Shown: positions 1 through 64,000 of the stretch, piece by piece
How the letters are laid out: the number at the start of each line of letters is the position of its first letter
Numbering within the stretch: position 1 is the stretch's first letter
NCBI GenBank assembly: GCA_017302135.1
Contig: JAFLDZ010000004.1
Span: forward strand, 1-64,000
Source of the DNA: Lysobacterales bacterium
GTDB lineage: Bacteria; Pseudomonadota; Gammaproteobacteria; Xanthomonadales; Xanthomonadaceae
Length of the DNA: 64,000 bases
Direction of reading: 5' to 3'
Notes under the pieces: model-generated
The model's database searches: none
What the model was told of the DNA's origin: nothing
Seen by the model: only the letters and a program-made list of their open reading frames with translations
Made by a program: the position numbers and the translations under genes

Positions 1-2
1 CG

Positions 3-36
3 TTTTTCGATGAGACATGGATGTCTCATCGAAAAA
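3..36. repeat. Perfect 16-bp inverted repeat
   Basis: Two 16-base arms, 3-18 and 21-36, are exact reverse complements separated by GG. The arms read TTTTTCGATGAGACAT and its complement. It would form a strong hairpin and could be a terminator-like element or a repeat end. No gene is called in 1-299; the sequence before this point is outside the window. Confidence 0.75.
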
Positions 37-90
37 TGCCGGCTTCACCTCGGATTGCAGTTTGGAATTGGACTTGAAGTGTTTTCTTTG

Positions 91-119
91 GTTACTTTCT
101 TTGCGCCAAAGAAAGTAAC
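91..119. repeat. 13-bp inverted repeat (GTTACTTTCTTTG type)
   Basis: GTTACTTTCTTTG at 91-103 is mirrored by its exact complement at 107-119 with a 3-base loop. The style resembles the interspersed intergenic repeats seen many times in Xanthomonadaceae genomes, but only one copy is seen here. The short open frame across it looks like a by-product of the repeat, not a gene. Confidence 0.65.
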
Positions 120-299
120 TCGCGCACCAGCGCGAAAAAGACTCCAAGCCTTACCCATAAATCATAGCGTGCCAGAATCTATTGCCCCGTGAAAATTCAG
201 CCGGAAATCACTGGCTGGTTCCCGTCGCCGCACCGAAGGTCATGCGCAAAGCCATGACTCACACGAGTTGGCAAAGCATCGGAACAACAACGCCGCCGC

Positions 300-932
300 T
301 CAGAGCTGGAAATCCCCCGGGCTGGTCTTCACGTTCTGCTTGAAACTCAGCACAGAAACGAATACCCGGGTCTGATCGTGCAACACGAACTCGAAACCGA
401 TCGGCTGACCGGCCGACGAAAACCACGCCAGCCCACTCGTCACGCCGCTGCCCCACGTCTTCGGGGTGATGCTCGCGCCGCTGATCTTGCTGCCTTTCGA
501 CAACACCAGATCCTTCGGCGCGGTGAAACGCAGCAACTCGCCAGCCGTGCCGAGCATCGCAAGCGCGAGCGGATCGGTGATCTTGTCTGCGGCGTCCTTG
601 CCGGAGATACCGGTGGCCAGATCGAGCCAATTCACGATGCCGGCTTGAGCCACTGCGCGGAATTCGTCCTTTGCACCGGGACGCAGCACGAGGCGGAAGC
701 GATCCGGGCGCTCGAACAGCAGCGTCGCGGGATAGCGCTGCGGCGCGCCGACCTTGCCGTTCTTGTCCGGTGGCGCGTACAGATCGACGGAGACTTCGAG
801 TGCGCCGCTATAGGTGGTCTTGTCGAGGGTGTAGAGCTGGCTGGTGGCGGAGGCTGCGTGCGCGGACAGCGCGGAGCCCAGGGCCAGCGTCAATGCGAGT
901 GCGATGCAGGAGAGCGGACGGATGAAGTTCAT
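300..932 (-). CDS. LolA-like periplasmic protein
   Basis: The 210-residue product begins with a clear Sec signal peptide (about residues 1-26, ending SALSAHA). A LolA/LolB-type half-barrel sequence follows, with the family-like stretches LLFERPDRFRL and GIVNWLDLATG. Members bind lipids or lipoproteins in the periplasm, but this copy is more divergent than housekeeping LolA, so a specialised carrier is inferred. The ATG at 932 directly precedes the signal peptide. It is last in a minus-strand series behind three paralogous lipoprotein genes, 38 bases after the nearest, and may be co-transcribed with it. Confidence 0.7.
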   Translation of the reverse strand: MNFIRPLSCIALALTLALGSALSAHAASATSQLYTLDKTTYSGALEVSVDLYAPPDKNGKVGAPQRYPATLLFERPDRFRLVLRPGAKDEFRAVAQAGIVNWLDLATGISGKDAADKITDPLALAMLGTAGELLRFTAPKDLVLSKGSKISGASITPKTWGSGVTSGLAWFSSAGQPIGFEFVLHDQTRVFVSVLSFKQNVKTSPGDFQL

Positions 933-970
933 GGTGGTGCCTCGTGGGAAGTGGAATGAGAGCGCGCCGG

Positions 971-1789
971 TCAATTGCCGCAGGCGAGCACGACGCGTGT
1001 GCTCAAGGGTTGCGGCGGCGTCATGCCTTGCAGTGAATCGCATTGCGCGGTGGGATCGACCATCAGCGAGCGCACGCCGACGATCCGGGCGGAGCCCAGC
1101 CCTGCGGGTATGCCCGGCTCGTCCAGCCCGAAGCATTCGCCTGCGTCGACTCGACGCGTGAATTCGCCGGATGCCCCGGAGAGCGTCGCTTCGATGGGCA
1201 CTGCGCTGGTGTTGCAGACCTGCCGGATGCTGAGGTTGGGCGAGAACTCCGGCATGTCCGCGATCCGCGCTGCGGCATGCACGGGCGTGCTGCCGTTGCA
1301 CATGCCGTTGTGGGTAAACGTCCGCATGATCTCGCCTTCGAGCCGCTCGACCGTGCGCGTCGTGTTCTTGATGTACCGCGACGTCATCTGCGGCGCCCCG
1401 GTCATCGCATTGATCGAGGGATAAAGGACAAGCGTCGGACTGGTGGGCAATGAGAACAGCACATCGATCCGCGGTTCCGTGGGCATGAATGTCGTGCTGT
1501 CGATCAATGCGGTGGATGTGTGCGGTGGGAAGGCGACCGGCGAACTGCTGATGGTGATCGGCGGCGCGATGGTGGCGCAATCGAAACCCGGCCGCGACAC
1601 GCAGGCGGTTTCCATCGTCAGGTCGTAGCTGGCGGTCACGGTATCGCCCGGGCAGTATTTCTGCGGCGAGACCTTGCCGAATTCGCTTGCGGGGACAGGC
1701 GCATGCGGCAACGCGCAGCCATTGGTGAGCAGCACGCCGATGGCGATCGCGGAAAGAGTGAGCCTGATGATGCGATTTTGATGGTCCAT
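971..1789 (-). CDS. Paralogous lipoprotein 3 of 3
   Basis: A 272-residue predicted lipoprotein of unknown function. The ATG at 1789 gives a short basic start, a hydrophobic stretch and a lipobox LLTNGC. It shares blocks with the two genes upstream: CPGDTVTASYD near the N-terminus, SSSPVAFPP, HNGMCNGSTPV, and SPNLSIRQVCN followed by ATLSG. Six or more conserved cysteines suggest disulfides in an envelope-exposed domain. It is the most diverged of the three. An open frame extends upstream of 1789, but only this start puts the signal peptide at the N-terminus. Confidence 0.7.
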   Translation of the reverse strand: MDHQNRIIRLTLSAIAIGVLLTNGCALPHAPVPASEFGKVSPQKYCPGDTVTASYDLTMETACVSRPGFDCATIAPPITISSSPVAFPPHTSTALIDSTTFMPTEPRIDVLFSLPTSPTLVLYPSINAMTGAPQMTSRYIKNTTRTVERLEGEIMRTFTHNGMCNGSTPVHAAARIADMPEFSPNLSIRQVCNTSAVPIEATLSGASGEFTRRVDAGECFGLDEPGIPAGLGSARIVGVRSLMVDPTAQCDSLQGMTPPQPLSTRVVLACGN

Positions 1790-1907
1790 ATCGGTATCGA
1801 TCGATAAACGAAATCGTGGAGTTGCATGCACAGCGGCTTGCATGCGGCGCCGATCCATTCAACGCAAGCGCCACTGCCGACAGGACAACGGCGCTTCCAT
1901 TGGTGCG

Positions 1908-2723
1908 TCAACGGCATTGCATCCGCGCCAGCGTGCGCAGCGGCGGTGGCGGTACGTTGTTGTCCATCGTGCCCGTCGAGTCGCAACGCGTGCCGGGAGC
2001 AGGACTGACAGGCCTGACTTCGACCACACGCGCGTTTTCGACGCTGGCAGGCACGCCGGGCATCGCGTTCATGCATTGGCCGGGCGACATCGTCTGCGTG
2101 AACGTTGTGCCATCCGGGCCGCCGGACAGGGTCACGACCACGGCGACCGAATTGACGTTGCACAGATCGGTGAGTCGAAGGTTCGGCGAGAATTGCGGCA
2201 GACCGGGCAATGGCTGCGAGCTGTTGACGGGTGTGCTGCCCGCGCACATGCCGCCATGGATCAGCTCGCGATTGACCATGGCGATGCGGGTGGCGACTCT
2301 GGTCTGGTCGAGACTCTCGCGCTGGGCGAAGACACGCCCCTCTGGCCTGACTTCGGCCGTTGGAATCAGCACGCTGTCGCGATCCGGATTGAACAGCACG
2401 CTGACCTGTTCCGCATCGGGCGCGGTGAAACTCACGCTGCCGGTGTAGTTCGTGATCGATTGCGGTGGGAACGCGGCGGGCGTGCTGCTGAGTGAAACGA
2501 CAGGGAAAAAGCTGGCGCAGCTGGCATCGGGCGGGCAGACATCGGTGCCGAGGAAATCGACGGACGCGGTGAGCGTATCGCCGGGGCAATAGTTGTTCGG
2601 CTCCAGACGCGCGTAGCCGGGGCCCCGCAATTCGCCGCGCTCGATGATGCAGCCGGTGGCGACCACGACCGAGCAGATGGCGATCATGGGGATGCGGAAC
2701 CAGTGGCTTTGAAGGATGTGCAT
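1908..2723 (-). CDS. Paralogous lipoprotein 2 of 3
   Basis: A 271-residue predicted lipoprotein with lipobox VVVATGC. The mature part repeats the family blocks: NYCPGDTLTASVDFLG, LSSTPAAFPPQSI, IHGGMCAGSTPVN, SPNLRLTDLCN, VTLSGG and a C-terminal PPPPLRTLARMQC. It is closest to the upstream paralogue (2977-3786). The ATG at 2723 sits just before the basic n-region of the signal peptide. The function is not recognised. The pattern (one lipid anchor, several cysteines, repeated tandem copies) suggests a fast-evolving surface or periplasmic binding protein, which is inference. Confidence 0.7.
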   Translation of the reverse strand: MHILQSHWFRIPMIAICSVVVATGCIIERGELRGPGYARLEPNNYCPGDTLTASVDFLGTDVCPPDASCASFFPVVSLSSTPAAFPPQSITNYTGSVSFTAPDAEQVSVLFNPDRDSVLIPTAEVRPEGRVFAQRESLDQTRVATRIAMVNRELIHGGMCAGSTPVNSSQPLPGLPQFSPNLRLTDLCNVNSVAVVVTLSGGPDGTTFTQTMSPGQCMNAMPGVPASVENARVVEVRPVSPAPGTRCDSTGTMDNNVPPPPLRTLARMQCR

Positions 2724-2976
2724 GCGGTTGCCCTGTGGATGAGTGCGATGCTGATGAGTTCGATTGTTCGAAAATGCGTACAAACAGCTATCACGTCGAA
2801 ACAAAGCGCCACAGGTCATCGGAATGATGTTCGGCCGATCAGGATGTTTTGTCCGATCGAATCCGATGCCGTGTCGCTGCTGCATGCAGCGAGCGTTTGC
2901 GCTTCGGCCACGGACAAGACGCGGGCGGCATCGCGCCGCCCGCGTGATCGCGCATGGAGATGTCGCAATGTTTCGC

Positions 2977-3786
2977 TCAGGCGCAGCCTCTGCGCGCCAG
3001 CGTCCGCAGCGTCGGCGGCGGCGTGCTGGGGCCGGTCGCGCTGCAGCGAGTCGAAGGATCCGCGACCAGCGGACGCACTTCCACCACCGTGGACGCATTG
3101 ATGCCCGCAGGCACGCCGGGCATGGTGGTGTTGAGGCATTCGCGTGGCGCCAACGTCTGCGTGTACGTCGTGCCGGGCGCGCTGCCGCTGAGCGTCACCG
3201 ACACCGCCACGCCGTTGAGGTTGCACAGCTCGGCCAAACGCAGATTCGGCGAACGCCGGGGGTCGCCGTTCAAGTTGGCAGGTGCATTCACCGGCGTCGA
3301 ACCGTCGCACATGCCCGCATGCTGCAGTTCGGTCTCGCTCGATCCGGTGATCCGGCGGATCGTCTGCGCCTGGGTGCGCGGAACGCTCCGCGAAACGTTC
3401 ACCACGCGTCCTTCGGCATCGGTGCGGCTGGTCAGCACCAGCACCGCATCGCGATCGATGCCGTAGTTCAAGGTGACGACATCGGCGGCCGGAACGAAAT
3501 CGACGCCGCCCACGTAATTGCGGATCGACTGCGGCGGAAAGGATTCCGGCGTGCTGGTCATGGTCACGGTCGGAAACTGCATCTCGCAGGCGGTGGCGTC
3601 GCGACAGGTTTCGCTGCCCAGATAATCGAAGCTGGCGCGGACCGTATCGCCGGGACAGAATTCCGACGGTGTCGCGTACGCGATGCTCGGCAGTGGGCTG
3701 CGTTCGAGTCTGCAGCCGTTGGCGACCACGACCGCGCAAGCGGCGATCGTGCAATAGCGGAAGAGTTTGCTGTGGGGCGTGCGCAT
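2977..3786 (-). CDS. Paralogous lipoprotein 1 of 3
   Basis: A 269-residue predicted lipoprotein, first in the minus-strand row of three. The ATG at 3786 has a GGAG 6 bases upstream; an in-frame TTG two codons earlier is less likely. The signal peptide ends in lipobox VVVANGC. Shared blocks are FCPGDTVRASFDYLG, TSTPESFPPQSI, LQHAGMCDGSTPVN, SPNLRLAELCN, TLSGSAPGTTYTQT and PPPTLRTLARRGC. A 253-base gap separates it from the next copy, enough for a separate promoter. The function is unknown. Confidence 0.7.
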   Translation of the reverse strand: MRTPHSKLFRYCTIAACAVVVANGCRLERSPLPSIAYATPSEFCPGDTVRASFDYLGSETCRDATACEMQFPTVTMTSTPESFPPQSIRNYVGGVDFVPAADVVTLNYGIDRDAVLVLTSRTDAEGRVVNVSRSVPRTQAQTIRRITGSSETELQHAGMCDGSTPVNAPANLNGDPRRSPNLRLAELCNLNGVAVSVTLSGSAPGTTYTQTLAPRECLNTTMPGVPAGINASTVVEVRPLVADPSTRCSATGPSTPPPTLRTLARRGCA

Positions 3787-3911
3787 GTCCAACTCCGGGG
3801 GAAGGGATGCCGATCCATCGGCCTTGATGAGGAAGCCTCACCCGAAGTCACGTAAGCGGTCCGCTGAACCGGACACCCGCCGCGTGGCGATGACGCCCAA
3901 CGACATGCGCG

Positions 3912-4799
3912 TCAGTGCGTCGACAAGGCCTTCGCCCGGGCGCGCAGCGCGATGATCAGCACTCCGCCCAGCACCATCGCACCGCCGATCCACAGCTGCG
4001 GGCCCGGGCGGTCGCCCCAGAACATCATGCCCAATGCCACCGCGAACACCGGCGTCAGCAGCAGATACGGCATCACCGTGGCCACCGGATGACGCTGGAC
4101 GAGGCGATAGAACAGGCTGTGGCCGATCAACGATGCGAAGACCGCCGAATAGAGCGCTGCGCCCCAATTGCTCCAATGCGCATCGTGCAGCGCAGCGAAG
4201 CCGCCGGGTTCGATCAGCGCGCTGATGGCCAGCAACGGCACGATGCCGATCAGCGCGGTCCAGCCCTGCAGGTTCAGCGCGTCGATCCCGCTCAGGCCGC
4301 GCATGAACACCGTGCCCAGTGCGATCAGGAGCGCCGCCAGCAGCATCATCGCCAGCGACGCCGGGTGATCCAGCACCAGCGGATCGAAGCCCAGCACCAG
4401 CACGCCGGCGAAGCTCAATGCGATCGCCGAACCGGTACGCCATGCGAAGCGTTCGCCCAGCAGCCACCACGCCAGCAGCACCGACATCGGGATATAGCTC
4501 TGCATCACGATCGCGGGCGAGGACAGATCGCCGGCCATGCGCAGCGCCCACAGGCTGGTGCCGAAATGCAGCGCGCCGTTGAGCAGCGCCACCGCGATCA
4601 GTCGGGGCCACTGCGCGCGCGGCGGTGGCCTGACGAATGCGCACAGCAAGACCGCGAGCATGCCCATCCGCAGCGCGCTGAACAGGAACGGCGGGATTTC
4701 GCGCAGCGCATGCGCGGAGGTCAGGAAATTGCCGGCCCAGACGATGCAGATCAACAGCGCCAGCGCAATGTCGCGCCGGCCGAAGTGGCGCTCAGGCAT
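3912..4799 (-). CDS. EamA/DMT-family permease
   Basis: A 295-residue integral membrane protein with about ten hydrophobic segments arranged as two EamA repeats. The first repeat contains the typical IVWAGNFLTS start and LFSALRM, and the second ends in a MVLGGVLIIALRAR helix with a basic tail. The drug/metabolite transporter superfamily exports amino acids, metabolites or drugs from the cytoplasm; the substrate cannot be told from sequence. The ATG at 4799 is preferred over a GTG two codons upstream. It lies downstream of the Mpo1-like gene with a 39-base gap. Confidence 0.85.
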   Translation of the reverse strand: MPERHFGRRDIALALLICIVWAGNFLTSAHALREIPPFLFSALRMGMLAVLLCAFVRPPPRAQWPRLIAVALLNGALHFGTSLWALRMAGDLSSPAIVMQSYIPMSVLLAWWLLGERFAWRTGSAIALSFAGVLVLGFDPLVLDHPASLAMMLLAALLIALGTVFMRGLSGIDALNLQGWTALIGIVPLLAISALIEPGGFAALHDAHWSNWGAALYSAVFASLIGHSLFYRLVQRHPVATVMPYLLLTPVFAVALGMMFWGDRPGPQLWIGGAMVLGGVLIIALRARAKALSTH

Positions 4800-4838
4800 G
4801 GTCACGCATTCACAGCCTGCGCATCGGGCTGTGCGGCA

Positions 4839-5336
4839 TCAGAACTTCCAGCCGAGCTTGCGATAGAGCTTGCCGAGCACCCAGGCCGGGCCGATCAGCA
4901 GATACACCAGATCGGTGAAAAAGCTCGGTTTCTTGCCTTCGATCTTGTGGCCGACGAACTGCGCGATCCATGCCAGCACGAACACCACGATCGCGACCTG
5001 CAGCATCCGCGTGCTGCCGAGGGTCGCGTACAGCCACCGGTTCAACCACAGCAGCGCGATCAACACCGCGAGCATGCCGAAACCCAGCGGACGCGAGGCG
5101 CGGTAGTAGAACATCCACGCCGCGAAGGCAGCGATCGCGGCCCAGAACCCGGCGCTGAACAGCGTGCCCGGCACCGGAATGCACCACAGCAGCGCAGTTA
5201 CCGTCCACAGGATCGTCGGCACGGCGATGACGTGGATCTTCTGGTTGGTCGGGTTCTGGTGGTCGCCGGAATAATTCGCGAACCAGCGATCGATGGGGCG
5301 TTCGAGGCGTGTTTCGATGTCGGCGTTGGTATTCAT
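4839..5336 (-). CDS. Mpo1-like protein (DUF962 family)
   Basis: A 165-residue membrane protein with four hydrophobic segments. The N-terminal NYSGDHQNPTNQKIH, with its conserved His pair, is the signature of the DUF962/Mpo1 family. The yeast member Mpo1 is an Fe(II)-dependent dioxygenase acting on 2-hydroxy fatty acids; transfer of that activity to this bacterial homologue is inference. The ATG at 5336 has a GAGG about 9 bases upstream; a GTG just before it is an alternative. It lies 72 bases downstream of purC on the same strand. Confidence 0.8.
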   Translation of the reverse strand: MNTNADIETRLERPIDRWFANYSGDHQNPTNQKIHVIAVPTILWTVTALLWCIPVPGTLFSAGFWAAIAAFAAWMFYYRASRPLGFGMLAVLIALLWLNRWLYATLGSTRMLQVAIVVFVLAWIAQFVGHKIEGKKPSFFTDLVYLLIGPAWVLGKLYRKLGWKF

Positions 5337-5408
5337 CACTGGATCCTCGAAGTCATGTCGGTGTGGCGTCGCGGGACGATCGTGTCAGTCATTGCGGCAA
5401 CCATCGCG

Positions 5409-6338
5409 TCAATCGACGCTGATCCCCGCCAACCGCTGCAACGCCTCTGCATATTTGGCGCGGGTGCGGTCGATCACGTCCTGCGGCAGGCGCGGGCCCG
5501 GTGCGGTCTTGTTCCAGTCCAGCGTTTCCAGATAGTCGCGGACGAACTGCTTGTCGTAGCTAGGCGGGCTGATGCCGACTTCGTATTCGTCGGCGGGCCA
5601 GTAGCGCGACGAATCCGGGGTCAGCATTTCGTCCATCACGTACAGGCGGCCGTCGGCGTCGGTGCCGAATTCGAATTTGGTATCGGCCAACAGGATGCCG
5701 CGCCCGGCGGCGTAGGCGGCGGCGTAGCGGTAGATGCGCAGCGTCGCGTCGCGCACCTGTTCGGCCAGTTCGGCGCCGACGGTTTTCACCATCGTGTCGA
5801 AATCGATGTTCTCGTCGTGGTCGCCCACGGCGGCCTTGGTCGAGGGCGTGAAGATCGGCTCCTGCAACTGTTCCGCCTGACGCAAGCCGTTCGGAAGCAT
5901 GATGCCGCTGACCCGGCCGGTGCGCTGGTAATCCTTCCAGCCGCTGCCGATCAGATAGCCGCGGGCGATGGCCTCCACCGGCACCGGCTTGAGTTTCTTC
6001 GTCACCACCGCGCGCCTGGCGTACAGCGCGGCGTCGACGCCGGCCGGCAGCACGCTGGCGACGTCGATATCGGTGAGGTGGTTGGGCAGGATGTGCGCCG
6101 TCTTGTCGAACCAGAAATTGCTGATCTGGCAAAGCATCTCGCCCTTGCCGGGAATCGGGTCGGGCAGCACCACGTCGAACGCGCTGAGCCGGTCGGTGGC
6201 CACCATCAGCAGCAGCGGGCCCTGGTCGCGGGCTTCGGCCGGCAGTCTGTCCCGCGAGAGATCGAAAACATCGCGGACCTTGCCGCGATGGCGCAGGGTC
6301 AGGCCGGGCAGGTCGGATTCGAGCAGAGTGGTCGCCAC
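5409..6338 (-). CDS. purC: Phosphoribosylaminoimidazole-succinocarboxamide synthase
   Basis: A 309-residue SAICAR synthetase, joining CAIR and aspartate with ATP hydrolysis in de novo purine synthesis. Recognised by the N-terminal HRGKVRDVF motif, [18 protein letters not shown], the [17 protein letters not shown] segment, and LADTKFEFG with [16 protein letters not shown]. It matches the longer form of the family found in Proteobacteria and yeast. The start is a GTG at 6338, supported because [13 protein letters not shown] is the usual N-terminus. It is divergent from the DnaJ-domain gene. Confidence 0.95.
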
Positions 6339-6478
6339 GCGCAGTCCATCGGAAGCGGTCGGGCCGCCTAGTGTAAGGCCGCGCGGCCTGGGTTGACGGC
6401 CCCCGCGCAGCGGTTTCGGCGATGCCCGTCACATCGGTTCGGACTCGTCACACCAGTCCGGACCTGTAAACTGCCGGC

Positions 6479-6814
6479 ATGACGCGCTGGTACGGAAAAG
6501 CTTTGGGATTCATCGCGGGCTGGCTGCTGCTGAGGCATCCGGCGGGCGGGCTGCTCGGCCTGCTGCTGGGCCACGCCTTCGATGCCGACTGGTTCAAGAG
6601 CAACCGCGACACGCCCTACCGCGTGCTCGGCGTGACCGAGGACGCCTCGGATGCCGAAGTCGAACAGGCCTACCGGCGAATGATCAGCCAGTATCACCCG
6701 GACAAACTCGTCGGCGTGGCCGATGAGCTGCGGCGCCTGGCGGAAGAGAAGGCGAGCGAGATCAACAGTGCCTACGACCGCATCCAGACCCTGCGCAAGC
6801 AACAACGCTCGTGA
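6479..6814 (+). CDS. Small membrane-anchored DnaJ-domain protein
   Basis: A 111-residue protein with a glycine-rich hydrophobic N-terminus (about residues 8-32, likely a membrane anchor) and a J-domain at about 45-105. The HPD signature is in YHPDKLVG. It resembles the C-terminal J-domain of DjlA without the central TerB-like part, and would be expected to stimulate an Hsp70 (DnaK) at the inner membrane. Its TGA overlaps the GTG that is one possible rpe start (GTGA). The ATG is preceded by TGTAAACT with no clear ribosome site, so a leaderless transcript is possible. Confidence 0.8.
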
Positions 6815-6819
6815 GCCTC

Positions 6820-7509
6820 ATGCAATCCACCGTCATCGCCCCGTCCATCCTGTCCGCGAACTTCGCGAAGCTCGGCGAGGAGGTCGACAACGTCCTCGCG
6901 GCCGGCGCCGACTGGGTGCATTTCGACGTGATGGACAACCATTACGTGCCCAATCTCACCATCGGTCCGCTGGTCTGCGAGGCGCTGCGCAAGCACGGCG
7001 TGACTGCGCCGATCGATGTGCATCTGATGGTGGAGCCGGTCGACCGGCTGGTGCCGGACTTCGCGAAGGCCGGCGCGTCGCTGATCAGCTTCCATCCCGA
7101 AGCCAGCCGGCACGTGCATCGCACCATTCAATTGATCAAGGCGCAGGGTTGCCAGGCGGGCGTGGTGCTGAATCCGGCGACGCCGGTCGAAGTCCTGGAC
7201 TACGTGCTGGAAGAGCTCGATCTGGTGCTGCTGATGTCGGTGAATCCCGGCTTCGGCGGGCAGAGTTTCATTCCGTCGGCGCTCGATAAGTTGCGCGCGG
7301 TGCGCCAGCGCATCGATGCGGTGACGGCGCGTACCGGCAAGCTGATCCGCCTCGAAATCGACGGCGGCGTGAAGCCGGACAATATCGCCGAGATCGCGAA
7401 AGCCGGTGCGGACACCTTCGTCGCGGGTTCGGCGATTTTCGGTCAGCGCGATTACGCCGCTGTGGTCGCGCAGATGAAGGCAGCGGTCGCTGGCGTACGC
7501 AGCGCGTGA
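6820..7509 (+). CDS. rpe: Ribulose-phosphate 3-epimerase
   Basis: A 229-residue TIM-barrel enzyme interconverting ribulose 5-phosphate and xylulose 5-phosphate in the pentose phosphate pathway. Recognised by [61 protein letters not shown] and [10 protein letters not shown], which contain the metal-binding His and Asp residues. The ATG at 6820 matches the family start; an in-frame GTG at 6811 overlaps the previous stop and could give a three-residue extension and translational coupling. Confidence 0.95.
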
Positions 7510-7546
7510 ACCAACACGGTGGGACCTACACCATGATCGACACACC

Positions 7547-8494
7547 ATGATCGATACGCAGGGCGTCTGGCTGATCCTCAACGGCAAACAGGCGCACGAC
7601 GCCGAGGTGAGGCTGGCCGTTGCTGCGATGCGCGAACGCGGCGTGTCGCTGGCGGTGCGCGTCACCTGGGAAGCGGGCGACGCTGCGCGCTTTGTCGACG
7701 AGGCCATCGCCGCCAGCGCGCGCACCGTGATCGCCGGTGGCGGCGACGGTTCGCTGCGCGAGGTCGCGGCGGCGCTGGCGCAGCGCGATGCGTCGGCCGA
7801 TGCGCTGCCGTCGCTGGCGGTGGTGTCGTTGGGGACGGCCAATGATTTCGCCACCGCAGCGGGGATTCCCGCCGATGCCGAAGCCGCGCTCGCTCTGGCC
7901 TGCACGTCGGTGGCGCAGCCGGTGGATCTGCTGCGCATCGACGCCGATGGCCGGCAACAGTGGTGCATCAATCTGGCGTCCGGCGGTTTCGGCACCACCG
8001 TCACCACCGAGACCGGGGAAGGCCTGAAGAAGATGCTGGGCGGTCTGGCTTACGTGGTCAGCGGCTTGGCGCGGATCGGCAGCGTCGAACCCATCCACGC
8101 GCGTTTCGAAGCCGTGGATTTCGCCTGGTCGGGCGGTTTCATCGCGCTGGGCATCGGCAATGGCCGTCAGGCCGGAGGCGGCCAGGTCCTGTGCCCGCAG
8201 GCGTGCATCGACGACGGTCTGCTGGATGTCACCCTGGTGCCGACGATCGAAGGCGAATTCGCCGCCACCGTCGGGACGCTGATCGCCGAGGGCAAGCAGG
8301 CCGCGCTGGAACGCCTGTCGACGCAACTGCAGTCGCCGTGGCTGCGGATCGCCGCCGATCCGCCGCTGACGCTCAATCTGGACGGCGAGCCGGTCGCAGC
8401 GCGCGCGTTCCACATCGAATGCATCCCGGGACGGCTGCGGATGCACCTGCCCGCCGGCTGCGTGCTGCTGGCTGCGCATGCCGAGCCGGGTTGA
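7547..8494 (+). CDS. yegS: YegS-type lipid kinase
   Basis: A 315-residue diacylglycerol-kinase-fold protein of the YegS/Rv2252/BmrU family. The N-terminal ATP-binding half carries [14 protein letters not shown] (the GGDG nucleotide loop) and SLGTANDFA. The C-terminal beta-sandwich half carries [20 protein letters not shown] and LNLDGEPV, typical of YegS. The enzyme phosphorylates lipids such as phosphatidylglycerol or diacylglycerol; its physiological substrate is not defined. It lies 37 bases after rpe, with a strong terminator about 46 bases downstream. Confidence 0.9.
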
Positions 8495-8540
8495 GTAGCG
8501 GCAACCACGCGCGTCCTAGACATGCACGTCGTACAAAAAG

Positions 8541-8564
8541 AAAACGCCGGCAAGCCGGCGTTTT
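8541..8564. terminator. Bidirectional intrinsic terminator after yegS
   Basis: AAAACGCCGGC (8541-8551) pairs perfectly with GCCGGCGTTTT (8554-8564) around a 2-base loop. It has A-tracts on one side and T-tracts on the other, so it can work in either direction. It separates yegS from trpE. Confidence 0.85.
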
Positions 8565-8847
8565 CGGGAAAGATCGGAGGCAATCCCGCCTCCTTCGTTC
8601 GTCCCTGCGATGGCCTTCGATTCTCCGCAGAGCCGATGACCGCTCGGTGACAGCAGGCGGTCGTTTCGATGTCGCGCTGCGCCCGAGGGTGCGGCCACGG
8701 GCCGAAATCGCTAGCATGTGGCGACCATGAACGAGACCGCCGATCACCATCGCCTGGACACCCTGTCCGCCCTGAGCGCGAACGGGCGATGGCGCCGCTG
8801 AGCCGGCCCGCCATCCTCCCGCCTCGTTTCATTCAAGGATTTTTCGC
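8565..8847 (+). other. trpE upstream region with a possible 24-codon leader ORF
   Basis: There is no protein-coding gene of normal size between the yegS terminator and trpE. An ATG at 8727 opens a 24-codon frame ending with TGA at 8799-8801. It contains a single Trp near its end (NGRWRR) and no run of Trp codons, so classic trp attenuation is not supported. It could be a remnant or a small regulatory peptide. No T-rich hairpin is seen between it and trpE. Confidence 0.3.
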
Positions 8848-10350
8848 GTGATCCCGTTCGAACAATTCCAGCAATACGCCGACGACGGCCATACCCTGAT
8901 TCCCGTGGTGCGCGAGGTGCTGTCCGATCTCGATACGCCGCTGTCGGTCTACCTCAAGCTCGCCGACGGCCCGTACACCTATCTGTTCGAATCGGTCGAA
9001 GGCGGCGAGCGTTTCGGCCGCTACTCGATCATCGGCCTGCCCGCGCATCGCGTGTACGCGTTCGCGGGGCATACGCTGTACGTCACCGAGTTGGGCGACC
9101 TGATCGAAGCGCGCGAAGTCGCCGATCCGCTGGCCGAAGTCGAACGGCTGCGCACCGCGCAGAAGATTCCGCGGCTCGCGGGTCTGCCCGGTTTCACCGG
9201 CGGATTGGTGGGATGGTTCGGCTTCGAATGCATCGAATACATCGAACCGCGACTGCGCAGCGGCGGCGTGCATCCCGACCGCCGCGACGAGCTGGGCACG
9301 CCGGATATCCTGTTGATGGAAAGCCGCGAGGTTGCGGTGTTCGACAACCTCAAGGGCCGGCTTTACCTGATCGTCCACGCCGACCCGCGCGAACCGCAGG
9401 CGTGGGCACGCGCGAATCGCCGGCTGGATTCGCTCACCCATCGTCTGCGCCAGGGCGGCGCCGGGTATCCGGAAACCCTGGAGGCGACCGGTCTGAACGA
9501 AGCCGATTTCGTCTCCGGTTTCACCCGCGAAGGTTTCATCGCTGCGGTCGAGAAATCGAAGGAATACATCCGCGCCGGCGACATCTTCCAAGTGGTGCTC
9601 AGTCAGCGGCTATCGGTGCCGTTCCGCGCGCGCCCGGTCGATGTCTATCGCGCACTGCGCGCGCTGAATCCATCGCCGTACATGTATTTCCTCGATGTCG
9701 GCGGCACCCAGGTGGTGGGTTCGTCGCCGGAAATCCTGGTGCGCCTCGAACATACCGATCAGGGGCAGGGAAAAATCACGGTGCGTCCGATCGCCGGCAC
9801 CCGCCCGCGCGGCAAAACGCCGGAAGCGGACGCCGCGCTCGAAGCCGAGCTGCTGGCCGATCCGAAAGAACGCGCCGAGCATCTGATGCTGATCGATCTG
9901 GGCCGCAACGATGTCGGCCGCGTCAGCGAGCCGGGCACGGTGGAGGTCGGCGATCGCTTCGTGATCGAGCGCTACAGCCACGTCATGCATATCGTCAGCG
10001 AAGTCACCGGCCGGCTGAAGGAAGGCCTGAATTACGCCGACGTGCTGCGCGCGACGTTTCCCGCCGGCACCGTCAGCGGCGCGCCGAAGATCCGCGCGAT
10101 GGAAGTGATCCGCGAACTGGAGCCGGTGAAGCGCAACGTCTACGCCGGCAGCATCGGCTACATCAGCTGGCACGGCGACGCCGATACCGCCATCGCGATC
10201 CGTACCGCCGTCATCCAGGATGGCAAGCTGCACGTGCAGGCCGGTGCGGGCATCGTCTACGACTCCGACCCGCAGAAAGAGTGGGAAGAAACGATGAGCA
10301 AGGGCCGCGCGCTGTTCCGTGCGGTGGAAGAGGCGGCGCGGGGATTGTAG
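8848..10350 (+). CDS. trpE: Anthranilate synthase component I
   Basis: A 500-residue chorismate-binding enzyme making anthranilate in the first committed step of tryptophan synthesis, with TrpG supplying ammonia. The N-terminal regulatory domain includes [19 protein letters not shown]. The catalytic half contains [55 protein letters not shown] and [18 protein letters not shown]. The likely feedback site LLES-type motif is present as [16 protein letters not shown] terminator follows at once, so trpE is transcribed apart from trpGDC, about 49 kb away. Confidence 0.95.
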
Positions 10351-10378
10351 GCGCTACGGAGCGATAGCCTGAAACGAA

Positions 10379-10407
10379 AAAACGCCCCGCATTCAGCGGG
10401 GCGTTTT
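10379..10407. terminator. Bidirectional terminator between convergent trpE and effector gene
   Basis: AAAACGCCCCGC (10379-10390) pairs with GCGGGGCGTTTT (10396-10407) around ATTCA. It lies between convergent genes and has A/T tracts on both sides, so it can end both transcripts. Confidence 0.88.
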
Positions 10408-10441
10408 GCATTGCGATCGGCAAATGCGCTTCGGCTTGCGG

Positions 10442-11773
10442 TCACATCGCCTGACTGCGTTGCGGCTGCGGCGTTTCCGGTGTCGCGACCTTTGCGCCTT
10501 GCGACATATCTTCCAGCGTTTTGTCCGCAGGCTGCAGTTTTGCGGTATCGACATCCACGGCGGTGCGCTTGGCCTGATCGGTGGACGGATCGCCCTGGAA
10601 GGCGATGATGTTGCCGTTGCTGCCTTTCACTGCGCCGCTGATTTCGGTCATGCCGGCCTTGTCCGCCTGCGCCGCCATCGTGGCGGCCACATTGCGCAGC
10701 TCCTGCCCGCCGACGCCGCTGTCGAGCTTTTCCAGCGCGGCCATCGCCTGGCCGTAGAGCGCGGGTTCCGCCTTCGGTGCGCCTGCCATCTCGGGCGCGC
10801 CCGCAGAGACATCGATCGGCTTCTTCGGCGTGGTGTCGGTGTATTTCAGGCCGGTGTCCATCAGCGCCTTGTCGAGACCGATCTCCTTGAGGTTCAACTG
10901 CACTTCGGGCGCGACCGCTTTGGGATCGAGCTTCCTGGCATCGGCCAGCGCCTGCTTCTCGGCGTCGTTGATGACGTTGACCGCCCATTCGCCGTAGTAG
11001 TTCGGGTAGTCCTGATTACCCTTGGCGCCGAGCCCCGCCGAACTCGGCGGCTGGTCGAAGTAATACTTGCCCATCGCCTTGACGTTCTCGGGCGAGTCCC
11101 TGAGCGTCATGTCGGATTCGATGGTGAGTCCCGGCTTCAGCGCATAGGTGAAGGCCGGCGCTTTGCCGCCGCGATCGATGAAATCTTCCATCCGGCCCGG
11201 ATGCGCGTTGTACAACTCTTTCAGGCCGGCAGCAGGATTGTCTTTCATCACCTGCGACGAGATCGCGTTGAAGCCGCCGATGTGCGCGCCGGCTTCGTCG
11301 TCGCGGTTGACCTGGATGAAGGTCTTCACCGCAGCGGTGTAATCGTGCGGCCCCGGTCCCTTGGCCATCTTGTCGACGGACGTGGTGAAGTCGCTGTAGC
11401 CCTTGTCGGCGACGGTGCTGTTGAACGAATGCTGGATCTCATGACCCATCACGAACACCAGCTCGGCGGCCGAAGCCTTGCTCTTGCCGGCCTTGTTCAA
11501 TTCGTCCACCGGCAGGCTGATGGCTTTGTCGTCGGGGCTGTAGCTGCCGCCTGCGTTTTCGCCTTTGGGAAGCAGCTCGAATTTCTCGAGGTGGCCCTTG
11601 GCCACGGAGTCGACGATGCGTTCTTTCAGATCGGGCGACTGGTCGAGCAGCGCGCGCAGGTTCTTGCCCGGGGTCTGGGTCTTGGTGTCGTTGGCGGTCT
11701 CGAAATCGGTGAGGATCTTCTCGAGTTTGGTTTCGGCGATTTTTTTCAGAACGTCGTCGGGAACAGCGGCCAT
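10442..11773 (-). CDS. Probable type IV secretion antibacterial effector: HExxH peptidase with XVIPCD
   Basis: A 443-residue protein. The N-terminal half holds a zincin motif, VMGHEIQHSFN (His111, Glu112, His115), with DDEAGAH near 158-164 as a candidate third ligand, so a metallopeptidase acting on cell-wall peptides or proteins is inferred. Residues about 338-425 look like the XVIPCD, the signal recruiting effectors to the Xanthomonas-type antibacterial T4SS (EPALYGQAMAALEKL, AAQADKAGMTEISGAV, IIAFQGDPS). It has no Sec signal peptide, as expected. It follows the putative immunity gene by 11 bases. The fold assignment beyond HExxH is uncertain; no T4SS genes are in the window. Confidence 0.72.
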   Translation of the reverse strand: MAAVPDDVLKKIAETKLEKILTDFETANDTKTQTPGKNLRALLDQSPDLKERIVDSVAKGHLEKFELLPKGENAGGSYSPDDKAISLPVDELNKAGKSKASAAELVFVMGHEIQHSFNSTVADKGYSDFTTSVDKMAKGPGPHDYTAAVKTFIQVNRDDEAGAHIGGFNAISSQVMKDNPAAGLKELYNAHPGRMEDFIDRGGKAPAFTYALKPGLTIESDMTLRDSPENVKAMGKYYFDQPPSSAGLGAKGNQDYPNYYGEWAVNVINDAEKQALADARKLDPKAVAPEVQLNLKEIGLDKALMDTGLKYTDTTPKKPIDVSAGAPEMAGAPKAEPALYGQAMAALEKLDSGVGGQELRNVAATMAAQADKAGMTEISGAVKGSNGNIIAFQGDPSTDQAKRTAVDVDTAKLQPADKTLEDMSQGAKVATPETPQPQRSQAM

Positions 11774-11784
11774 GGTCGTATTCC

Positions 11785-12495
11785 TCAGGCGTTGATGATG
11801 AGTTTGGAAACGCAGGCGTGATTCGCCTTGGCGTCGTTTTCGCCGCGCACGTAAATCTGCACCGAGACATCATCTCGCGAGAAATCCCAGTACAGCAGAC
11901 GGTCGTGCTTGCCTCGCGCCGCATTCGACACGAAGCCGGCGCGCTGCAGCGCGGCGGAATAGGCGTCGAAATCGAGCGCGCAGATCGGCGCCATGTCGGC
12001 GTTGCTGCGGCTTTCGTCGTCGAAGGAGAACATGACCCGCGACGGCTTCTCGTCGGCGCCCTCCGGCAGCGACACGAGGTTGTAGGCCCACTGCTCGGTG
12101 AGCTGGCCGCTGAAGCCGTATTCGTTGGCGTCGTCGGGATTGAATTCGACCTTGATGCCGGTGAGCTGTTCGATCCGGGCCGGCGCGATATCGTCGCGAC
12201 CGTGGATGTTCTCGACCAGCTTCAGCACGCGCTGGCCGATGTCTTCCGCGTTGGAGGGAGTGGGCAACTGATTCATGGGAAACCTGTTCGCGTGATGATT
12301 GGATGGGGGATTTGTCGGGTCGGGCCGGGTCGGGTGGTGGCGGTCGGTCGGGGGCTCGCACGCAACGCAGGCCAGCGCCAGCAGGCAGACGGCCAATCCC
12401 GATGCGGTGCGCCCGGATGCGGCGCGGTGCGTGATGTCCGTCGACAGGCCCTCATGGATGCGATCGATGCAACTCGGCCCGCTTCCCCGAAACAC
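11785..12495 (-). CDS. Putative lipoprotein immunity protein of the HExxH effector
   Basis: The conserved part (from about 12276 down) is a roughly 160-residue soluble domain of unknown family. Upstream in the same frame is a convincing lipoprotein signal, GLAVCLLALACVAC, followed by a Pro/His-rich linker, matching X-Tfi immunity proteins, which guard the periplasm. No ATG precedes the signal in this frame. A GTG at 12495 is the start given; a better-looking ATG at 12455 is out of frame, so a frame break in the n-region is possible. A cytosolic start at 12276 (MNQLPTPS) is the alternative. Position directly upstream of the effector supports an immunity role (inference). Confidence 0.55.
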   Translation of the reverse strand: MFRGSGPSCIDRIHEGLSTDITHRAASGRTASGLAVCLLALACVACEPPTDRHHPTRPDPTNPPSNHHANRFPMNQLPTPSNAEDIGQRVLKLVENIHGRDDIAPARIEQLTGIKVEFNPDDANEYGFSGQLTEQWAYNLVSLPEGADEKPSRVMFSFDDESRSNADMAPICALDFDAYSAALQRAGFVSNAARGKHDRLLYWDFSRDDVSVQIYVRGENDAKANHACVSKLIINA

Positions 12496-12566
12496 AGCGA
12501 CCCGTTGGAGGTTGAACGCAAAGGCCGCCCGGATTCGGCCAGAGCAGGAATCGACCAAAGCCCGGC

Positions 12567-14408
12567 TCAGAACAGCAGGTTGACCACCAGCACGACGATG
12601 CCGGTGTAGAGCAGGCACAGCGGGCCACCGACTTTCCACAGCTCTTTCGCGGTATAGCCGGCGGGGCCGGTGATCATCGACATCACCGGGTTGGAGGCGG
12701 TCATGAAGTTGTTCGACGCCGACAGCGCGACGATCAGCGCGAACGAGGTGGGGTCGCTGCCGGAGGCCAGCGCGAGGTTGATCGCGATCGGCACCATCAC
12801 GATGGTGGCGCCGACATGGCTGATCACCAGCGAGAACGCGGTGGTCAGCAGCCCGAGCGCGATTTCCAGCAGCCAGTGCGGCGTGCCTTCGGGCAATCGA
12901 TCCAGCGAATGCGCCGCGACCCAGGCGGCGGCACCGCTGGAATCCATCGCCCAGCCCAGCGGAATCAGGCAGGCCATCAGGAACACGGTCTTCCAGTTGA
13001 TCGCGGCGTAGGCCTCGTCCATCTTCAGCACGCCGGTGATCAGCATGCCGGCGACGCCGGTCATCAGCGCCACCGAGGCAGGGATGCGCGACGACAGCGC
13101 GATCAGCATGGTGATGCCGAAGATGGTCATCGCGATCTTGAACTTGTGCGGGCGCTGCTCGGCTTTCGGATAGTCGGTGACCGGCACGAAATCGCGGTTG
13201 CTCGCGGCCTGCGCCAGATCCTGCCAGATGCTGTGCAGCACCAGCAGATCGCCTGCGCGCAGCGGTTGCTCGCGCACGTTCTCGCGCAGCACCTGCTTGT
13301 CGCGGTTGATCGCGAGCAGCCGCAGGTTGTACAGCTTGCGCAACTGAAGCTGGGTGGCGGTCTTGCCGATGAAGGTGGATGTGGGCGGGATGACCGCCTC
13401 GGAGATGCCGGCGCGCGCCGGGTTGAACAGATCGGCGAACTCGCGCAGCCGCGAGCTGCTGCGCAGGAAGCGGTTCTGGGCGAAATCGACGATCGCCTGA
13501 CGCGGGCCCATCACGCCGAGCACGCTGCCCACCCAGATCCGCGCCTCGCCCGGCGGTGCCAGCCGCGAGTCGTTGCCGGTCTTCAGCGCGAGGATCAGCG
13601 GTGCGTCGTGCAGGTCTTCGGTCTCGCGCAGCGACATGCCCACCAGCGGGCTGTCGGCGGTGACGGTGAGTTCGTAGACATCGCCGTCGATGCCGTAGAC
13701 GCTGGCGAAATAACTTTCGGTGCGCGCCGGCGTGACCCCGGCATCGGCGGCGTTCTCGTGCAGGCGTTTGCCGCCGAAGAAATGGAAATACGCCAGCCCC
13801 GCCGCCAGCAGCGCGATGCCGATCGGCATCGGCGCGAACATCGGCAGCGGTTTGAGCGTGGTCAGGCCGGAGGGCAGATTGGCGTTGGCCGAGACGAGAA
13901 GGTCGTTGAGCAGGATCAGCGGCGAATTGCCGACCATGGTCAGCGCGCCGCCCATCATGATGCCGGTCGCGATCGGGAACAGCAGCCGCGACAGCGGCAG
14001 GCCGGTGCGTGACGACAGCCGCGACGCCACCGGCAGATACAGCGCCATCACCGACGGGTTCTGCATCACCGCCGAGTTGATGCCGGCGATGGTCGAGGTG
14101 AACAGCAGCAGCCGATGCTCGACCCCGTGCGCGCGACGCAGCAGCCACGCCGCGAGACGATTCAGCGCGCCGGTGCGGTCGAGCCCGGCGCCGAGGATCA
14201 TGGTCGCGATCACGCTCATGACCGCGTTGCCGGAAAAGCCGTTGAACAGATCTTCCGGCGCGACCAGGCCGGTCAGGCCCAGCAGCACCAGCACCACCAG
14301 CGCGACCACGTCGGCGCGCAGGCGTTCGAACAGGAACAGCACCATCGTCAGCACCGTCAGCCCGAGGACGAGCTGCATATCGCTGGTGAGGGTGAGGGTA
14401 TTTTCCAT
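12567..14408 (-). CDS. SLC13-type anion permease with TrkA-C domains
   Basis: A 613-residue inner-membrane transporter. About five N-terminal helices (residues 10-190, with the family motif GNSPLILLNDLL) and six C-terminal helices (about 430-613, with SASNNFMTASNPVM) form two half-transporters of the divalent-anion/Na+ symporter type. Between them (about 220-410) lie two cytoplasmic TrkA-C (RCK-C) regulatory domains, e.g. ESYFASVYGIDGDVYEL and VIPPTSTFIGKTATQLQL. Likely substrates are sulfate, dicarboxylates or another anion; the sequence does not decide. It starts 3 bases after trmB ends, so it is probably co-transcribed. Confidence 0.85.
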   Translation of the reverse strand: MENTLTLTSDMQLVLGLTVLTMVLFLFERLRADVVALVVLVLLGLTGLVAPEDLFNGFSGNAVMSVIATMILGAGLDRTGALNRLAAWLLRRAHGVEHRLLLFTSTIAGINSAVMQNPSVMALYLPVASRLSSRTGLPLSRLLFPIATGIMMGGALTMVGNSPLILLNDLLVSANANLPSGLTTLKPLPMFAPMPIGIALLAAGLAYFHFFGGKRLHENAADAGVTPARTESYFASVYGIDGDVYELTVTADSPLVGMSLRETEDLHDAPLILALKTGNDSRLAPPGEARIWVGSVLGVMGPRQAIVDFAQNRFLRSSSRLREFADLFNPARAGISEAVIPPTSTFIGKTATQLQLRKLYNLRLLAINRDKQVLRENVREQPLRAGDLLVLHSIWQDLAQAASNRDFVPVTDYPKAEQRPHKFKIAMTIFGITMLIALSSRIPASVALMTGVAGMLITGVLKMDEAYAAINWKTVFLMACLIPLGWAMDSSGAAAWVAAHSLDRLPEGTPHWLLEIALGLLTTAFSLVISHVGATIVMVPIAINLALASGSDPTSFALIVALSASNNFMTASNPVMSMITGPAGYTAKELWKVGGPLCLLYTGIVVLVVNLLF

Positions 14409-14411
14409 CGC

Positions 14412-15191
14412 TCAGTCGGTGGTCTGTCGGGGCGTCTGGTCGATGGTCGGGTGGACGGTCATGCCGTCGGCATCCTTGTCGTACAACAGATCCCACACGC
14501 CGTGGCCGAGTTTCTGGCCGCGCGTCTCGAAATGGGTCTGCGGCCGCCATTCCGGGCGCGATACGTGACCGCGCGCACCGGCGCGATTGCGCAACCCGGG
14601 CGTGGCGTCCAGCACATCCCACATCTGTTCGGCGTAATCCCGCCAATCGGTGGCGAGGTGCAGACGGCCGCCGACCCGCAGTTTGCGCATCAGCAGCACA
14701 GCGAATTCCGGCTGCACCAGTCGACGCTTGTTGTGGCGCTTCTTGTGCCAAGGGTCGGGGAAGTAGATGCGGATTTCATCAAGGCTGCCGTCCGCGATCT
14801 CATGGGTCAGCACTTCCACCGCATCGTGGCGATAGACGCGGACGTGATCGCTGCCGTCGTCGCTCAATGCGTTCAGCAGCCGGCCGACGCCGGGCGCATG
14901 CACTTCGATGCCGATGTAGTCGCGCGACGGATCCTGCTTCGCAGCGAAACGCAGCGCCTCGCCGTTGCCGAAACCGATCTCCACCACGCGCAGCGCGCTG
15001 CGGTTGAAGATCGCGTCGTAATCGCGCTCGTTGCCGGTGTAGTCCAGACCGAAGCGCGGCCAGAGTTCATCGAACGCACGCTGCTGCGCCGGACTGAAAC
15101 GGCCCTGGCGCAGCACGAAGCTGCGGATCTTGCGTTGCCCGGGTTCGACCGTGAAGGGTTGGTCGTATGCCTGATCGGTCGCCATCGGCAT
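14412..15191 (-). CDS. trmB: tRNA (guanine-N7-)-methyltransferase
   Basis: A 259-residue SAM-dependent enzyme methylating G46 of tRNAs. Recognised by [10 protein letters not shown] (SAM loop), [33 protein letters not shown] (catalytic Asp and tRNA-binding basic stretch) and [14 protein letters not shown]. The ATG at 15191 shares one base with the preceding stop (TGATG), suggesting translational coupling to the small antitoxin-like gene; a second ATG two codons later is possible. thiS-thiG-trmB is a familiar order in this family, here interrupted by a toxin-antitoxin pair. Confidence 0.92.
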
Positions 15192-15406
15192 CACGTGCCG
15201 CGCTTGCGCGGTTTTGGGCCGGCCGGCTTGGCTTTCTCGGCCAGGGCCAGCAGCCCCAGCAGGGCTTCGTTGACGGCGTCCGCGTTCGGGAATGCCTGTG
15301 CGACGCGGTCGTCCAGCAGCACGAGATTCGTGCCTTTCGCGTATTTGCCCAGGCATTTGCCACGGACGCCGATGCCGAGGTCCTCACGCTTGTATTCGAC
15401 CCGCAT
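15191..15406 (-). CDS. Small antitoxin-like protein paired with BrnT-type toxin
   Basis: A 71-residue protein with [26 protein letters not shown] and then [18 protein letters not shown] and a Lys/Arg-rich tail (written here in parts). The arrangement resembles small proteins commonly encoded beside BrnT/RelE-fold toxins, with a beta strand and helix that could make a dimer DNA-binding unit. An upstream in-frame ATG at 15424 would add six residues and overlap the toxin end. The antitoxin role is inferred from position and size. The toxin beside it carries a frame break, so this gene may be a relic kept by coupling to trmB. Confidence 0.6.
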
Positions 15407-15410
15407 GGCT

Positions 15411-15688
15411 TCAGTCCTGCTCATAGATCGTTCGCTCGTGTCGAGTGGCCTTGCGTGCGCTGATGATCCGGATCGTGCGTCCACGTTCGATGTGCGCGAC
15501 GACCAGCAGCAGATCCTGGAGCGACTGTGTCCGATGGTGATGAAGCGCGATTCTCGAACAGAATGATCCGGGTCCGGGAACGTGAGTGCGAGCGGGTCGC
15601 CGAACACGGTCGCGGCCTCTTCGAAGGATACGCCGTGCTTGCGCAGGTTGGCGGTCGATTTTGGCGCGTCCCAATCGAATTTGAGCAT
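15411..15688 (-). pseudogene. brnT: Frame-shifted BrnT-family toxin
   Basis: The first part reads as a typical BrnT toxin (FDWDAPKSTANLRKHGVSF, then EEAATVFGDPLALTFPDPDH and RFITIGHS). The rest of the family sequence (LLLVVAHIERG, IRIISARKATRHERTIYEQ) continues in the next frame and stops at 15411. Adding one base near 15515 (the AGGAT stretch) would restore about 92 residues. BrnT is a ribonuclease toxin of the RelE fold. Either this is a decayed toxin or one base was lost in sequencing. Without repair the first frame runs through into the antitoxin gene. Confidence 0.75.
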
Positions 15689-15699
15689 GAGCCGGCCGA

Positions 15700-16497
15700 T
15701 TACCCGATCAACCCATCCACCGGCGACGACGCCGAGGCGTAGCGTTTGCGCGGAATGCGGCCGGCGAGGAAAGCGTGGCGGCCGGCCTCGATCGCCAGCT
15801 TCATCGCCAGCGCCATCCGTACCGGATCCTTTGCGCCGGCGATGGCGGTGTTCATCAGCACGCCGTCGCAGCCCAGCTCCATCGCGATGGCCGCGTCCGA
15901 GGCGGTGCCGACGCCGGCGTCGACCAGGATCGGTACCTTCGCGTTCTCGATGATTTCCAGCAGGTTGTAGCGGTTCTGGATACCGAGGCCCGAACCGATC
16001 GGCGCGGCCAGCGGCATCACCGCGACGCAGCCGATCTCTTCGAGCCGCTTGGCCAGGATCGGGTCGTCGCTGGTGTAGACCATCACCTCGAAGCCCTCGG
16101 CGACCAGGGTCTCGGCGGCCTTCAGCGTCTGCACCACATCCGGAAACAGGGTGCGCGCATCGCCCAGCACTTCCAGTTTCACCAGCGTGTGGCCGTCGAG
16201 CAGTTCGCGCGCTAGCCGGCAGGTGCGCACGGCGTCGTCGGCGGTATAGCAGCCGGCGGTATTGGGCAGAAGGGTGTAGCGGTCCGGCGGCAGGACATCG
16301 AGCAGATTCGGCTCGCCCGGATTCTGGCCGATGTTGGTTCTGCGGATCGCGACGGTGACGATCTCGGCGCTGGCGGCCTCGGTGGCGCGGCGGGTTTCGT
16401 CGAGATCCTTGAATTTGCCGGTGCCGGTCAACAGACGCGAGCGATAGGACTTGCCGGCGATGACGAGCGTGTCGTCGTATGCGGGGAGTGCGGTCAT
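15700..16497 (-). CDS. thiG: Thiazole synthase
   Basis: A 265-residue TIM-barrel enzyme making the thiazole phosphate of thiamine from deoxyxylulose phosphate, dehydroglycine and ThiS-thiocarboxylate. Recognised by [46 protein letters not shown] (with the Schiff-base Lys region KLEVLGD), [23 protein letters not shown] and [22 protein letters not shown]. The ATG at 16497 matches the usual start; upstream ATGs in the frame are less likely. It follows thiS by 58 bases. Confidence 0.95.
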
Positions 16498-16555
16498 CGC
16501 GGGATTATCGCCCATCGCTGCGCCGAACGCGCTGTGGGACGTGCCGCATGTTCGC

Positions 16556-16756
16556 TCACCCGCCCCCCAATGCTTGGACGATCTCGACGCGATCGCCCTC
16601 GGACAGCAGATGCCCGGCATGGCGGCTGCGGGGCACGATTTCGCCGTTCACTTCCACCGCCACCCGGCGCTCGGCCAGGCCTTGGGCAATCAACAGCCCG
16701 GCGAGGGTGCAGGGGGCGGAAAGGGCGAGCGGCTCGCCGTTGAGTCGGATATCCAT
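16556..16756 (-). CDS. thiS: Sulfur carrier protein ThiS
   Basis: A 66-residue ubiquitin-fold protein ending in GGG, the C-terminus that is adenylated and thiocarboxylated to donate sulfur to ThiG. The features [34 protein letters not shown] and [16 protein letters not shown] match the family, and the length is normal. The ATG at 16756 is chosen because sequence upstream in the frame shows no homology. It is divergent from the GDSL autotransporter gene. Confidence 0.92.
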
Positions 16757-16824
16757 CCCCGATTGTCGCCCGGGATGGACGGCCTGCCCAGCGCCAGCGC
16801 CCGAACCGTTGATCTGCGGGGGAC

Positions 16825-16842
16825 TTGTCACACTTGAGTCAC
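16825..16842 (+). promoter_or_regulatory. Candidate PhoB-like direct repeat upstream of the GDSL gene
   Basis: TTGTCAC (16825-16831) and GAGTCAC (16836-16842) are spaced 11 bases apart, the geometry of a Pho box (CTGTCAT repeated every 11 bases). Agreement with the consensus is partial, so this is only a candidate. It sits in the 194-base divergent region between thiS and the esterase gene. Confidence 0.25.
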
Positions 16843-16950
16843 AAAGGGCTTCGTGAAAGGATGCCGCCACCATCCGGCGCCGTATCGCAGGAGCGCCGGG
16901 GCATTTCGCGGAATTTTCCGCCATTTTTTCAACCGTTCGGGAGTGGGGAT

Positions 16951-18804
16951 ATGTCTTTCAATCGTGGGGCCAAACGGCCCGTTCGCAGTGTGCTCACGGT
17001 CGCCTTGATCACGGCCGCCGCCGCAGTGGCTGCGCCGGCGTTCGCAGCCGGTCCGTATTCGCAGACCGTGTTCTTCGGCGACAGCCTGACCGACGGCGGT
17101 TTCTTCCGCCCGCTGCTGCCAGCCAGCGTCCGTCCAGTGACCGGCCAGTTCACCACCAATCCGGGTCTGGTCTGGTCGCAGTACCTGGCCGATTTCTACG
17201 GCACCGGCGCCGCGCCGAACGGTAACGGCCAGACCGGCACCAACTATGCCGCTGGCGGTGCCCGCGTCGGCATCAACAGCACCGGCGCGCTGGGTCCGAT
17301 CCCGTCGCTCGCCACCCAGGTCACCAACTATCTCGCCGCCAACGGCGGCCGCGCCGACAGCCGCGCGCTGTTCACCGTGTGGGGCGGCGCCAACGATCTG
17401 TTCGCGATCACCAATGCAGGCGCGCCTGCGACGACCACCATCACCAACGCGGTGACTTCGGAAATCGGCATCGTCGCGCAGCTGCAGAATGCCGGCGCCA
17501 AGTACATTCTCGTCGCGACCGTGCCGGATCTCGGCCTGACCCCGGCTTTCCGCGCCTTGGGTCCAACCGCCCAGGCCCAGGGCACCGCGCTCACCACGAC
17601 CTACAACAGCTCGCTGTTCAGCGGTCTGGCCAGCAATGGTCTGCGCGTGATCCCGCTCGACACCTTCAATCTGATCCGCGAAATCACCGCGTCGCCGGCC
17701 GCGTACGGCTTCAGCAACATCGCCGGCACCGCCTGCCAGCCGCAGATCACCGCGAATTCGCTGACCTGCAACCCGACCAGCTACGTCACCCCGGACGCGC
17801 CCAACACCTACCTGTTCGCCGATGGCGTGCATCCGACCAGCCGCGCCCACCAGATCCTCTCGCAGTACGCCGTTTCCGTGCTGGAAGCGCCGCGTCAGAT
17901 CGCGCTGCTGCCGCACGCGACCGCCGTGGTCGGCCGCGCCCGCGCCGATCGCGTCTCCAGCCATCTCGCCGGCAAGCCCGAGGGCGATGGCATGCGCTGG
18001 TGGGTCGACACCCGCGCCGATGTCCAGCGCTACGACGACGCCAACAGCTACGACGGCGTTGCCCCGGCTGTCACCGGCGGTGTCGACTGGACCAGCGGCA
18101 ACTTCGTCTACGGCGGTTTCGCCGGCGTGGGCCGCAACTTCTCGGACTTCGGTCTGCGTGGCGGCGATTTCGACCAGACCGACGCCACCCTCGGCGGCTT
18201 CGCCGGTTGGTACGGCGACAACGTATGGGTCAATGGCCAGCTCAGCTACACGATGGTCCGCTATGAAGTGAACCGTGAAGTCTGGCTCGGCCCGGTCAAG
18301 CGCGGCCACAGCGGCTCGCCCGACGGCAGCAACCTGACCTTCGGCGTGAACGCGGGCTACAACTTCACCGACGAAGCGCTGACCCACGGCCCGGTCATCA
18401 GCGTGCTCGCGCAGCAGATCGACATCGACGGCTACGCCGAAGACCAGCCGACCCTGTCGACCTCGCTGGCCTACCCGGACCAGAGCTTCGATTCGCTGAT
18501 CACCAGCCTCGGCTGGCAGGCCAACTACAAGATCAACGACCACCTGGCGCCCTACGCCCGCATGACCTGGGACGTGGAACACGAAGACCAGGCCAAGGAA
18601 GCGTTCGCGCGTTCGCAGTCCATCACCGGCAGCCTGCAATATGCGGTCCCGGGCCAGACCTTCGACGACAGCTACCTGACCCTGCAGATGGGTGCCCGCA
18701 CCGAACTGTTCGGCATGGACGCCAACATCGGCGCCAGCGTGACCACGATGCAGGGCGGCGGCAACGACGCCACCCTGTTCGCCACCTTCGGCAAGCAGTT
18801 CTGA
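16951..18804 (+). CDS. GDSL-type esterase autotransporter
   Basis: A 617-residue secreted protein. A Sec signal peptide (about 1-33, ending AAPAFAAG) is followed by an SGNH/GDSL esterase passenger: FFGDSLTDGG with nucleophile Ser45, GTNYAAGGAR, WGGANDLF and DGVHPT with Asp291 and His294. From about residue 345 to the end is a type V autotransporter beta-barrel (alternating aromatic strands, C-terminal Phe in LFATFGKQF). It should hydrolyse lipids or esters at the outer-membrane surface, like EstA of Pseudomonas. The ATG at 16951 directly precedes the signal peptide. Confidence 0.93.
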   Translation: MSFNRGAKRPVRSVLTVALITAAAAVAAPAFAAGPYSQTVFFGDSLTDGGFFRPLLPASVRPVTGQFTTNPGLVWSQYLADFYGTGAAPNGNGQTGTNYAAGGARVGINSTGALGPIPSLATQVTNYLAANGGRADSRALFTVWGGANDLFAITNAGAPATTTITNAVTSEIGIVAQLQNAGAKYILVATVPDLGLTPAFRALGPTAQAQGTALTTTYNSSLFSGLASNGLRVIPLDTFNLIREITASPAAYGFSNIAGTACQPQITANSLTCNPTSYVTPDAPNTYLFADGVHPTSRAHQILSQYAVSVLEAPRQIALLPHATAVVGRARADRVSSHLAGKPEGDGMRWWVDTRADVQRYDDANSYDGVAPAVTGGVDWTSGNFVYGGFAGVGRNFSDFGLRGGDFDQTDATLGGFAGWYGDNVWVNGQLSYTMVRYEVNREVWLGPVKRGHSGSPDGSNLTFGVNAGYNFTDEALTHGPVISVLAQQIDIDGYAEDQPTLSTSLAYPDQSFDSLITSLGWQANYKINDHLAPYARMTWDVEHEDQAKEAFARSQSITGSLQYAVPGQTFDDSYLTLQMGARTELFGMDANIGASVTTMQGGGNDATLFATFGKQF

Positions 18805-18817
18805 TGCCGGGCGGCAT

Positions 18818-18850
18818 CGCGGCCCCCGGCGATGTTTCCCCGGGGCCGCG
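18818..18850 (+). terminator. Possible hairpin terminator of the GDSL gene
   Basis: CGCGGCCCC (18818-18826) pairs with GGGGCCGCG (18842-18850). There is no T-tract, so it could instead be a processing or stability hairpin between the esterase gene and the tRNA. Confidence 0.35.
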
Positions 18851-18874
18851 ACAGCCGCTAAGATGAAGCACTAC

Positions 18875-18948
18875 GCGGGTGTAGTTCAATGGTAGAACTG
18901 CAGCTTCCCAAGCTGCTAGCGTGGGTTCGATTCCCATCACCCGCTCCA
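18875..18948 (+). tRNA. tRNA-Gly (CCC)
   Basis: A 74-base cloverleaf with acceptor GCGGGTG pairing with CACCCGC, followed by discriminator T and encoded CCA (18946-18948). The anticodon stem GCAGC/GCTGC encloses the loop TTCCCAA, giving anticodon CCC. The T-arm GGGTTCGATTCCC is canonical. It borders the accessory block that begins downstream; tRNA-Gly genes are common integration targets. Confidence 0.95.
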
Positions 18949-18959
18949 AACGCACGAAC

Positions 18960-18986
18960 GGCGGCCCGCAGGGGTCGCCTTTTTTT
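18960..18986 (+). terminator. Terminator of tRNA-Gly
   Basis: GGCGGCCC (18960-18967) pairs with GGGTCGCC (18972-18979) with one G-T pair around a GCAG loop. It is followed by seven T residues, a standard intrinsic terminator 12 bases after the tRNA. Confidence 0.85.
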
Positions 18987-19150
18987 GTACGTTTAACGGT
19001 CAAATAAGCGGTAGCGCAGTAAAAGTAAAGGTAGTCCCAAAAAAACATACCCGCGCGCCATTGTCTAGCCTGAGGGGTGAGCCATGCACTATGGATCGGC
19101 CGAAGGCCGAAGCAGACTTGGATCGATTCTATATAATGAATTGAAGGTTA

Positions 19151-20503
19151 GTGAAAGAGAAAATTCATGCCCCTAAACGGCCACGCCCGCCCAACGTTAC
19201 TCAAAACTCAAGCGATGCAGCGAAAAGCTGGCGGGATTTGCAGGCCATGCCGCGCTCACGACCCATGTTTTTCTTTACTAGGTTGAAGACACATCCGCTG
19301 TGGTTATGGGGTTTGAAGCCGTCCATCATCGGGGGAGTGGCGGTGTTTGCTGCTTCGCCCTTGCTGATTACTCTTCCGATGGTTGCTGACGCATACGACA
19401 TCGTGCGTATGTCGAAAACGCTGTTCGTCGTTCTGGTGGGCTTCGTTTGGTCGGCCGCAACATCGGCCTATCTGATTGCACGTTGGACCGGTGCTCTCGA
19501 CCAGTACGACCGCCTGCGCAAGCGGCGGGCGGCCCCTGGAAGCAAGGGAAGCGGATTGCGCAGAATATTCGTCATAAAGCCGCCAGAAAAGCCCGATACG
19601 CGTGCGGCCGATGCCGCGCGGGATCTCCTGCGCATCGCCGTGCAATACCTCGAATCGCAGCGGTACAAAGCAGCACTTGACGCCTATCGGCATGCCTTGC
19701 GCACAGCGATGGGGAATTTCCAGCGCACGCGGCAATACGGGCTTCTCTACTACGGTCTGATCGCGTATCGCGGAATTGCCGCGTGTGCGCTGCAGGTGGG
19801 AAGAAAAGAAGAGGCGGCGGTTGCTATCGAAACCGGTCTGTTTCATGCTGAAACCGGTCTTGAGCGGTGGCCCGGTGCTCCGCAACTGGTGGAACAACAG
19901 GCGCTGCTTGCTGCGTTCAAATGGAAGACGGGCCTCGATGGAACGACCTATCATCCCCATGATCTCGGACAATGGCTCGGCGATGATGGCCTTTCTCCTG
20001 CAATCATGGCAACTGTTGCAACGCCGCCCGTGTCGGATTTTCTGCGGAAAGGCTCAGGGAATTTCCGGTTCGCGTCGAGCGACTTCAATGAACCCATAAC
20101 GCCACAAGGAATTGACACGGTGACCGATCCAGAAACGCGCCCACCGCTGAGCAACGGCTTGCCTCATCCGCCGATCCCGTCAAGATTGCGTGAATTGCTC
20201 GAAGACTATCCGGAACATCTCGCGCGGATACGGGAGGTGCTAGATAAAGTTGTTGAAGACCCGTTGAAATTGACGCCTCTCTTCGAGCAAGCGATTTGGG
20301 CTTTGGAGGACCAAACCACTGTCTTCATCAGAGAAGCGCAGGCGGAATTGGAAGTGGCGCAAGAGGCGGGTGAGGCGGACGCAATTGCGATGGCAAAGGC
20401 GAAAGTCAGTTTGATGCGGCGGTCCAGAAGCGCAAACGTGGGCCTGGGTAACTTAGACGAGATCTGGGAATATTTCAAAGCACACGCGGAATTTTTCAAA
20501 TGA
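19151..20503 (+). CDS. Membrane protein of unknown function, partner of the zeta-toxin effector gene
   Basis: A 450-residue protein not assigned to a family. Two hydrophobic segments (about residues 57-80 and 88-110) suggest a membrane hairpin. A helical region with TPR-like spacing follows (DLLRIAVQYLESQRYKAAL, YYGLIAYRGIAACALQVGR), then a C-terminal coiled-coil-like part rich in Glu and Ala (residues about 390-430). The start is a GTG at 19151 with GAAGG 4 bases upstream. Its stop overlaps the next ATG (ATGA, 20500-20503), so the two genes are translationally coupled. An immunity, antitoxin or delivery role is inferred from position only. Confidence 0.6.
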   Translation: MKEKIHAPKRPRPPNVTQNSSDAAKSWRDLQAMPRSRPMFFFTRLKTHPLWLWGLKPSIIGGVAVFAASPLLITLPMVADAYDIVRMSKTLFVVLVGFVWSAATSAYLIARWTGALDQYDRLRKRRAAPGSKGSGLRRIFVIKPPEKPDTRAADAARDLLRIAVQYLESQRYKAALDAYRHALRTAMGNFQRTRQYGLLYYGLIAYRGIAACALQVGRKEEAAVAIETGLFHAETGLERWPGAPQLVEQQALLAAFKWKTGLDGTTYHPHDLGQWLGDDGLSPAIMATVATPPVSDFLRKGSGNFRFASSDFNEPITPQGIDTVTDPETRPPLSNGLPHPPIPSRLRELLEDYPEHLARIREVLDKVVEDPLKLTPLFEQAIWALEDQTTVFIREAQAELEVAQEAGEADAIAMAKAKVSLMRRSRSANVGLGNLDEIWEYFKAHAEFFK

Positions 20504-23403
20504 ATGAGTTCAAGGCCGAGCTCAGTAAGGAAGAATCGCGGAGGCTTTTGCATGAGGTCGTAATTCCGGACTCGGGATTGGATGCGCTGGCAACCCACGA
20601 AAAACCGCGAGCGATTGTCTTGGCCGGCCAGCCGGGTGCAGGAAAGGGGGTGCTGGTGGGTGCGGCACGCCGTGAGTTCAACGGCGATATTCTTGTCATC
20701 GACCCCGATGAGCTTCGCGACGCGATTCCAGGTATTCGTCAACTTCAAGAAGCTGATCCCATTGATTGGCCCGACGCGACCAACAGAGGCGCTTTTAATC
20801 TCGCCAGTGGCTTGCGTGACGAAGGCATTAAGCGACACGTCAATCTCGTTATCGACGGTTCGATGAGCGATGCGGGCAACAGCGCTCGCACGATCGAGGC
20901 ACTGCAAAAGAAGGGCTATGAAGTCGAGGTTCGCGCGATTTCATCGCATTGGCTCGAAAGTGAGTTAGGTATCGACCAGCGTTTCACAGGACAGATTGAT
21001 CGGATTGGCGTGGCCCGCGACGTTAAAATGAGCTTTCACAATGATGTTTACAACGGCCTGCCAGGGAACCTCGACAAAGTCGCTGAAAGAACGGGTGTGC
21101 AGGTGCGCATCTACGATCGCGGCCTGAATGAGCTCTACGACAGCCGTCGAGATGTAGGCTCGCCCAGCGAGGTGCTGAGTGAAACGCGCGCAGGCCGCAT
21201 GGAAGACCCCGAAGTGCGGCAGCAGTTGCAGGAGGGCTGGAAGCGTCAACAAGGGTGGCACGAGGTAATGCCCGAGACGCTCCACGCGCGCCAGGATATT
21301 TCGCCGACGACCGCAGAGGCCTTGATCGCCGGAAGTACCGAGCGAGGAAAATTGGAACGCGCAACGGTGCGAGCGGAGAGCATCGCCGCCATTGAGGCCC
21401 CTGCGCAGGCTGCGGAGCCGTTACTGCCACGTCTCAATCGTGCCGGAACAGCGACAGGCCTCGCCGGCGTCGCAATGGCAGCTGCGGCCTACGACGCGAA
21501 AGAAACGGGCGAGCGCATCAGCACTGCGTTTGCCCAGGACAACCCGTCCGCCGTGCGGTCGGAAGCGACACACTTCACCGCACGCGGTGTGGGCGGCGTA
21601 GCGGCGATGTTCACGCCTGCCGCGGTAGGGGTCAGCGGCGGACCGGCGGTGGCACTTGCGGTCGCTGATGGCTATCTGCTTACCGAGGCGTTCGATCGCG
21701 GCGCAAGGTTTCTGGATGTCCGCAAGATCACGCACCAGACCGCAAGCGATGGCGCCGATTACGACTTCAACGGCAAGCAGTGGATCCGCGAGGATCTGCG
21801 CGCCGACTTTCGCGACGATGGCGTGCAGCGGCTGCAACAGCTGGATTTCGCGGCTCCGCCTGAGATCGAGCGCGAACTCAATGCCAAAGCCAGTGCCGAA
21901 GCGGTCAAGCAAGCCATCGGCACCACAAACCCGCGCGACCCCTTCGAGCAACCGGCGAACCCGACCGACGCGCCCAGCACCCGGCCGAGTCCATGGCGCT
22001 ATGAAGCGCAGAGCGGGGAGTGGGCGCGCGCACGATTTGAGGAGATTGATCCGACCGACCCACGATTGCCGGATCGGGAAGTTCGCGAGGTCGCCACGGC
22101 CGAGCGCGCGGCTGAGTTGAACCGCCAAGCCTTGGGCGTTATCGATCGCAACATCGTCGAAGGCCCCGCCGTGCTCGCCGCGCAGTATCAGATCGGCGCC
22201 AAGCGCAGTGGCTTCGGCGATTTCGGGGCGGAGCCGGAGGCAGTGGCGACTGCGTTGAACCCGAATACCTTGGAAGCGTCGAACGGCAAGCAATATATGC
22301 GCGACGCGCAAGGGCAGTGGTCGCATGACGGCACGCCTGCGACCGGCAATCGCGCATTGGAGCTGGATGCGACGCGGGAACGCCTGACGCCGGTGTTGGC
22401 GCAGCACCAACAGCAGTTGGCCGACACCAAGTCCTACGAAGCGCCGACCCCGGAGCAGCGCGATCGCGCCCAGTTGCGTCTGGCTTATACCAACGAGGGC
22501 TGGAACCCGTCGCCAGAACAGTTCGAAGCCAGCTATCTGGCGGTCAAGCGCACCCGGCAGATGTCGGATTTGACCGCAGAAAACTCGGGGTTGGTGTTGG
22601 AGAAAGACGCGAACGGCCAAACCCCACTCAACAGCCCGATCCTGCATACGCGCCAGGGGCCGAACAATGAAGTGCAGGTTGCCGCGAAGACCTATCCGGA
22701 CGAGATTGAGCTCGCATTGAGCGATGTCCGTGCGCGCGGACTGGCGAAAGGTGCGACGGTGCAGACTGCACCGGTGCACGCGATCGAACAAGCGACTACT
22801 GAACAACGCGACGTGCGTGAGCAGGTGCAGCGCGAGGCGAATCGGGCGGGCTTGTCGCAGGACGAAACTCAGGCAGCAGTGCGTGTAGCCGTGCCGTTGA
22901 CGTCAGGAGCGGACGGTCGGAATGGCAAGTCGCAAGAACCCGACCGAGTGCCCCAGGAAGAGGCCAAGCCGGAGCGGACCGGTGCGATGCTACTCGACAA
23001 TCCCACGCACCAGAACCACGCGATGTTCGCGACCTTACTCGGAGCGGTGAACGAGCGCGACAAACAGCTGGATCGCGAGCCAGACGAGATCAGCCGGCAG
23101 CTGGCGGGCGCTCTGGTCGAGAAAGCCCGCGAGCGCGGTCTAGACACGATCGGCGCGGTGAAATTCACGCCTGATGGAACCAAGGTCGGCATCACCGACA
23201 CGGCGGACCTGTCGGCACCGTGGGCGAAAACCGCAGTGGGCGATATCGGCCAACTGGCCGGACAGAAGCTGTCGCAAAGCAGCGAGAACGTTGCGGCGAT
23301 CAATCAGCAGATCGCGCTGGAGCAGAGCCTCAAGCCGCCGACCCACATGCAGTCGATGCAGGGTCCAGAGGACTCGACACCGAAAGGGCCACGGCTGGTC
23401 TGA
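20500..23403 (+). CDS. Zeta-toxin family protein with C-terminal XVIPCD (putative T4SS effector)
   Basis: A 967-residue protein. Residues about 35-260 form a zeta-toxin kinase domain: Walker A GQPGAGKG (43-50, GKG in place of GKS/T), VIDPDELR (66-73) and NLVIDGSMSD. Zeta toxins phosphorylate UDP-GlcNAc and poison cell-wall synthesis. A long middle region (about 300-800) includes a Gly/Ala-rich hydrophobic stretch near 310-400 and repeated GK/QW segments (FNGKQWIREDLRAD, SNGKQYMRDAQGQW). Residues about 828-935 resemble the XVIPCD (NPTHQNHAMFATLLGAV, ARERGLDTIGAVKFTPDG). It overlaps the membrane partner gene by 4 bases. The T4SS is not in this window, so the delivery route is inferred. Confidence 0.72.
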   Translation: MNEFKAELSKEESRRLLHEVVIPDSGLDALATHEKPRAIVLAGQPGAGKGVLVGAARREFNGDILVIDPDELRDAIPGIRQLQEADPIDWPDATNRGAFNLASGLRDEGIKRHVNLVIDGSMSDAGNSARTIEALQKKGYEVEVRAISSHWLESELGIDQRFTGQIDRIGVARDVKMSFHNDVYNGLPGNLDKVAERTGVQVRIYDRGLNELYDSRRDVGSPSEVLSETRAGRMEDPEVRQQLQEGWKRQQGWHEVMPETLHARQDISPTTAEALIAGSTERGKLERATVRAESIAAIEAPAQAAEPLLPRLNRAGTATGLAGVAMAAAAYDAKETGERISTAFAQDNPSAVRSEATHFTARGVGGVAAMFTPAAVGVSGGPAVALAVADGYLLTEAFDRGARFLDVRKITHQTASDGADYDFNGKQWIREDLRADFRDDGVQRLQQLDFAAPPEIERELNAKASAEAVKQAIGTTNPRDPFEQPANPTDAPSTRPSPWRYEAQSGEWARARFEEIDPTDPRLPDREVREVATAERAAELNRQALGVIDRNIVEGPAVLAAQYQIGAKRSGFGDFGAEPEAVATALNPNTLEASNGKQYMRDAQGQWSHDGTPATGNRALELDATRERLTPVLAQHQQQLADTKSYEAPTPEQRDRAQLRLAYTNEGWNPSPEQFEASYLAVKRTRQMSDLTAENSGLVLEKDANGQTPLNSPILHTRQGPNNEVQVAAKTYPDEIELALSDVRARGLAKGATVQTAPVHAIEQATTEQRDVREQVQREANRAGLSQDETQAAVRVAVPLTSGADGRNGKSQEPDRVPQEEAKPERTGAMLLDNPTHQNHAMFATLLGAVNERDKQLDREPDEISRQLAGALVEKARERGLDTIGAVKFTPDGTKVGITDTADLSAPWAKTAVGDIGQLAGQKLSQSSENVAAINQQIALEQSLKPPTHMQSMQGPEDSTPKGPRLV

Positions 23404-23408
23404 GCCGC

Positions 23409-23610
23409 GTCAAGCACACAGGAATGGCGGCACGCAGGCTTTGTGCGTTCGCCACGCCGGCACCATGTTGTTACGCAATGAAAGGCATCTGCGGCGCCTG
23501 CGGGGGCGAGCTGGGATAGCGGCTGGGTCGTGGACTTGCTGGGGAGCGGTTGTCGGAAAGATGCCGTGCGGGCATTTGAGAAATTTCTGGTTTGTGGGTG
23601 TCCTGGTTTT
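23409..23610 (-). pseudogene. Decayed start region of a third IS200-like transposase
   Basis: This stretch aligns by eye with the region around the N-terminus and upstream flank of the two intact transposases. It shares CACACAGGAA, AAGG with CTGCGG.GCCTG, CGAGCTGGGAT, CTGTCGG-like and TTTGTGGGTGTCC in the same order. Read on the minus strand it still encodes FHCV, as in the intact FHCVQRCVRRAF. It is too short and broken to be functional. It fills the gap after the zeta-toxin gene; nothing else is seen in 23404-23767. Confidence 0.55.
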
Positions 23611-23767
23611 CGAAACTTAATCAGAAGTAGCTATTGGAAACATGCTCTTCCTCATCGTCATGTTTATACCTCAGGTATAACCCCGTCCTCTTTACATGCT
23701 AACTGGCGTAAAACATTTATAAAAATAAATGTTACCAAAGTAACTATTTGGCCTTGGGAGTGATGAT

Positions 23768-24052
23768 ATGAACATAAAAGATATATGCATTGGCGACAGC
23801 GTAATCGTTGAGTATAGATTTGAAAATCAGACTTTGACGATGATCATCAAAGATTACAATGAAGCTTCATATGAAATCGTTATGAATCATTGTATCTATA
23901 TTTTGGTTAAGGGCTCTGTGGGGTTTGATTTGTCTGAGGGTAGTTTCAAAAGAAATGAAATCGGTGATCACTGGTGTTTTTTCGATTCAGATGGGGCTGT
24001 ACTTGAGCTCAAATTTAGAGGCTACACCATGAGGCAACTAAAGAATGATTAG
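23768..24052 (+). CDS. Hypothetical AT-rich protein
   Basis: A 94-residue protein of unknown family, mostly beta-like, with a high share of Asp, Glu and Ile (NIKDICIGDSVIVEYRFEN at the N-terminus). The gene and its 5' flank are clearly more AT-rich than neighbouring genes, with AT-ended codons, which suggests recent acquisition. The ATG at 23768 is preceded by GGGAGTGATGAT, giving a usable GGGAG. Size and place beside mobile elements would suit an orphan immunity or phage gene, but no such homology is visible. Confidence 0.5.
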   Translation: MNIKDICIGDSVIVEYRFENQTLTMIIKDYNEASYEIVMNHCIYILVKGSVGFDLSEGSFKRNEIGDHWCFFDSDGAVLELKFRGYTMRQLKND

Positions 24053-24065
24053 GGTCGTAGGGTCG

Positions 24066-24271
24066 GAGAACAAGGACCCCCACAATTCTGCGATCTGAGC
24101 CTTCGTGGTGAGAACAAGGGCACCCACAATTCTGGGCTGGAAAACTAAGGTAGTAGTGCAAAGGCGGTAGTGCAAAGGCGAGGACACCCACTATTTTTTC
24201 TGTTGCGCAGCTAATCGATAAATGCAAAGACTAGGACACCCACTATTCTTTCTGCTGCGCAGTTAATCGAT
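24066..24271. repeat. Three sets of direct repeats carrying the GGACACCCAC motif
   Basis: (A) A 25-base unit at 24066-24090 recurs at 24110-24134 with two mismatches. (B) A 14-base unit, GTAGTGCAAAGGCG, is in perfect tandem at 24153-24166 and 24167-24180. (C) A 48-base unit at 24172-24219 recurs at 24224-24271 with about six mismatches. Units A and C contain GGACACCCAC or a near version, the complement of GTGGGTGTCC found on the other side of the transposases. The 24053-24388 gap holds only these repeats and the 3' flank of the transposase. Confidence 0.8.
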
Positions 24272-24388
24272 GAAGCATGTGTGGCATGTGCTTGAATTTG
24301 CGACTTTTTTTGCTCCGCATTCGCAGTTCTCGAATGGTCGCTCAGGAGTAATTCTCCCTCGCGGGCTTCATCGTTTCTGGCGTATGTC

Positions 24389-25354
24389 TCAAGTAGGCCG
24401 CGCGATCATTTTCGACAAGCCAAGTCCTTTGATCCATCGTTGGCCAATGCGTTCGGCGATCGCAATCAGATCCTGCGCATCGCTGACGACGCGCCAATAG
24501 CCCGAGCCGATTGCTTTTACTCGCGTGACCCAGCGCTCGCGGCCTGGATCCACCGATAGCAGGATATGTGGCGCGTCAGTCGGGATCGCGCCGCGTTTTC
24601 CCTCGCGCAGTTGTCGCCCAGTCCAGTCCACCAGATCCAGGTATTCGCTTGTATGGATCGGCAGGCAGCGCAGCAGCGAGCCCGATGTCGGTAATAGGGG
24701 CTTCGTCAGTGTCGTCGGGTCGCATCGGGCATCTTCGATACGCTGCTGAATGCTGGTGTGATCGGAGTCTTCCAGCCGTGTGGCCATACCTGCCCGGATC
24801 GGGTTCAGGTCGACATAGGCCATCGCTGCCAGCACGGCGCGTGTATCGCACAGCAGTTGGCATTTGTAGCGGCCTTCCCAGAACCGCCCCTTGCAGCCAT
24901 CCTCGGCATTGGCGCGTCTGGCGATGGGCTCAGCCAAGCAGCGCATGAGCCACGAGAGGTCGCCCAATCGCCGGCGCAGTTCGCTCAGGTAAGGCAAGTC
25001 TCCGAGGATGCGTCGTCGTTTCTGTTCAAATGCGTTCAGACAGCCGTTTCTGGGTGGAAAAAGCGTCAGCCATCGCTCGACAATATCGTCATCGTCCCAT
25101 GTAGCGACTTGCGTTGGATCGATGTGTATGACGAGATGCAGATGGTTGCTCATCACCGCGTACGCGAGGATATCGGCAGCGAAGCACGAAGAGATCAATG
25201 CGATTCTGGCTCTTACCCATGTTTTGCGATGCTCGAACGACTGGCCGGTATAGTCGTCGATGCCACACAGGAACGCGCGGCGTACGCAGCGTTGGACACA
25301 GTGGAAGGTACCTGCGGTGCCTGTCTGGACGAGCTGGGATCGTGGCTGGGTCAT
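24389..25354 (-). mobile_element. IS200-like (Y1/HUH, RAYT-type) transposase, copy 1
   Basis: A 321-residue transposase with the HUH metal site in NHLHLVIHID, preceded by FHCVQRCVRRAFLCG and followed by GRFWEGRYKCQLL and YVDLNPIRAGMA, all typical of the REP-associated tyrosine transposase group. These enzymes cut and join single DNA strands at hairpin or short motif sites. The start is set at 25354, where MTQPRSQLVQTG matches the start of copy 2. GTGGGTGTCC lies upstream at 25431-25440 and GGACACCCAC repeats lie downstream. It is almost identical to copy 2 at 31710-32675. Confidence 0.88.
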
Positions 25355-25430
25355 TGCCGAGATCGTAGAGCGGCCATTGGGCTGTGGCTGTCGGGATGTG
25401 CCGTAAGGTTCAGTAGGGGGTTTCCGATTT

Positions 25431-25440
25431 GTGGGTGTCC
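25431..25440 (+). repeat. GTGGGTGTCC motif upstream of transposase copy 1
   Basis: The same 10-mer occurs at 23594-23603, 32752-32761 and 32783-32792, always on the N-terminal side of a transposase copy or remnant and preceded by TTTCTG/GATTT-like sequence. Its complement lies on the 3' side. It is a candidate recognition sequence or scar of this element. Confidence 0.7.
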
Positions 25441-25578
25441 CAGTTCTGTTTCGTTCTTCCCGGTTCAAGACTCCGAACAAAGCGAGCAACGGTTTCGAGT
25501 GCATGCCATTGGCCGTAGAACCAATCTGTCGAACGACCTGCCCTTGAACAATGGATACCACCCCAACGCACGCGCGCA

Positions 25579-26220
25579 TCACCCGCGACCCACCATCGCA
25601 CAACGCCGCAACACAGCACGACAAATCGGCGGCGAAGTATCGAGATCCAGACGCAGCTGCACGACATCTTCAGTGCAGACTGGAGCTGTGTTCCGGTGCA
25701 AGAGCGTGATCCGTCCTCCGAAACCGGGATCGCCCAACGCGGCTTCGGCCAACAGATGCAGCACGTGCACCAGATAGCGTGGCCAGTCGAGTCCGGTGAC
25801 GTCCACTTCCAGCTCCCAGCGTCCCTCGCTGTCGTCCCAGATCACGTCCGTCGCGGTGTCTGCTGCGGGGCCATCGCGGGTGCGCAGCGGAACCAGCAGG
25901 TCTGCGATGCGGGGGTGCCGGGCTTCGGCATCGATCAAGGCAAACCCCAGTGCGTCCGACTCGATGCAGGTCAACAACGGTGCGACGGCGGTGCGAGTGG
26001 GATTGCCTGCGAACAGACGCACTTTGGTGAAATTGGCCAGCCAAGCCGAGCGTTCGTGGGCGGGCTGTTTCGCCAGCAGGCGAGCGAGGCCGCGTGCCAA
26101 GGCCTGCATGTCGGGTTCGCGAACGACGACGAACAGCGTGCGGCGCTCCGATACGTCGGCAGCGGCGTGGGCCACCGCCGCCAGGCGCCGGGCCATCAGG
26201 ATTTCATGCAGGGACGGCAT
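25579..26220 (-). CDS. Unknown protein, fifth gene of the GH3 operon
   Basis: A 213-residue soluble protein not recognised. It begins MPSLHEILMARRLAAVAHAA and contains an acidic stretch (VIWDDSEGRWELEVDVTGLDW). No transmembrane segment or catalytic motif is obvious. Its ATG at 26220 shares one base with the stop of the preceding gene (TGATG); an ATG four codons upstream is an alternative. It ends the operon about 140 bases before the GTGGGTGTCC motif of transposase copy 1, so its 3' end may have been altered by insertion. Confidence 0.6.
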   Translation of the reverse strand: MPSLHEILMARRLAAVAHAAADVSERRTLFVVVREPDMQALARGLARLLAKQPAHERSAWLANFTKVRLFAGNPTRTAVAPLLTCIESDALGFALIDAEARHPRIADLLVPLRTRDGPAADTATDVIWDDSEGRWELEVDVTGLDWPRYLVHVLHLLAEAALGDPGFGGRITLLHRNTAPVCTEDVVQLRLDLDTSPPICRAVLRRCAMVGRG

Positions 26221-27326
26221 CACAGCAGACATTGCAGCACCGCGTGTCGAAGGCCGGGCGCGGCTTTCTTCTGTTCCAGCACCGCAATCGCGCCGTAGAT
26301 ATTGGCGCTGCCGTCGCGCTTCATGAGTTTCTCCAGTGCGACGTGGTCGTCGGTCGTCAGCGGCGCTGGCTCGTGGACGGCGAGCAGGCGTCGCGCGCGT
26401 TCCAGACATGCGCCGAGACCTTCGTCCGAATAACTGTCGGGTTTTCGCAGGCCCAGTGCGTGCAGGAAATAGAGGCGGAAGCCCAGCCGGATTTCGGCGC
26501 TGCTGGCGCCGCCGGCAACGCGCTGGAGCAGACGGGCGCCGGTGTACTGTTCCCATCCGCCCTGTTTCGCGCTGAGCACTTGTCCCTCGACCGGCACGCG
26601 CGTGAATCCGACGCGGCGGCATTGCACGCCAAGCCGTTGCAACACGCGCATCAATGCGTCGTAGTCGCGTTCGATTCCGGAATCATGGTAGAGGCAGACA
26701 CTGTCGTGCTGCGGCGCGCGATCGAGCAGATCGCGCAGGATGGCCAGGATGTAATTGGACAGCCCGTGCTCCGACATCAGCAGGCGCAGAGGACGTCCTT
26801 CGTCGGTGAGGTCGAGATGGACGCCGCCGCCGAAGCCGCGCTGGTCCAGCAACATGTCGTGCGCGTCGAGCCGTTCGAGTACCGCTTCCTGATCGAGGCC
26901 GAACGGCGCGGAATGGAACAGCGCATCACCGGCCAGACCAAGGGTGGCGAACACCTCGCCCCACAACGCGAGAATGCGGCCCGATGCGGGATGGACGTAG
27001 CCCTCGGTCTCGATACGGCGTGCATAGGTGGCGATCCGATCGGCGGGGGGCAGCGCGCCGGTGCGATGACAGTCGATGTACAGCGCGCCGATTTCGCCTT
27101 CGCCCATGGTGCTGAAATCGACGCCGCTGTGTTCGCGGTCGAGATAGTCCCAGAAGCGGATGGTCTGCAGCGAGATATCCCAGGGGCGGCGGTTGTGCCA
27201 GATCGTGCCGGGCGTGAACAGGCCTTCGAAACGCTGCATGAAATCCAGCAGCAATACGCCTTTGAGATGCGATGGCGTGAGTGGCTTGGTGGGCGTGATG
27301 CCGACGGGCGCGTAGAGCGTGCTCAT
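26220..27326 (-). CDS. Unknown protein, fourth gene of the GH3 operon
   Basis: A 368-residue soluble protein of no recognised family. Notable segments are LTPSHLKGVLLLDFMQRFE near the N-terminus, HNRRPWDISLQTIRFWDYLD, GFGGGVHLDLTDEGRPLRL, and SVCLYHDSGIERDYDALMRVL followed by GVQCRRVGFTRVP. The mix of His, Asp and aromatic residues suits an enzyme, but no motif assigns a reaction. It overlaps the kinase gene by 4 bases at its start (27323-27326) and the fifth gene by one base, so the product presumably acts in the same pathway. Confidence 0.6.
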   Translation of the reverse strand: MSTLYAPVGITPTKPLTPSHLKGVLLLDFMQRFEGLFTPGTIWHNRRPWDISLQTIRFWDYLDREHSGVDFSTMGEGEIGALYIDCHRTGALPPADRIATYARRIETEGYVHPASGRILALWGEVFATLGLAGDALFHSAPFGLDQEAVLERLDAHDMLLDQRGFGGGVHLDLTDEGRPLRLLMSEHGLSNYILAILRDLLDRAPQHDSVCLYHDSGIERDYDALMRVLQRLGVQCRRVGFTRVPVEGQVLSAKQGGWEQYTGARLLQRVAGGASSAEIRLGFRLYFLHALGLRKPDSYSDEGLGACLERARRLLAVHEPAPLTTDDHVALEKLMKRDGSANIYGAIAVLEQKKAAPGLRHAVLQCLL

Positions 27327-27907
27327 GCCGTCCTGCGATCGTCGGCGAAGTCTTCGCGCAGCCCTTCACGCAGTTGTGCCAGCGCTGATTCCGGCGCCTC
27401 GCCGTTGTCGATGATGCGATGCGCCAGGCGTCGACCCAGCAGCAGTTCGTCCTCGAAATTGGCGAGCCGCGAGCCGATGTCGCCGTCGCGTTCGACGCGT
27501 GCACGCAGATGCGCTTCGACGCGCGCGCGCGGTGCCTCGACCTGATAGACGATATGCGCAGGAAAATAGTGGGGCAAACGCTGCAGCAGCATCGCGCGCA
27601 GCATCAGAACGCGAATGCTGTGGCCGTCGTCTTCCAGCGCTTCCCGGGGCAGGCCGTAACGCGCCTCAAGGCCGAACAGCTGCACGGTCTCCAGGAAAAA
27701 CCCGGCCTGCTCGCGCGCGGTGAATTCGTCGTCGTCGATGAAGACGTGGTCGGCGTTGGCCGGGTCCTCGTAATGCCGCGACTTGCGCGTGGTCCAGGTG
27801 GGCACCAGCCGGACCAGGCCTTCCCGACGCAGCGGCGCGAACAGCGTGCTCTTGCCGACGCCGGAAGGACCGATCACCACCAGAATCTTGGACATCGATG
27901 CACTCAT
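27323..27907 (-). CDS. P-loop kinase, guanylate-kinase/PhnN-like, third gene of the GH3 operon
   Basis: A 194-residue P-loop kinase. Walker A is GPSGVGKSTL (about residues 13-22). The next part, PTWTTRKSRHYEDPANADHVF, corresponds to the TTR..R..E motif of guanylate kinases and ribose 1,5-bisphosphokinase (PhnN), followed by FLETVQLFGLEARYGLP. A basic arm with RARVERDGDIGSRL resembles the lid. Substrate choice between a nucleotide and a sugar phosphate cannot be made by reading. Its start overlaps the lipid-kinase gene (ATGA, 27904-27907) and its stop overlaps the next start. Confidence 0.75.
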   Translation of the reverse strand: MSASMSKILVVIGPSGVGKSTLFAPLRREGLVRLVPTWTTRKSRHYEDPANADHVFIDDDEFTAREQAGFFLETVQLFGLEARYGLPREALEDDGHSIRVLMLRAMLLQRLPHYFPAHIVYQVEAPRARVEAHLRARVERDGDIGSRLANFEDELLLGRRLAHRIIDNGEAPESALAQLREGLREDFADDRRTA

Positions 27908-28536
27908 GCGGGCAGCAAGGGTTGCAGCGAGATCACTGCAATGACGGGCACGAAGAAATTATCCACGCCTTTGTGCGAGAAGGCCTCGACCAGCGTCAGG
28001 ACCGCACTCACGGCGATACCGGTCAGCAGTGCCGTCATCGGCGGCAGACCCGCGAACTGCGCCGTCGGCCACAGGATGGCCAAGGCGGACAGAAAGAAGG
28101 CCACGCTGCCGACATAGGATTTGGCATGGCCGAACAGCGTGTAGCGACGCTGCCCGTAAGCGGTGCCGACAAAGCTGGCCAAGGTGTCGGAGATGCACAG
28201 GACGAGATAGGCGGCAAGGAACGCGGGATACGAGAAGCCGATCGCAGCGACCGCCGCTACCGACAGCGGCAGCATGAGATCGCCGTAGGACGTCCGCTCC
28301 ACCGACATGACCGAGCGCATCAGCACCGTGCGGCGCAGCAGCGCGAGTGCGATGACACTGCCTACCGCGATCAGCAGGAGCTGGTGACGGTCAATATCGA
28401 ACAGCGGAAATGCCGCAATGAGCAGACACGTACTGACATGCACGGATTTGCGCGAGACCTCCGCTGAGGCGCCGCAGCGCTGCACGATGTCGCCGAAGAG
28501 ACAGCAGGCGATGATGCCGAGAACGAACAGGATCAC
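27904..28536 (-). CDS. Dolichol/phytol-kinase-like membrane protein (SEC59/DGK1/VTE5 type)
   Basis: A 210-residue protein with six or seven hydrophobic helices. SRKSVHVSTCLLIAAFPLF near the N-terminus and ISDTLASFVGTAYGQRRYTLFGHAKSY (here given in part, about residues 115-140) followed by GSVAFF match the CTP-dependent polyprenol, phytol or diacylglycerol kinase group. Members phosphorylate a lipid alcohol at the membrane. The GTG at 28536 overlaps the GH3 stop (GTGA) and its own stop overlaps the P-loop kinase start. The alcohol is unknown. Confidence 0.75.
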   Translation of the reverse strand: MILFVLGIIACCLFGDIVQRCGASAEVSRKSVHVSTCLLIAAFPLFDIDRHQLLLIAVGSVIALALLRRTVLMRSVMSVERTSYGDLMLPLSVAAVAAIGFSYPAFLAAYLVLCISDTLASFVGTAYGQRRYTLFGHAKSYVGSVAFFLSALAILWPTAQFAGLPPMTALLTGIAVSAVLTLVEAFSHKGVDNFFVPVIAVISLQPLLPA

Positions 28537-30071
28537 CGCGCCGGACTCACGATGCGGTCCTTGACCTGCGGTGGACGCAGGCCTGCAGCGACGCGGTCGC
28601 ACCACTGCCGGGTGAAGTGATCGGGCGGCACTTGTCGTACTTCGCCAAGAGCAGCGCCGACCAACGCCGCGTCTGCGGCATAGGCCTGTCGTAGCGTTGC
28701 TTCGCAGACGATGCCGGCCTGCGCATGGTCGCAGGCGATCAGCAGATCGAGGACGCCCGGCGCCGCAGGTACGAACGTGAAGTTGCGTACGCGCAAGTCG
28801 TGCCCGGTGCTGAAGCGGCGGATGAAGCGCAGCAGCGCCGACTCGGGCACGGATGCGGTCGGCGTGAGGCGTCCGGCGTAGGCGACGGTGGGCACCGCGC
28901 CCGCGTGACCCGTCACCTCCAGCAGGTCGCCGAGCACGTAGCGGCAGAAGCCGCCGGCTTGCGTTGCGACCACGGCATAGGACGCGCCCTCGCGCAGTTC
29001 GTCGAGCCGCAGCGGCGTCTGCGTCGTGCCGTCCTGCACATCGATGAACTCGAAGAATGCGGCGTTGTAAGCCATGACCCCGCGCAGTCCGTCCGGCAGC
29101 AGATGCAGTGCAAGCGGCACCTCCGAAGCGGCAAGAGGCGCCGGCACCACCACAGCATCAGCGCCGTAGTCTGCGAGGACCTGCGGCAAATAGACGCCGG
29201 CGATGCCTTCGTCCCAGCAGATCAGGCGTTCGACGTGTGGCCACACATCCATCGGCAGCAGGCGTCCGCGCGCGGCGCGGCGTGCGGCGAGCTGCGCGGC
29301 AAGGGCGGGATCGGGCGTCGTGATGGAGTGGCCCGCGAACGTACCGGCGGCGATGTCGGCGCACAGGCGTTCGGCATTGTCTTCGAGCAATTGCGGCACT
29401 GCAGCCAGGATGGCGGGGTTGATGCCGACGAGCTGGCGGATGTCGTGGCCTGCCGCCATGCGGATGCGGAAGTAAAGGCGCTCGAGATCGGCGGCGATGC
29501 CCGCCGGCACCGTGGCCCAGGGGCCTTTCGTGCCCGGCTCCAGCAGCGCCTCGCTGCCGAATTCGTTCGCCAGATTCACCTGGCTCAGACCGACGTGCGG
29601 CATGCCGCCGGTAAGCACGGACGTGTCGCGCAGCGGATCCCACTTGAAATTGATGGTGAGGTCGCGACTTACCATCAGTCCCGGGTGGGCGCGCATCGTG
29701 CCCTCGAGATACGTCAGGTAGAAAGGATTGAACGCTTCCGCAAAATAAGCGCGCGGCAGTGGCAGCACTTTGGCTTTGCCTGCGGTGCTGCCGCTGCTGG
29801 AAATGAAACGGAAGACATCGCCGGGAAACAGCACGTCGCGCTCGCCGGCGACGATGCGGTCGACATAGGGGCGCAAGTCTTCGTAGCGGCGTAACGGCAC
29901 CCGACGCCGGAAATCGGCAAGGCTGTTGATGTCTTCGAAACCATGCTCGCGACCGAACGCGGTGTTGCGTCCGCGCTCGACAAGGCGCGAGAGCACCTCA
30001 TCCTGAGTGCGCGTCGCGGTGTCGAGGCCACCGATGAACTGCGCATAGTGTTGGCCGTGTCCAATGCCCAT
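28533..30071 (-). CDS. GH3-family acyl-acid adenylating enzyme, first gene of a five-gene operon
   Basis: A 512-residue GH3 auxin-responsive-promoter-type enzyme. The ATP-binding motif SSSGSTAGKAK follows PGDVFRFI. Further family blocks are YLTYLEGTMRAHPGLM, CWDEGIAGVYLPQ, AYNAAFFEFIDV, SYAVVATQAGGFCRYVLGD and RNFTFVPAAP. GH3 proteins adenylate a carboxylic acid and transfer it to an amine, usually an amino acid. The ATG at 30071 begins MGIGHGQHYAQF. It is divergent from the Rhs fragment and first of five overlapping genes, suggesting a biosynthetic or conjugation pathway (inference). Confidence 0.85.
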   Translation of the reverse strand: MGIGHGQHYAQFIGGLDTATRTQDEVLSRLVERGRNTAFGREHGFEDINSLADFRRRVPLRRYEDLRPYVDRIVAGERDVLFPGDVFRFISSSGSTAGKAKVLPLPRAYFAEAFNPFYLTYLEGTMRAHPGLMVSRDLTINFKWDPLRDTSVLTGGMPHVGLSQVNLANEFGSEALLEPGTKGPWATVPAGIAADLERLYFRIRMAAGHDIRQLVGINPAILAAVPQLLEDNAERLCADIAAGTFAGHSITTPDPALAAQLAARRAARGRLLPMDVWPHVERLICWDEGIAGVYLPQVLADYGADAVVVPAPLAASEVPLALHLLPDGLRGVMAYNAAFFEFIDVQDGTTQTPLRLDELREGASYAVVATQAGGFCRYVLGDLLEVTGHAGAVPTVAYAGRLTPTASVPESALLRFIRRFSTGHDLRVRNFTFVPAAPGVLDLLIACDHAQAGIVCEATLRQAYAADAALVGAALGEVRQVPPDHFTRQWCDRVAAGLRPPQVKDRIVSPAR

Positions 30072-30192
30072 GACCGATGGTTCCAGTTCCGAGGGATGAA
30101 GCTTCCGGTTTTCATGGGCACCCACCGTTTGCGTGACGCATGGTGCCCGCCGGACTATACAAGCAACACGTCCGCTTTTGAACAATGGCGGG

Positions 30193-31005
30193 ATGGGGGC
30201 TGGAAGACTGCACTACATCGAAGCGGATGCTTTGGGCACGCCGCGTGTGGTGTTCGACCCGACACACGGCGCCAGCGGCGCGGTGGTCTGGCGCTGGGAT
30301 CCTACTGGCGAAGCCTTCGGCACGACGGCCCCGAACCAGGACCCCGATGGCGACGCGACCGCGTTCGTGTTCGACATGCGGTTCCCGGGGCAGCGGTATG
30401 ATGCGGCTACGCAGCTCAATTACAACTATTACAGAGACGGTTACGAAGCTGGCACGGGGCGTTACTCGCAATCCGACCCAATTGGGCTTGGAGGCGGAAT
30501 CTCGACGTATGCGTACGTTGGCGGGAATCCGCTGACGAGAATTGATCCGATGGGCTTGGCTACTGTAGGACGAGTGATTGGGGGCTACATCGGCGGGACT
30601 GTGGCCGGTGTTTTAGGTATTGAAACTGGTCCTTTTGATGCGGGGATTATTGTCGGAGGGCGTTACCTTGGTGGAACGGCAGGGAGCGCGCTTGAGGACT
30701 GGCTGTTTGCGGCGTCAGCCTCGAATTCCGACATAGAGCTGCAGGGATTGGTTGAAATAGAAGCAAACCGGCGTGAATATAAGCAGAGGTGCAGTCAACC
30801 GCCGCCACCTGGATTGGATCCTTGCGAACTTGCGAGGTGGAACCTTAAGAAAGCACAAGATTGCAAGGCACTTCGTGATGCAAACACCAAGAGATGGTGG
30901 AACGGCATTGATACTAAACATAATCCACAACTTGCCAACGATCTTGATCAGGCGATCAGGAATGCCGAGGCCGCTGTGGCTAGGCATTGCATGTGCAAAT
31001 TATGA
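30193..31005 (+). CDS. Orphan Rhs C-terminal fragment with toxin tip
   Basis: A 270-residue fragment holding only the end of an Rhs/YD-repeat shell: DALGTPRVVFDPT, FPGQRYDAATQLNYNYYRDG and the core signature GRYSQSDPIGLGGGISTY ending with NPLTRIDPMGL. The final roughly 150 residues form a variable tip with a Gly-rich start and a Cys/Pro-containing end (CSQPPPPGLDPCELARW), the usual place of the toxin. The long N-terminal cage is missing, so it is a displaced tip, possibly silent or used by recombination. Its stop overlaps the ATG of the next gene (31002-31005). Confidence 0.75.
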   Translation: MGAGRLHYIEADALGTPRVVFDPTHGASGAVVWRWDPTGEAFGTTAPNQDPDGDATAFVFDMRFPGQRYDAATQLNYNYYRDGYEAGTGRYSQSDPIGLGGGISTYAYVGGNPLTRIDPMGLATVGRVIGGYIGGTVAGVLGIETGPFDAGIIVGGRYLGGTAGSALEDWLFAASASNSDIELQGLVEIEANRREYKQRCSQPPPPGLDPCELARWNLKKAQDCKALRDANTKRWWNGIDTKHNPQLANDLDQAIRNAEAAVARHCMCKL

Positions 31006-31496
31006 GCAATGACGCTGAGATTTTGGCAAAAGAGATTGATCAGGCATTCCCCTTGATTGGAATGCCGTCTCCCGAAGAAATTCAACGTCACTCAACAGGA
31101 TGTCCCACGTGCGAGCACTTGGCTGCCGATCTGGAAAGCTATAGGGACAAGTTGATCGGTGTTGAGGTCATTCGCGAATTTCATCAAGAAATTCCTCATC
31201 TCTCCGCTAAGGCATTGCAGTGGATACTGCCCTACTACCTAAAGTACTGCCTAACGCCCGAGGCGGAGTACAGTGGCTTTGAAACAGAGTTCTTGATTTA
31301 CAGTCTCGCACCTGTTGAGGAATTTGAAGCCGACGTCACGTGCCAGTTATCCCTTTTCAATAGCAATCAGATTCGAGTGCTCCGGAAGTTCATGGCTTAC
31401 CTTTTGTCGACCCACTACTGGCGGAGTTACTGCCCTGTTGAGCTTGACCGGGGGATTGCGTTCCTCTCGAAACTACTCATAAGTCAAGACCTGTAA
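31002..31496 (+). CDS. DUF6714-like putative immunity protein for the Rhs tip
   Basis: A 164-residue soluble protein. The start (EILAKEIDQAFPLIGMP) and the CPTCEHLAADLESYRD segment resemble DUF6714 proteins, and ALQWILPYYLKYCL followed by FETEFLIYSLAP fits the same family. Such proteins are frequently found beside polymorphic toxins. The ATG at 31002 overlaps the Rhs stop by four bases, giving strong coupling. The immunity role is inferred from this arrangement. Confidence 0.65.
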   Translation: MSNDAEILAKEIDQAFPLIGMPSPEEIQRHSTGCPTCEHLAADLESYRDKLIGVEVIREFHQEIPHLSAKALQWILPYYLKYCLTPEAEYSGFETEFLIYSLAPVEEFEADVTCQLSLFNSNQIRVLRKFMAYLLSTHYWRSYCPVELDRGIAFLSKLLISQDL

Positions 31497-31544
31497 CGCA
31501 CAACCCGGCGTGCTGGAGCACGCTTAGACTGGCAGAAAGACGAG

Positions 31545-31594
31545 CGAAAGGCGAGGACACCCACCATCTTAATCCCTGCCATGCAGTTGATCGG
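31545..31594. repeat. Diverged copy of the 48-base unit near transposase copy 2
   Basis: The stretch starting GAAAGGCGAGGACACCCACCA and ending GCAGTTGATCGG follows the same order as repeat set C at 24172-24271 and contains GGACACCCAC at 31555-31564. It lies on the 3' side of transposase copy 2, matching the arrangement at copy 1. Nothing else is seen between 31497 and 31709. Confidence 0.65.
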
Positions 31595-31709
31595 CACAAC
31601 GCGTTATGGCGCGTATTTCCCCTTTGTTCTTCTTCCCGAATTCGAAACTCTCCAATGATAGCCCAAGCAGAATCCTCCCTTGCGGGCTTCATCGCTTTGG
31701 GAATGCGTA

Positions 31710-32675
31710 TCAAGCAGCCCGCGCGATCCTCTTCGCCACGCCGAGTCCTTTGATCCATCGTTGGCCGATGCGTTCGGCAATCGCAATCAGATCCTGCGCA
31801 TCACCGACGACGCGCCAATAGCCCGAGCCGATCGCCTTCACTCGCGTGATCCAGCGCTCGCGGCTTGGATCCACCGATAGCAGGGTATGCGGCACGTCAA
31901 TCGGAATCGCGCCGCGTTTTCCCTCGCGCAGTTGTCGCCCGGTCCAATCAACCAGATCCAGGTATTCGCTTGTATGGATTGGCAGGCAGCGCAGCAGCGA
32001 TCCCGATGTCGGTAGCAGGGGCTGCGTCAATGTCGTCGGGTCGCATCGTGCATCTTCGGTACGCTGCTGAATGCTGGTGTGATCGGAGTCCTCCAGTCGT
32101 GTGGCCATACCTGCCCGGATCGGGTTCAGATCCACATAGGTCATCGCTGCCAGCACGGCGCGTGTATCGCACAGCAGTTGGCATTTGTAGCGGCCTTCCC
32201 AGAACCGCCCCTTGCAGCCATCCTCGGCATTGGCGCGCCTGGCGATGGGCTCTGCCAGACAGCGCATGAGCCATGAGAGATCACCGAGTCGCCGACGCAG
32301 TTCACTGAGGTAAGGCAAGTCTTCGAGGATCCGCTGTCTTTTGTGTTCATGGGCATCCGCACGACCGTTTCCGGCTGGAAACAGTCTCATCCAACGCTCG
32401 ACAACCGACTCATCGCTCCATGTGGCGACATGCGACGGATCCATGTGTACCACGATGTGTAGGTGGTTGCTCATCACCGCGTAGGCCAGCACATCGGCAG
32501 CGAAGCACGAAGCGATCAGTGCGATTCTGGTTGCCACCCATGCTTTGCGATGCTCGAACGACTGGCCGGTGTAGGTGTCGATACCGCACAGAAACGCGCG
32601 ACGCACGCACCGTTGAACGCAGTGGAAGGTACCTGCGGTGCCGGTCTGGACGAGTTGGGATCGCGGTTGGGCCAT
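31710..32675 (-). mobile_element. IS200-like (Y1/HUH, RAYT-type) transposase, copy 2
   Basis: A 321-residue transposase, same length as copy 1 and nearly the same sequence, starting MAQPRSQLVQTG at 32675. The HUH site reads NHLHIVVHMD, and GRFWEGRYKCQLL and YVDLNPIRAGMA are retained. It is in the same orientation as copy 1, about 7.3 kb away, so the GH3 operon and Rhs pair lie between two copies. Both flanks keep the motif arrangement (GGACACCCAC on one side, GTGGGTGTCC on the other). Confidence 0.88.
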
Positions 32676-32751
32676 ATCGAGATCGTACGGCGACCATTGG
32701 GCGGTGGTTGTCGGGAAATGCGGCAATGTTCTGTCAGGGATTTCTGACTTT

Positions 32752-32792
32752 GTGGGTGTCCGAGTTCTAGGCCGTCTGATTTGTGGGTGTCC
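32752..32792 (+). repeat. Duplicated GTGGGTGTCC motif before rimK
   Basis: GTGGGTGTCC occurs at 32752-32761 and again at 32783-32792, each followed by AGTTCT or GAGTTCT-type sequence. It marks the N-terminal-side boundary of transposase copy 2 and of the accessory block; rimK starts 62 bases later. Confidence 0.7.
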
Positions 32793-32854
32793 CAGTTCTG
32801 TCATCATCGCTACGGCACGCTGTCGCTGCCGTCCGCACGCGCCCGGAGCGCCGC

Positions 32855-33760
32855 ATGAAGCTCGCCATCCTGTCCCGCAACAGCAAACTCTATTCGACCC
32901 GCCGGCTGGTGGAGGCCGCGCGTGCGCACGGGCATACCGCGCGGGTGCTTGATCCGCTGCGCTGCTACATGCGCATCGCGTCCGACGGGTTCGACATGCA
33001 TTACAAAGGTCGGCCGCTGGCCGGCTACGGGGCGGTGCTGCCGCGGATCGGCGCGTCGATCACCCGGTATGGTTCCGCCGTGCTGCACCAGTTCGAGCTG
33101 ATGGGCAGCTATACCCCGAACCCCGCCGATGCCATCGCCCGCGCCCGCGACAAGCTGCGTGCGCACCAGTTGCTGGCGGCGCAGGGCATCGGCATGCCGA
33201 CCACGGTCTTCGGCGACAACCCCGACGACACCCTCGATCTGCTGTCGATGCTCGGTGCGCCGCCGCACGTGATCAAGCTCAACGAGAGTTCGCAGGGCGC
33301 CGGGGTGATCCTCACGGAGAAGCCGTCGGCGTCGCGCAGCGTGGTCGAAACCCTGCGCGGTCTGTACGCCAACTTCCTGGTGCAGGAGTTCATCGCCGAA
33401 GCCGAAGGCGCCGACCTGCGCTGTTTCGTGGTTGGCGATGAGGTGGTCGCGTCGATGCGCCGACAGGCGCCGAAGGGCGACTTCCGCTCCAATCTGCATC
33501 GCGGCGGCACAGCCGAAGCGGTGCAGGCCAGCGACGACGAGCGCGCGGTCGCGATCCGCGCCGCCAAGGTGCTCGGCTTGGGCGTGGCCGGGGTGGATCT
33601 GATCCGCGCCCAGCGCGGCCCGCTGGTGCTGGAGGTCAATGCTTCCCCGGGGCTGGAGGGGATCGAGGCGGCAACGGGGGTGGATATTGCGAGCAAAATC
33701 ATTGATCTCCTGGCAAAAGGCGCTGAAAAGAATGCATCGCACAAATCCCTGAAGCGCTGA
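32855..33760 (+). CDS. rimK: RimK-type ATP-grasp ligase
   Basis: A 301-residue ATP-grasp enzyme. RimK adds glutamate residues to the C-terminus of ribosomal protein S6 and can make poly-glutamate. Recognised by [45 protein letters not shown] (ATP-binding lysine region), [28 protein letters not shown] and [15 protein letters not shown] (metal-binding Glu/Asn). The ATG at 32855 matches homologues. It is the first conserved chromosomal gene after the accessory block. Confidence 0.93.
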
Positions 33761-33904
33761 CCGGGCCACGAAGGCATTCTGTCATCTGGTTTTAACGGCC
33801 CTTTAATCGCCCCGGGCGTAGCGTGTCCTGACCGAATTCTGTCACCACACCCACCCTCGTCAGGGCGATGCAGAACCGGTAATCGGGGTTACACCCAATT
33901 GTTC

Positions 33905-33940
33905 GGCCCGGGCGGCCCATGCCGTCCGGGCCATTTTTTT
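33905..33940 (+). terminator. Strong intrinsic terminator in the rimK / response-regulator gap
   Basis: GGCCCGGGCGG (33905-33915) pairs with CCGTCCGGGCC (33922-33932) with one G-T pair, followed by A and seven T residues. It lies 145 bases after rimK and could end rimK or a short RNA made from 33770-33940. Nothing else is seen in the 371-base gap (33761-34131). Confidence 0.8.
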
Positions 33941-34131
33941 CGATCGCGAAACGGGCAAGGTGTCCCCAAGCCACCGAGGATGCATCGCGCACGGCGTGCG
34001 TGTCGCAGATGCTGTCGCATGGGCGCCGTGTGCCAGAATTGCAGGCGCGCTGCTCATGGCTCTCGCCGGGGACTTTGGGAACCGAACGCACGCCGACCGG
34101 TCACAGCAGCACCTTTGAGGATCCACCGCCC

Positions 34132-34815
34132 ATGCGCATACTCGTGATCGAAGACAACCAGGACATCGCCGCCAATCTGGGCGATTACCTCGAAGAACGC
34201 GGCCATACCGTCGATTTCGCCGCCGACGGCATCACTGGCCTGCATCTGGCCATCGTCCACGAATTCGACGCGATCGTGCTCGACCTCAATCTGCCGGGCA
34301 TGGATGGTCTGGAGGTCTGCCGCAAGCTGCGCGGCGAAGCCCGCAAGCAGACCCCGGTACTGATGCTCACCGCCCGCGACACTCTCGACAACAAGGTCGC
34401 CGGCTTCGAGTCCGGCGCCGACGATTACCTGATCAAACCGTTCGCGCTGCAGGAAGTCGAAGTCCGCCTCAATGCCTTGGCGCGACGCGGCAAGGGCAAG
34501 CAGACCCGGGTGCTGGAAGTGGGCGATCTGGAATACAACCTCGACACGCTCGAAGTGCGTCGCCAGGGCAAGCTGCTGCAGCTCAATCCCACCGCGCTCA
34601 AGATCCTGCAGTCGCTGATGGAAGCGTCGCCGGCCGTCGTGACCCGACAGGAACTGGAAACGCGCGTGTGGGGCGAAGAGCTGCCCGATTCCGACAGCCT
34701 GCGCGTGCATATCCACGGCCTGCGCGCGATGGTCGACAAACCGTTCCCGATACCGCTGATCCAGACCCGCCACGGCATCGGCTACCGCATCGCCGTGCCC
34801 GATGTCAGCGCCTGA
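34132..34815 (+). CDS. OmpR-family response regulator
   Basis: A 227-residue regulator: receiver domain (1-115) with acidic pocket EDNQ, phospho-acceptor Asp51 in VLDLNLPGMDG, TARD and the conserved Lys in DDYLIKPF, then a winged-helix DNA-binding domain (about 128-223) with LNPTALKILQSLM and RVHIHGLRAMVDKP...GIGYRI. It controls transcription in response to the kinase encoded next. The ATG at 34132 begins the receiver. The coding regions overlap by 14 bases (34802-34815), so they are co-translated. The signal and targets are unknown. Confidence 0.93.
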   Translation: MRILVIEDNQDIAANLGDYLEERGHTVDFAADGITGLHLAIVHEFDAIVLDLNLPGMDGLEVCRKLRGEARKQTPVLMLTARDTLDNKVAGFESGADDYLIKPFALQEVEVRLNALARRGKGKQTRVLEVGDLEYNLDTLEVRRQGKLLQLNPTALKILQSLMEASPAVVTRQELETRVWGEELPDSDSLRVHIHGLRAMVDKPFPIPLIQTRHGIGYRIAVPDVSA

Positions 34816-36130
34816 GATCGCGCCATCGCGGCGACGCAGACCGGCCTACCGCCGACGGCTGCGCAGCCGCATCATCCTGTCGTTCGTGTTGCTGGGATTC
34901 GGGCTGACCACGCTGTTCGCGATCGCGACGCAGTGGACGCGCAATCGGGTCGAGAACGCGCTGGTCGAAGACCTGATGAACCGCAATATTGAAGAGGCGG
35001 CGAAGCAGTTCAAGAACGATCCGTCCAACCCGCAGTTCGCCGTCGATCAGATCCGCGCATTCGTCTACACGCCCGAAAAATTCGACTCGGTGAAGGTCAA
35101 CCGGCCAGAGTGGTACGCATTGTCGGACGGCATCACCAGCATCACCGGTACCGATGAGGCCGGCCATCCGCTCAGCTACAAACTGGCGGTGCGCAAGACC
35201 CCCGACGCCTGGTTCTTTCTCGCCTATGACATGACCCGCGCCAGTCGCGGCGACGCGCAGTTCAATCGCGCGATCTACGGCTCCGTGGCGCTGTTCTCGC
35301 TGTTCTCGCTGCTGGTCGGCTGGTGGGCGGCATCGCGGGTGATGAGCCCGGTGACCGAACTCGCGCAGCGTCTGCGCCGTTCCGGGCGCAGTTCCGAACC
35401 GGAAGCGCTGGCGTCCCACTTCGCGGAGGACGAGGTCGGCGAGCTTGCGAAAGCGCTTGACGATTACGCCGAACGCTTGACCGACGTGGTCAAGCGCGAT
35501 CGCGAATTCAACGCCGACGTGAGCCATGAATTGCGCACGCCGCTGGCGGTGATTCGCGGTGCATCCGAGCTGTTGCTCGCCAAGCCCGACATGGACGACA
35601 AGACCCGGGCACGTTTGCAGCGGGTGCAGCGCGCCGAGCAGCAATGCACCGACCTGATCAGCGCGCTGCTATTGCTGTCGCGCAACGAGCGCGGCCACGG
35701 TGCCGCCGATGTCGGCAGGCTCGCAGAACAATTGCTCGATGCGCACCGTACCCAACTCGGCGGCAAGCCGCTGACGCTGCGCATGGAAGGCGCTGTCGGA
35801 CAGGTGGTCGTCGATGCGCCGGATGCCGCCGTGACCGTTGCGCTCAGCAATCTGATCGGCAATGCGGTGAAATACACGCAGCAGGGCGAAGTGGTGGTAC
35901 GCCTCGGCGACAACGCGGTCGAGGTGATCGACAGCGGCCCGGGTCTGAGCGTCGAGGATGCGGCGCGGTTGTTCGAGCGTGGGTATCGCGGCAGTCACGC
36001 GGAACATACCCAGGGCGGCGGGATCGGTCTGTCGATCGTGCGTCGTTTGTGCGCGCTGTACGGTTGGCGCGTGCGGGTGGTGCCGGGGCAGGAGCGTGGG
36101 GTGATTGCGACGTTGACGTTCGGGGTTTGA
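34802..36130 (+). CDS. Sensor histidine kinase
   Basis: A 442-residue membrane kinase. After a very basic N-terminus come TM1 (about 24-43), a periplasmic sensor of about 115 residues with no recognised fold, TM2 (about 160-180), a HAMP-like linker, and the DHp helix with DVSHELRTPLAVIRGASELL (phospho-acceptor His242). The ATPase domain has NLIGNAVKYT (N box), VIDSGPGLS and GGGIGLSIVRRL. It should autophosphorylate and pass phosphate to the adjacent regulator. A hairpin terminator follows at 36187. Confidence 0.93.
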   Translation: MSAPEIAPSRRRRPAYRRRLRSRIILSFVLLGFGLTTLFAIATQWTRNRVENALVEDLMNRNIEEAAKQFKNDPSNPQFAVDQIRAFVYTPEKFDSVKVNRPEWYALSDGITSITGTDEAGHPLSYKLAVRKTPDAWFFLAYDMTRASRGDAQFNRAIYGSVALFSLFSLLVGWWAASRVMSPVTELAQRLRRSGRSSEPEALASHFAEDEVGELAKALDDYAERLTDVVKRDREFNADVSHELRTPLAVIRGASELLLAKPDMDDKTRARLQRVQRAEQQCTDLISALLLLSRNERGHGAADVGRLAEQLLDAHRTQLGGKPLTLRMEGAVGQVVVDAPDAAVTVALSNLIGNAVKYTQQGEVVVRLGDNAVEVIDSGPGLSVEDAARLFERGYRGSHAEHTQGGGIGLSIVRRLCALYGWRVRVVPGQERGVIATLTFGV

Positions 36131-36186
36131 TCGCTCGGTTTTTGTAGCCCACATCCCGCAAAAAAACATAATGTGGTGAGTCGTAT

Positions 36187-36211
36187 TTCCGGATTTCGTC
36201 CGGAATATTTT
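36187..36211. terminator. Hairpin between the histidine kinase and the HEPN gene
   Basis: TTCCGGA (36187-36193) pairs with TCCGGAA (36199-36205) around TTTCG, followed by TATTTT. It lies between convergent genes and could end the two-component operon and perhaps the HEPN transcript. Confidence 0.6.
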
Positions 36212-36233
36212 CAACGTACGCGCTACGATGTTT

Positions 36234-36773
36234 TTATCTGATGATTTTGAATTTGTCGCTGGCAGCGACCAAGCCCTTGAGAAAGCGTATTGCTTTTTCG
36301 AGCTCGTCTTTCTTGACGAGATGTGGCTCTGAATTGGGCTTTCTCGAAGTCTTTGCTTTATGGGCTGCGTCGCCGCGTTTGCCGACAATCGAATCCAGGG
36401 TTTTCTTTGCCGACGGGACATCGTAGTTGTCCCATTTCCACCCTTGGGTAATGTCCACGCTGAAGTATTCTTGGAACAAGCGTTTGGTCTTTTCGCTGTT
36501 CGGGTTAAAAAAACGCTTGATATCTTCATGGCGACGGGTCTGAACGAATTTCCCGACGGCGCTGCCTTCGACGCCCACTATCCAAAGATTGAATTCCTCA
36601 CAGAATCTATCTTTGACATATGTTTCCCACGCAGCAAGTGCGATCACCAAACCTGCACGTTTGAGAACTTCAGGATTGTGCTTGCCCGGAGATGCGTGCT
36701 CTTCGTTGAACCGCGACAGAAGCTCATCAGCATCCTTGATTGCTTCTTCAAACGACTCTGCAGCTCGAGACAT
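36234..36773 (-). CDS. HEPN-domain protein (RiboL-PSP-HEPN-like)
   Basis: A 179-residue, mostly helical protein. GLVIALAAWETYVKDRFCEEF is the hallmark of the RiboL-PSP-HEPN group (given in part), and KRGDAAHK supplies an R-x4-H motif typical of HEPN ribonuclease sites. HEPN proteins are often RNases in defence or toxin systems. No obvious antitoxin gene lies beside it. The gene has a lower GC share and more Lys codons than its neighbours, suggesting transfer. The ATG at 36773 has AAGGA 8 bases upstream; ATG 36779 and TTG 36797 are alternatives. Confidence 0.65.
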   Translation of the reverse strand: MSRAAESFEEAIKDADELLSRFNEEHASPGKHNPEVLKRAGLVIALAAWETYVKDRFCEEFNLWIVGVEGSAVGKFVQTRRHEDIKRFFNPNSEKTKRLFQEYFSVDITQGWKWDNYDVPSAKKTLDSIVGKRGDAAHKAKTSRKPNSEPHLVKKDELEKAIRFLKGLVAASDKFKIIR

Positions 36774-36836
36774 CGTCATCTTCCTTGTATGATTCAAACT
36801 GCTGGTGCATGGCTTTATCGCATGCGGATAGTGGCG

Positions 36837-37754
36837 TCACACCCGCTCCAACCACCCATACTTGTCCGCAGTCCTGCCATCGAACAACCCGAAGAACAAT
36901 TCCTGCAAACGACGCGTGAGTGGCCCTGGTTTACCCGCGCCGACCTGACGACCATCGACCGAACGGATCGGGGTGATCTCCGCAGCCGTGCCGCACATGA
37001 AAAGTTCGTCGCAGAGGTAGAGATATTCGCGCGGCAGATCGCGTTCGAACACGTCGATGCCGGCGTCGCGGGCGAGGGTGATGATGGTGTTGCGGGTCAG
37101 GCCGTTGAGCAGCGCGGCGCTGACCGGCGTGGTGTGCAGCGCGCCGTCGAACACGAGGAAGAGATTCTCGCCGGCGCCTTCGCTGAGCAGGCCGGTCGAG
37201 GCCAGCGCGATGCCTTCGCCGAAACCTAGGCGGCGCGCTTCGCGTGCGACCAGTTGCCCGGAGAGATAGTTGCCGCCGGCTTTGGCGCCGGCCGGCAGCG
37301 TGTTGGGCGCGAAGCGCTGCCAGCTGGAAACGCAGGCGTCGATGCCTTCTTCCAGCACGGTGGCGCCGAGATATTGCCCCATCTTCCAGGTCGCGACCGC
37401 CATGTCGGTGGGCGTGTCGGCAGAGAGACCGAAGCCGCCGAGGCCGCGATACGCGACCGGGCGCAGATAATCGGTGGTGAACCCGTTGGCCTTGATCACA
37501 TCGCGGCAGGCGGCGTTGACCTCGTCGAGAGCGTAGGGCATCGACATGTCGTAGATCTTCGCGGAGGCGTACAGGCGCTTGTTGTGATCGGTGAGGCGGA
37601 AAATCGCCGGACCGTCCGGCGTGTCGTAGCAGCGGATGCCTTCGAACACCGACGATCCGTAATGCACGACGTGCGACATGACGTGGGTGGTCGCCTCGGC
37701 CCAGGGCTTGATGCTGCCGTTGTGCCAGATCCATTCGGGGTAACGCTGGGTCAT
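36837..37754 (-). CDS. ilvE: Branched-chain amino acid aminotransferase
   Basis: A 305-residue class IV PLP aminotransferase carrying out the last step of Leu, Ile and Val synthesis. Recognised by WHNGSIKPWAEATTHVMSH, VFEGIRCYDTPDGPAIFRL, the PLP-lysine region AGAKAGGNYLSG, LLSEGAGENLFLV and ELFMCGTAAEITPIRSVDGR. The ATG at 37754 fits homologue starts; another ATG four codons upstream (37766) is possible. The end lies close to the AT-rich HEPN insertion. Confidence 0.93.
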   Translation of the reverse strand: MTQRYPEWIWHNGSIKPWAEATTHVMSHVVHYGSSVFEGIRCYDTPDGPAIFRLTDHNKRLYASAKIYDMSMPYALDEVNAACRDVIKANGFTTDYLRPVAYRGLGGFGLSADTPTDMAVATWKMGQYLGATVLEEGIDACVSSWQRFAPNTLPAGAKAGGNYLSGQLVAREARRLGFGEGIALASTGLLSEGAGENLFLVFDGALHTTPVSAALLNGLTRNTIITLARDAGIDVFERDLPREYLYLCDELFMCGTAAEITPIRSVDGRQVGAGKPGPLTRRLQELFFGLFDGRTADKYGWLERV

Positions 37755-37834
37755 GTCGGTGTCCATCGGCGGGATGTCGGTGTAGCCCGCATTTTAGGCG
37801 ATGCGCAGGTAGGCCGACAGTCCGCGCTTGAAAA

Positions 37835-37856
37835 GACGGGGCCTTGCGGCCCCGTC
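37835..37856 (-). terminator. Terminator of the M12-like peptidase gene
   Basis: GACGGGGCC (37835-37843) and GGCCCCGTC (37848-37856) form a perfect 9-bp stem with a TTGC loop. On the minus strand it is followed by TTTT, and it lies 27 bases after the peptidase stop. Confidence 0.8.
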
Positions 37857-37882
37857 CCGGTCTTCCGGAAAACCAGTCGCCA

Positions 37883-39154
37883 TCAGCGGAAGGCGGCGAT
37901 GGTGGCTTTGGTGTTGTTCAACACGCGCTGATTGTGCGCCCGCGTGGTGTTGCCCATCGCCTGTCCGCCATAGGTCTTGGCCGGGTTGGACCAGTAGTTG
38001 ATGCGCGGGCAACTGCCGGTGGGGCAGGCATACGCCATGACCGTGCGCCAGGTATTGGTCGGCGAACGATAGCCGTGACCGTAGGCGTACGGCGTCAGGG
38101 TCGGATCGGTGGCGATGTCGTGACGCGCCGACTGCAGATGGCCGATTTCGTGAGCGAACGAGTAGTAGCCGGTGGCGCAGCCGTAGTGCGCGACCGCGAA
38201 CGCGGTGGCGGCGGTGGAGCCGATGCCCGATGCCAGTCCGCACGACGAGGCGTTGTTGATCAACAGCATCATGACGTCGGCCGTGACCGTGTTGCGGGTG
38301 GCGTGATACGAATCCATGTAGCCGTCGGTGGTGCCGCGGAAGCGCGTGAGATCGGTGCTGAAGCTGCCGGATTCGACATAGGTCGTGGTATAGCGACCGG
38401 CCAGTTGCAGGGTGATCTCGACGCCGCTGTTGGCGTAGCCCTGATTGCTCTCGGCGACGGCGAGATTCACCAGGCCGGCGATATCACCGCTGGCGTTTGC
38501 CGCCGACTGGGTGGCGACCACCATCACCCGGATCGTGCTGATCGCGAGCGGGCCGACATCGCCCTGTGCCCGGGCCGCGCGCTGGACTTTGCCCATGTCG
38601 ATCTGCGGCAGGAAGTTGTAGGCGGCCGGGTGATCCGCAGGCATCTTCGTTTCGTCGATGTGCGCGATCACGTGTCCGCCTGAGCGCAGCGGACGCAGCG
38701 CGTACAGTTCGCCGTTCTTGCGGATGGTGCCGGTGAGCTTGTCGCCGTTGCGGACGATCATCACCGAATTGTTCGGGTCGTCGGCGATTTCGCCCGAGGC
38801 CTTGCCGCGCAGCGTATCGAGCACGCCGAAGTCCTTGCCGATGTTGCCGTACCACACCAGTGTGCCGTCGGGATTGCGCTTGGTGTAGCGCATATGCACG
38901 GTGTCGGCGTCCCCGAACCCCAGTTGCAGCGTGTCGCTCTTGGCGCTGATCTGGCTGGCATCGGCCTGCACCATCTGCAGCGACTCCGTGGCGCGGCTTT
39001 CGGCCAGTGCGCGATAGCTGGCGTCTGCGCTGACGCCGGCCGGTGCGGCCTTCACGGCGGAGAACAACGGTTGTTTCGCGGCCTGACTGGCGGATGCGGC
39101 GAACCCCAATGCAGCGATCGCACCGATGGCGATGAACATGACTGAACGTTTCAT
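37883..39154 (-). CDS. Secreted M12-like zinc metallopeptidase
   Basis: A 423-residue secreted protease. A signal peptide (about 1-28, ending ASASQAA) and a pro-region of about 170 residues precede a metzincin domain with HEIGHLQSARHD (zinc ligands His335, His339, His345 and catalytic Glu336) and VMAYACPTGSC downstream, the expected Met-turn. It probably digests extracellular proteins. The ATG at 39154 follows a GGAGAGG ribosome site and directly precedes the signal peptide; the frame is open further upstream but without homology. The 226 bases upstream (39155-39380) contain no gene. Confidence 0.9.
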   Translation of the reverse strand: MKRSVMFIAIGAIAALGFAASASQAAKQPLFSAVKAAPAGVSADASYRALAESRATESLQMVQADASQISAKSDTLQLGFGDADTVHMRYTKRNPDGTLVWYGNIGKDFGVLDTLRGKASGEIADDPNNSVMIVRNGDKLTGTIRKNGELYALRPLRSGGHVIAHIDETKMPADHPAAYNFLPQIDMGKVQRAARAQGDVGPLAISTIRVMVVATQSAANASGDIAGLVNLAVAESNQGYANSGVEITLQLAGRYTTTYVESGSFSTDLTRFRGTTDGYMDSYHATRNTVTADVMMLLINNASSCGLASGIGSTAATAFAVAHYGCATGYYSFAHEIGHLQSARHDIATDPTLTPYAYGHGYRSPTNTWRTVMAYACPTGSCPRINYWSNPAKTYGGQAMGNTTRAHNQRVLNNTKATIAAFR

Positions 39155-39380
39155 ACGATGACCTCTCCTTGGTCCTTCCATTGCGGCGTCCGAGCCGATG
39201 GATGCAATGTCGGGACGGATGATGGTTGGTCGAGAGTGACCCGGACACCTTGCCCACCGCCATGGATCGCACAGCACTGTACGGCGCGCAAGCCGCAACG
39301 CAGCAATCCGCTTGCGTATGTCGCAGGATGGCTGCCGATACGGTCTCAGTACGCGGTGTGCCGGGCCCGGGCACAGGCTC

Positions 39381-40028
39381 CTACAGCGTGATCCACCAGC
39401 AATCGAGATGCCGACGCAGGCCGAGGACCGTGCGCGAAGGTGTGCTGCCTTTGCCGAGGGTCTGTTCCAGACGCAGGCCGACCGGTGGACGGCGGATCAC
39501 ACGTGGCGCTTGCAGAGTCTGGTTGTCGATGCCGGATGTTGTTGGCGTGGCGGTGGATGTCGGGGGCGGTGGAACGACCGTGGCCGCTGGAGGGGCCTCG
39601 GGATCCGCCGCAGGCGCTTCCGTGACCACGCCCCGCAGCGGCACGATGTCCACCAGGGGACGATCGACGATCGCCTGCAACTGGTCGAGGATGCGGTCGC
39701 CGCTCGCGGAATTCTGCCCGACCCAGTGGTAGACCGCGCCGAGCCGGTTCACGTCGCGATTGTCGATGGCTGCGGTGATCTCGTAGACCAGATCCTGCAG
39801 ATTGCGCGCGCAGCCGCCGCGACGCAGTCCGTATCCGCCAGCGATGGCGGCGCGCGGCAGACGTTCGCTGGCGCCGATGGTTTCGCAGGGGCGATCGGTG
39901 TAGATCGTGTTGCCGCCGGGGCCGTTGCAGCGATTCAGCGGCTGCTGCGCGCGTGCGCTACCCGGCCACAGTGCGCAGGCCGCGAGCAGCGGAATGAGGA
40001 TCAGAAGCGTGCGGCCGGAGATGGGCAT
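39381..40028 (-). CDS. Periplasmic DUF4124-like protein
   Basis: A 215-residue exported protein with a signal peptide ending PGSARAQ. Just after it, NRCNGPGGNTIYTDRPC resembles the short DUF4124 domain, a small beta motif common in gammaproteobacterial envelope proteins. The middle is helical (LQDLVYEITAAIDNRDVNRL), followed by a Pro/Thr-rich linker and a basic C-terminus ending DCWWITL. No enzymatic role is known. The ATG at 40028 directly precedes the signal. Confidence 0.65.
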   Translation of the reverse strand: MPISGRTLLILIPLLAACALWPGSARAQQPLNRCNGPGGNTIYTDRPCETIGASERLPRAAIAGGYGLRRGGCARNLQDLVYEITAAIDNRDVNRLGAVYHWVGQNSASGDRILDQLQAIVDRPLVDIVPLRGVVTEAPAADPEAPPAATVVPPPPTSTATPTTSGIDNQTLQAPRVIRRPPVGLRLEQTLGKGSTPSRTVLGLRRHLDCWWITL

Positions 40029-40123
40029 CGCCCGAGGCTAGCACCCGGGAAGTGAATGCCGGGCGGCCGCTTCCGCTTTGAACGAAGCACGCTCCCGACA
40101 GACAGGTTTCAGGCAGCTAGGCT

Positions 40124-40561
40124 TCAACCTGGCGCGAGCCAGGTAAAGGGCACCCACGGCAGATTCCGTGCGACCCAGTAAACCGGCAGCAGCACCAGCC
40201 AGAGTTTCGGGGTCATCACCACCGACATGAACGGCTTGAGTGGCGCGGGCGTAGCGCCGCGACCATCCAGCAGCATCAGCGGGATCAGCGGCAGCAGCAG
40301 CATCGCGAGTGGATTCATCGCGAATGCGCCAGCGATATCGCCGTGCGCCAAGGCATGCAGCGCGCGCGTCAGCCCGCAGCCGATGCAGTGATAGCCGGTG
40401 ATGGCTTTGAAGATGCACGGTGGAAAGAGGTTGTCGGGGGTGTTGGGATCGTAGTTGCGCAATATCCAGAAACCGGCGATGGCCGCAAATGCGGCCATCG
40501 TCAGCGCAAGCTTTTCGGACGTTTTCAGGGACAGGATATTGAACGACTGCATGTTCAGCAT
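40124..40561 (-). CDS. DUF2752 membrane protein
   Basis: A 145-residue protein with three or four membrane segments. PPCIFKAITGYHCIGCGLTR with ALHALAHGD is the diagnostic DUF2752 block, with two cysteines in a C-x2-C arrangement that could bind metal or form a disulfide. The function of the family is unknown. It lies 16 bases after the CD225 gene on the same strand, a pairing common in bacteria. A start three codons later is also possible. Confidence 0.8.
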   Translation of the reverse strand: MLNMQSFNILSLKTSEKLALTMAAFAAIAGFWILRNYDPNTPDNLFPPCIFKAITGYHCIGCGLTRALHALAHGDIAGAFAMNPLAMLLLPLIPLMLLDGRGATPAPLKPFMSVVMTPKLWLVLLPVYWVARNLPWVPFTWLAPG

Positions 40562-40577
40562 TGGCCTGCGGTAACGA

Positions 40578-40892
40578 TCAGCGGTTCTGCAACTGCTGCA
40601 TCGTTTCCATGTACGACGCCATGCCGCCGGTGGCGAACAGGCCGATGTTGATCAGCACGCCGATGATGGCCAACGCGGTCGCCACCCAGCACCAGGTCTT
40701 GGCGCTGTCGGACGCGCGACGCGCGCCATCCAGGTCGCCCTGGTTCAGCAGGCTGTTGACCTTGTTGGACTGGACGATGGCGATGATGCCCAGCAGGCCC
40801 AGCGGGCAGCACAGGCAGGTCGCGAGGACCGTCGCGATGATCGCCCAGGCCAGATGATTGGGGATGGAGCCGGGTGCGGCGGTCGTGTTCAT
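40578..40892 (-). CDS. CD225/dispanin-family small membrane protein
   Basis: A 104-residue protein with two hydrophobic segments (about 15-40 and 68-92). WAIIATVLATCLCCPLGLLG and IAIVQSNKVNSLL are the typical CD225/dispanin core, also seen in animal IFITM proteins. Bacterial members are thought to sit in the inner membrane with an unknown role. The ATG at 40892 follows a GGAGAT ribosome site. It is probably co-transcribed with the DUF2752 gene. Confidence 0.85.
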   Translation of the reverse strand: MNTTAAPGSIPNHLAWAIIATVLATCLCCPLGLLGIIAIVQSNKVNSLLNQGDLDGARRASDSAKTWCWVATALAIIGVLINIGLFATGGMASYMETMQQLQNR

Positions 40893-41047
40893 GCGGAATC
40901 TCCGGAAATCGGGGTCAATAAGTCGGGCGAGTGAGACGTGCGGACCACCCGTCTTGCGGCGGCCATGGTGTGCTGTCTTCGACATTGTGCCGATTCCGCC
41001 GCCGGGCGCAATCGGTTGCCGGTCTGGAATGAGGTGGCGGTCGCAGC

Positions 41048-42967
41048 TCAGGCCGCGTCGCCGCGCAGCGCGCGCACCTGGGCTTCCAGGGTCGCCACTG
41101 CGACCCCGCGCCCGTCGATGGGCGGGCCGGCCACGACTTCGACATGTGCACGGAACCGGCGCGGCAGCCGCATCTGGCGCATGCGGCCGTCGCGCTTGCT
41201 CCACATGCTGGTCCACATGTTCTTCAATGCCATCGGCACCACCGGCACCGGTCGTCGTTCCAGTGCACGCAGCACGCCGGCTTTGAAAGGAGCGATCGCG
41301 CCATCGCGGGTCAGCGCGCCTTCCGGGAAGATGCAGACCAATTGTCCGTCGGCGAGTGCCGCGTCGATCTCCTCGAACGCGCGCCGCATCACCTCCGGAT
41401 CTTCCTTCGCGCCGGCGATGGGAATCGCTTTGCTGGTGCGGAAGATCCAGCGCATCACCGGCACGTTGAAGATCTTGTAGTACATGACGAAACGCACCGG
41501 CCGCGGAATACTGGCCGACAGGATCAGCGCGTCCATGTAACTGACATGGTTGCACACGATCAGCGCAGGGCCTTCGTCGGGGACATGCTTTTCGATGCCG
41601 TGCAACTGCAGCCGGTACAGCGCGCGCACGAACATCCAGCTGAGAAAGCGCATCAGGAATTCCGGCACGATCGTGAAGATCCAGATCGCGACCAGGGTGT
41701 TGGCGATGGCCAGGCACAGGAACAACTGCGGAATACCGAGGCCGGGCATCCTGATCGTGGTCGAGCCGATCGTGAACTGCTCCATCTGCAGCGCGATGCC
41801 GAGCACCGCCGCCAGCACGATGAAGAACGCGTTCTGGATGTTCACGCCGGAGATCACCCGGGACAGTTCCTGCTTGGGGGTGCGGCTCTGGATCAGCGCG
41901 AACAGCGGCACCAGGAAGAAGCCCGCGAACATGCCGACGCCGAACAGATCGAGCGAGATCCGCCAACTGCCGGCCTGATCCAGGAAGCCGGCGATGTCCA
42001 ATCCGGTCACGCCAGCAGCGCCGCTGCGCGCGAAGTACAGGTCGAACAGGAAAAAGCTCATGCCGAACGCGCCCAGCGGCACCAGCCCGATCTCGACCGT
42101 GCGCGCCGACAGCTTTTCGCACAACAACGAGCCGATGCCGGTGCCGATCGAGAACACGCCCAGCGCGAACAGATACAGCGTTTCGTCTCCGCCCAGATAC
42201 TTTTGGGCGTAGTTCGGCAACTGCGCGGTGAGTGCAGTGCCGATGAACCAGAACCACGACACCCCGAGCATCGCGTTGCGCACTGCGAGCTGCTTGCGCG
42301 CCAGAGCGATCACCCGGCGCGATTCCGGGATCGGGTTGATGTGGATTTTGAGCTCCGGGGCGCCGGCATCGACCGTGGGCACGAGACGGCTGACCACGTT
42401 GCCCAGGATCGCCAGCAGCACGATCGCGACCGCAGCGGTTTCGGGTCCGTAGCTGCCGGCGAGTTTGAAGATCAGGCCGCCCGCGATCATGCCCATCAGG
42501 ATCGAGACCGAGGTGCCCATCTCGACCAGACCATTGCCGCCGGTCAGCTCTTCGGGCTTCAGCACCGAGGGCAGGATCGAATATTTGACCGGGCCGAACA
42601 GCGCCGACTGCACGCCGGTACCGAACAGCGCCACCAGCAGCAGCGGCATGTTCTGCAGCAGGAAGCCCACCGCTGCCACCGACATGATCACGATCTCCAT
42701 CGTGGTGGTGATGCGGATCAACCGTGATTTTTCCAGCTTTTCGGCGATCTGGCCGGCGGTGGCCGAAAACAGGAAGAACGGCAGGATGAACAGTGCCGGC
42801 GCGAGGTTGGTGTACAGCGTCTTCTGCTGTTCGTCGATGCCCAGCCAGAACAGCAGGCCGATGATGGCCTGACGGTAGACATTGTCGTTGAACGCGCCCA
42901 GCGCCTGGACGACGAAAAAAGGCAGGAAGCGGCGCTGCCGCAACAGTTCGAACTGGTTGTAAGCCAT
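41048..42967 (-). CDS. LplT-PlsC fusion: MFS lysophospholipid transporter / acyltransferase
   Basis: A 639-residue two-part protein. Residues about 1-420 form a 12-helix MFS transporter of the LplT type (FLPFFVVQALGAFNDNVYRQ, FGPVKYSILPSVL). Residues about 430-639 are a PlsC-type acyltransferase with NHVSYMDA (H-x4-D) and FPEGALTRDG. It resembles Aas/LplT systems that flip lysophospholipids inward and re-acylate them, but lacks the acyl-ACP synthetase part. The ATG at 42967 matches the transporter start. The frame extends upstream without homology. Confidence 0.9.
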   Translation of the reverse strand: MAYNQFELLRQRRFLPFFVVQALGAFNDNVYRQAIIGLLFWLGIDEQQKTLYTNLAPALFILPFFLFSATAGQIAEKLEKSRLIRITTTMEIVIMSVAAVGFLLQNMPLLLVALFGTGVQSALFGPVKYSILPSVLKPEELTGGNGLVEMGTSVSILMGMIAGGLIFKLAGSYGPETAAVAIVLLAILGNVVSRLVPTVDAGAPELKIHINPIPESRRVIALARKQLAVRNAMLGVSWFWFIGTALTAQLPNYAQKYLGGDETLYLFALGVFSIGTGIGSLLCEKLSARTVEIGLVPLGAFGMSFFLFDLYFARSGAAGVTGLDIAGFLDQAGSWRISLDLFGVGMFAGFFLVPLFALIQSRTPKQELSRVISGVNIQNAFFIVLAAVLGIALQMEQFTIGSTTIRMPGLGIPQLFLCLAIANTLVAIWIFTIVPEFLMRFLSWMFVRALYRLQLHGIEKHVPDEGPALIVCNHVSYMDALILSASIPRPVRFVMYYKIFNVPVMRWIFRTSKAIPIAGAKEDPEVMRRAFEEIDAALADGQLVCIFPEGALTRDGAIAPFKAGVLRALERRPVPVVPMALKNMWTSMWSKRDGRMRQMRLPRRFRAHVEVVAGPPIDGRGVAVATLEAQVRALRGDAA

Positions 42968-43183
42968 GCGCGCTCCGCGAGGCCGGTCTGTGCCGGCGAG
43001 GGTCCGGCGGAGACTAACAGTTTGTTGTAAAGCGTGGTTTGTGAATGGCGCGCGGCGTGTGCGCTCCACTCGCCCGTCCGGCGGATGTGCGGGCAGGCTT
43101 CCGGCAGATCCATCGCTGGCGCCACTAGCGCTGCGGCGGCAATCCCAGCCTCTCGACAGGCAATCCGCCTTCAACCGCTGTTG

Positions 43184-45319
43184 CTAGTACGCGGTGGTCG
43201 CCGCGCGGCCGCGGCGCGCGAACGGCGCGGTTCCGGCCAGCGCGGCCAGCAGCGCCGACAGCATGCCTTCGCTGCGTTTCCACGACCAGAACAAGGGCGC
43301 CTGCAGTTGCACCCGATGCCAGGGTCGATGTGCTCGCTGCTCTGCCGGCAGGGCGTTCGTGCGCGCGCACCAGCGTATGAATGCGCGCTCGGAAGGGCCT
43401 GCCGGCTGCGGTTGTGCTGGGCAGGATGGCAGGAAATCGACCAGGTACACCGCATCGACAGTGCGGACCAGCGCATCGGGGAAACGCAGCGGGGTAATGC
43501 CCTGCGCCAACAGGCTGTCGCGGATGCGCATGGCATGCCGGCGGGGATCGAGCAGGCAATGACTTTCGACCCCGGGGTCGCACTCGGCGCATTCGAGGAA
43601 TGCCCGGCGCAGCCCGTTGTCGTGTGCGCTCCAGCCGGCGTGCGTGTACACCGATTTGCGAACGGGCATCGACAGTCGCGCGCGCAGGAAACGGTGCGAC
43701 AAGTCCGAGAGCCGGTCTGCGTTGTCCGTCTGTCCATCGCACAGGCCGGGCAACGCGATCTCGAAAGCATCCGCGTCCGCACGCAAGCCGGTCACGATCA
43801 GGTCGCCGACGGCGTCGGTTCCGTTCGGGCCGCCGCCGCGCGCTGCGAGTCCGGCGCGCAGGAGAGCATCGTAATCGGCATGGCACTGCGGGTGCTCCAC
43901 CACCGACAGCACGTCGATCAGGTGCGCGGGCGCGCGTCCCAGGACCGCGCGCTCGCGATTTTCGCTGCGCAGTACGGTGAAGTCCGGTTCCGGCCACAGC
44001 GGCGGCAATGCAGGCGCCAGTAATGTCGTGGACGCACGCAGACCGGTCCCGGTGCGGAGTACCACGATCACGCAGATGCACGCATCCGTGGCCGTGACCG
44101 GCTCGGGCAGCAAATCGATGACGACACGCGCCGCGATGGCGGACTTGTCCAACCCGGAGGTGGTCAAGGCGTGCCTTACGCCGCGAATGACGTGCGGTGC
44201 GTCGCACAGCACGAGCAGCTTCGGCCGACGCGCGGAATCGAGCGCGACGAAGCCGGCGTCGCGTCGCGACAGCGCGTCGAGTCCGATGCCGAGCAGACTG
44301 CGATGGACACGCGACAGTCGCGGGCGCAGCCCCGTGGGTCTCGGTGGAATCGCGCGCAGCGGCGGTGTTCGCAGGTGCTGCGTCGGTTCCAGCATCGGCA
44401 GCTTCACCGCGCCATCGCGAATCGCACGCTGCAGCGGGAATTCGGCGATCGGCGTCGAACCCGCGCAGGGTGCCATCGATGCCTGCGATAGCGCGAGGTC
44501 GATGCAAAGTGACGACGGGTGCCGCGATCCGACTGCACGGTCATGCGCATGCCTCTCCCCATCGGGCTTCCCGTCGCCGACGCCCGCGACCAGTGCGATT
44601 GGCGAGGAGCTCGCCGTGGATCCGCCGGCAACATCGACGATGTGCAACGCGCGCTCATGGTCTGCGCATCGCGTCTGCCGAGCCAGCCAATCGCCGAACG
44701 CAGCGCGTAGCGACGGTGGCAGGAACAATGGCGCATGCCGGATCGGACTGCTCCGCACGACGTCGCACTGCCCTTGGGCATCGGTCGTGCCGAAAAGAGC
44801 ATCCTGCAGCCGCATCCGCACTGCAGCGGTGGCGGCGGTCAGCAGGAAGTGGCTGCTGAAGCGGGGATCGTCCAGCCCTGATGTCCGCGCGGCGATATGG
44901 TTCGCCCATTGCCATACCAGCAGTGCCTGCGCCACCCAGCGCAACCCGCTGCCGGACGCCATCCGCAACGCATAGCCTGCAGATCTGTTTGGGCAGGCGC
45001 TTGCGGGTGGCGCTGCAGCCCACGCACGGACAGGGTCGCAGGCAAGCCGGTAAAGCGATTCGGGATCGTCGGTCTGAAAGAGTTCGTGCGCGAGCACCGT
45101 ATGCAGAATCGCCTGCCGTTGCCCCGCATGGAAATTGTCGACGCGCGTATTGCAGTATTCGACGGTAAACCACCAGCGCAACAGTCCGGCAGTCGTCGGT
45201 GTGAGCCGGTGTGCAAGGGTGGGATCCGAAAGCGCTGCAGGTCCGCGCTCCAGTTCAGCCAGCAGCTTGCGTGCGCAGTAATCGAGCGCGGCGTGCAGCG
45301 GCGGTGCGTGCGTGCTCAT
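43184..45319 (-). CDS. Degenerate type III restriction (Res)-like helicase protein
   Basis: A 711-residue protein that aligns along its length with Res-type restriction subunits of the BPTD_3080 kind. YALRMASGSGLRWVAQALLVWQ matches the usual YALKMATGAGKT block, but the Walker A Lys-Thr is replaced (given in part). Later blocks are kept: FPLQRAIRDGAVKLP, GFVALDSARRPKLLVLCD, and AHLIDVLSVVEHPQC before YDALLRAGLAA. No DEAH box or nuclease YLVETKG-type motif is found. ATPase and nuclease activity are probably lost. The ATG at 45319 overlaps the stop of the small upstream gene (ATGA). Confidence 0.6.
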   Translation of the reverse strand: MSTHAPPLHAALDYCARKLLAELERGPAALSDPTLAHRLTPTTAGLLRWWFTVEYCNTRVDNFHAGQRQAILHTVLAHELFQTDDPESLYRLACDPVRAWAAAPPASACPNRSAGYALRMASGSGLRWVAQALLVWQWANHIAARTSGLDDPRFSSHFLLTAATAAVRMRLQDALFGTTDAQGQCDVVRSSPIRHAPLFLPPSLRAAFGDWLARQTRCADHERALHIVDVAGGSTASSSPIALVAGVGDGKPDGERHAHDRAVGSRHPSSLCIDLALSQASMAPCAGSTPIAEFPLQRAIRDGAVKLPMLEPTQHLRTPPLRAIPPRPTGLRPRLSRVHRSLLGIGLDALSRRDAGFVALDSARRPKLLVLCDAPHVIRGVRHALTTSGLDKSAIAARVVIDLLPEPVTATDACICVIVVLRTGTGLRASTTLLAPALPPLWPEPDFTVLRSENRERAVLGRAPAHLIDVLSVVEHPQCHADYDALLRAGLAARGGGPNGTDAVGDLIVTGLRADADAFEIALPGLCDGQTDNADRLSDLSHRFLRARLSMPVRKSVYTHAGWSAHDNGLRRAFLECAECDPGVESHCLLDPRRHAMRIRDSLLAQGITPLRFPDALVRTVDAVYLVDFLPSCPAQPQPAGPSERAFIRWCARTNALPAEQRAHRPWHRVQLQAPLFWSWKRSEGMLSALLAALAGTAPFARRGRAATTAY

Positions 45320-45465
45320 GTCCATCCGGCGGCTCCCCATGCGTGTGGTGCATCCCCCTCGACTGCGACAGGCGCGAGCACGTCGCCACCGCGCTTCCGG
45401 CTGACCCAGTCCGAGCCGCCCTTGTGCCGACGGCCTTTGTCCCGATTCTTCCGTTGGTCTGACAT
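45316..45465 (-). CDS. Small basic protein upstream of the Res-like gene
   Basis: A 49-residue hydrophilic protein: SDQRKNRDKGRRHKGGSDW, then a short acidic C-terminus. It is rich in Lys, Arg and Gly at the start, as in small nucleic-acid-binding or unfolded linker proteins. Its stop overlaps the start of the Res-like gene by four bases, so they are coupled. The ATG at 45465 is used because upstream codons in the frame lie in the AT-rich promoter region. The function is unknown. Confidence 0.45.
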   Translation of the reverse strand: MSDQRKNRDKGRRHKGGSDWVSRKRGGDVLAPVAVEGDAPHAWGAAGWT

Positions 45466-45568
45466 GGCCGCCTTCCTTGTCGTTGTCGATATGCACGCTA
45501 ACAAAAAGTTTGATACTGTACAAATCACAACTTTCCAACGCCGGCGTGCACCGGCCTAACGTCAGGTG

Positions 45569-45964
45569 ATGAACAATGAACAAGTCGCGTTCAGCGAACG
45601 GCTGCGCGCAGCCCTGCAACGGGCGGGGCTCGTCGAGAGCCCCGTCGAACTCGTCCGCCTGCTCGCACGCTTCGGCGGGGAGCCTGTCTCCCAGCAAGCT
45701 GTTTCCGGTTGGTTGAAGGGGCGCGCCATGCCAAGGCAGGCCAATTTGCGGGCGCTGGCGAAAATGCTGTCGGTCGAACCGCAGCAACTCCAGTACGGCG
45801 ACGACAGCAAGCGCGTGCGCGAATCCCGCGGCGAATGGCGGCTGGATCCGCGCGACCAGCTGGCGATCGAAGCCTTTCTGCAATTGCCGCCCGCACAGCG
45901 AAAGCTGTTGCGGCATGTCATCGATGAGTTCGTGAAGTCCGGCGGGCCGGGGAAAAAGGGCTAG
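45569..45964 (+). CDS. XRE-type transcriptional regulator, copy 1
   Basis: A 131-residue protein with an N-terminal helix-turn-helix: FSERLRAALQRAG, ELVRLLARFGGEPVSQQAVS (the recognition helix region) and LKGRAMPRQANLRALAKML. A C-terminal helix pair (DQLAIEAFLQLPPAQRKLL) could form dimers. It is divergent from the Res-like/small protein operon across a 103-base AT-rich gap and may control it. The ATG at 45569 is preferred over the GTG one codon upstream. A tandem copy follows. Confidence 0.8.
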   Translation: MNNEQVAFSERLRAALQRAGLVESPVELVRLLARFGGEPVSQQAVSGWLKGRAMPRQANLRALAKMLSVEPQQLQYGDDSKRVRESRGEWRLDPRDQLAIEAFLQLPPAQRKLLRHVIDEFVKSGGPGKKG

Positions 45965-46065
45965 CGGGGAGCCTCTTGGAGCGGATGTTGCGCCACAACA
46001 TAAACTGAATATGATCGACAAGCACGTCTTTCACATCGCGGCCGGCGCCGACCTAACGTCGGCGC

Positions 46066-46465
46066 ATGAAAACCGAACAAGATGCTTTCAGCGAGCGCCT
46101 CCGCGCCGCACTGCGCCAGGCTGGCATGAGCGAAAGTCCGGCTGAACTCGTGAAACTGCTGGCCCGTTTCGGTGGCGAGCCGGTGTCGCAGCAGGCCATC
46201 TCCGGGTGGCTCAATGGCCATGCCGCGCCAGGCCAATCTCCGCGCCTTGGCGAAGATGCTCTCGATCGAACCACAGCAATTGCAGTATGGCGACGACAAG
46301 CGGGTGCGCGAGAATCGTGGCGAGTGGCGGATGAATCCGCACGACCAGCTCGCGATCGAGACGTTCCTCAAACTGTCGGCGTCGCAACGCAAGCTGGTGC
46401 GCAGCCTGATCGAGGAATTGTCGAAATACCAGGCACCGGCAAAACCGGCGAAACGCGGGCGCTGA
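46066..46465 (+). pseudogene. XRE-type regulator, copy 2, frame-shifted
   Basis: A tandem duplicate of the previous gene. The first half (FSERLRAALRQAG, VKLLARFGGEPVSQQAISGW) is in the frame of the ATG at 46066. The rest (AMPRQANLRALAKMLSIEP and the NPHDQLAIETFLKL tail) continues in another frame and ends at 46465. The break falls near 46212-46225, just where copy 1 reads LKGRAMPRQ. Without repair the first frame runs on without homology to 46563. It is either a decaying duplicate or a base-call error. Confidence 0.75.
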
Positions 46466-46478
46466 TTCTGAGTGAGGT

Positions 46479-47765
46479 TCAGCCCTCGCGCGCGATCGCG
46501 CGCCAGCCGATATCGCGGCGATGGAATTCGCCGGCCCACGCAATGTTTTCCATCGCCGCGTAGGCCTCGCGCTGCGCATCCGCCACCGTGGCGCCCAAAG
46601 CACAGACGCAGAGCACGCGACCGCCGCTGGTAACGACGTTTCCGTCGCCGTCGAGCTGCGTGCCGGCATGGAAGACCTTGGTGCCCGCAGCCTGCGGCAT
46701 GGACAGGCCATGGATGACATCACCGGTCTTCGGCGTATCGGGATAGTGCGCTGCGGCCATCACCACGCCCAACGATGGCTGCGGGTTCCAGCTTGCTTCG
46801 ATGGCATGCAGTCGTTCGTCGATGGCGGCTTCGACCAGATCCAGTAGATCAGAATCCAATCGAAGCATCACCGGCTGCGTTTCCGGATCACCGAAACGCA
46901 CGTTGAATTCAATGACTTTCGGCGTGCCGGCAGCATCGATCATCAGGCCGGCGTACAGAAAGCCGGTGAACGGCACGCCGTCGGCGGCCATGCCGCGCAC
47001 GGTCGGTTCGACGATCTCGCGCATGACCCGCGCATGCACCTCGGGCGTCACCACGGGCGCGGGCGAATACGCGCCCATGCCCCCCGTGTTCGGCCCGGTG
47101 TCGCCATCGCCCACGCGCTTGTGATCCTGCGACGTGGCCATCGGCAGCGCGGTGACGCCGTCGACCATCGAGATGAAACTCGCTTCCTCGCCGTCGAGGA
47201 ATTCCTCGATCACCACCCGCGATCCGGCGCTGCCGAAGGCGTTGCCGGAAAGCATGTCGCGGACCGCTTCTTCGGCTTCCTGCAGCGTCATCGCCACGAT
47301 CACGCCCTTGCCGGCGGCTAGGCCATCGGCCTTGACCACGATCGGCGCGCCTTTGCCGCGGACATGGGCGAGCGCTGCATCGACGTCGGTATGCACGGCG
47401 TAATGCGCCGTGGGAATGCCGTGGCGGGCGAGGAAATCCTTCGCGAATGCCTTGCTGCCTTCGAGCTGCGCAGCGGCCGCGGTGGGGCCGAAGATGCGCA
47501 GGCCCTCGCTGCGGAAACGATCGACCACCCCCGCGACCAGCGGCGCCTCCGGACCCACGACCGTAACAGCGACATCTTCCGCACGCACCAGCGCAACCAG
47601 ACCATCGATGTCGGTGGCTTTCGCGTCGACGTTGCGACATTTCGGCTCCGTCGCGGTGCCGGCGTTGCCCGGGGCGACCAACACTTCGCTGACGCGCTTG
47701 GACTGCGCCAACTTCCAGGCCAACGCGTGTTCGCGGCCGCCGGCGCCGATGACGAGGAGTTTCAT
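46479..47765 (-). CDS. purD: Phosphoribosylamine-glycine ligase
   Basis: A 428-residue ATP-grasp enzyme making GAR from phosphoribosylamine and glycine, the second step of de novo purine synthesis. Recognised by VIGAGGREHALAWKL, VGPEAPLVAGVVD, VVKADGLAAGKGVIVA, EASFISMVDG, DHKRVGDGDTGPNTGGMGAYSP and GFLYAGLMI with EFNVRFGDPETQ. It is convergent with the XRE pair, with a 13-base gap. Confidence 0.96.
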   Translation of the reverse strand: MKLLVIGAGGREHALAWKLAQSKRVSEVLVAPGNAGTATEPKCRNVDAKATDIDGLVALVRAEDVAVTVVGPEAPLVAGVVDRFRSEGLRIFGPTAAAAQLEGSKAFAKDFLARHGIPTAHYAVHTDVDAALAHVRGKGAPIVVKADGLAAGKGVIVAMTLQEAEEAVRDMLSGNAFGSAGSRVVIEEFLDGEEASFISMVDGVTALPMATSQDHKRVGDGDTGPNTGGMGAYSPAPVVTPEVHARVMREIVEPTVRGMAADGVPFTGFLYAGLMIDAAGTPKVIEFNVRFGDPETQPVMLRLDSDLLDLVEAAIDERLHAIEASWNPQPSLGVVMAAAHYPDTPKTGDVIHGLSMPQAAGTKVFHAGTQLDGDGNVVTSGGRVLCVCALGATVADAQREAYAAMENIAWAGEFHRRDIGWRAIAREG

Positions 47766-47808
47766 TGGCAGATCGCTCTTGAAGAAGAAAAGTATGCTGA
47801 GGATCGAA

Positions 47809-48618
47809 TCAGAACCCTTCGTCGCAGCCGTCGCGACGCAGCGCTTCGGTGGGGGCGCGGTAGACGCCGCTGGCGAACGGGATCGGAATGCTGCGCGCGA
47901 CTTTCTTGCCGCCGCGTTCGCCGGTCACGCTCACGACGAGATCGTAGAAACCGTGGTGGTAACGGTTCTTGTCGGTGCGCAGCGCGCAATCGAGCGAGAT
48001 CGATCGCTTGCGGCACGTGCGGTCTTCGTCCGGATCGCACGCGCCGGTGTTGCTCAGGTGCGTCGACACGGTGAGCATGTGTACGAAGCGATCGCTTTCC
48101 GCGTGATGCAGCGAGATGCTTTCGGTCGCCCACCCCATGTTGGCGTATCCCGAGGTCAGCGCGAACGCGGCGCGCCCCGGGCCGATCTCGAAGAAATCCA
48201 CTTTGCCGGGGGTGCCCCAACCGCCGCTCGTGATGCCGCGTTCCTTCGCGCCGATGCGCGCCTGGGTCTGTGCGCCGCGTGGGTCGAGCAGCAGGAAGAG
48301 ATCGACTTCGCCGGACTGGGCATGGCCGGCATCCGCGAACGACGTGCAGACGGCGATGCGGCGCGGGCCGGGGCTCTGCGCGCCGCTGTCGGCGCAGACA
48401 GTGCGCGATGTCGGCGCGCTCTCCTCGGTGTCGTTGCCGGTGGACACTGCCGGCCAATCGCCCTGCAGTGTCACTTTTTCGCCGTATACCTCGCGCAGCA
48501 GGCGTGTGGCTTCTGCGTCCGAGACATGGCCCGGCGCCTGCGTCGTCAGTGCGAACGTGGGAGTCGAGAGAAGAATCGTGCCGCAGGCGAACGAGAACAC
48601 AACGGATCGCAGATGCAT
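47809..48618 (-). CDS. Secreted hypothetical protein
   Basis: A 269-residue exported protein. A signal peptide (about 1-24, ending TPTFALT) precedes a mature domain of beta character with several cysteines (TVCADSG, NTGACDPDEDRTCRK, SLDCALRTD, DGCDEGF). DVDLFLLLDPRGA-type and SIPIPFASGVYRAPT stretches are distinctive, but the family is not recognised. The ATG at 48618 directly precedes the signal peptide. It lies between the GNAT gene and purD on the same strand. Confidence 0.6.
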   Translation of the reverse strand: MHLRSVVFSFACGTILLSTPTFALTTQAPGHVSDAEATRLLREVYGEKVTLQGDWPAVSTGNDTEESAPTSRTVCADSGAQSPGPRRIAVCTSFADAGHAQSGEVDLFLLLDPRGAQTQARIGAKERGITSGGWGTPGKVDFFEIGPGRAAFALTSGYANMGWATESISLHHAESDRFVHMLTVSTHLSNTGACDPDEDRTCRKRSISLDCALRTDKNRYHHGFYDLVVSVTGERGGKKVARSIPIPFASGVYRAPTEALRRDGCDEGF

Positions 48619-48647
48619 GCCATGGTTCCTGTTGGATGTGATGAATG

Positions 48648-49160
48648 TCATGGTGCGGAAGATACCGATCGTTGCGCGACCTGCAGCGAAACCAGTTTGG
48701 TTCCATCGGCCACGTACTGCCTGCCGACTTCCGCAAATCCAAAGCGTTGGTGGAATGCATTCGAGGCCGGGTTCGGCGGTTCGAGATTGTATTCGCAGGC
48801 GACGATACCGATCCCTTTCGCCCGCGATTGCGCGAAAAGGTCTTCATAGAGGCGACGTCCGATGCCTTGTCCTGCGAAGGCCTTGTCGATCACGATACGG
48901 TCGATATACACGAATTGCGGATAACGCTCAGCGAACCAGCCGAAGTTGTCGTTGGCGTACTTGGCGCCGTCGCGCATCGACAGCAGGAATCCGACGACCC
49001 GGTCGTCGGCCAGCGCGACACGGTGCTGGAACGCAAGCATGTGCAACTGCTGCAGCCGATCGGAATCCATCGCGCTGGTGTCGCGCACGACCGCGTCGTT
49101 GAGTTCGACGATGCGGTCGAAGTCTGCCGCGGTCGCGTCCCGGATGAAAATTCCAGCCAT
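48648..49160 (-). CDS. GNAT-family N-acetyltransferase
   Basis: A 170-residue acetyl-CoA-dependent acetyltransferase. The cofactor loop is [13 protein letters not shown], preceded by the beta-4 strand [14 protein letters not shown] and followed by [21 protein letters not shown] and FGFAEVG. The substrate is unknown; candidates are small amines or protein N-termini. The ATG at 49160 begins MAGIFIRDA. It lies 13 bases after purH, so it may be co-transcribed. Confidence 0.85.
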
Positions 49161-49173
49161 GCGTATTTGTCGA

Positions 49174-50760
49174 TCAGTGCCTGAAATGCCGCACGCCGGT
49201 GAACACCATCGCGATGCCGTGTTCGTCGGCCGCAGCGATGACTTCGGCGTCGCGCATCGAGCCGCCGGGCTGGATCACCGCCCGGATGCCGGCGTCGGCG
49301 GCGGCGTCGATGCCGTCGCGGAACGGGAAGAAAGCGTCGCTGGCCATGACCGACCCGGGAACCAGCAATCCGGCGTCGTTCGCTTTGATACCGGCGATCC
49401 GCGCGGAGTACACGCGGCTCATCTGTCCAGCGCCGACGCCGACGGTGCGCTTGTCCTTCGCATACACGATCGCGTTCGACTTCACGTACTTCGCGACGCG
49501 CCAGGCGAACAGCAGGTCGCCGAGCTGCTGGGCGGTCGGCGCGAGTGTCGTGACCACCTTCAATTCGTCGACACCCACTTCGCGGATGTCGGCGGTCTGC
49601 ATCAACAGTCCAGAACCGACCCGCTTCACGTCGATGTTGTTGCGGCCGTCGCCGTGCGGAATGCGCAGTACGCGCACGTTCGCTTTCTTCTTGGCGTAGG
49701 CGAGCGCATTGTCGTCGTAGTCGGGCGCGATCAGGACTTCGACGAACTGGCGGTCGAGAATGGTTTTCGCGGTGGCGCCGTCGAGTTTGACGTTGAACGC
49801 GATGATGCCGCCGAAGGCCGAAGTCGGGTCGGTGGCGTAGGCGGCTTCGTAAGTATCCGCGCAGCTTGCGCCTTCAGCGACGCCGCAGGGGTTGGCGTGT
49901 TTGACGATGACGCAGGCCGGCGCTTCGAACTGGCGCACGCACTCCCATGCGGCGTCCGCATCGGCGAGATTGTTGTAGCTGAGCTCTTTGCCCTGCAACT
50001 GTGTGAACGTGGCGAGCGTGCCCGGCACCGGCCAGAGATCGCGATAGAACGCGCCGTGTTGATGCGGGTTTTCGCCGTAGCGCAGATCCATCACTTTGAC
50101 GAAGTTGCTGTTGTTCTGCGCCGGGAACAGCGCGAGGCTGCCGTCGCTCTGGATCGACGAAAGATAGTTGCTGATGAACGCGTCGTACTGCGCTACGCGG
50201 TTGAACGCGGCGACCGACAGCGCGAAGCGGGTTTTCGCGGACAGCGAGCCGAGATTGGCGTTGAGCTCTTCGAGGATGCCGGCGTACTGCGCCGGATCGG
50301 TGGCAACCGCGACGCGCGCGTAGTTTTTCGCGGCGGACCGGAGCATCGCGGGGCCGCCGATGTCGATGTTTTCGATGATCTCGTCGATCGTGCTGTCCGG
50401 ATTCGCCGACACCGCTTCGAACGGATACAGGTTCAACACTAGCAGGTCGATCGCGCCGATGCCGTGTTCGGCCATCACCACGTCGTCGATGCCGGCGCGG
50501 CCGAGCAGCCCGCCGTGGACCAGCGGATGCAGGGTCTTCACCCGGCCGTCCATCATTTCCGGGAAACCGGTGTACTCGCTGACATCCCGCACCGTCAGGC
50601 CTGCATCGCGAATGGCTTTGGCGGTGCCACCGGTGGACAGCAGTTCGACGTTGCGGGCGGCGAGGGCGCGGGCGAGCTCGAGCAGGCCGGTCTTGTCGGA
50701 CACGGACAACAGCGCGCGACGGATCATCAACGGGGCGCCGGGCAACTGGGGAGAGGTCAT
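49174..50760 (-). CDS. purH: Bifunctional AICAR formyltransferase / IMP cyclohydrolase
   Basis: A 528-residue enzyme catalysing the last two purine steps. The N-terminal cyclohydrolase domain carries [43 protein letters not shown] and NLYPFEAV. The transformylase domain has [52 protein letters not shown] and [12 protein letters not shown]. The ATG at 50760 is chosen; an in-frame ATG four codons upstream is possible. It stands downstream of fis in a conserved order. Confidence 0.96.
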
Positions 50761-50861
50761 GAGCGGAGGCAAGGCGGAAAACGCGATTATAGGCGGTCAG
50801 TCATGAGCGGTCAGTCACGAAGTGGGCCCATCGAGAGCGGTCCGCGCCGCCGGGTCCGGAC

Positions 50862-51131
50862 TCAGCCGAGCCCGTAGTCCTTCAGTTTCTTGCGCAGGGT
50901 GGCGCGATGGATCCCGAGCATTGCCGCCGCACGGCTCTGGTTGCCGTCGCAATGCTCCAATACTTCCGCGAACAGCGGGATCTCGAATTCGCGCAGCGCG
51001 ATTTCGTACAGATTGGATGTGTCGGAACCGTTGAGGTCGCCGATATAGCGGCGAACGGAATTCGCAACATGATCGCGCAACGGTGTGCGCGCGGCGGAGC
51101 GGGCGGCAGGTTCATGACGTTCGGCGTTCAA
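50862..51131 (-). CDS. fis: Fis-type nucleoid-associated DNA-binding protein
   Basis: An 89-residue protein with a C-terminal helix-turn-helix [20 protein letters not shown] ending DYGLG, the Fis signature, and a helical dimer region before it ([19 protein letters not shown]). Fis bends DNA and regulates growth-phase genes. It lies in the prmA-DUF3426-fis-purH row typical of the family. The N-terminus is Ala/Arg-rich and poorly conserved, so the exact start is less certain. The 252 bases upstream (51132-51383) show no gene. Confidence 0.9.
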
Positions 51132-51383
51132 GCACGGTCTCTCAGGTAGCGCGTCTTCGCATCGGCCCCATCCGTGGCCGCATCCCGCCTCAGGCGCGAC
51201 GAGGGGGAGTGAGTCTAGCGTGAGCCATCGCCCGCTGCCACGACGAATCGTGGAAAATCACGCGATCGAGGGTGTGTTTCCCGATGAATGGTGGCGGTGC
51301 CGGTGTTGCGGCGATGTCCTGCGCATGTCATGGCCGGACATGCGTCGCTTTCGCGTTCTCGCCGGCTTTGCGGCAGGGAGCGT

Positions 51384-52337
51384 TCAGCGGAAGCTGAAAT
51401 CGTAGGCAACGATGCGCGCGGCAGGCTCGAGGATATCCATCGCGACGGTCGCGCTTTCGCCGCTGGCGAGTTCGGGCTGGCTGGGCGGACCGCCGAGATA
51501 TTCTTCAGCGCGGAAACTGCGCTCGCCGGCGGGCCGGCCGTTCACATCGGACAGCGTCAACCGCAGAGACGGCCAAGGCTGCGACCAGCGCGCATCGTTG
51601 CGGAACGTCGCCGATACGCGCAGTGCGCCGGGAATATTCGGATGCTGGCGCACGTCGCGCTGCAGCAGCGTGAAAGCGGCGGGTTCGCGCCACGGCGGCA
51701 GTTCGCAGCGCAGCGCCTTGCACACCATGGTCAAGAGCGGCCGCCACTGCGGATCGGTGGCGAGGCGTGCGCGATCGGCGAGCAGCCACTGCAGTCCCAG
51801 CAGCAGTGCGAGCATCGTCGCGACAAGGGGCACCCAGCGTTCGCGCGGCCTGCTTGCGGACGCGTCGCCGGCGCCGCGCACGAAACTCGGTGCATGGCGC
51901 GATGCGCGTTTCGCGGTTGCGGCAGCGGCCGGCGCTGCAGCCACGATTGCCGGAGCGGCGACGGCCGACGCGAGGACTTCGGCACTGCTGCCTTCTTCGC
52001 TGTCGATGGCGTCCACGATAGTGTCTTCGATGGTGCCTTCGTTGCAGACTGTCTGCGCATCGGTTCCGTTCGGGATGTTGTCGGGAGTTTCGGAATGCGC
52101 ATCTTGGCGCAGCGCATCACTCGCGGCTTCTTCTTCGGCTGCTTCTTCAGCGCGCGATTCCAGCAGATCGCCCAGATCAATCGGTGGCGGTGCCGTGTCG
52201 TCGTCTTCGACGGACGCATCGCGGCGCAACAGGCTCGCGCACTGCGGGCAATGGGTGGGCGGCAGATCGGTGACCGGATCCGTGGCGACCAGCGCGCGGC
52301 AGTATGGGCAGTTGATGAACATGGTGTTTTCGATCAC
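51384..52337 (-). CDS. Zinc-ribbon membrane protein with DUF3426-type domain
   Basis: A 317-residue protein. The N-terminus has a zinc ribbon, [15 protein letters not shown] with a second CPQC (two C-x2-C pairs). A long acidic, Ala-rich disordered stretch (about 45-165) leads to one membrane helix (about 172-190, [19 protein letters not shown]). The periplasmic C-terminal part with [14 protein letters not shown] and [20 protein letters not shown] is DUF3426. The function is unknown. The GTG at 52337 overlaps the prmA stop (GTGA); an ATG at 52322 is the alternative. Confidence 0.8.
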
Positions 52338-53302
52338 GGAGCGCGCGAGTCGCTGTCGATGCGGACGTCATCACTGCGGATGTTATCGGTGCGGACGCCG
52401 TCGATGCGCACCCAGTCGTCTTCGCGAGTGACACGCAGATCGTCGAACCACGCACCGTAACGCGTCAACAGCGCGTCCTCTTGTCCCATCAGGATGCCCG
52501 ACAGCGCGATGCGGCCACCCGGCGCGACGCGCGCGGCCAGCGTGTCGGCCAGCGCATCAAGCGCCGATGCCAGGATATTGGCGACGACCACCGGATAGAC
52601 GGCGGGCGGTTCATCTGCAGGCAGATGCACCGAGATGCGTGCGCCCACGTCGTTGCGTTCGGCGTTGTCGTGGGTGGCGAGAATCGCCTGCGGATCGTTG
52701 TCGACGCCGACGGCGCGGCCGGCGCCGAGTTTCAACGCAGCCAGCGCGAGAATGCCGCTGCCGCAGCCGAAATCCAGCACCGAACAGCCCTGCAGTTCGC
52801 CACGCGCGGCGATGCCGTCGAGCCACTGCAGGCACAGGGACGTCGTCGGATGCGTGCCCGAACCGAAGGCCAGACCGGGATCGAGCCGGATCACTGCGGC
52901 GTCGGCGGCATCGGCACCTTCCGGCAGAGCGTGATTCCACGGCACGATCCAGGTGCGTGCGCCGAAGTGCAATGGCACGTACTGGTCCATCCAGGCCCGC
53001 TCCCAGTCCTGATCCTCGATCTTGCGGAAACCGGCCCGCGACCAGTCCAGACCGGGGTCGAACGCGTCCAGCGCCGCGAGCAGCAGCAGCGGATCGGCGT
53101 CGGCATCGAACAGCGCCGTCAGCGCCACTTCGCCCCAGATCGGCATCTCGCCGACGCCGGGCTCAAGGATCGCGCGTTCGTTCGGCGTTTCGGCGTCCGC
53201 ATCGAGCAGCGTCACCGCGAGCGCACCGACGTCCTCCAGTGCGTGCTCGTAGCGAGGCTGTTCGGATTCGCGGCAGCGGAGGGAAAGTTCGAGATAGGGC
53301 AT
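52334..53302 (-). CDS. prmA: Ribosomal protein L11 methyltransferase
   Basis: A 322-residue SAM-dependent enzyme trimethylating ribosomal protein L11. Recognised by [63 protein letters not shown] (SAM loop), [10 protein letters not shown] and ALSGILMGQ. The C-terminus carries an unusual tail of about 20 residues made of imperfect RIDG/RTDN/RSDD/RIDS units, encoded by a short DNA repeat near 52345-52410. Its stop overlaps the next gene. Confidence 0.92.
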
Positions 53303-53430
53303 GGCGGCAGATGGGCAGTCGACGAACGGTGGGCAGCGACAGCTTACCGGACAGCGGAAGCGGACATCGGTCCGGACCTGGCAGAGATGGCGGTGCTAGG
53401 ATTCCATCGATCCAATGTCCGGAGCCGTCC

Positions 53431-55053
53431 ATGCGCATCCTTCGCACGTGCTTGTTGACTGTTATCGCGCTGACCTGCGGGGTGCAGGTCGATGCCGCCC
53501 GCCGCACGGACGCGTCCTCCGCCGGATCGGCTGCCGGGGCACCGCAGATCATGATCGGCCGATTGGAACTGGAGTGGGGCGACCCGGACGCGCAGGCCAA
53601 GGCCAGCGATGGGCCCGGCGGGCAGTTCCGCGCGACCCTGGTCGACGATACCGGTGTGCGTCGTGCGCTCGATACCGGGCAAGCGCTGCAGGCTGCCGAA
53701 GATCTGTATGCGCTCTACGGCCGCCGCATCGCGGTGTCGACCGTGCCGGCCGCTGCGAAGTCGGGCGGTGCGCGCGCTGCTCAGGTCCGCGCCCGGCGAA
53801 TCGATGCCATCGTGCCGATCGATGATCTTGTGGACGATCGTATGAAAGCCTCCGTGCCCGGTCGCGCACGCGCTGCCGTGCACAGCGATGAAGCCGTCGC
53901 CGGCGTCACCAGTTGGGTGACGTTGATGTGCAAGTTCAACGATATCGCCACCGAGCAGAAAACCCTGGCTTTCTTCCAATCGCAGTACGGCGGCGCCATC
54001 GGCCAGTTGGATCATTACTGGCAGGAAGTGTCCTACGGCAAGATCAATCTTGCCGGCAGCGATGCCTACGGCTGGGCCACGCTGCCGTTGCCGCGCGGCG
54101 ATTACGTCACGACCGATACCAACGGCAAGACCACCGCCAATCTCACCCGACTGTTCGAGGACTGCACCGCTGCGCACGACGCCAACGTGAACTTCGCGAT
54201 CAACGGCGGCGTGCAGGGCGTGAACATGATGTTCAATGGCGATCTCGACGGCTACGCTTGGGGCGGCAGCCGCTGCGCGACGCTCGATGGCGTCAACAAA
54301 TGCTGGAGCACCACGTGGAATCCGCCGTGGTCGTTCGGCAACCTTGCGCCGCTCTCGCACGAGATGGGTCATGCCTACGGTCTGCCGCACGCCAACAACG
54401 CGGACAACGACTCCGACCCCTACGACAACCCATGGGATGTGATGAGCGATGCGTGGAGCAATGCAGTCGGCAATGCCACCTATGGCTCGCTGCCGAAACA
54501 CATCAACATCTACTCGCGCAATCGTCTGGGCTGGGTCGTCGACGCGCGCAAGCTCACGGTGACCGCAGGTGCGCCCGCGCGTTCGATCGCGATCGATCGC
54601 GCCAGTCTGGCCGGTTCGACGAATCGACAGATGTTGATTCTCAACTATCCCGATCAGGCCAGCCGCTACTACACGCTCGAAGTACGCAAGCGCGGCGGCA
54701 ATTACGAGAACCGCCTGGCCGGCGACGCCGTGATCGTCCACGAAGTCCAGACTTCGCGGAAAGAACCTTCATGGAGCATGGATGCGGACACGCCGCCCGC
54801 CAATCGCGCCAACAACGAAGGCAGCATGTTCAAGGTCGGCGAAACCTGGGTGTCATCCGACTATGCCTTTCGGGTCACGGTGGATGCCCAGACTGTCGAG
54901 GGTTTCGTCGTCACGGTGCGTCCCGGTCCGCGCAAGAGCCTGCCCGGCCAGCAGGTGCAGTCGCCTGGCACCGCCAAACCTGCCGCAGCCGCGATACCAG
55001 CAGCCGATCGCCACGGCCTTCGCGGCGTCGCTGCGTTCGAAGGGCGCCGGTAA
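53431..55053 (+). CDS. Secreted zinc metallopeptidase (M6/gluzincin-like)
   Basis: A 540-residue secreted protease. A signal peptide (about 1-22) and an N-terminal pro-region precede the domain with HEMGHAYGLPH (His310, Glu311, His314, His320) and YDNPWDVMSD downstream as Met-turn candidate. WQEVSYGKINLAGS and MMFNGDLDGYAWGGSRC resemble M6/immune-inhibitor-like peptidases. A beta-rich C-terminal domain and a Pro/Ala-rich tail follow. The ATG at 53431 directly precedes the signal. It probably degrades extracellular protein. Confidence 0.85.
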   Translation: MRILRTCLLTVIALTCGVQVDAARRTDASSAGSAAGAPQIMIGRLELEWGDPDAQAKASDGPGGQFRATLVDDTGVRRALDTGQALQAAEDLYALYGRRIAVSTVPAAAKSGGARAAQVRARRIDAIVPIDDLVDDRMKASVPGRARAAVHSDEAVAGVTSWVTLMCKFNDIATEQKTLAFFQSQYGGAIGQLDHYWQEVSYGKINLAGSDAYGWATLPLPRGDYVTTDTNGKTTANLTRLFEDCTAAHDANVNFAINGGVQGVNMMFNGDLDGYAWGGSRCATLDGVNKCWSTTWNPPWSFGNLAPLSHEMGHAYGLPHANNADNDSDPYDNPWDVMSDAWSNAVGNATYGSLPKHINIYSRNRLGWVVDARKLTVTAGAPARSIAIDRASLAGSTNRQMLILNYPDQASRYYTLEVRKRGGNYENRLAGDAVIVHEVQTSRKEPSWSMDADTPPANRANNEGSMFKVGETWVSSDYAFRVTVDAQTVEGFVVTVRPGPRKSLPGQQVQSPGTAKPAAAAIPAADRHGLRGVAAFEGRR

Positions 55054-55418
55054 CTCGCTGAATACCGGGCCCGAGAAGGCTTTCCGGATTGCCTGCGCGC
55101 GAGCCTACTGCGCGCAATCCGGGGCCTCGCGGTGAACCTCGTTCGATCGACGATGGTGGCAATGCGGCAGGGCTGGTTTTCCAGCGCCGGACATCCGGGA
55201 ACAGTAGAAAGCGGCGAGGGCGTGCCTTTGAGTCCCGATCCGGGCCGTGCCCTGCCCATTATCGGCATCAATGGATGCGCCCGGTGACGGTGTGTCCGGT
55301 GATACCGTCGAACTGCCCGGGGGGATTCCTGGACGGGCGTCGAATCGTTAGCCCCGCTGCACAGACGAGTGCAGCGTTGCTAATGCCATTGTTTATGGAA
55401 CATATCAAGGAGAAACCC
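55054..55418. other. Intergenic gap with no gene seen
   Basis: There is no credible coding sequence, RNA or repeat in these 365 bases. The frame of the following gene is open from 55089, but this part lacks homology and a ribosome site. A well-placed AAGGAG at 55407-55412 precedes the next ATG. Confidence 0.6.
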
Positions 55419-55892
55419 ATGTTGAAGCAATCGTCTTATCAGCCTTATCTGTCTGCGGCCGTCCTGCTCTGTGCGTTGATCGCTAGCCCGTTTGCAAGCG
55501 CCGCGTGCGGTTGCCCGGACGACGGCCACGGCTCACCGATCGCTGTGCCGGTTATGGGAGGGGCTGGGCTGGGCGAATCGTTCCCACCGACCGTCGATGT
55601 GGCGCCCGACCCGACGTGGCAAGTCTATGAATTCGCGCGCGATGGCATCCGTTACGTCCAGATCAACGACAAAACCGGACGCGTCAGAGCCGCAGTCGGC
55701 CGAATCGACAGCACGTTCTGGGTGTTGCCGATCGGCAGCGATGTGGAACGTGTATCGATCTCGGCCGAAGCCTCGCAGATAGCCAACAGCCGCCTGATCT
55801 ACCGGTCGAACGAAGTCGAGGTCCTGTCCTACCGCAGTGGTAACCAGGACCGCTGGATCATCCGACAACCCGATGCTGCTTCTGCTCAGTGA
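55419..55892 (+). CDS. Secreted small hypothetical protein
   Basis: A 157-residue protein with a signal peptide (about 1-31, ending FASAAC). After it, CGCPDDGHGSPIAVPVMGG is Cys/Gly-rich. The rest is beta-like, including VYEFARDGIRYVQINDKTGR and GRIDSTFWVLPIGSD with WIIRQPDA at the end. The family is not recognised. The ATG at 55419 has AAGGAG 6 bases upstream. Its last seven bases overlap the convergent MASE1-like gene end. Confidence 0.6.
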   Translation: MLKQSSYQPYLSAAVLLCALIASPFASAACGCPDDGHGSPIAVPVMGGAGLGESFPPTVDVAPDPTWQVYEFARDGIRYVQINDKTGRVRAAVGRIDSTFWVLPIGSDVERVSISAEASQIANSRLIYRSNEVEVLSYRSGNQDRWIIRQPDAASAQ

Positions 55893-57418
55893 AGCGTCGA
55901 TTCCGCATCCACGGGCTCGGACAACAACATGCTGATGCGATTGAGATGGCGGCGCCTCACGGCGCCGCCATGCGCTTTGACCCGGCCTTCCAGTTCCATG
56001 GCGGCGAGCAGTCCGCCCTGACTGTGCTGTAGATCCGCATCGGCTGTCGGTTTCGCGATCACGAACACGGCGATCCCGCGTTTGCCGCCGTAGCGCCAGA
56101 CTCTTGTTTTTACGGTGTATTGTTCCGGATCGCATTCGGACAACAGGGCGAATGCATTGCACACGCATCGATAAGCGGCCAGTTGAAGATCCACTGTCAA
56201 TCGTTTGGGTTGACCGCGCAGCTGATAGCGGACAGTGGTTTCGTTCGCCCAGAAATCGGTGAATGCTTCGGCGTTGAGCACGGCATACAGACCCTGTGCC
56301 TCGATGCGCATCGGATACAGCGCCAACGCCTGTTGATCGAACAACCGGGCATGCGCCACGCCGCGGCTGTTCAGGTCCATCGCGGCCTCGAAGTGTCGAT
56401 GCTGTTTCAACCATTCCACCAGGTCGTCGCGGTAGTCATCGAGGCGCAGCTGCATTTGCGCCATGTAGATCACCTGGTCGCGCAGCTTGCTCTCGCTCGA
56501 CAGGAAGCTGTTCTGCGCGAGCAGCAGCGCCTCTTTTTCGGCGACACCCGCAACCCGGGCCTTGTCGAAGAGGTCAGAAATCACGGTGCCGAGCATCAGC
56601 AATCCGGTCGCCGCGATCGCCAGCGCCTGCTGGGTCACGAAAATTTCGGCATCGTAGGTGCCGGGCGTGTTCATGTAGGGGATTTTCATGGCCGTGACGA
56701 TATTCACGGCCAGGATGCCGATGGCAGCACCCCGCCAGCCATGCCGGAACGTCAGGCCGACGACCGGCAGCAGCATCAGCATCAGCAGGCCCTGATGGAA
56801 TGCGGCCTCCAGCGCCGGGACGGCGGCGACGCAATAAAGCGTGAAGATTGCCGCGCCGGCGATGAGGGTGTCGCGAACGGCATGTCTGGGTTTGATCTGC
56901 CCGTTGTTTCTGCCGAGGAACAACAGCACAGGCAGCGCCACCATCAGGATCCCGAGATAGTCCCCGACCGAGAACTTGTAGAGATTGGCGAAGGACACCG
57001 AAGCTCTTGGGCCGTACAGACAGTAGTTCAGGATCATGTTGGAGATGGACGACCACACGGCGATCGAAAGCGCCGCCAGCGGGAGCCAGCGCGTCTTGTC
57101 CTGGTCGGTTTTGAATTTGTTGCGCAGCAGCAATGCCAGCGACGACACCATGGGCATCAGCAGGAACGGGCTGAGATAGGCCCAGAGCGCGCTGTACTGC
57201 TCCGCTTTGGGGACCCGCATGACCAGCAGCGCAGCCGCATCGCCGGCGAACAGGTAGGGCCAGTAGCGATAAGGCACGAACAGCAGCGAGACCGCGCGGA
57301 GGCCGGCGGGCAGATACCACTGATCGAACGACAGGCACCAGGCCCCCAGGAACGAAGCACAGTAGGCCGCGCTGAGCACGAGGCCTTTGGCTGTGTCACT
57401 CCATTTGGCATCTTCCAT
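55886..57418 (-). CDS. MASE1-like membrane sensor with degenerate histidine-kinase ATPase domain
   Basis: A 510-residue protein. Eight or so hydrophobic helices (about residues 15-300) with LSFDQWYLPAGLRAVSLLF and YRYWPYLFAGDAAALL resemble the MASE1 sensory domain. A coiled coil (about 305-350, LLAQNSFLSSESKLRDQVI) links to a C-terminal part that follows the NarL-type kinase layout: LQLAAYRCVCNAFALL stands where the N box should be, GIAVFVIAKPT near the D box and MELEGRVKAHGGAVRR at the G2 position. The phospho-acceptor His and key ATP residues are not seen. It may sense a signal without kinase activity. Confidence 0.65.
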   Translation of the reverse strand: MEDAKWSDTAKGLVLSAAYCASFLGAWCLSFDQWYLPAGLRAVSLLFVPYRYWPYLFAGDAAALLVMRVPKAEQYSALWAYLSPFLLMPMVSSLALLLRNKFKTDQDKTRWLPLAALSIAVWSSISNMILNYCLYGPRASVSFANLYKFSVGDYLGILMVALPVLLFLGRNNGQIKPRHAVRDTLIAGAAIFTLYCVAAVPALEAAFHQGLLMLMLLPVVGLTFRHGWRGAAIGILAVNIVTAMKIPYMNTPGTYDAEIFVTQQALAIAATGLLMLGTVISDLFDKARVAGVAEKEALLLAQNSFLSSESKLRDQVIYMAQMQLRLDDYRDDLVEWLKQHRHFEAAMDLNSRGVAHARLFDQQALALYPMRIEAQGLYAVLNAEAFTDFWANETTVRYQLRGQPKRLTVDLQLAAYRCVCNAFALLSECDPEQYTVKTRVWRYGGKRGIAVFVIAKPTADADLQHSQGGLLAAMELEGRVKAHGGAVRRRHLNRISMLLSEPVDAESTLH

Positions 57419-57549
57419 TGCTTTCCCCTAAGTCCTTGTACCCGGACGAGCCCGATGGCGCTCAGATATGTGCGCTTTCCCTATACGCTATTCGCATAAA
57501 AGAACGGATTCGTCAAATCCGGGCATGTCCGGGAGCGCGCCAGGCAAGT

Positions 57550-58215
57550 CTACAACGCGCCGAGGACGGCACCGAAAATTTTGAGGTTCGGCAGCTCGGA
57601 GGTTTGTACTTCCGTGTACTCGGCGTCTTTGCCGTAACCAAGAACCAGCCAATGGTCGCGGCGTATCAGGAGCCGGCGCACATCGGGGCGGCCCCAGAGG
57701 GAATAGGCGTAGGTGCCGCCATCGACGACCTGGTCGTGCTGCGTGGCGGTGATATCCACCAGTACCAGCGCGTGCCGTTCGATTTCGGGTTCCATTGCGT
57801 GGGAAGGCTGGAAGGTCCAGCGCACTTCCTCGATCGCGGTCAGGCCGATCTTCCGTCTGGCCAGGAAATCCGGCAACAGGATCCGGGCGGGTCCCTCGGA
57901 ATGCCCGAATTCGATGAGCCGTTCGATCGTGACATGGTCCACAGGCGATGCGCCCGTGCGAGCTCCAAGGGACGGAGTCTTGTGCGGCGGCGTGTATCCC
58001 GCATGCAGCAAGCGCTCATAGCCTTCACTGATGCGCTCAGGCGCGACGCCCAGCAGGGCGGCGATAGCAACGGCTCGTTCGGCAGGGATCGGTCGTCGGC
58101 CCGTCCGCCATTGCGACACGTTGTTGCTTCCGACCCTGGCATGCGCGGCCACGGTGATATTCCGGGTACCCGTGCTGTCCATCGCTTCCGCGAAGGCGCG
58201 TGCGTATCTGTCCAT
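57550..58215 (-). CDS. XRE/S24-type repressor with altered catalytic site
   Basis: A 221-residue protein with a CI/LexA-like layout. The N-terminal HTH (about 20-65, AAHARVGSNNVSQWRTGRR, with IPAERAVAIAALLGV) is followed by a linker and an S24 peptidase-like domain (about 120-221). In the place of the usual SM-EPT motif it reads PSHAMEPEIERHALVLVDI, with Ala in the catalytic Ser position. RRLLIRRD stands where the Lys is expected. It is therefore probably non-cleaving, controlled by ligand or protein contact. It is transcribed toward the MASE1-like gene. Confidence 0.7.
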   Translation of the reverse strand: MDRYARAFAEAMDSTGTRNITVAAHARVGSNNVSQWRTGRRPIPAERAVAIAALLGVAPERISEGYERLLHAGYTPPHKTPSLGARTGASPVDHVTIERLIEFGHSEGPARILLPDFLARRKIGLTAIEEVRWTFQPSHAMEPEIERHALVLVDITATQHDQVVDGGTYAYSLWGRPDVRRLLIRRDHWLVLGYGKDAEYTEVQTSELPNLKIFGAVLGAL

Positions 58216-58479
58216 GCGGTCATCCTAACGGAATTCAGGATTTTGAGTACTGGCGCTGGAACTTTAGATATTGACATGAAAAATAGCAATGCTATCTTTC
58301 AAGTCGCGCCGTATTGCAGCTTGATGCGCCATTTGTCTGCAAGGCAGTTCGTACGCAATGGGGTGGGGGAGATCGACGGCAGCCACGACGGCTTGCCGGG
58401 AGGTTCGGGCCGACAGAACGATCGCCGACCCGAAGCCAAGGGGCTTACCTGCATGGTGGTATCACAAGGGAGGTGCAGC
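58216..58479. promoter_or_regulatory. Divergent control region between the S24-type repressor and the CsrA-like genes
   Basis: These 264 bases separate divergent genes. A relatively AT-rich stretch (58235-58300) contains GATATTGACATG, with TTGACA at 58268-58273 as a -35 candidate and TATCTT at 58292-58297 as a possible -10 box 18 bases later. Near 58467-58474, AAGGGAGG precedes the GTG start and also resembles the GGA core bound by CsrA, so autoregulation is possible. No coding sequence is seen. Confidence 0.4.
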
Positions 58480-58884
58480 GTGCTGATTCTGACGTGCCGT
58501 GTCGGCGAAACCATCCGCATCGGCAATGATTTGAGCGTGACCCTGCAAGACCGCTGCCGCGGCCGCGTCACGGTCAGCGTCATCGGGCCGGTTGAGGCCG
58601 ACCTCTACTTCGACAACGTGTGCATGAGACCTTCAGTGCTGCCCAGCGGTGCGCGGTCGTATCTGTTCTCGATGCTTGCGATCCGGCGTTTCCGGGTCGG
58701 CGAGATCGAGATCAGGGTCTGGTTGCCCGGAGATGCGGTTTCGCTGGCGGCGGAATGCGACGAACATCTGCATGTCGGTGTCATTGCTCCGAAGTCCTTG
58801 CAGGTTTCCTGTGAATCGAAAAGCCAGGATGTCCGCCAAGCCGCGGATTCGACTCATGCGTTGTCCGGCCTGGTCTGGGCCTGA
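58480..58884 (+). CDS. Fused double-CsrA-like protein A
   Basis: A 134-residue protein built from two CsrA-like units. Unit 1 (1-46) starts LILTCRVGETIRIGNDLSV, as in CsrA strand beta-1 and its turn, and ends with RVTVSVIGPVEADLYFD. Unit 2 (61-112) has YLFSMLAIRRFRVGEIEIR and ends HLHVGVIAPKSLQVSCE. The key beta-5 Arg of CsrA (in HRE) is missing in both units. The GTG start at 58480 has AAGGGAGG upstream. It is 12 bases from a paralogue with the same layout. RNA binding is doubtful; a regulator or decoy of its neighbour is possible. Confidence 0.65.
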   Translation: MLILTCRVGETIRIGNDLSVTLQDRCRGRVTVSVIGPVEADLYFDNVCMRPSVLPSGARSYLFSMLAIRRFRVGEIEIRVWLPGDAVSLAAECDEHLHVGVIAPKSLQVSCESKSQDVRQAADSTHALSGLVWA

Positions 58885-58896
58885 GGTCATCACGCC

Positions 58897-59343
58897 ATGC
58901 TCATCCTCAACCGCCGCGTCGGCGAAACCATCCGCATCGGAGACGAGATCTCCGTGACCGTCTACGACAAACTGCGCTATCACGTCACGATGGGTGTGAT
59001 CGCGCCGTCGAGTGCCCGGTTGTTATATGGAGACGCGTGCCTGCGCCCCGCGATTCTTCCCGACGGTGAGCGCTTTTACCTGATTTCACTGCTGACGTCG
59101 GAAAGCTTCCGCATCGACGATGTCGAACTCAACGTCAACTTCACGCCCTCCTATCTCGGTGCGGGGCCCACGCGCAAGCGTCAGGTGCGCATTGCGGTAG
59201 CGGCACCGCAATCGGTGGCGGTGCATCGCGAAGAAATCTATCTTCGCCGCTTGGAGCTTGCCGGAAAGCGCTGCCCGCCCATGCCGTTCTCGACCTGGCT
59301 CCGCCAAGCCAATCTGGCCGTATCCAGCCGCGCAGTCGCCTGA
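58897..59343 (+). CDS. Fused double-CsrA protein B with one preserved RNA-binding face
   Basis: A 148-residue protein of two CsrA units. Unit 1 (1-46) has a complete N-terminal half, MLILNRRVGETIRIGDEISV, but a changed beta-5 (ARLLYGD). Unit 2 (60-118) has a changed beta-1 (YLISLLTSESFRID) but a textbook second half, RQVRIAVAAPQSVAVHREEI (95-114). In the CsrA dimer the RNA site combines beta-1 of one chain with beta-5 of the other, so this single chain would keep exactly one working site. A C-terminal tail of about 30 residues follows. It would bind GGA motifs in mRNA leaders (inference). Confidence 0.8.
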   Translation: MLILNRRVGETIRIGDEISVTVYDKLRYHVTMGVIAPSSARLLYGDACLRPAILPDGERFYLISLLTSESFRIDDVELNVNFTPSYLGAGPTRKRQVRIAVAAPQSVAVHREEIYLRRLELAGKRCPPMPFSTWLRQANLAVSSRAVA

Positions 59344-59631
59344 GTTTCCGTACCCGGCTGCTGTTTTCGCGCAATCGCGCGGGCTTCTCGACATTTCTGA
59401 TCGTCGACGTTTCCGATCGGCCCGATGGCTGCGGCACTTCGGCCGATCTGCGGCTGAGCGTCCATCATGCGGGTCCAATGCCGTCCACAGCGGCGGAAAC
59501 ATGGCGGGCGGACTACAATCGTCCCGCATCGACGGGTATGCGCGCGTGCGGCCCAGCGCAATGTCGGCCTGATCGTGAGCCGGCATCAGAAATTCGAATA
59601 AAATTCCGATGGATCAATGAGATAGCCATTC
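59344..59631 (+). promoter_or_regulatory. Upstream region of the trpG operon
   Basis: These 288 bases contain no gene. TACAAT at 59514-59519 is a possible -10 box without a clear -35. Close to the trpG start the sequence becomes AT-rich (AATTCGAATAAAATTCC, 59589-59605). No terminator-antiterminator pair or run of Trp codons is seen, so attenuation is not supported. Confidence 0.35.
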
Positions 59632-60216
59632 ATGGTGCTGATGATCGACAACTACGACAGCTTCACCTACAACCTGGTGCAGTACCTGCAGGCGCTGGGT
59701 GCGGACGTGAAGGTGGTGCGCAACGACGAACTGAGCGTCGCGCAGATCGAAGCGCTCAACCCTTCGGCCATCGTCATTTCCCCGGGCCCGTGCACGCCCA
59801 ACGAAGCGGGCGTGTCGGTGGACGTGATCCGCGAACTGGGTGACCGCATTCCGATTCTAGGCGTCTGCCTGGGCCATCAGAGCATCGGTCAGGCCTACGG
59901 CGGGGATGTCGTCCGCGCGGGCCGGATCATGCACGGCAAGACCTCGCGCATCCATCATCAGGGCAAGGGCGTGTTCGCAGGCCTGCCCGACCGTTACGAA
60001 GCGACGCGTTACCACTCGCTGGTGGTCGATCAAGGCACCTTGCCCGATACCCTTGAGGTTACCGCGTGGACCGAGAACGACGACGGCACGATCGAAGAGA
60101 TCATGGGGTTGCGCCACCGCGAATATCCGGTGGAAGGCGTGCAGTTCCATCCCGAATCGATCCTGACCGAACACGGCCATGCGCTGCTGAAGAATTTCCT
60201 CGCGCGCGCTGCTTGA
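59632..60216 (+). CDS. trpG: Anthranilate synthase component II (glutamine amidotransferase)
   Basis: A 194-residue class I glutamine amidotransferase giving ammonia to TrpE (and possibly to aminodeoxychorismate synthase, PabA role). Recognised by [45 protein letters not shown] with the catalytic Cys, TARYH-like RYHSLVVD and [14 protein letters not shown] with the catalytic His and Glu. The ATG at 59632 is used; an ATG three codons later is possible. First gene of trpG-trpD-ABM-trpC-HAD. Confidence 0.95.
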
Positions 60217-60275
60217 GCGCACCCGGCGCCGCCGCCTGCGCTCCCGAAACCGACTCCGAATTGCGAACGCCATCC

Positions 60276-61310
60276 ATGTCGATCACACCACAACAAGCCT
60301 TGCAGCGGACCATCGAGCATCGCGAGATCTTCCATGACGAAATGGTCGAGCTGATGCGCCAGATCATGCGCGGCGAAGTGTCGCCGCCGATGGTCTCGGC
60401 GATCCTCACCGGCCTGCGCGTGAAGAAGGAAACCATCGGCGAGATCGCCGCTGCGGCTTCTGTGCTGCGCGAGTTCTCGCACACGGTCGAAGTGCCCGAT
60501 CGCGACCGTCTGGTGGACATCGTCGGCACCGGCGGCGACGGCGCGCATACCTTCAACATTTCCACCGCCAGCATGTTCGTGATCGCGGCGGCCGGTGCGA
60601 AAGTCGCGAAGCACGGCAATCGCAGCGTGTCGTCGAAATCCGGCAGTGCCGATGTGCTCGAAGCGCTGGGCGCGAAGATCGAACTGCAGCCCGAACAGGT
60701 GGCTGCTTGCATCGCAGCCACCGGCATCGGCTTCATGTTCGCGCCGGTGCATCATCCGGCGATGAAGATGGTGGCGCCGGTGCGACGCGAGATGGGCGTG
60801 CGCACGATCTTCAATATCCTCGGGCCGCTCACCAATCCCGCCGGCGCGCCGAACATCCTGATGGGCGTGTTCCATCCCGATCTCGTCGGCATCCAGGCGC
60901 GCGTGCTGCAGGAACTGGGCGCCAAGCGCGCGCTGGTGGTGTGGGGGCGCGATGGCATGGACGAACTCTCGCTCGGCGCGGCATCGCTGGTCGCGGAACT
61001 GCGCGATGGCGTGGTGCGCGAATATGAAGTGCATCCCGAGGATTTCGGTATCGGCATGTCGGCCAGCCGGAATCTGCGCGTCGAGGATGCGCAGGAGTCC
61101 AAAGCGATGCTGCTCGAAGCGCTGGACAACAAGCCCGGGCTGCCGCGCGAGATCGTCAGCTTCAACGCCGGTGCCGCGCTGTATGTGGCCGGCAGCGCCG
61201 ACACGATCGCCCACGGTATCGAAGCGGCGCGTGCCGCGATCGCCAGTGGCGATGCGCGCGCCAAGCTCGAACATTTCATCGATACCACGCAGAAACTGGC
61301 GGCATCATGA
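60276..61310 (+). CDS. trpD: Anthranilate phosphoribosyltransferase
   Basis: A 344-residue enzyme joining anthranilate and PRPP, the second step of tryptophan synthesis. Recognised by EMRQIMRGE-like [36 protein letters not shown] (PRPP loop), [38 protein letters not shown] and [17 protein letters not shown]. The ATG at 60276 matches homologues. Its stop overlaps the next ATG by four bases (61307-61310). Confidence 0.96.
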
Positions 61311-61666
61311 GCAGCCTGCCGTTCCCGGAGCGTTTCGCCGACACGCCAACGCCGCCATATTACGCCGTCATGTTCACGTCGCTGCGTAACGGCGAAGATG
61401 CTGAGGGTTATGACGAAGCCTCGGTGCGCATGATGGATCTCGCGCAGCAGCAGTCTGGTTATCTAGGCGCGGAATCGGTACGCGGTGTCGATGGTGTTGG
61501 CATCACCGTCAGCTACTGGCGCACCGAAGCCGATATTCTGTCCTGGAAGCATCAGGTCGAACACGCAGCCACCCGCGCGCGAGGTCGTCGCGACTGGTAC
61601 ACGCGCTATATCACCCGCGTCGCCAAGGTCGAACGCGCCTACGACTGGTTCGCGAAAAACCCATGA
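61307..61666 (+). CDS. Antibiotic-biosynthesis-monooxygenase (ABM) domain protein
   Basis: A 119-residue protein with one ABM ferredoxin-like domain: [36 protein letters not shown] and [19 protein letters not shown] followed by [16 protein letters not shown]. Small ABM proteins act as cofactor-free oxygenases, haem-degrading enzymes or binding proteins. It is fully inside the trp operon with ATGA overlaps on both sides, so it is made with TrpD and TrpC. A role in tryptophan metabolism is not established. Confidence 0.82.
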
Positions 61667-62511
61667 CGGACAGCATGCGCTACGAAAACGCGAACACAGC
61701 GCGCGCGGATATCCTGCAGCGCATACTGGATCGCAAAGCCGAAGAGGTAGCCGAACGCAGCGCGCGCGTGCCGCTGGAAGTATTGCGCGCACAGCTCGCA
61801 GACGCGCCGCCGCCCCGCGGTTTCATCGCCGCGATCGAAGCGAAGCGCGCGGCCGGAAAACCTGCGGTGATCGCCGAGGTCAAGAAGGCCAGCCCGTCGA
61901 AAGGCGTGATCCGCGAGGATTTCGATCCCGCAGCGATCGCGCGCAGCTACGAAGCCGCTGGCGCCGCCTGTCTGTCGGTGTTGACCGATGTCGATTTCTT
62001 CCAGGGCGCCGATGCCTATCTGCAGCAGGCGCGCGCCGCCTGCGCGCTGCCGGTGCTGCGCAAGGATTTCACCGTCGATCCTTATCAGATCGTGGAAGCG
62101 CGTGCGCTCGGTGCCGACTGCATCCTGTTGATCGTGTCGGCATTGGATGACGCGCAGTTGACTTCGCTGTATCGAGAAGCGATGAGCATCGGTCTCGACG
62201 CGCTGGTCGAAGTGCATGATGCGGTCGAGCTCGGGCGAGCGCTTGAACTGCGGCCCATCGGCGGACGTCTGCCGCTGATCGGCGTCAACAACCGCAACCT
62301 GCGCACGTTCGAGGTTTCGCTCGCGACCACGCTGTCGTTGAAGTCCGCGATGGCCGCCGAACGTATTCTTGTCACCGAAAGCGGTATCGGTACGCGCGAT
62401 GATGTCGAACGCATGCTCGATGCCGGTGTCGATACGTTCCTGGTCGGCGAATCCTTCATGCGCGAACCCGATCCGGGCGCGGCGCTGCAGCGGCTGTTCT
62501 TTCCGGCATGA
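61663..62511 (+). CDS. trpC: Indole-3-glycerol phosphate synthase
   Basis: A 282-residue TIM-barrel enzyme closing the indole ring in tryptophan synthesis. Recognised by [90 protein letters not shown] and [17 protein letters not shown], with the catalytic Lys and Glu in these blocks. The TrpF isomerase part is absent, so it is the monofunctional form. It overlaps both neighbours by four bases. Confidence 0.96.
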
Positions 62512-63230
62512 ACACGCACAGCTACCCGACACCTGCGCCCGACGCGCCGCTGGTCGTCTTCGATTTCGACCACACGCTGTACGACGGCGACTCGGGCAGC
62601 CATCTGTTCAAATGGCTGATCGAACGCAACGCATGGCGCAAGCTGCTCGCGCTGCTCCTCGCGCCGGTGTTCGGCCCGATGATCGCGTGGATGCCCACGC
62701 GTCGCCGCGGCATTTCCGCATTCGTGTGGGTCGGCACGCTGGGCATGAAAACCGTCGCCGATTTCAACGCCGCGACCGACCGCTACGTGGTTGCGCACAC
62801 GGATGCGATCCAATCCAGATTGCTGCCGATCGCCCTCGACGTCCTGCGCGCGCATCGTGAAGCCGGCGATCGCGTGGTCATCGCCACCGGTGCGCCGCCG
62901 GAACTCGCCCGTGCGATCCTCGCCTTCGTCGCGCACGAGGATCTGCCGGTGATCGGCACCCAGGTCGGGCCGAAATACGGCGCCATCGGCGCAATCCGTC
63001 ACTGTCACTACCGCATGAAAATGACGATGATCCGCGATGCAGGCTTCACTGCGCCGGTCGAAAAAGCCTATTCCGACAGCAGCGCGGATCTGCCGCTGCT
63101 GCAGTCCGCGCAGCATCCGGTGGTCGTGAATCCGAAGGCGAAGCGCATCGCGATGTTCCGCAGCGTGTTGCCGGCCGGAACGCCGATTCTCAACTGGGGA
63201 TGTCCCGGGCGTGGCGGGGATGCGGCCTGA
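62508..63230 (+). CDS. HAD-family phosphatase (SerB-like, HAD-IB)
   Basis: A 240-residue HAD hydrolase. Motif I is [15 protein letters not shown] (nucleophile first Asp), motif [14 protein letters not shown], and motif III with the Lys before [12 protein letters not shown]. The HAD-IB group includes phosphoserine phosphatase and lysophospholipid or sugar phosphatases. A Trp-rich helical cap segment (about 35-75) may touch the membrane. The substrate is unknown. The ATG at 62508 overlaps the trpC stop, making it the last gene of the operon. Confidence 0.85.
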
Positions 63231-63266
63231 CCCCGTTCCCTCGACACTGAGACACGGACGCATGCA

Positions 63267-64000
63267 ATGACGGAAGCCCTTTTCGCGAAAACCGACTGCA
63301 GCCACCTCGAAGCCGGGCGCTACTGTCAGGCTTGCGGAAAGGAGATGGTGCCCACTCCGGTCACGTTCCGGTTCCTGCGTGAAGAAGTACTGGCCAACTG
63401 GATCCGCAAGGGCTTGGTGAAAACGGTGCTGGGCCTGTTCCTGGCGCCCGGGCGTGTGGTGCATCGATACCTATACGACGATCGCGAAGCGCTGATCCGC
63501 CCGTTGACTTACCTCGTGGTGATGCTTGCATTCGCCGCCAGCATCGACGGCGCGTTCCCGCGCGGCGCAACTGCGGAAAATGCCGCGGCATCGCCCGCAC
63601 TCGATTGGGTGCTGACGCATCTGCTGTATCTGCAGTTGTTCCAGTCGATGTTGATCGCACTGATGATGCGGTTCGTGTTCTTCCGTCATGCCCGTGCGAC
63701 ATTGCCCGAGCTGACGGTCATGATGATGTATCTGCTGGCGCAGAGCGCGCTGATCCATGGTGCGGTGATCTTTTTCGCGCACGGCGCGCCGACCTGGCGT
63801 TCGGAGACGCTGAGCCTTCTGCTGCGTCTGGGGTATTCGGTCTACGGTGTGGGCCAGTTCTATGCGGCCGATGGTCAGCCCGGCGACCGCCATTGGCGGC
63901 GCGCATTGCTCGCGGTGCTGGGCAGCGAGGCCGTGTTCCTCGTGGTTCTGTTGGCGGGTGCGTTGTTGGTCGATCGCATGTTCGCGAATGGGCCGCTCAT
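63267..64000 (+). CDS. DUF3667 membrane protein, cut by the window end
   Basis: A frame open to the last base, about 244 codons seen. The N-terminus has CSHLEAGRYCQACGKEM, a short zinc-ribbon-like pair of Cys residues typical of DUF3667 proteins, then helical segments: LVKTVLGLFLAPGRVVHRYL, PLTYLVVMLAFAA, LLYLQLFQSMLIALMMRF and more toward the end. The role is unknown. The ATG at 63267 is chosen; the ATG at 63262 opens a frame that stops at once. The C-terminus is outside the window. Confidence 0.7.
   Translation, partial: MTEALFAKTDCSHLEAGRYCQACGKEMVPTPVTFRFLREEVLANWIRKGLVKTVLGLFLAPGRVVHRYLYDDREALIRPLTYLVVMLAFAASIDGAFPRGATAENAAASPALDWVLTHLLYLQLFQSMLIALMMRFVFFRHARATLPELTVMMMYLLAQSALIHGAVIFFAHGAPTWRSETLSLLLRLGYSVYGVGQFYAADGQPGDRHWRRALLAVLGSEAVFLVVLLAGALLVDRMFANGPL

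Follow-up and report, generated by a model that had tools for sequence, protein, structure and literature searches.

Single-chain double CsrA proteins in a phage-associated cassette of Lysobacteraceae, one of them with a single predicted RNA site

As a rule, CsrA exists only as a symmetric dimer. In the window, as the whole 64,000-nucleotide stretch of Lysobacterales DNA analyzed here is called, two neighboring genes had been described from their letters alone as each encoding two CsrA-like units in one chain. This raises the question of whether these chains are indeed built of two CsrA units, how many RNA sites such a chain would keep and what role the two proteins could play. The genes, A and B, lie on the same strand and are separated by 12 bp:

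58480 to 58884, plus strand: gene A, single-chain double CsrA of 134 aa with a GTG start, predicted not to bind RNA (C6, no R44)
58897 to 59343, plus strand: gene B, single-chain double CsrA of 148 aa with an ATG start, one predicted RNA site (R6 + R111)

In B, the Pfam CsrA family (PF02599) is matched in two stretches (E 4.5e-18, 65.4 bits against a cut-off of 27); unit 1 comprises approximately residues 1–50 and unit 2 approximately residues 58–122. In A, the same family is recognized in the first unit only (E 3.2e-6, 27.4 bits, cut-off 27). Unit 2 of A, which has no direct Pfam match, can nevertheless be called CsrA-derived because it is homologous to B: the two proteins align over B residues 2–112 with 41% identity (E 8e-22). 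The equivalog models TIGR00202 and NF002469, which describe one-unit CsrA, are missed by B (65.8 vs. 70.1 and 65.4 vs. 73, respectively) and also by A (28.1 and 30.3, under the cut-offs). When a profile of the B family was compared with solved CsrA chains, CsrA residues 1–23 fell on B 1–23 and residues 25–58 on B 92–125; by sequence, B is most CsrA-like at the beginning of unit 1 and at the end of unit 2. Elsewhere, this genome contains an ordinary one-unit csrA gene (G000:C1:307144-307299) as well as a second A/B-type locus at approximately C1:262615-263427.

The AlphaFold2 models of both chains contain ten strands, i.e., two β1–β5 sets of five, with a mean pLDDT of 87.4 for B and 82.2 for A. 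The β1–β5 arrangement with a helix, typical of PF02599, is present. In a structural comparison, residues 58–122 of B can be superposed on CsrA 1vpz, covering 56 of its 57 residues at 1.6 Å (38% identity, Z 4.6), and the superpositions with 2bti and 5z38 are similar. The preliminary description had stated that a second half without the CsrA fold would speak against it; as B 58–122 superposes on 1vpz, this situation does not arise. A Foldseek search against the PDB returned no significant match (none at E ≤ 0.001). For A, the list of aligned structures contained no CsrA chain, which is evidence in neither direction. The presence of two CsrA-like units in each chain is therefore borne out by the Pfam matches, the homology between A and B and the predicted fold.

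As whole chains, the A and B models (window 57550–59343) also show a likeness to FHA-type sandwiches, with Z 5–7 and 8–11% identity. An origin from an FHA domain was rejected: such Z values are within the common range of the tool, and the sequence evidence favors CsrA.

The RNA sites of the CsrA dimer are each formed by β1 of one subunit and β5 of the other, with L4 and R44 as the critical contacts (PMC7652899). The two halves of these sites were followed in 19 non-identical relatives of B, most of them 40–58% identical to the window protein, and in 14 relatives of A. In unit 1 of B, the β1 half is conserved (R6 in 19/19, L4 in 17/19, R7 in 16/19) and the β5 half is degenerate, R44 being found in a single relative (1/19). 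In unit 2, the reverse is seen: R44, E45 and E46 are each kept in all 19, and the β1 half has lost both R6 and R7 (0/19 each). The RNA contacts of PF02599 (R44 and those of β1) are hence all present in B, but they are split between different units of the chain. In A, the R6 position is occupied by a cysteine in all 14 relatives and R44 is absent from every one of them, so that the contacts of the family are missing; instead, A shows a different set of invariant residues (C6, R69, F71 and H98).

From this conservation of half-sites, B is predicted to be a single-chain pseudo-dimer with exactly one RNA site, and A to have none. The pairing of β1 and β5 would then take place inside one chain. Both patterns had been noticed in the window proteins, namely the β1 of unit 1 and β5 of unit 2 kept by B with the opposite pair degenerate, and the loss of the HRE arginine from both units of A. 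They hold across the 19 and the 14 relatives, and at the residue level a half-site pattern known from a single example becomes a rule.

A third double-CsrA protein, paralogue C, is located between A and B in L045 (5580-6476), in L055 and in several phage contigs, and is fused with A at this genome's second locus (L006:4572-5375). In the copies read, its sequence has a cysteine at the R6 position, and an arginine is kept near the R44 position. Other loci are reduced, with A alone (L044, L048, L056, L057) or B alone (L049, L053). A B copy next to an Rhs gene (L058:5722-6087) has neither the β1 strand nor the cassette described below, and looks decayed or recombined.

A and B are not isolated genes but the divergent arm of a conserved cassette with the order SEC, MASE1, XRE, then A and B:

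55419 to 55892, plus strand: SEC, small conserved protein of 157 aa with a signal-like N-terminus, convergent with MASE1
55886 to 57418, minus strand: MASE1-domain membrane protein of 510 aa
57550 to 58215, minus strand: XRE regulator (Cro/CI-type helix-turn-helix) ending in a degenerate S24 (LexA/CI-like) domain, oriented divergently to A

No Pfam kinase domain was matched in the C-terminal part of the MASE1 protein. The window, this genome's second locus and, except for L058, the other sufficiently covered loci of the genus share the same cassette order, and the MASE1 proteins of the cassette copies are down to ~31% identical. A known defense system was considered and rejected, as none of A, B, XRE, MASE1 and SEC matched the PADLOC models of known anti-phage defense. 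The sister genome G013 (L040) conserves both a short perfect hairpin (GCTGCAC-N6-GTGCAGC) and the sequence GTTAGCC that lie upstream of SEC (window 55345–55405).

The two-unit layout was sought across the Lysobacteraceae and was found in one genus, where relatives of A and B scoring well above ordinary CsrA, full-length or partial, occur in 10 of 11 genomes; one genome (G089) has five such loci. None occurs in the other genera of the family sample. A scan of genome contigs has, among the matches listed, an A/B-type locus in Lysobacter sp. ACE_PRO74 (a MAG, L059). With the B profile (E 1e-12), no two-unit CsrA was found among the 397 other genomes sampled from the order or the 368 from the class, two samples that overlap in part, and no frame with two CsrA hits is among the matches listed for 200 genomes of the phylum. 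The two-unit chain is likewise absent from 50,697 phage and 72,556 plasmid records, where the matches cover at most one CsrA unit.

The cassette has been inserted next to trpG. In six sister species (G137, G061, G204, G115, G189, G172), the site is empty and a metallopeptidase gene lies ~200–250 bp from trpG. In the window, where the metallopeptidase gene ends near 55050, and in the sister G013, the cassette lies between these two genes and measures roughly 4.5 kb, an approximate size since the flanks are too diverged to fix its ends.

The cassette also occurs on virus contigs. Eight contigs from IMG/VR contain it together with the B gene, and four of the eight (L164, L165, L171, L166) have phage structural genes (head, portal, tail, tape-measure). 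A major head protein is encoded just past SEC in L164, with a homologous gene in L165; the L165 record includes portal/adaptor and internal virion proteins too. Siphophage tail and tape-measure genes are found in the L171 record, and L166 has a block of ORFs matching those of L171 in lengths and order, as judged from the ORF list only. A scan of the virus contigs with the A profile confirmed nothing, though the contigs found with B do contain A. Furthermore, over 20 additional virus contigs (L294–L328) have MASE1–SEC pairs, often with XRE, but without a double CsrA, and in L276, a locus from the same taxonomic order, the XRE–MASE1–SEC genes adjoin phage-tail-like genes. From these contigs, it appears that an older phage-associated module acquired the double CsrA genes in one lineage. 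A convergent MASE1–SEC pair with neither XRE nor CsrA genes was also seen in other genera of the family (L269–L274, L277, L278).

The gene downstream of B usually encodes an effector of antibacterial type, on the same strand and mostly less than 2 kb away (up to ~3.5 kb). Rhs proteins of one homology cluster occupy this place in nine loci (L006, L041, L042, L043, L046, L047, L054, L058, L166); nine of fewer than 30 loci is judged to be far above their genome share. XVIPCD proteins, which carry the Xanthomonadales antibacterial T4SS signal, are encoded in L164, as a homologue in L165, in L054 and at the second cassette of the L165 record, and Tle1-like lipase proteins in L167, L168, L170 and L171. 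In the window copy, the sister copy and the A-only and B-only copies, housekeeping or stress genes take the place of the effector. Downstream of B in L045 (2783-4882) and L055 (2818-4926) is a 700-aa protein to which no family was assigned, possibly another effector. In Xanthomonas citri, binding of host CsrA to the leader of the antibacterial T4SS operon represses this operon (PMC7286519), a precedent within the family for the control of such weapons by CsrA. By analogy, B could possibly control the effectors next to it.

Two leaders of the window cassette contain GGA-type sequences:

57424 to 57435, minus strand: two GGA motifs (57433–57435 and 57424–57426), 6 nt apart, in the MASE1 leader
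58464 to 58473, plus strand: CsrA-site-like sequence ACAAGGGAGG, including AAGGGAGG at 58466–58473, overlapping the Shine-Dalgarno sequence of gene A

The second of these had been pointed out as a possible autoregulatory element. AAGGGAGG is present as reported, and similar sequences recur in other lineages: ACA-N0-2-GGAG precedes the first CsrA gene in 8 of 11 A lineages (hand count) and other called genes in 7 of 158 cases, of which five are XRE or MASE1 genes from these cassettes themselves. It resembles the CsrA consensus RUACARGGAUGU (PMC7652899). Its position before A is consistent with autoregulation, without being proof of it.

In the MASE1 leader, GGA pairs 2–6 nt apart occur in 15 of the 18 lineages linked to CsrA, compared with 8 of 219 background genes (p 1.8e-15), figures in which related copies are not fully independent, background start codons were called crudely and the motifs counted partly coincide with Shine-Dalgarno sequences. 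After de-duplication, they follow the presence of B: 15/16 lineages with B vs. 14/45 without it (p 1.6e-5), the latter made up of 7/21 chromosomal copies, 6/21 de-duplicated phage copies and 1/3 A-only lineages. On the phage contigs alone, the figures are 7/7 with B and 6/21 without (p 0.0014). Stable hairpins presenting the GGA motifs were looked for in the leaders, with no convincing result. A two-site CsrA dimer bridges GGA sites 10 nt or more apart (PMC7652899), whereas the spacing here is shorter, 2–6 nt, and would suit a one-site protein.

These sequences could also be read without B. The GGA pairs and ACA-GGAG would then be DNA operators or simply strong Shine-Dalgarno sequences, and B would act on other messages. 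They do overlap the ribosome-binding region, and AGGAGG itself contains GGA. Such an explanation nevertheless seems rather doubtful, as GGA pairs are rare in the other genes, less common in the leaders of MASE1 genes without B and seldom found in the XRE and SEC leaders of the very same cassettes.

It is unlikely that A and B act mainly by protein contacts, for example as antagonists of host CsrA, XRE or MASE1, with the site of B being a remnant or binding something else. R6 and R44-E-E are kept in 19 of 19 B relatives despite their divergence, which argues for continued RNA binding, and the GGA pairs track the presence of B. Such a role would fit the conservation of A, with its own invariant residues, despite the loss of its RNA contacts, and also the occurrence of A without B in four loci. 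Finally, that A and B are decaying, functionless csrA copies in a degenerate prophage remnant is very improbable: unit 2 of A is under Pfam detection and the L058 copy has lost its β1 strand and its cassette, but the open reading frames are intact, residues are invariant and the gene order is conserved across divergent copies (~31% for MASE1) and phage contigs.

The reading considered probable, with some reserve, is that of a phage-associated sensor/repressor cassette with its own one-site CsrA, in which A and B are natural single-chain pseudo-dimers. The fusion of two CsrA units would have let one of the two RNA sites decay. Each B chain would bind a single GGA element and would not bridge two, and A may serve as a non-RNA-binding partner or an antagonist. 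MASE1 would sense a signal, the XRE protein would control the intergenic promoters and B, perhaps together with host CsrA, would repress the translation of MASE1 and A through the GGA sites over their Shine-Dalgarno sequences. The cassette, and possibly the adjoining effector genes, would thus be silent until triggered. A further-reaching proposal, put forward tentatively, is a phage-borne switch: a fused one-site CsrA and its RNA-blind twin would set a membrane sensor and the adjacent effectors, independently of host CsrA or in competition with it. The cassette also ties a relative of CsrA to antibacterial effectors borne by phages within the Lysobacteraceae, a family in which host CsrA (Xanthomonas) restrains an antibacterial secretion system.

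In comparison with the CsrA/RsmA homodimer (E. coli CsrA, P. aeruginosa RsmA, P. fluorescens RsmE), A and B share the five-strand unit and the family PF02599, and B also the contact residues of β1 and β5; GGA-type sequences over the Shine-Dalgarno of the likely targets are a further common feature. B differs in having two units per chain, one predicted site instead of two, a location in a mobile cassette and a predicted-dead paralogue, A, adjoining it. RsmN/RsmF of P. aeruginosa is likewise a rearranged protein of the CsrA family; it forms a dimer whose fold is rearranged (PMC3791407) and, unlike A and B, is not a tandem fusion, and its match here in sequence and fold is only weak. CsrA homologues on mobile elements have been described in Pseudomonas phages and, as RsmQ, on plasmids (PMC9928087). 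They are mobile like A and B, but the matches obtained here span at most one unit. A search of a literature collection with few subscription papers found no paper on natural two-unit CsrA chains. A functional parallel lies in mixed CsrA dimers with one R44A subunit, which have one functional RNA pocket per dimer in the account of Mercante et al. 2009 given in PMC7652899. It is with such mutant mixed dimers that the dependence of CsrA function on two linked sites has been probed. Those are laboratory mutants, whereas B occurs naturally as a single chain whose one predicted site is conserved throughout its family; if B is indeed a natural one-site CsrA, the two-site question becomes directly testable.
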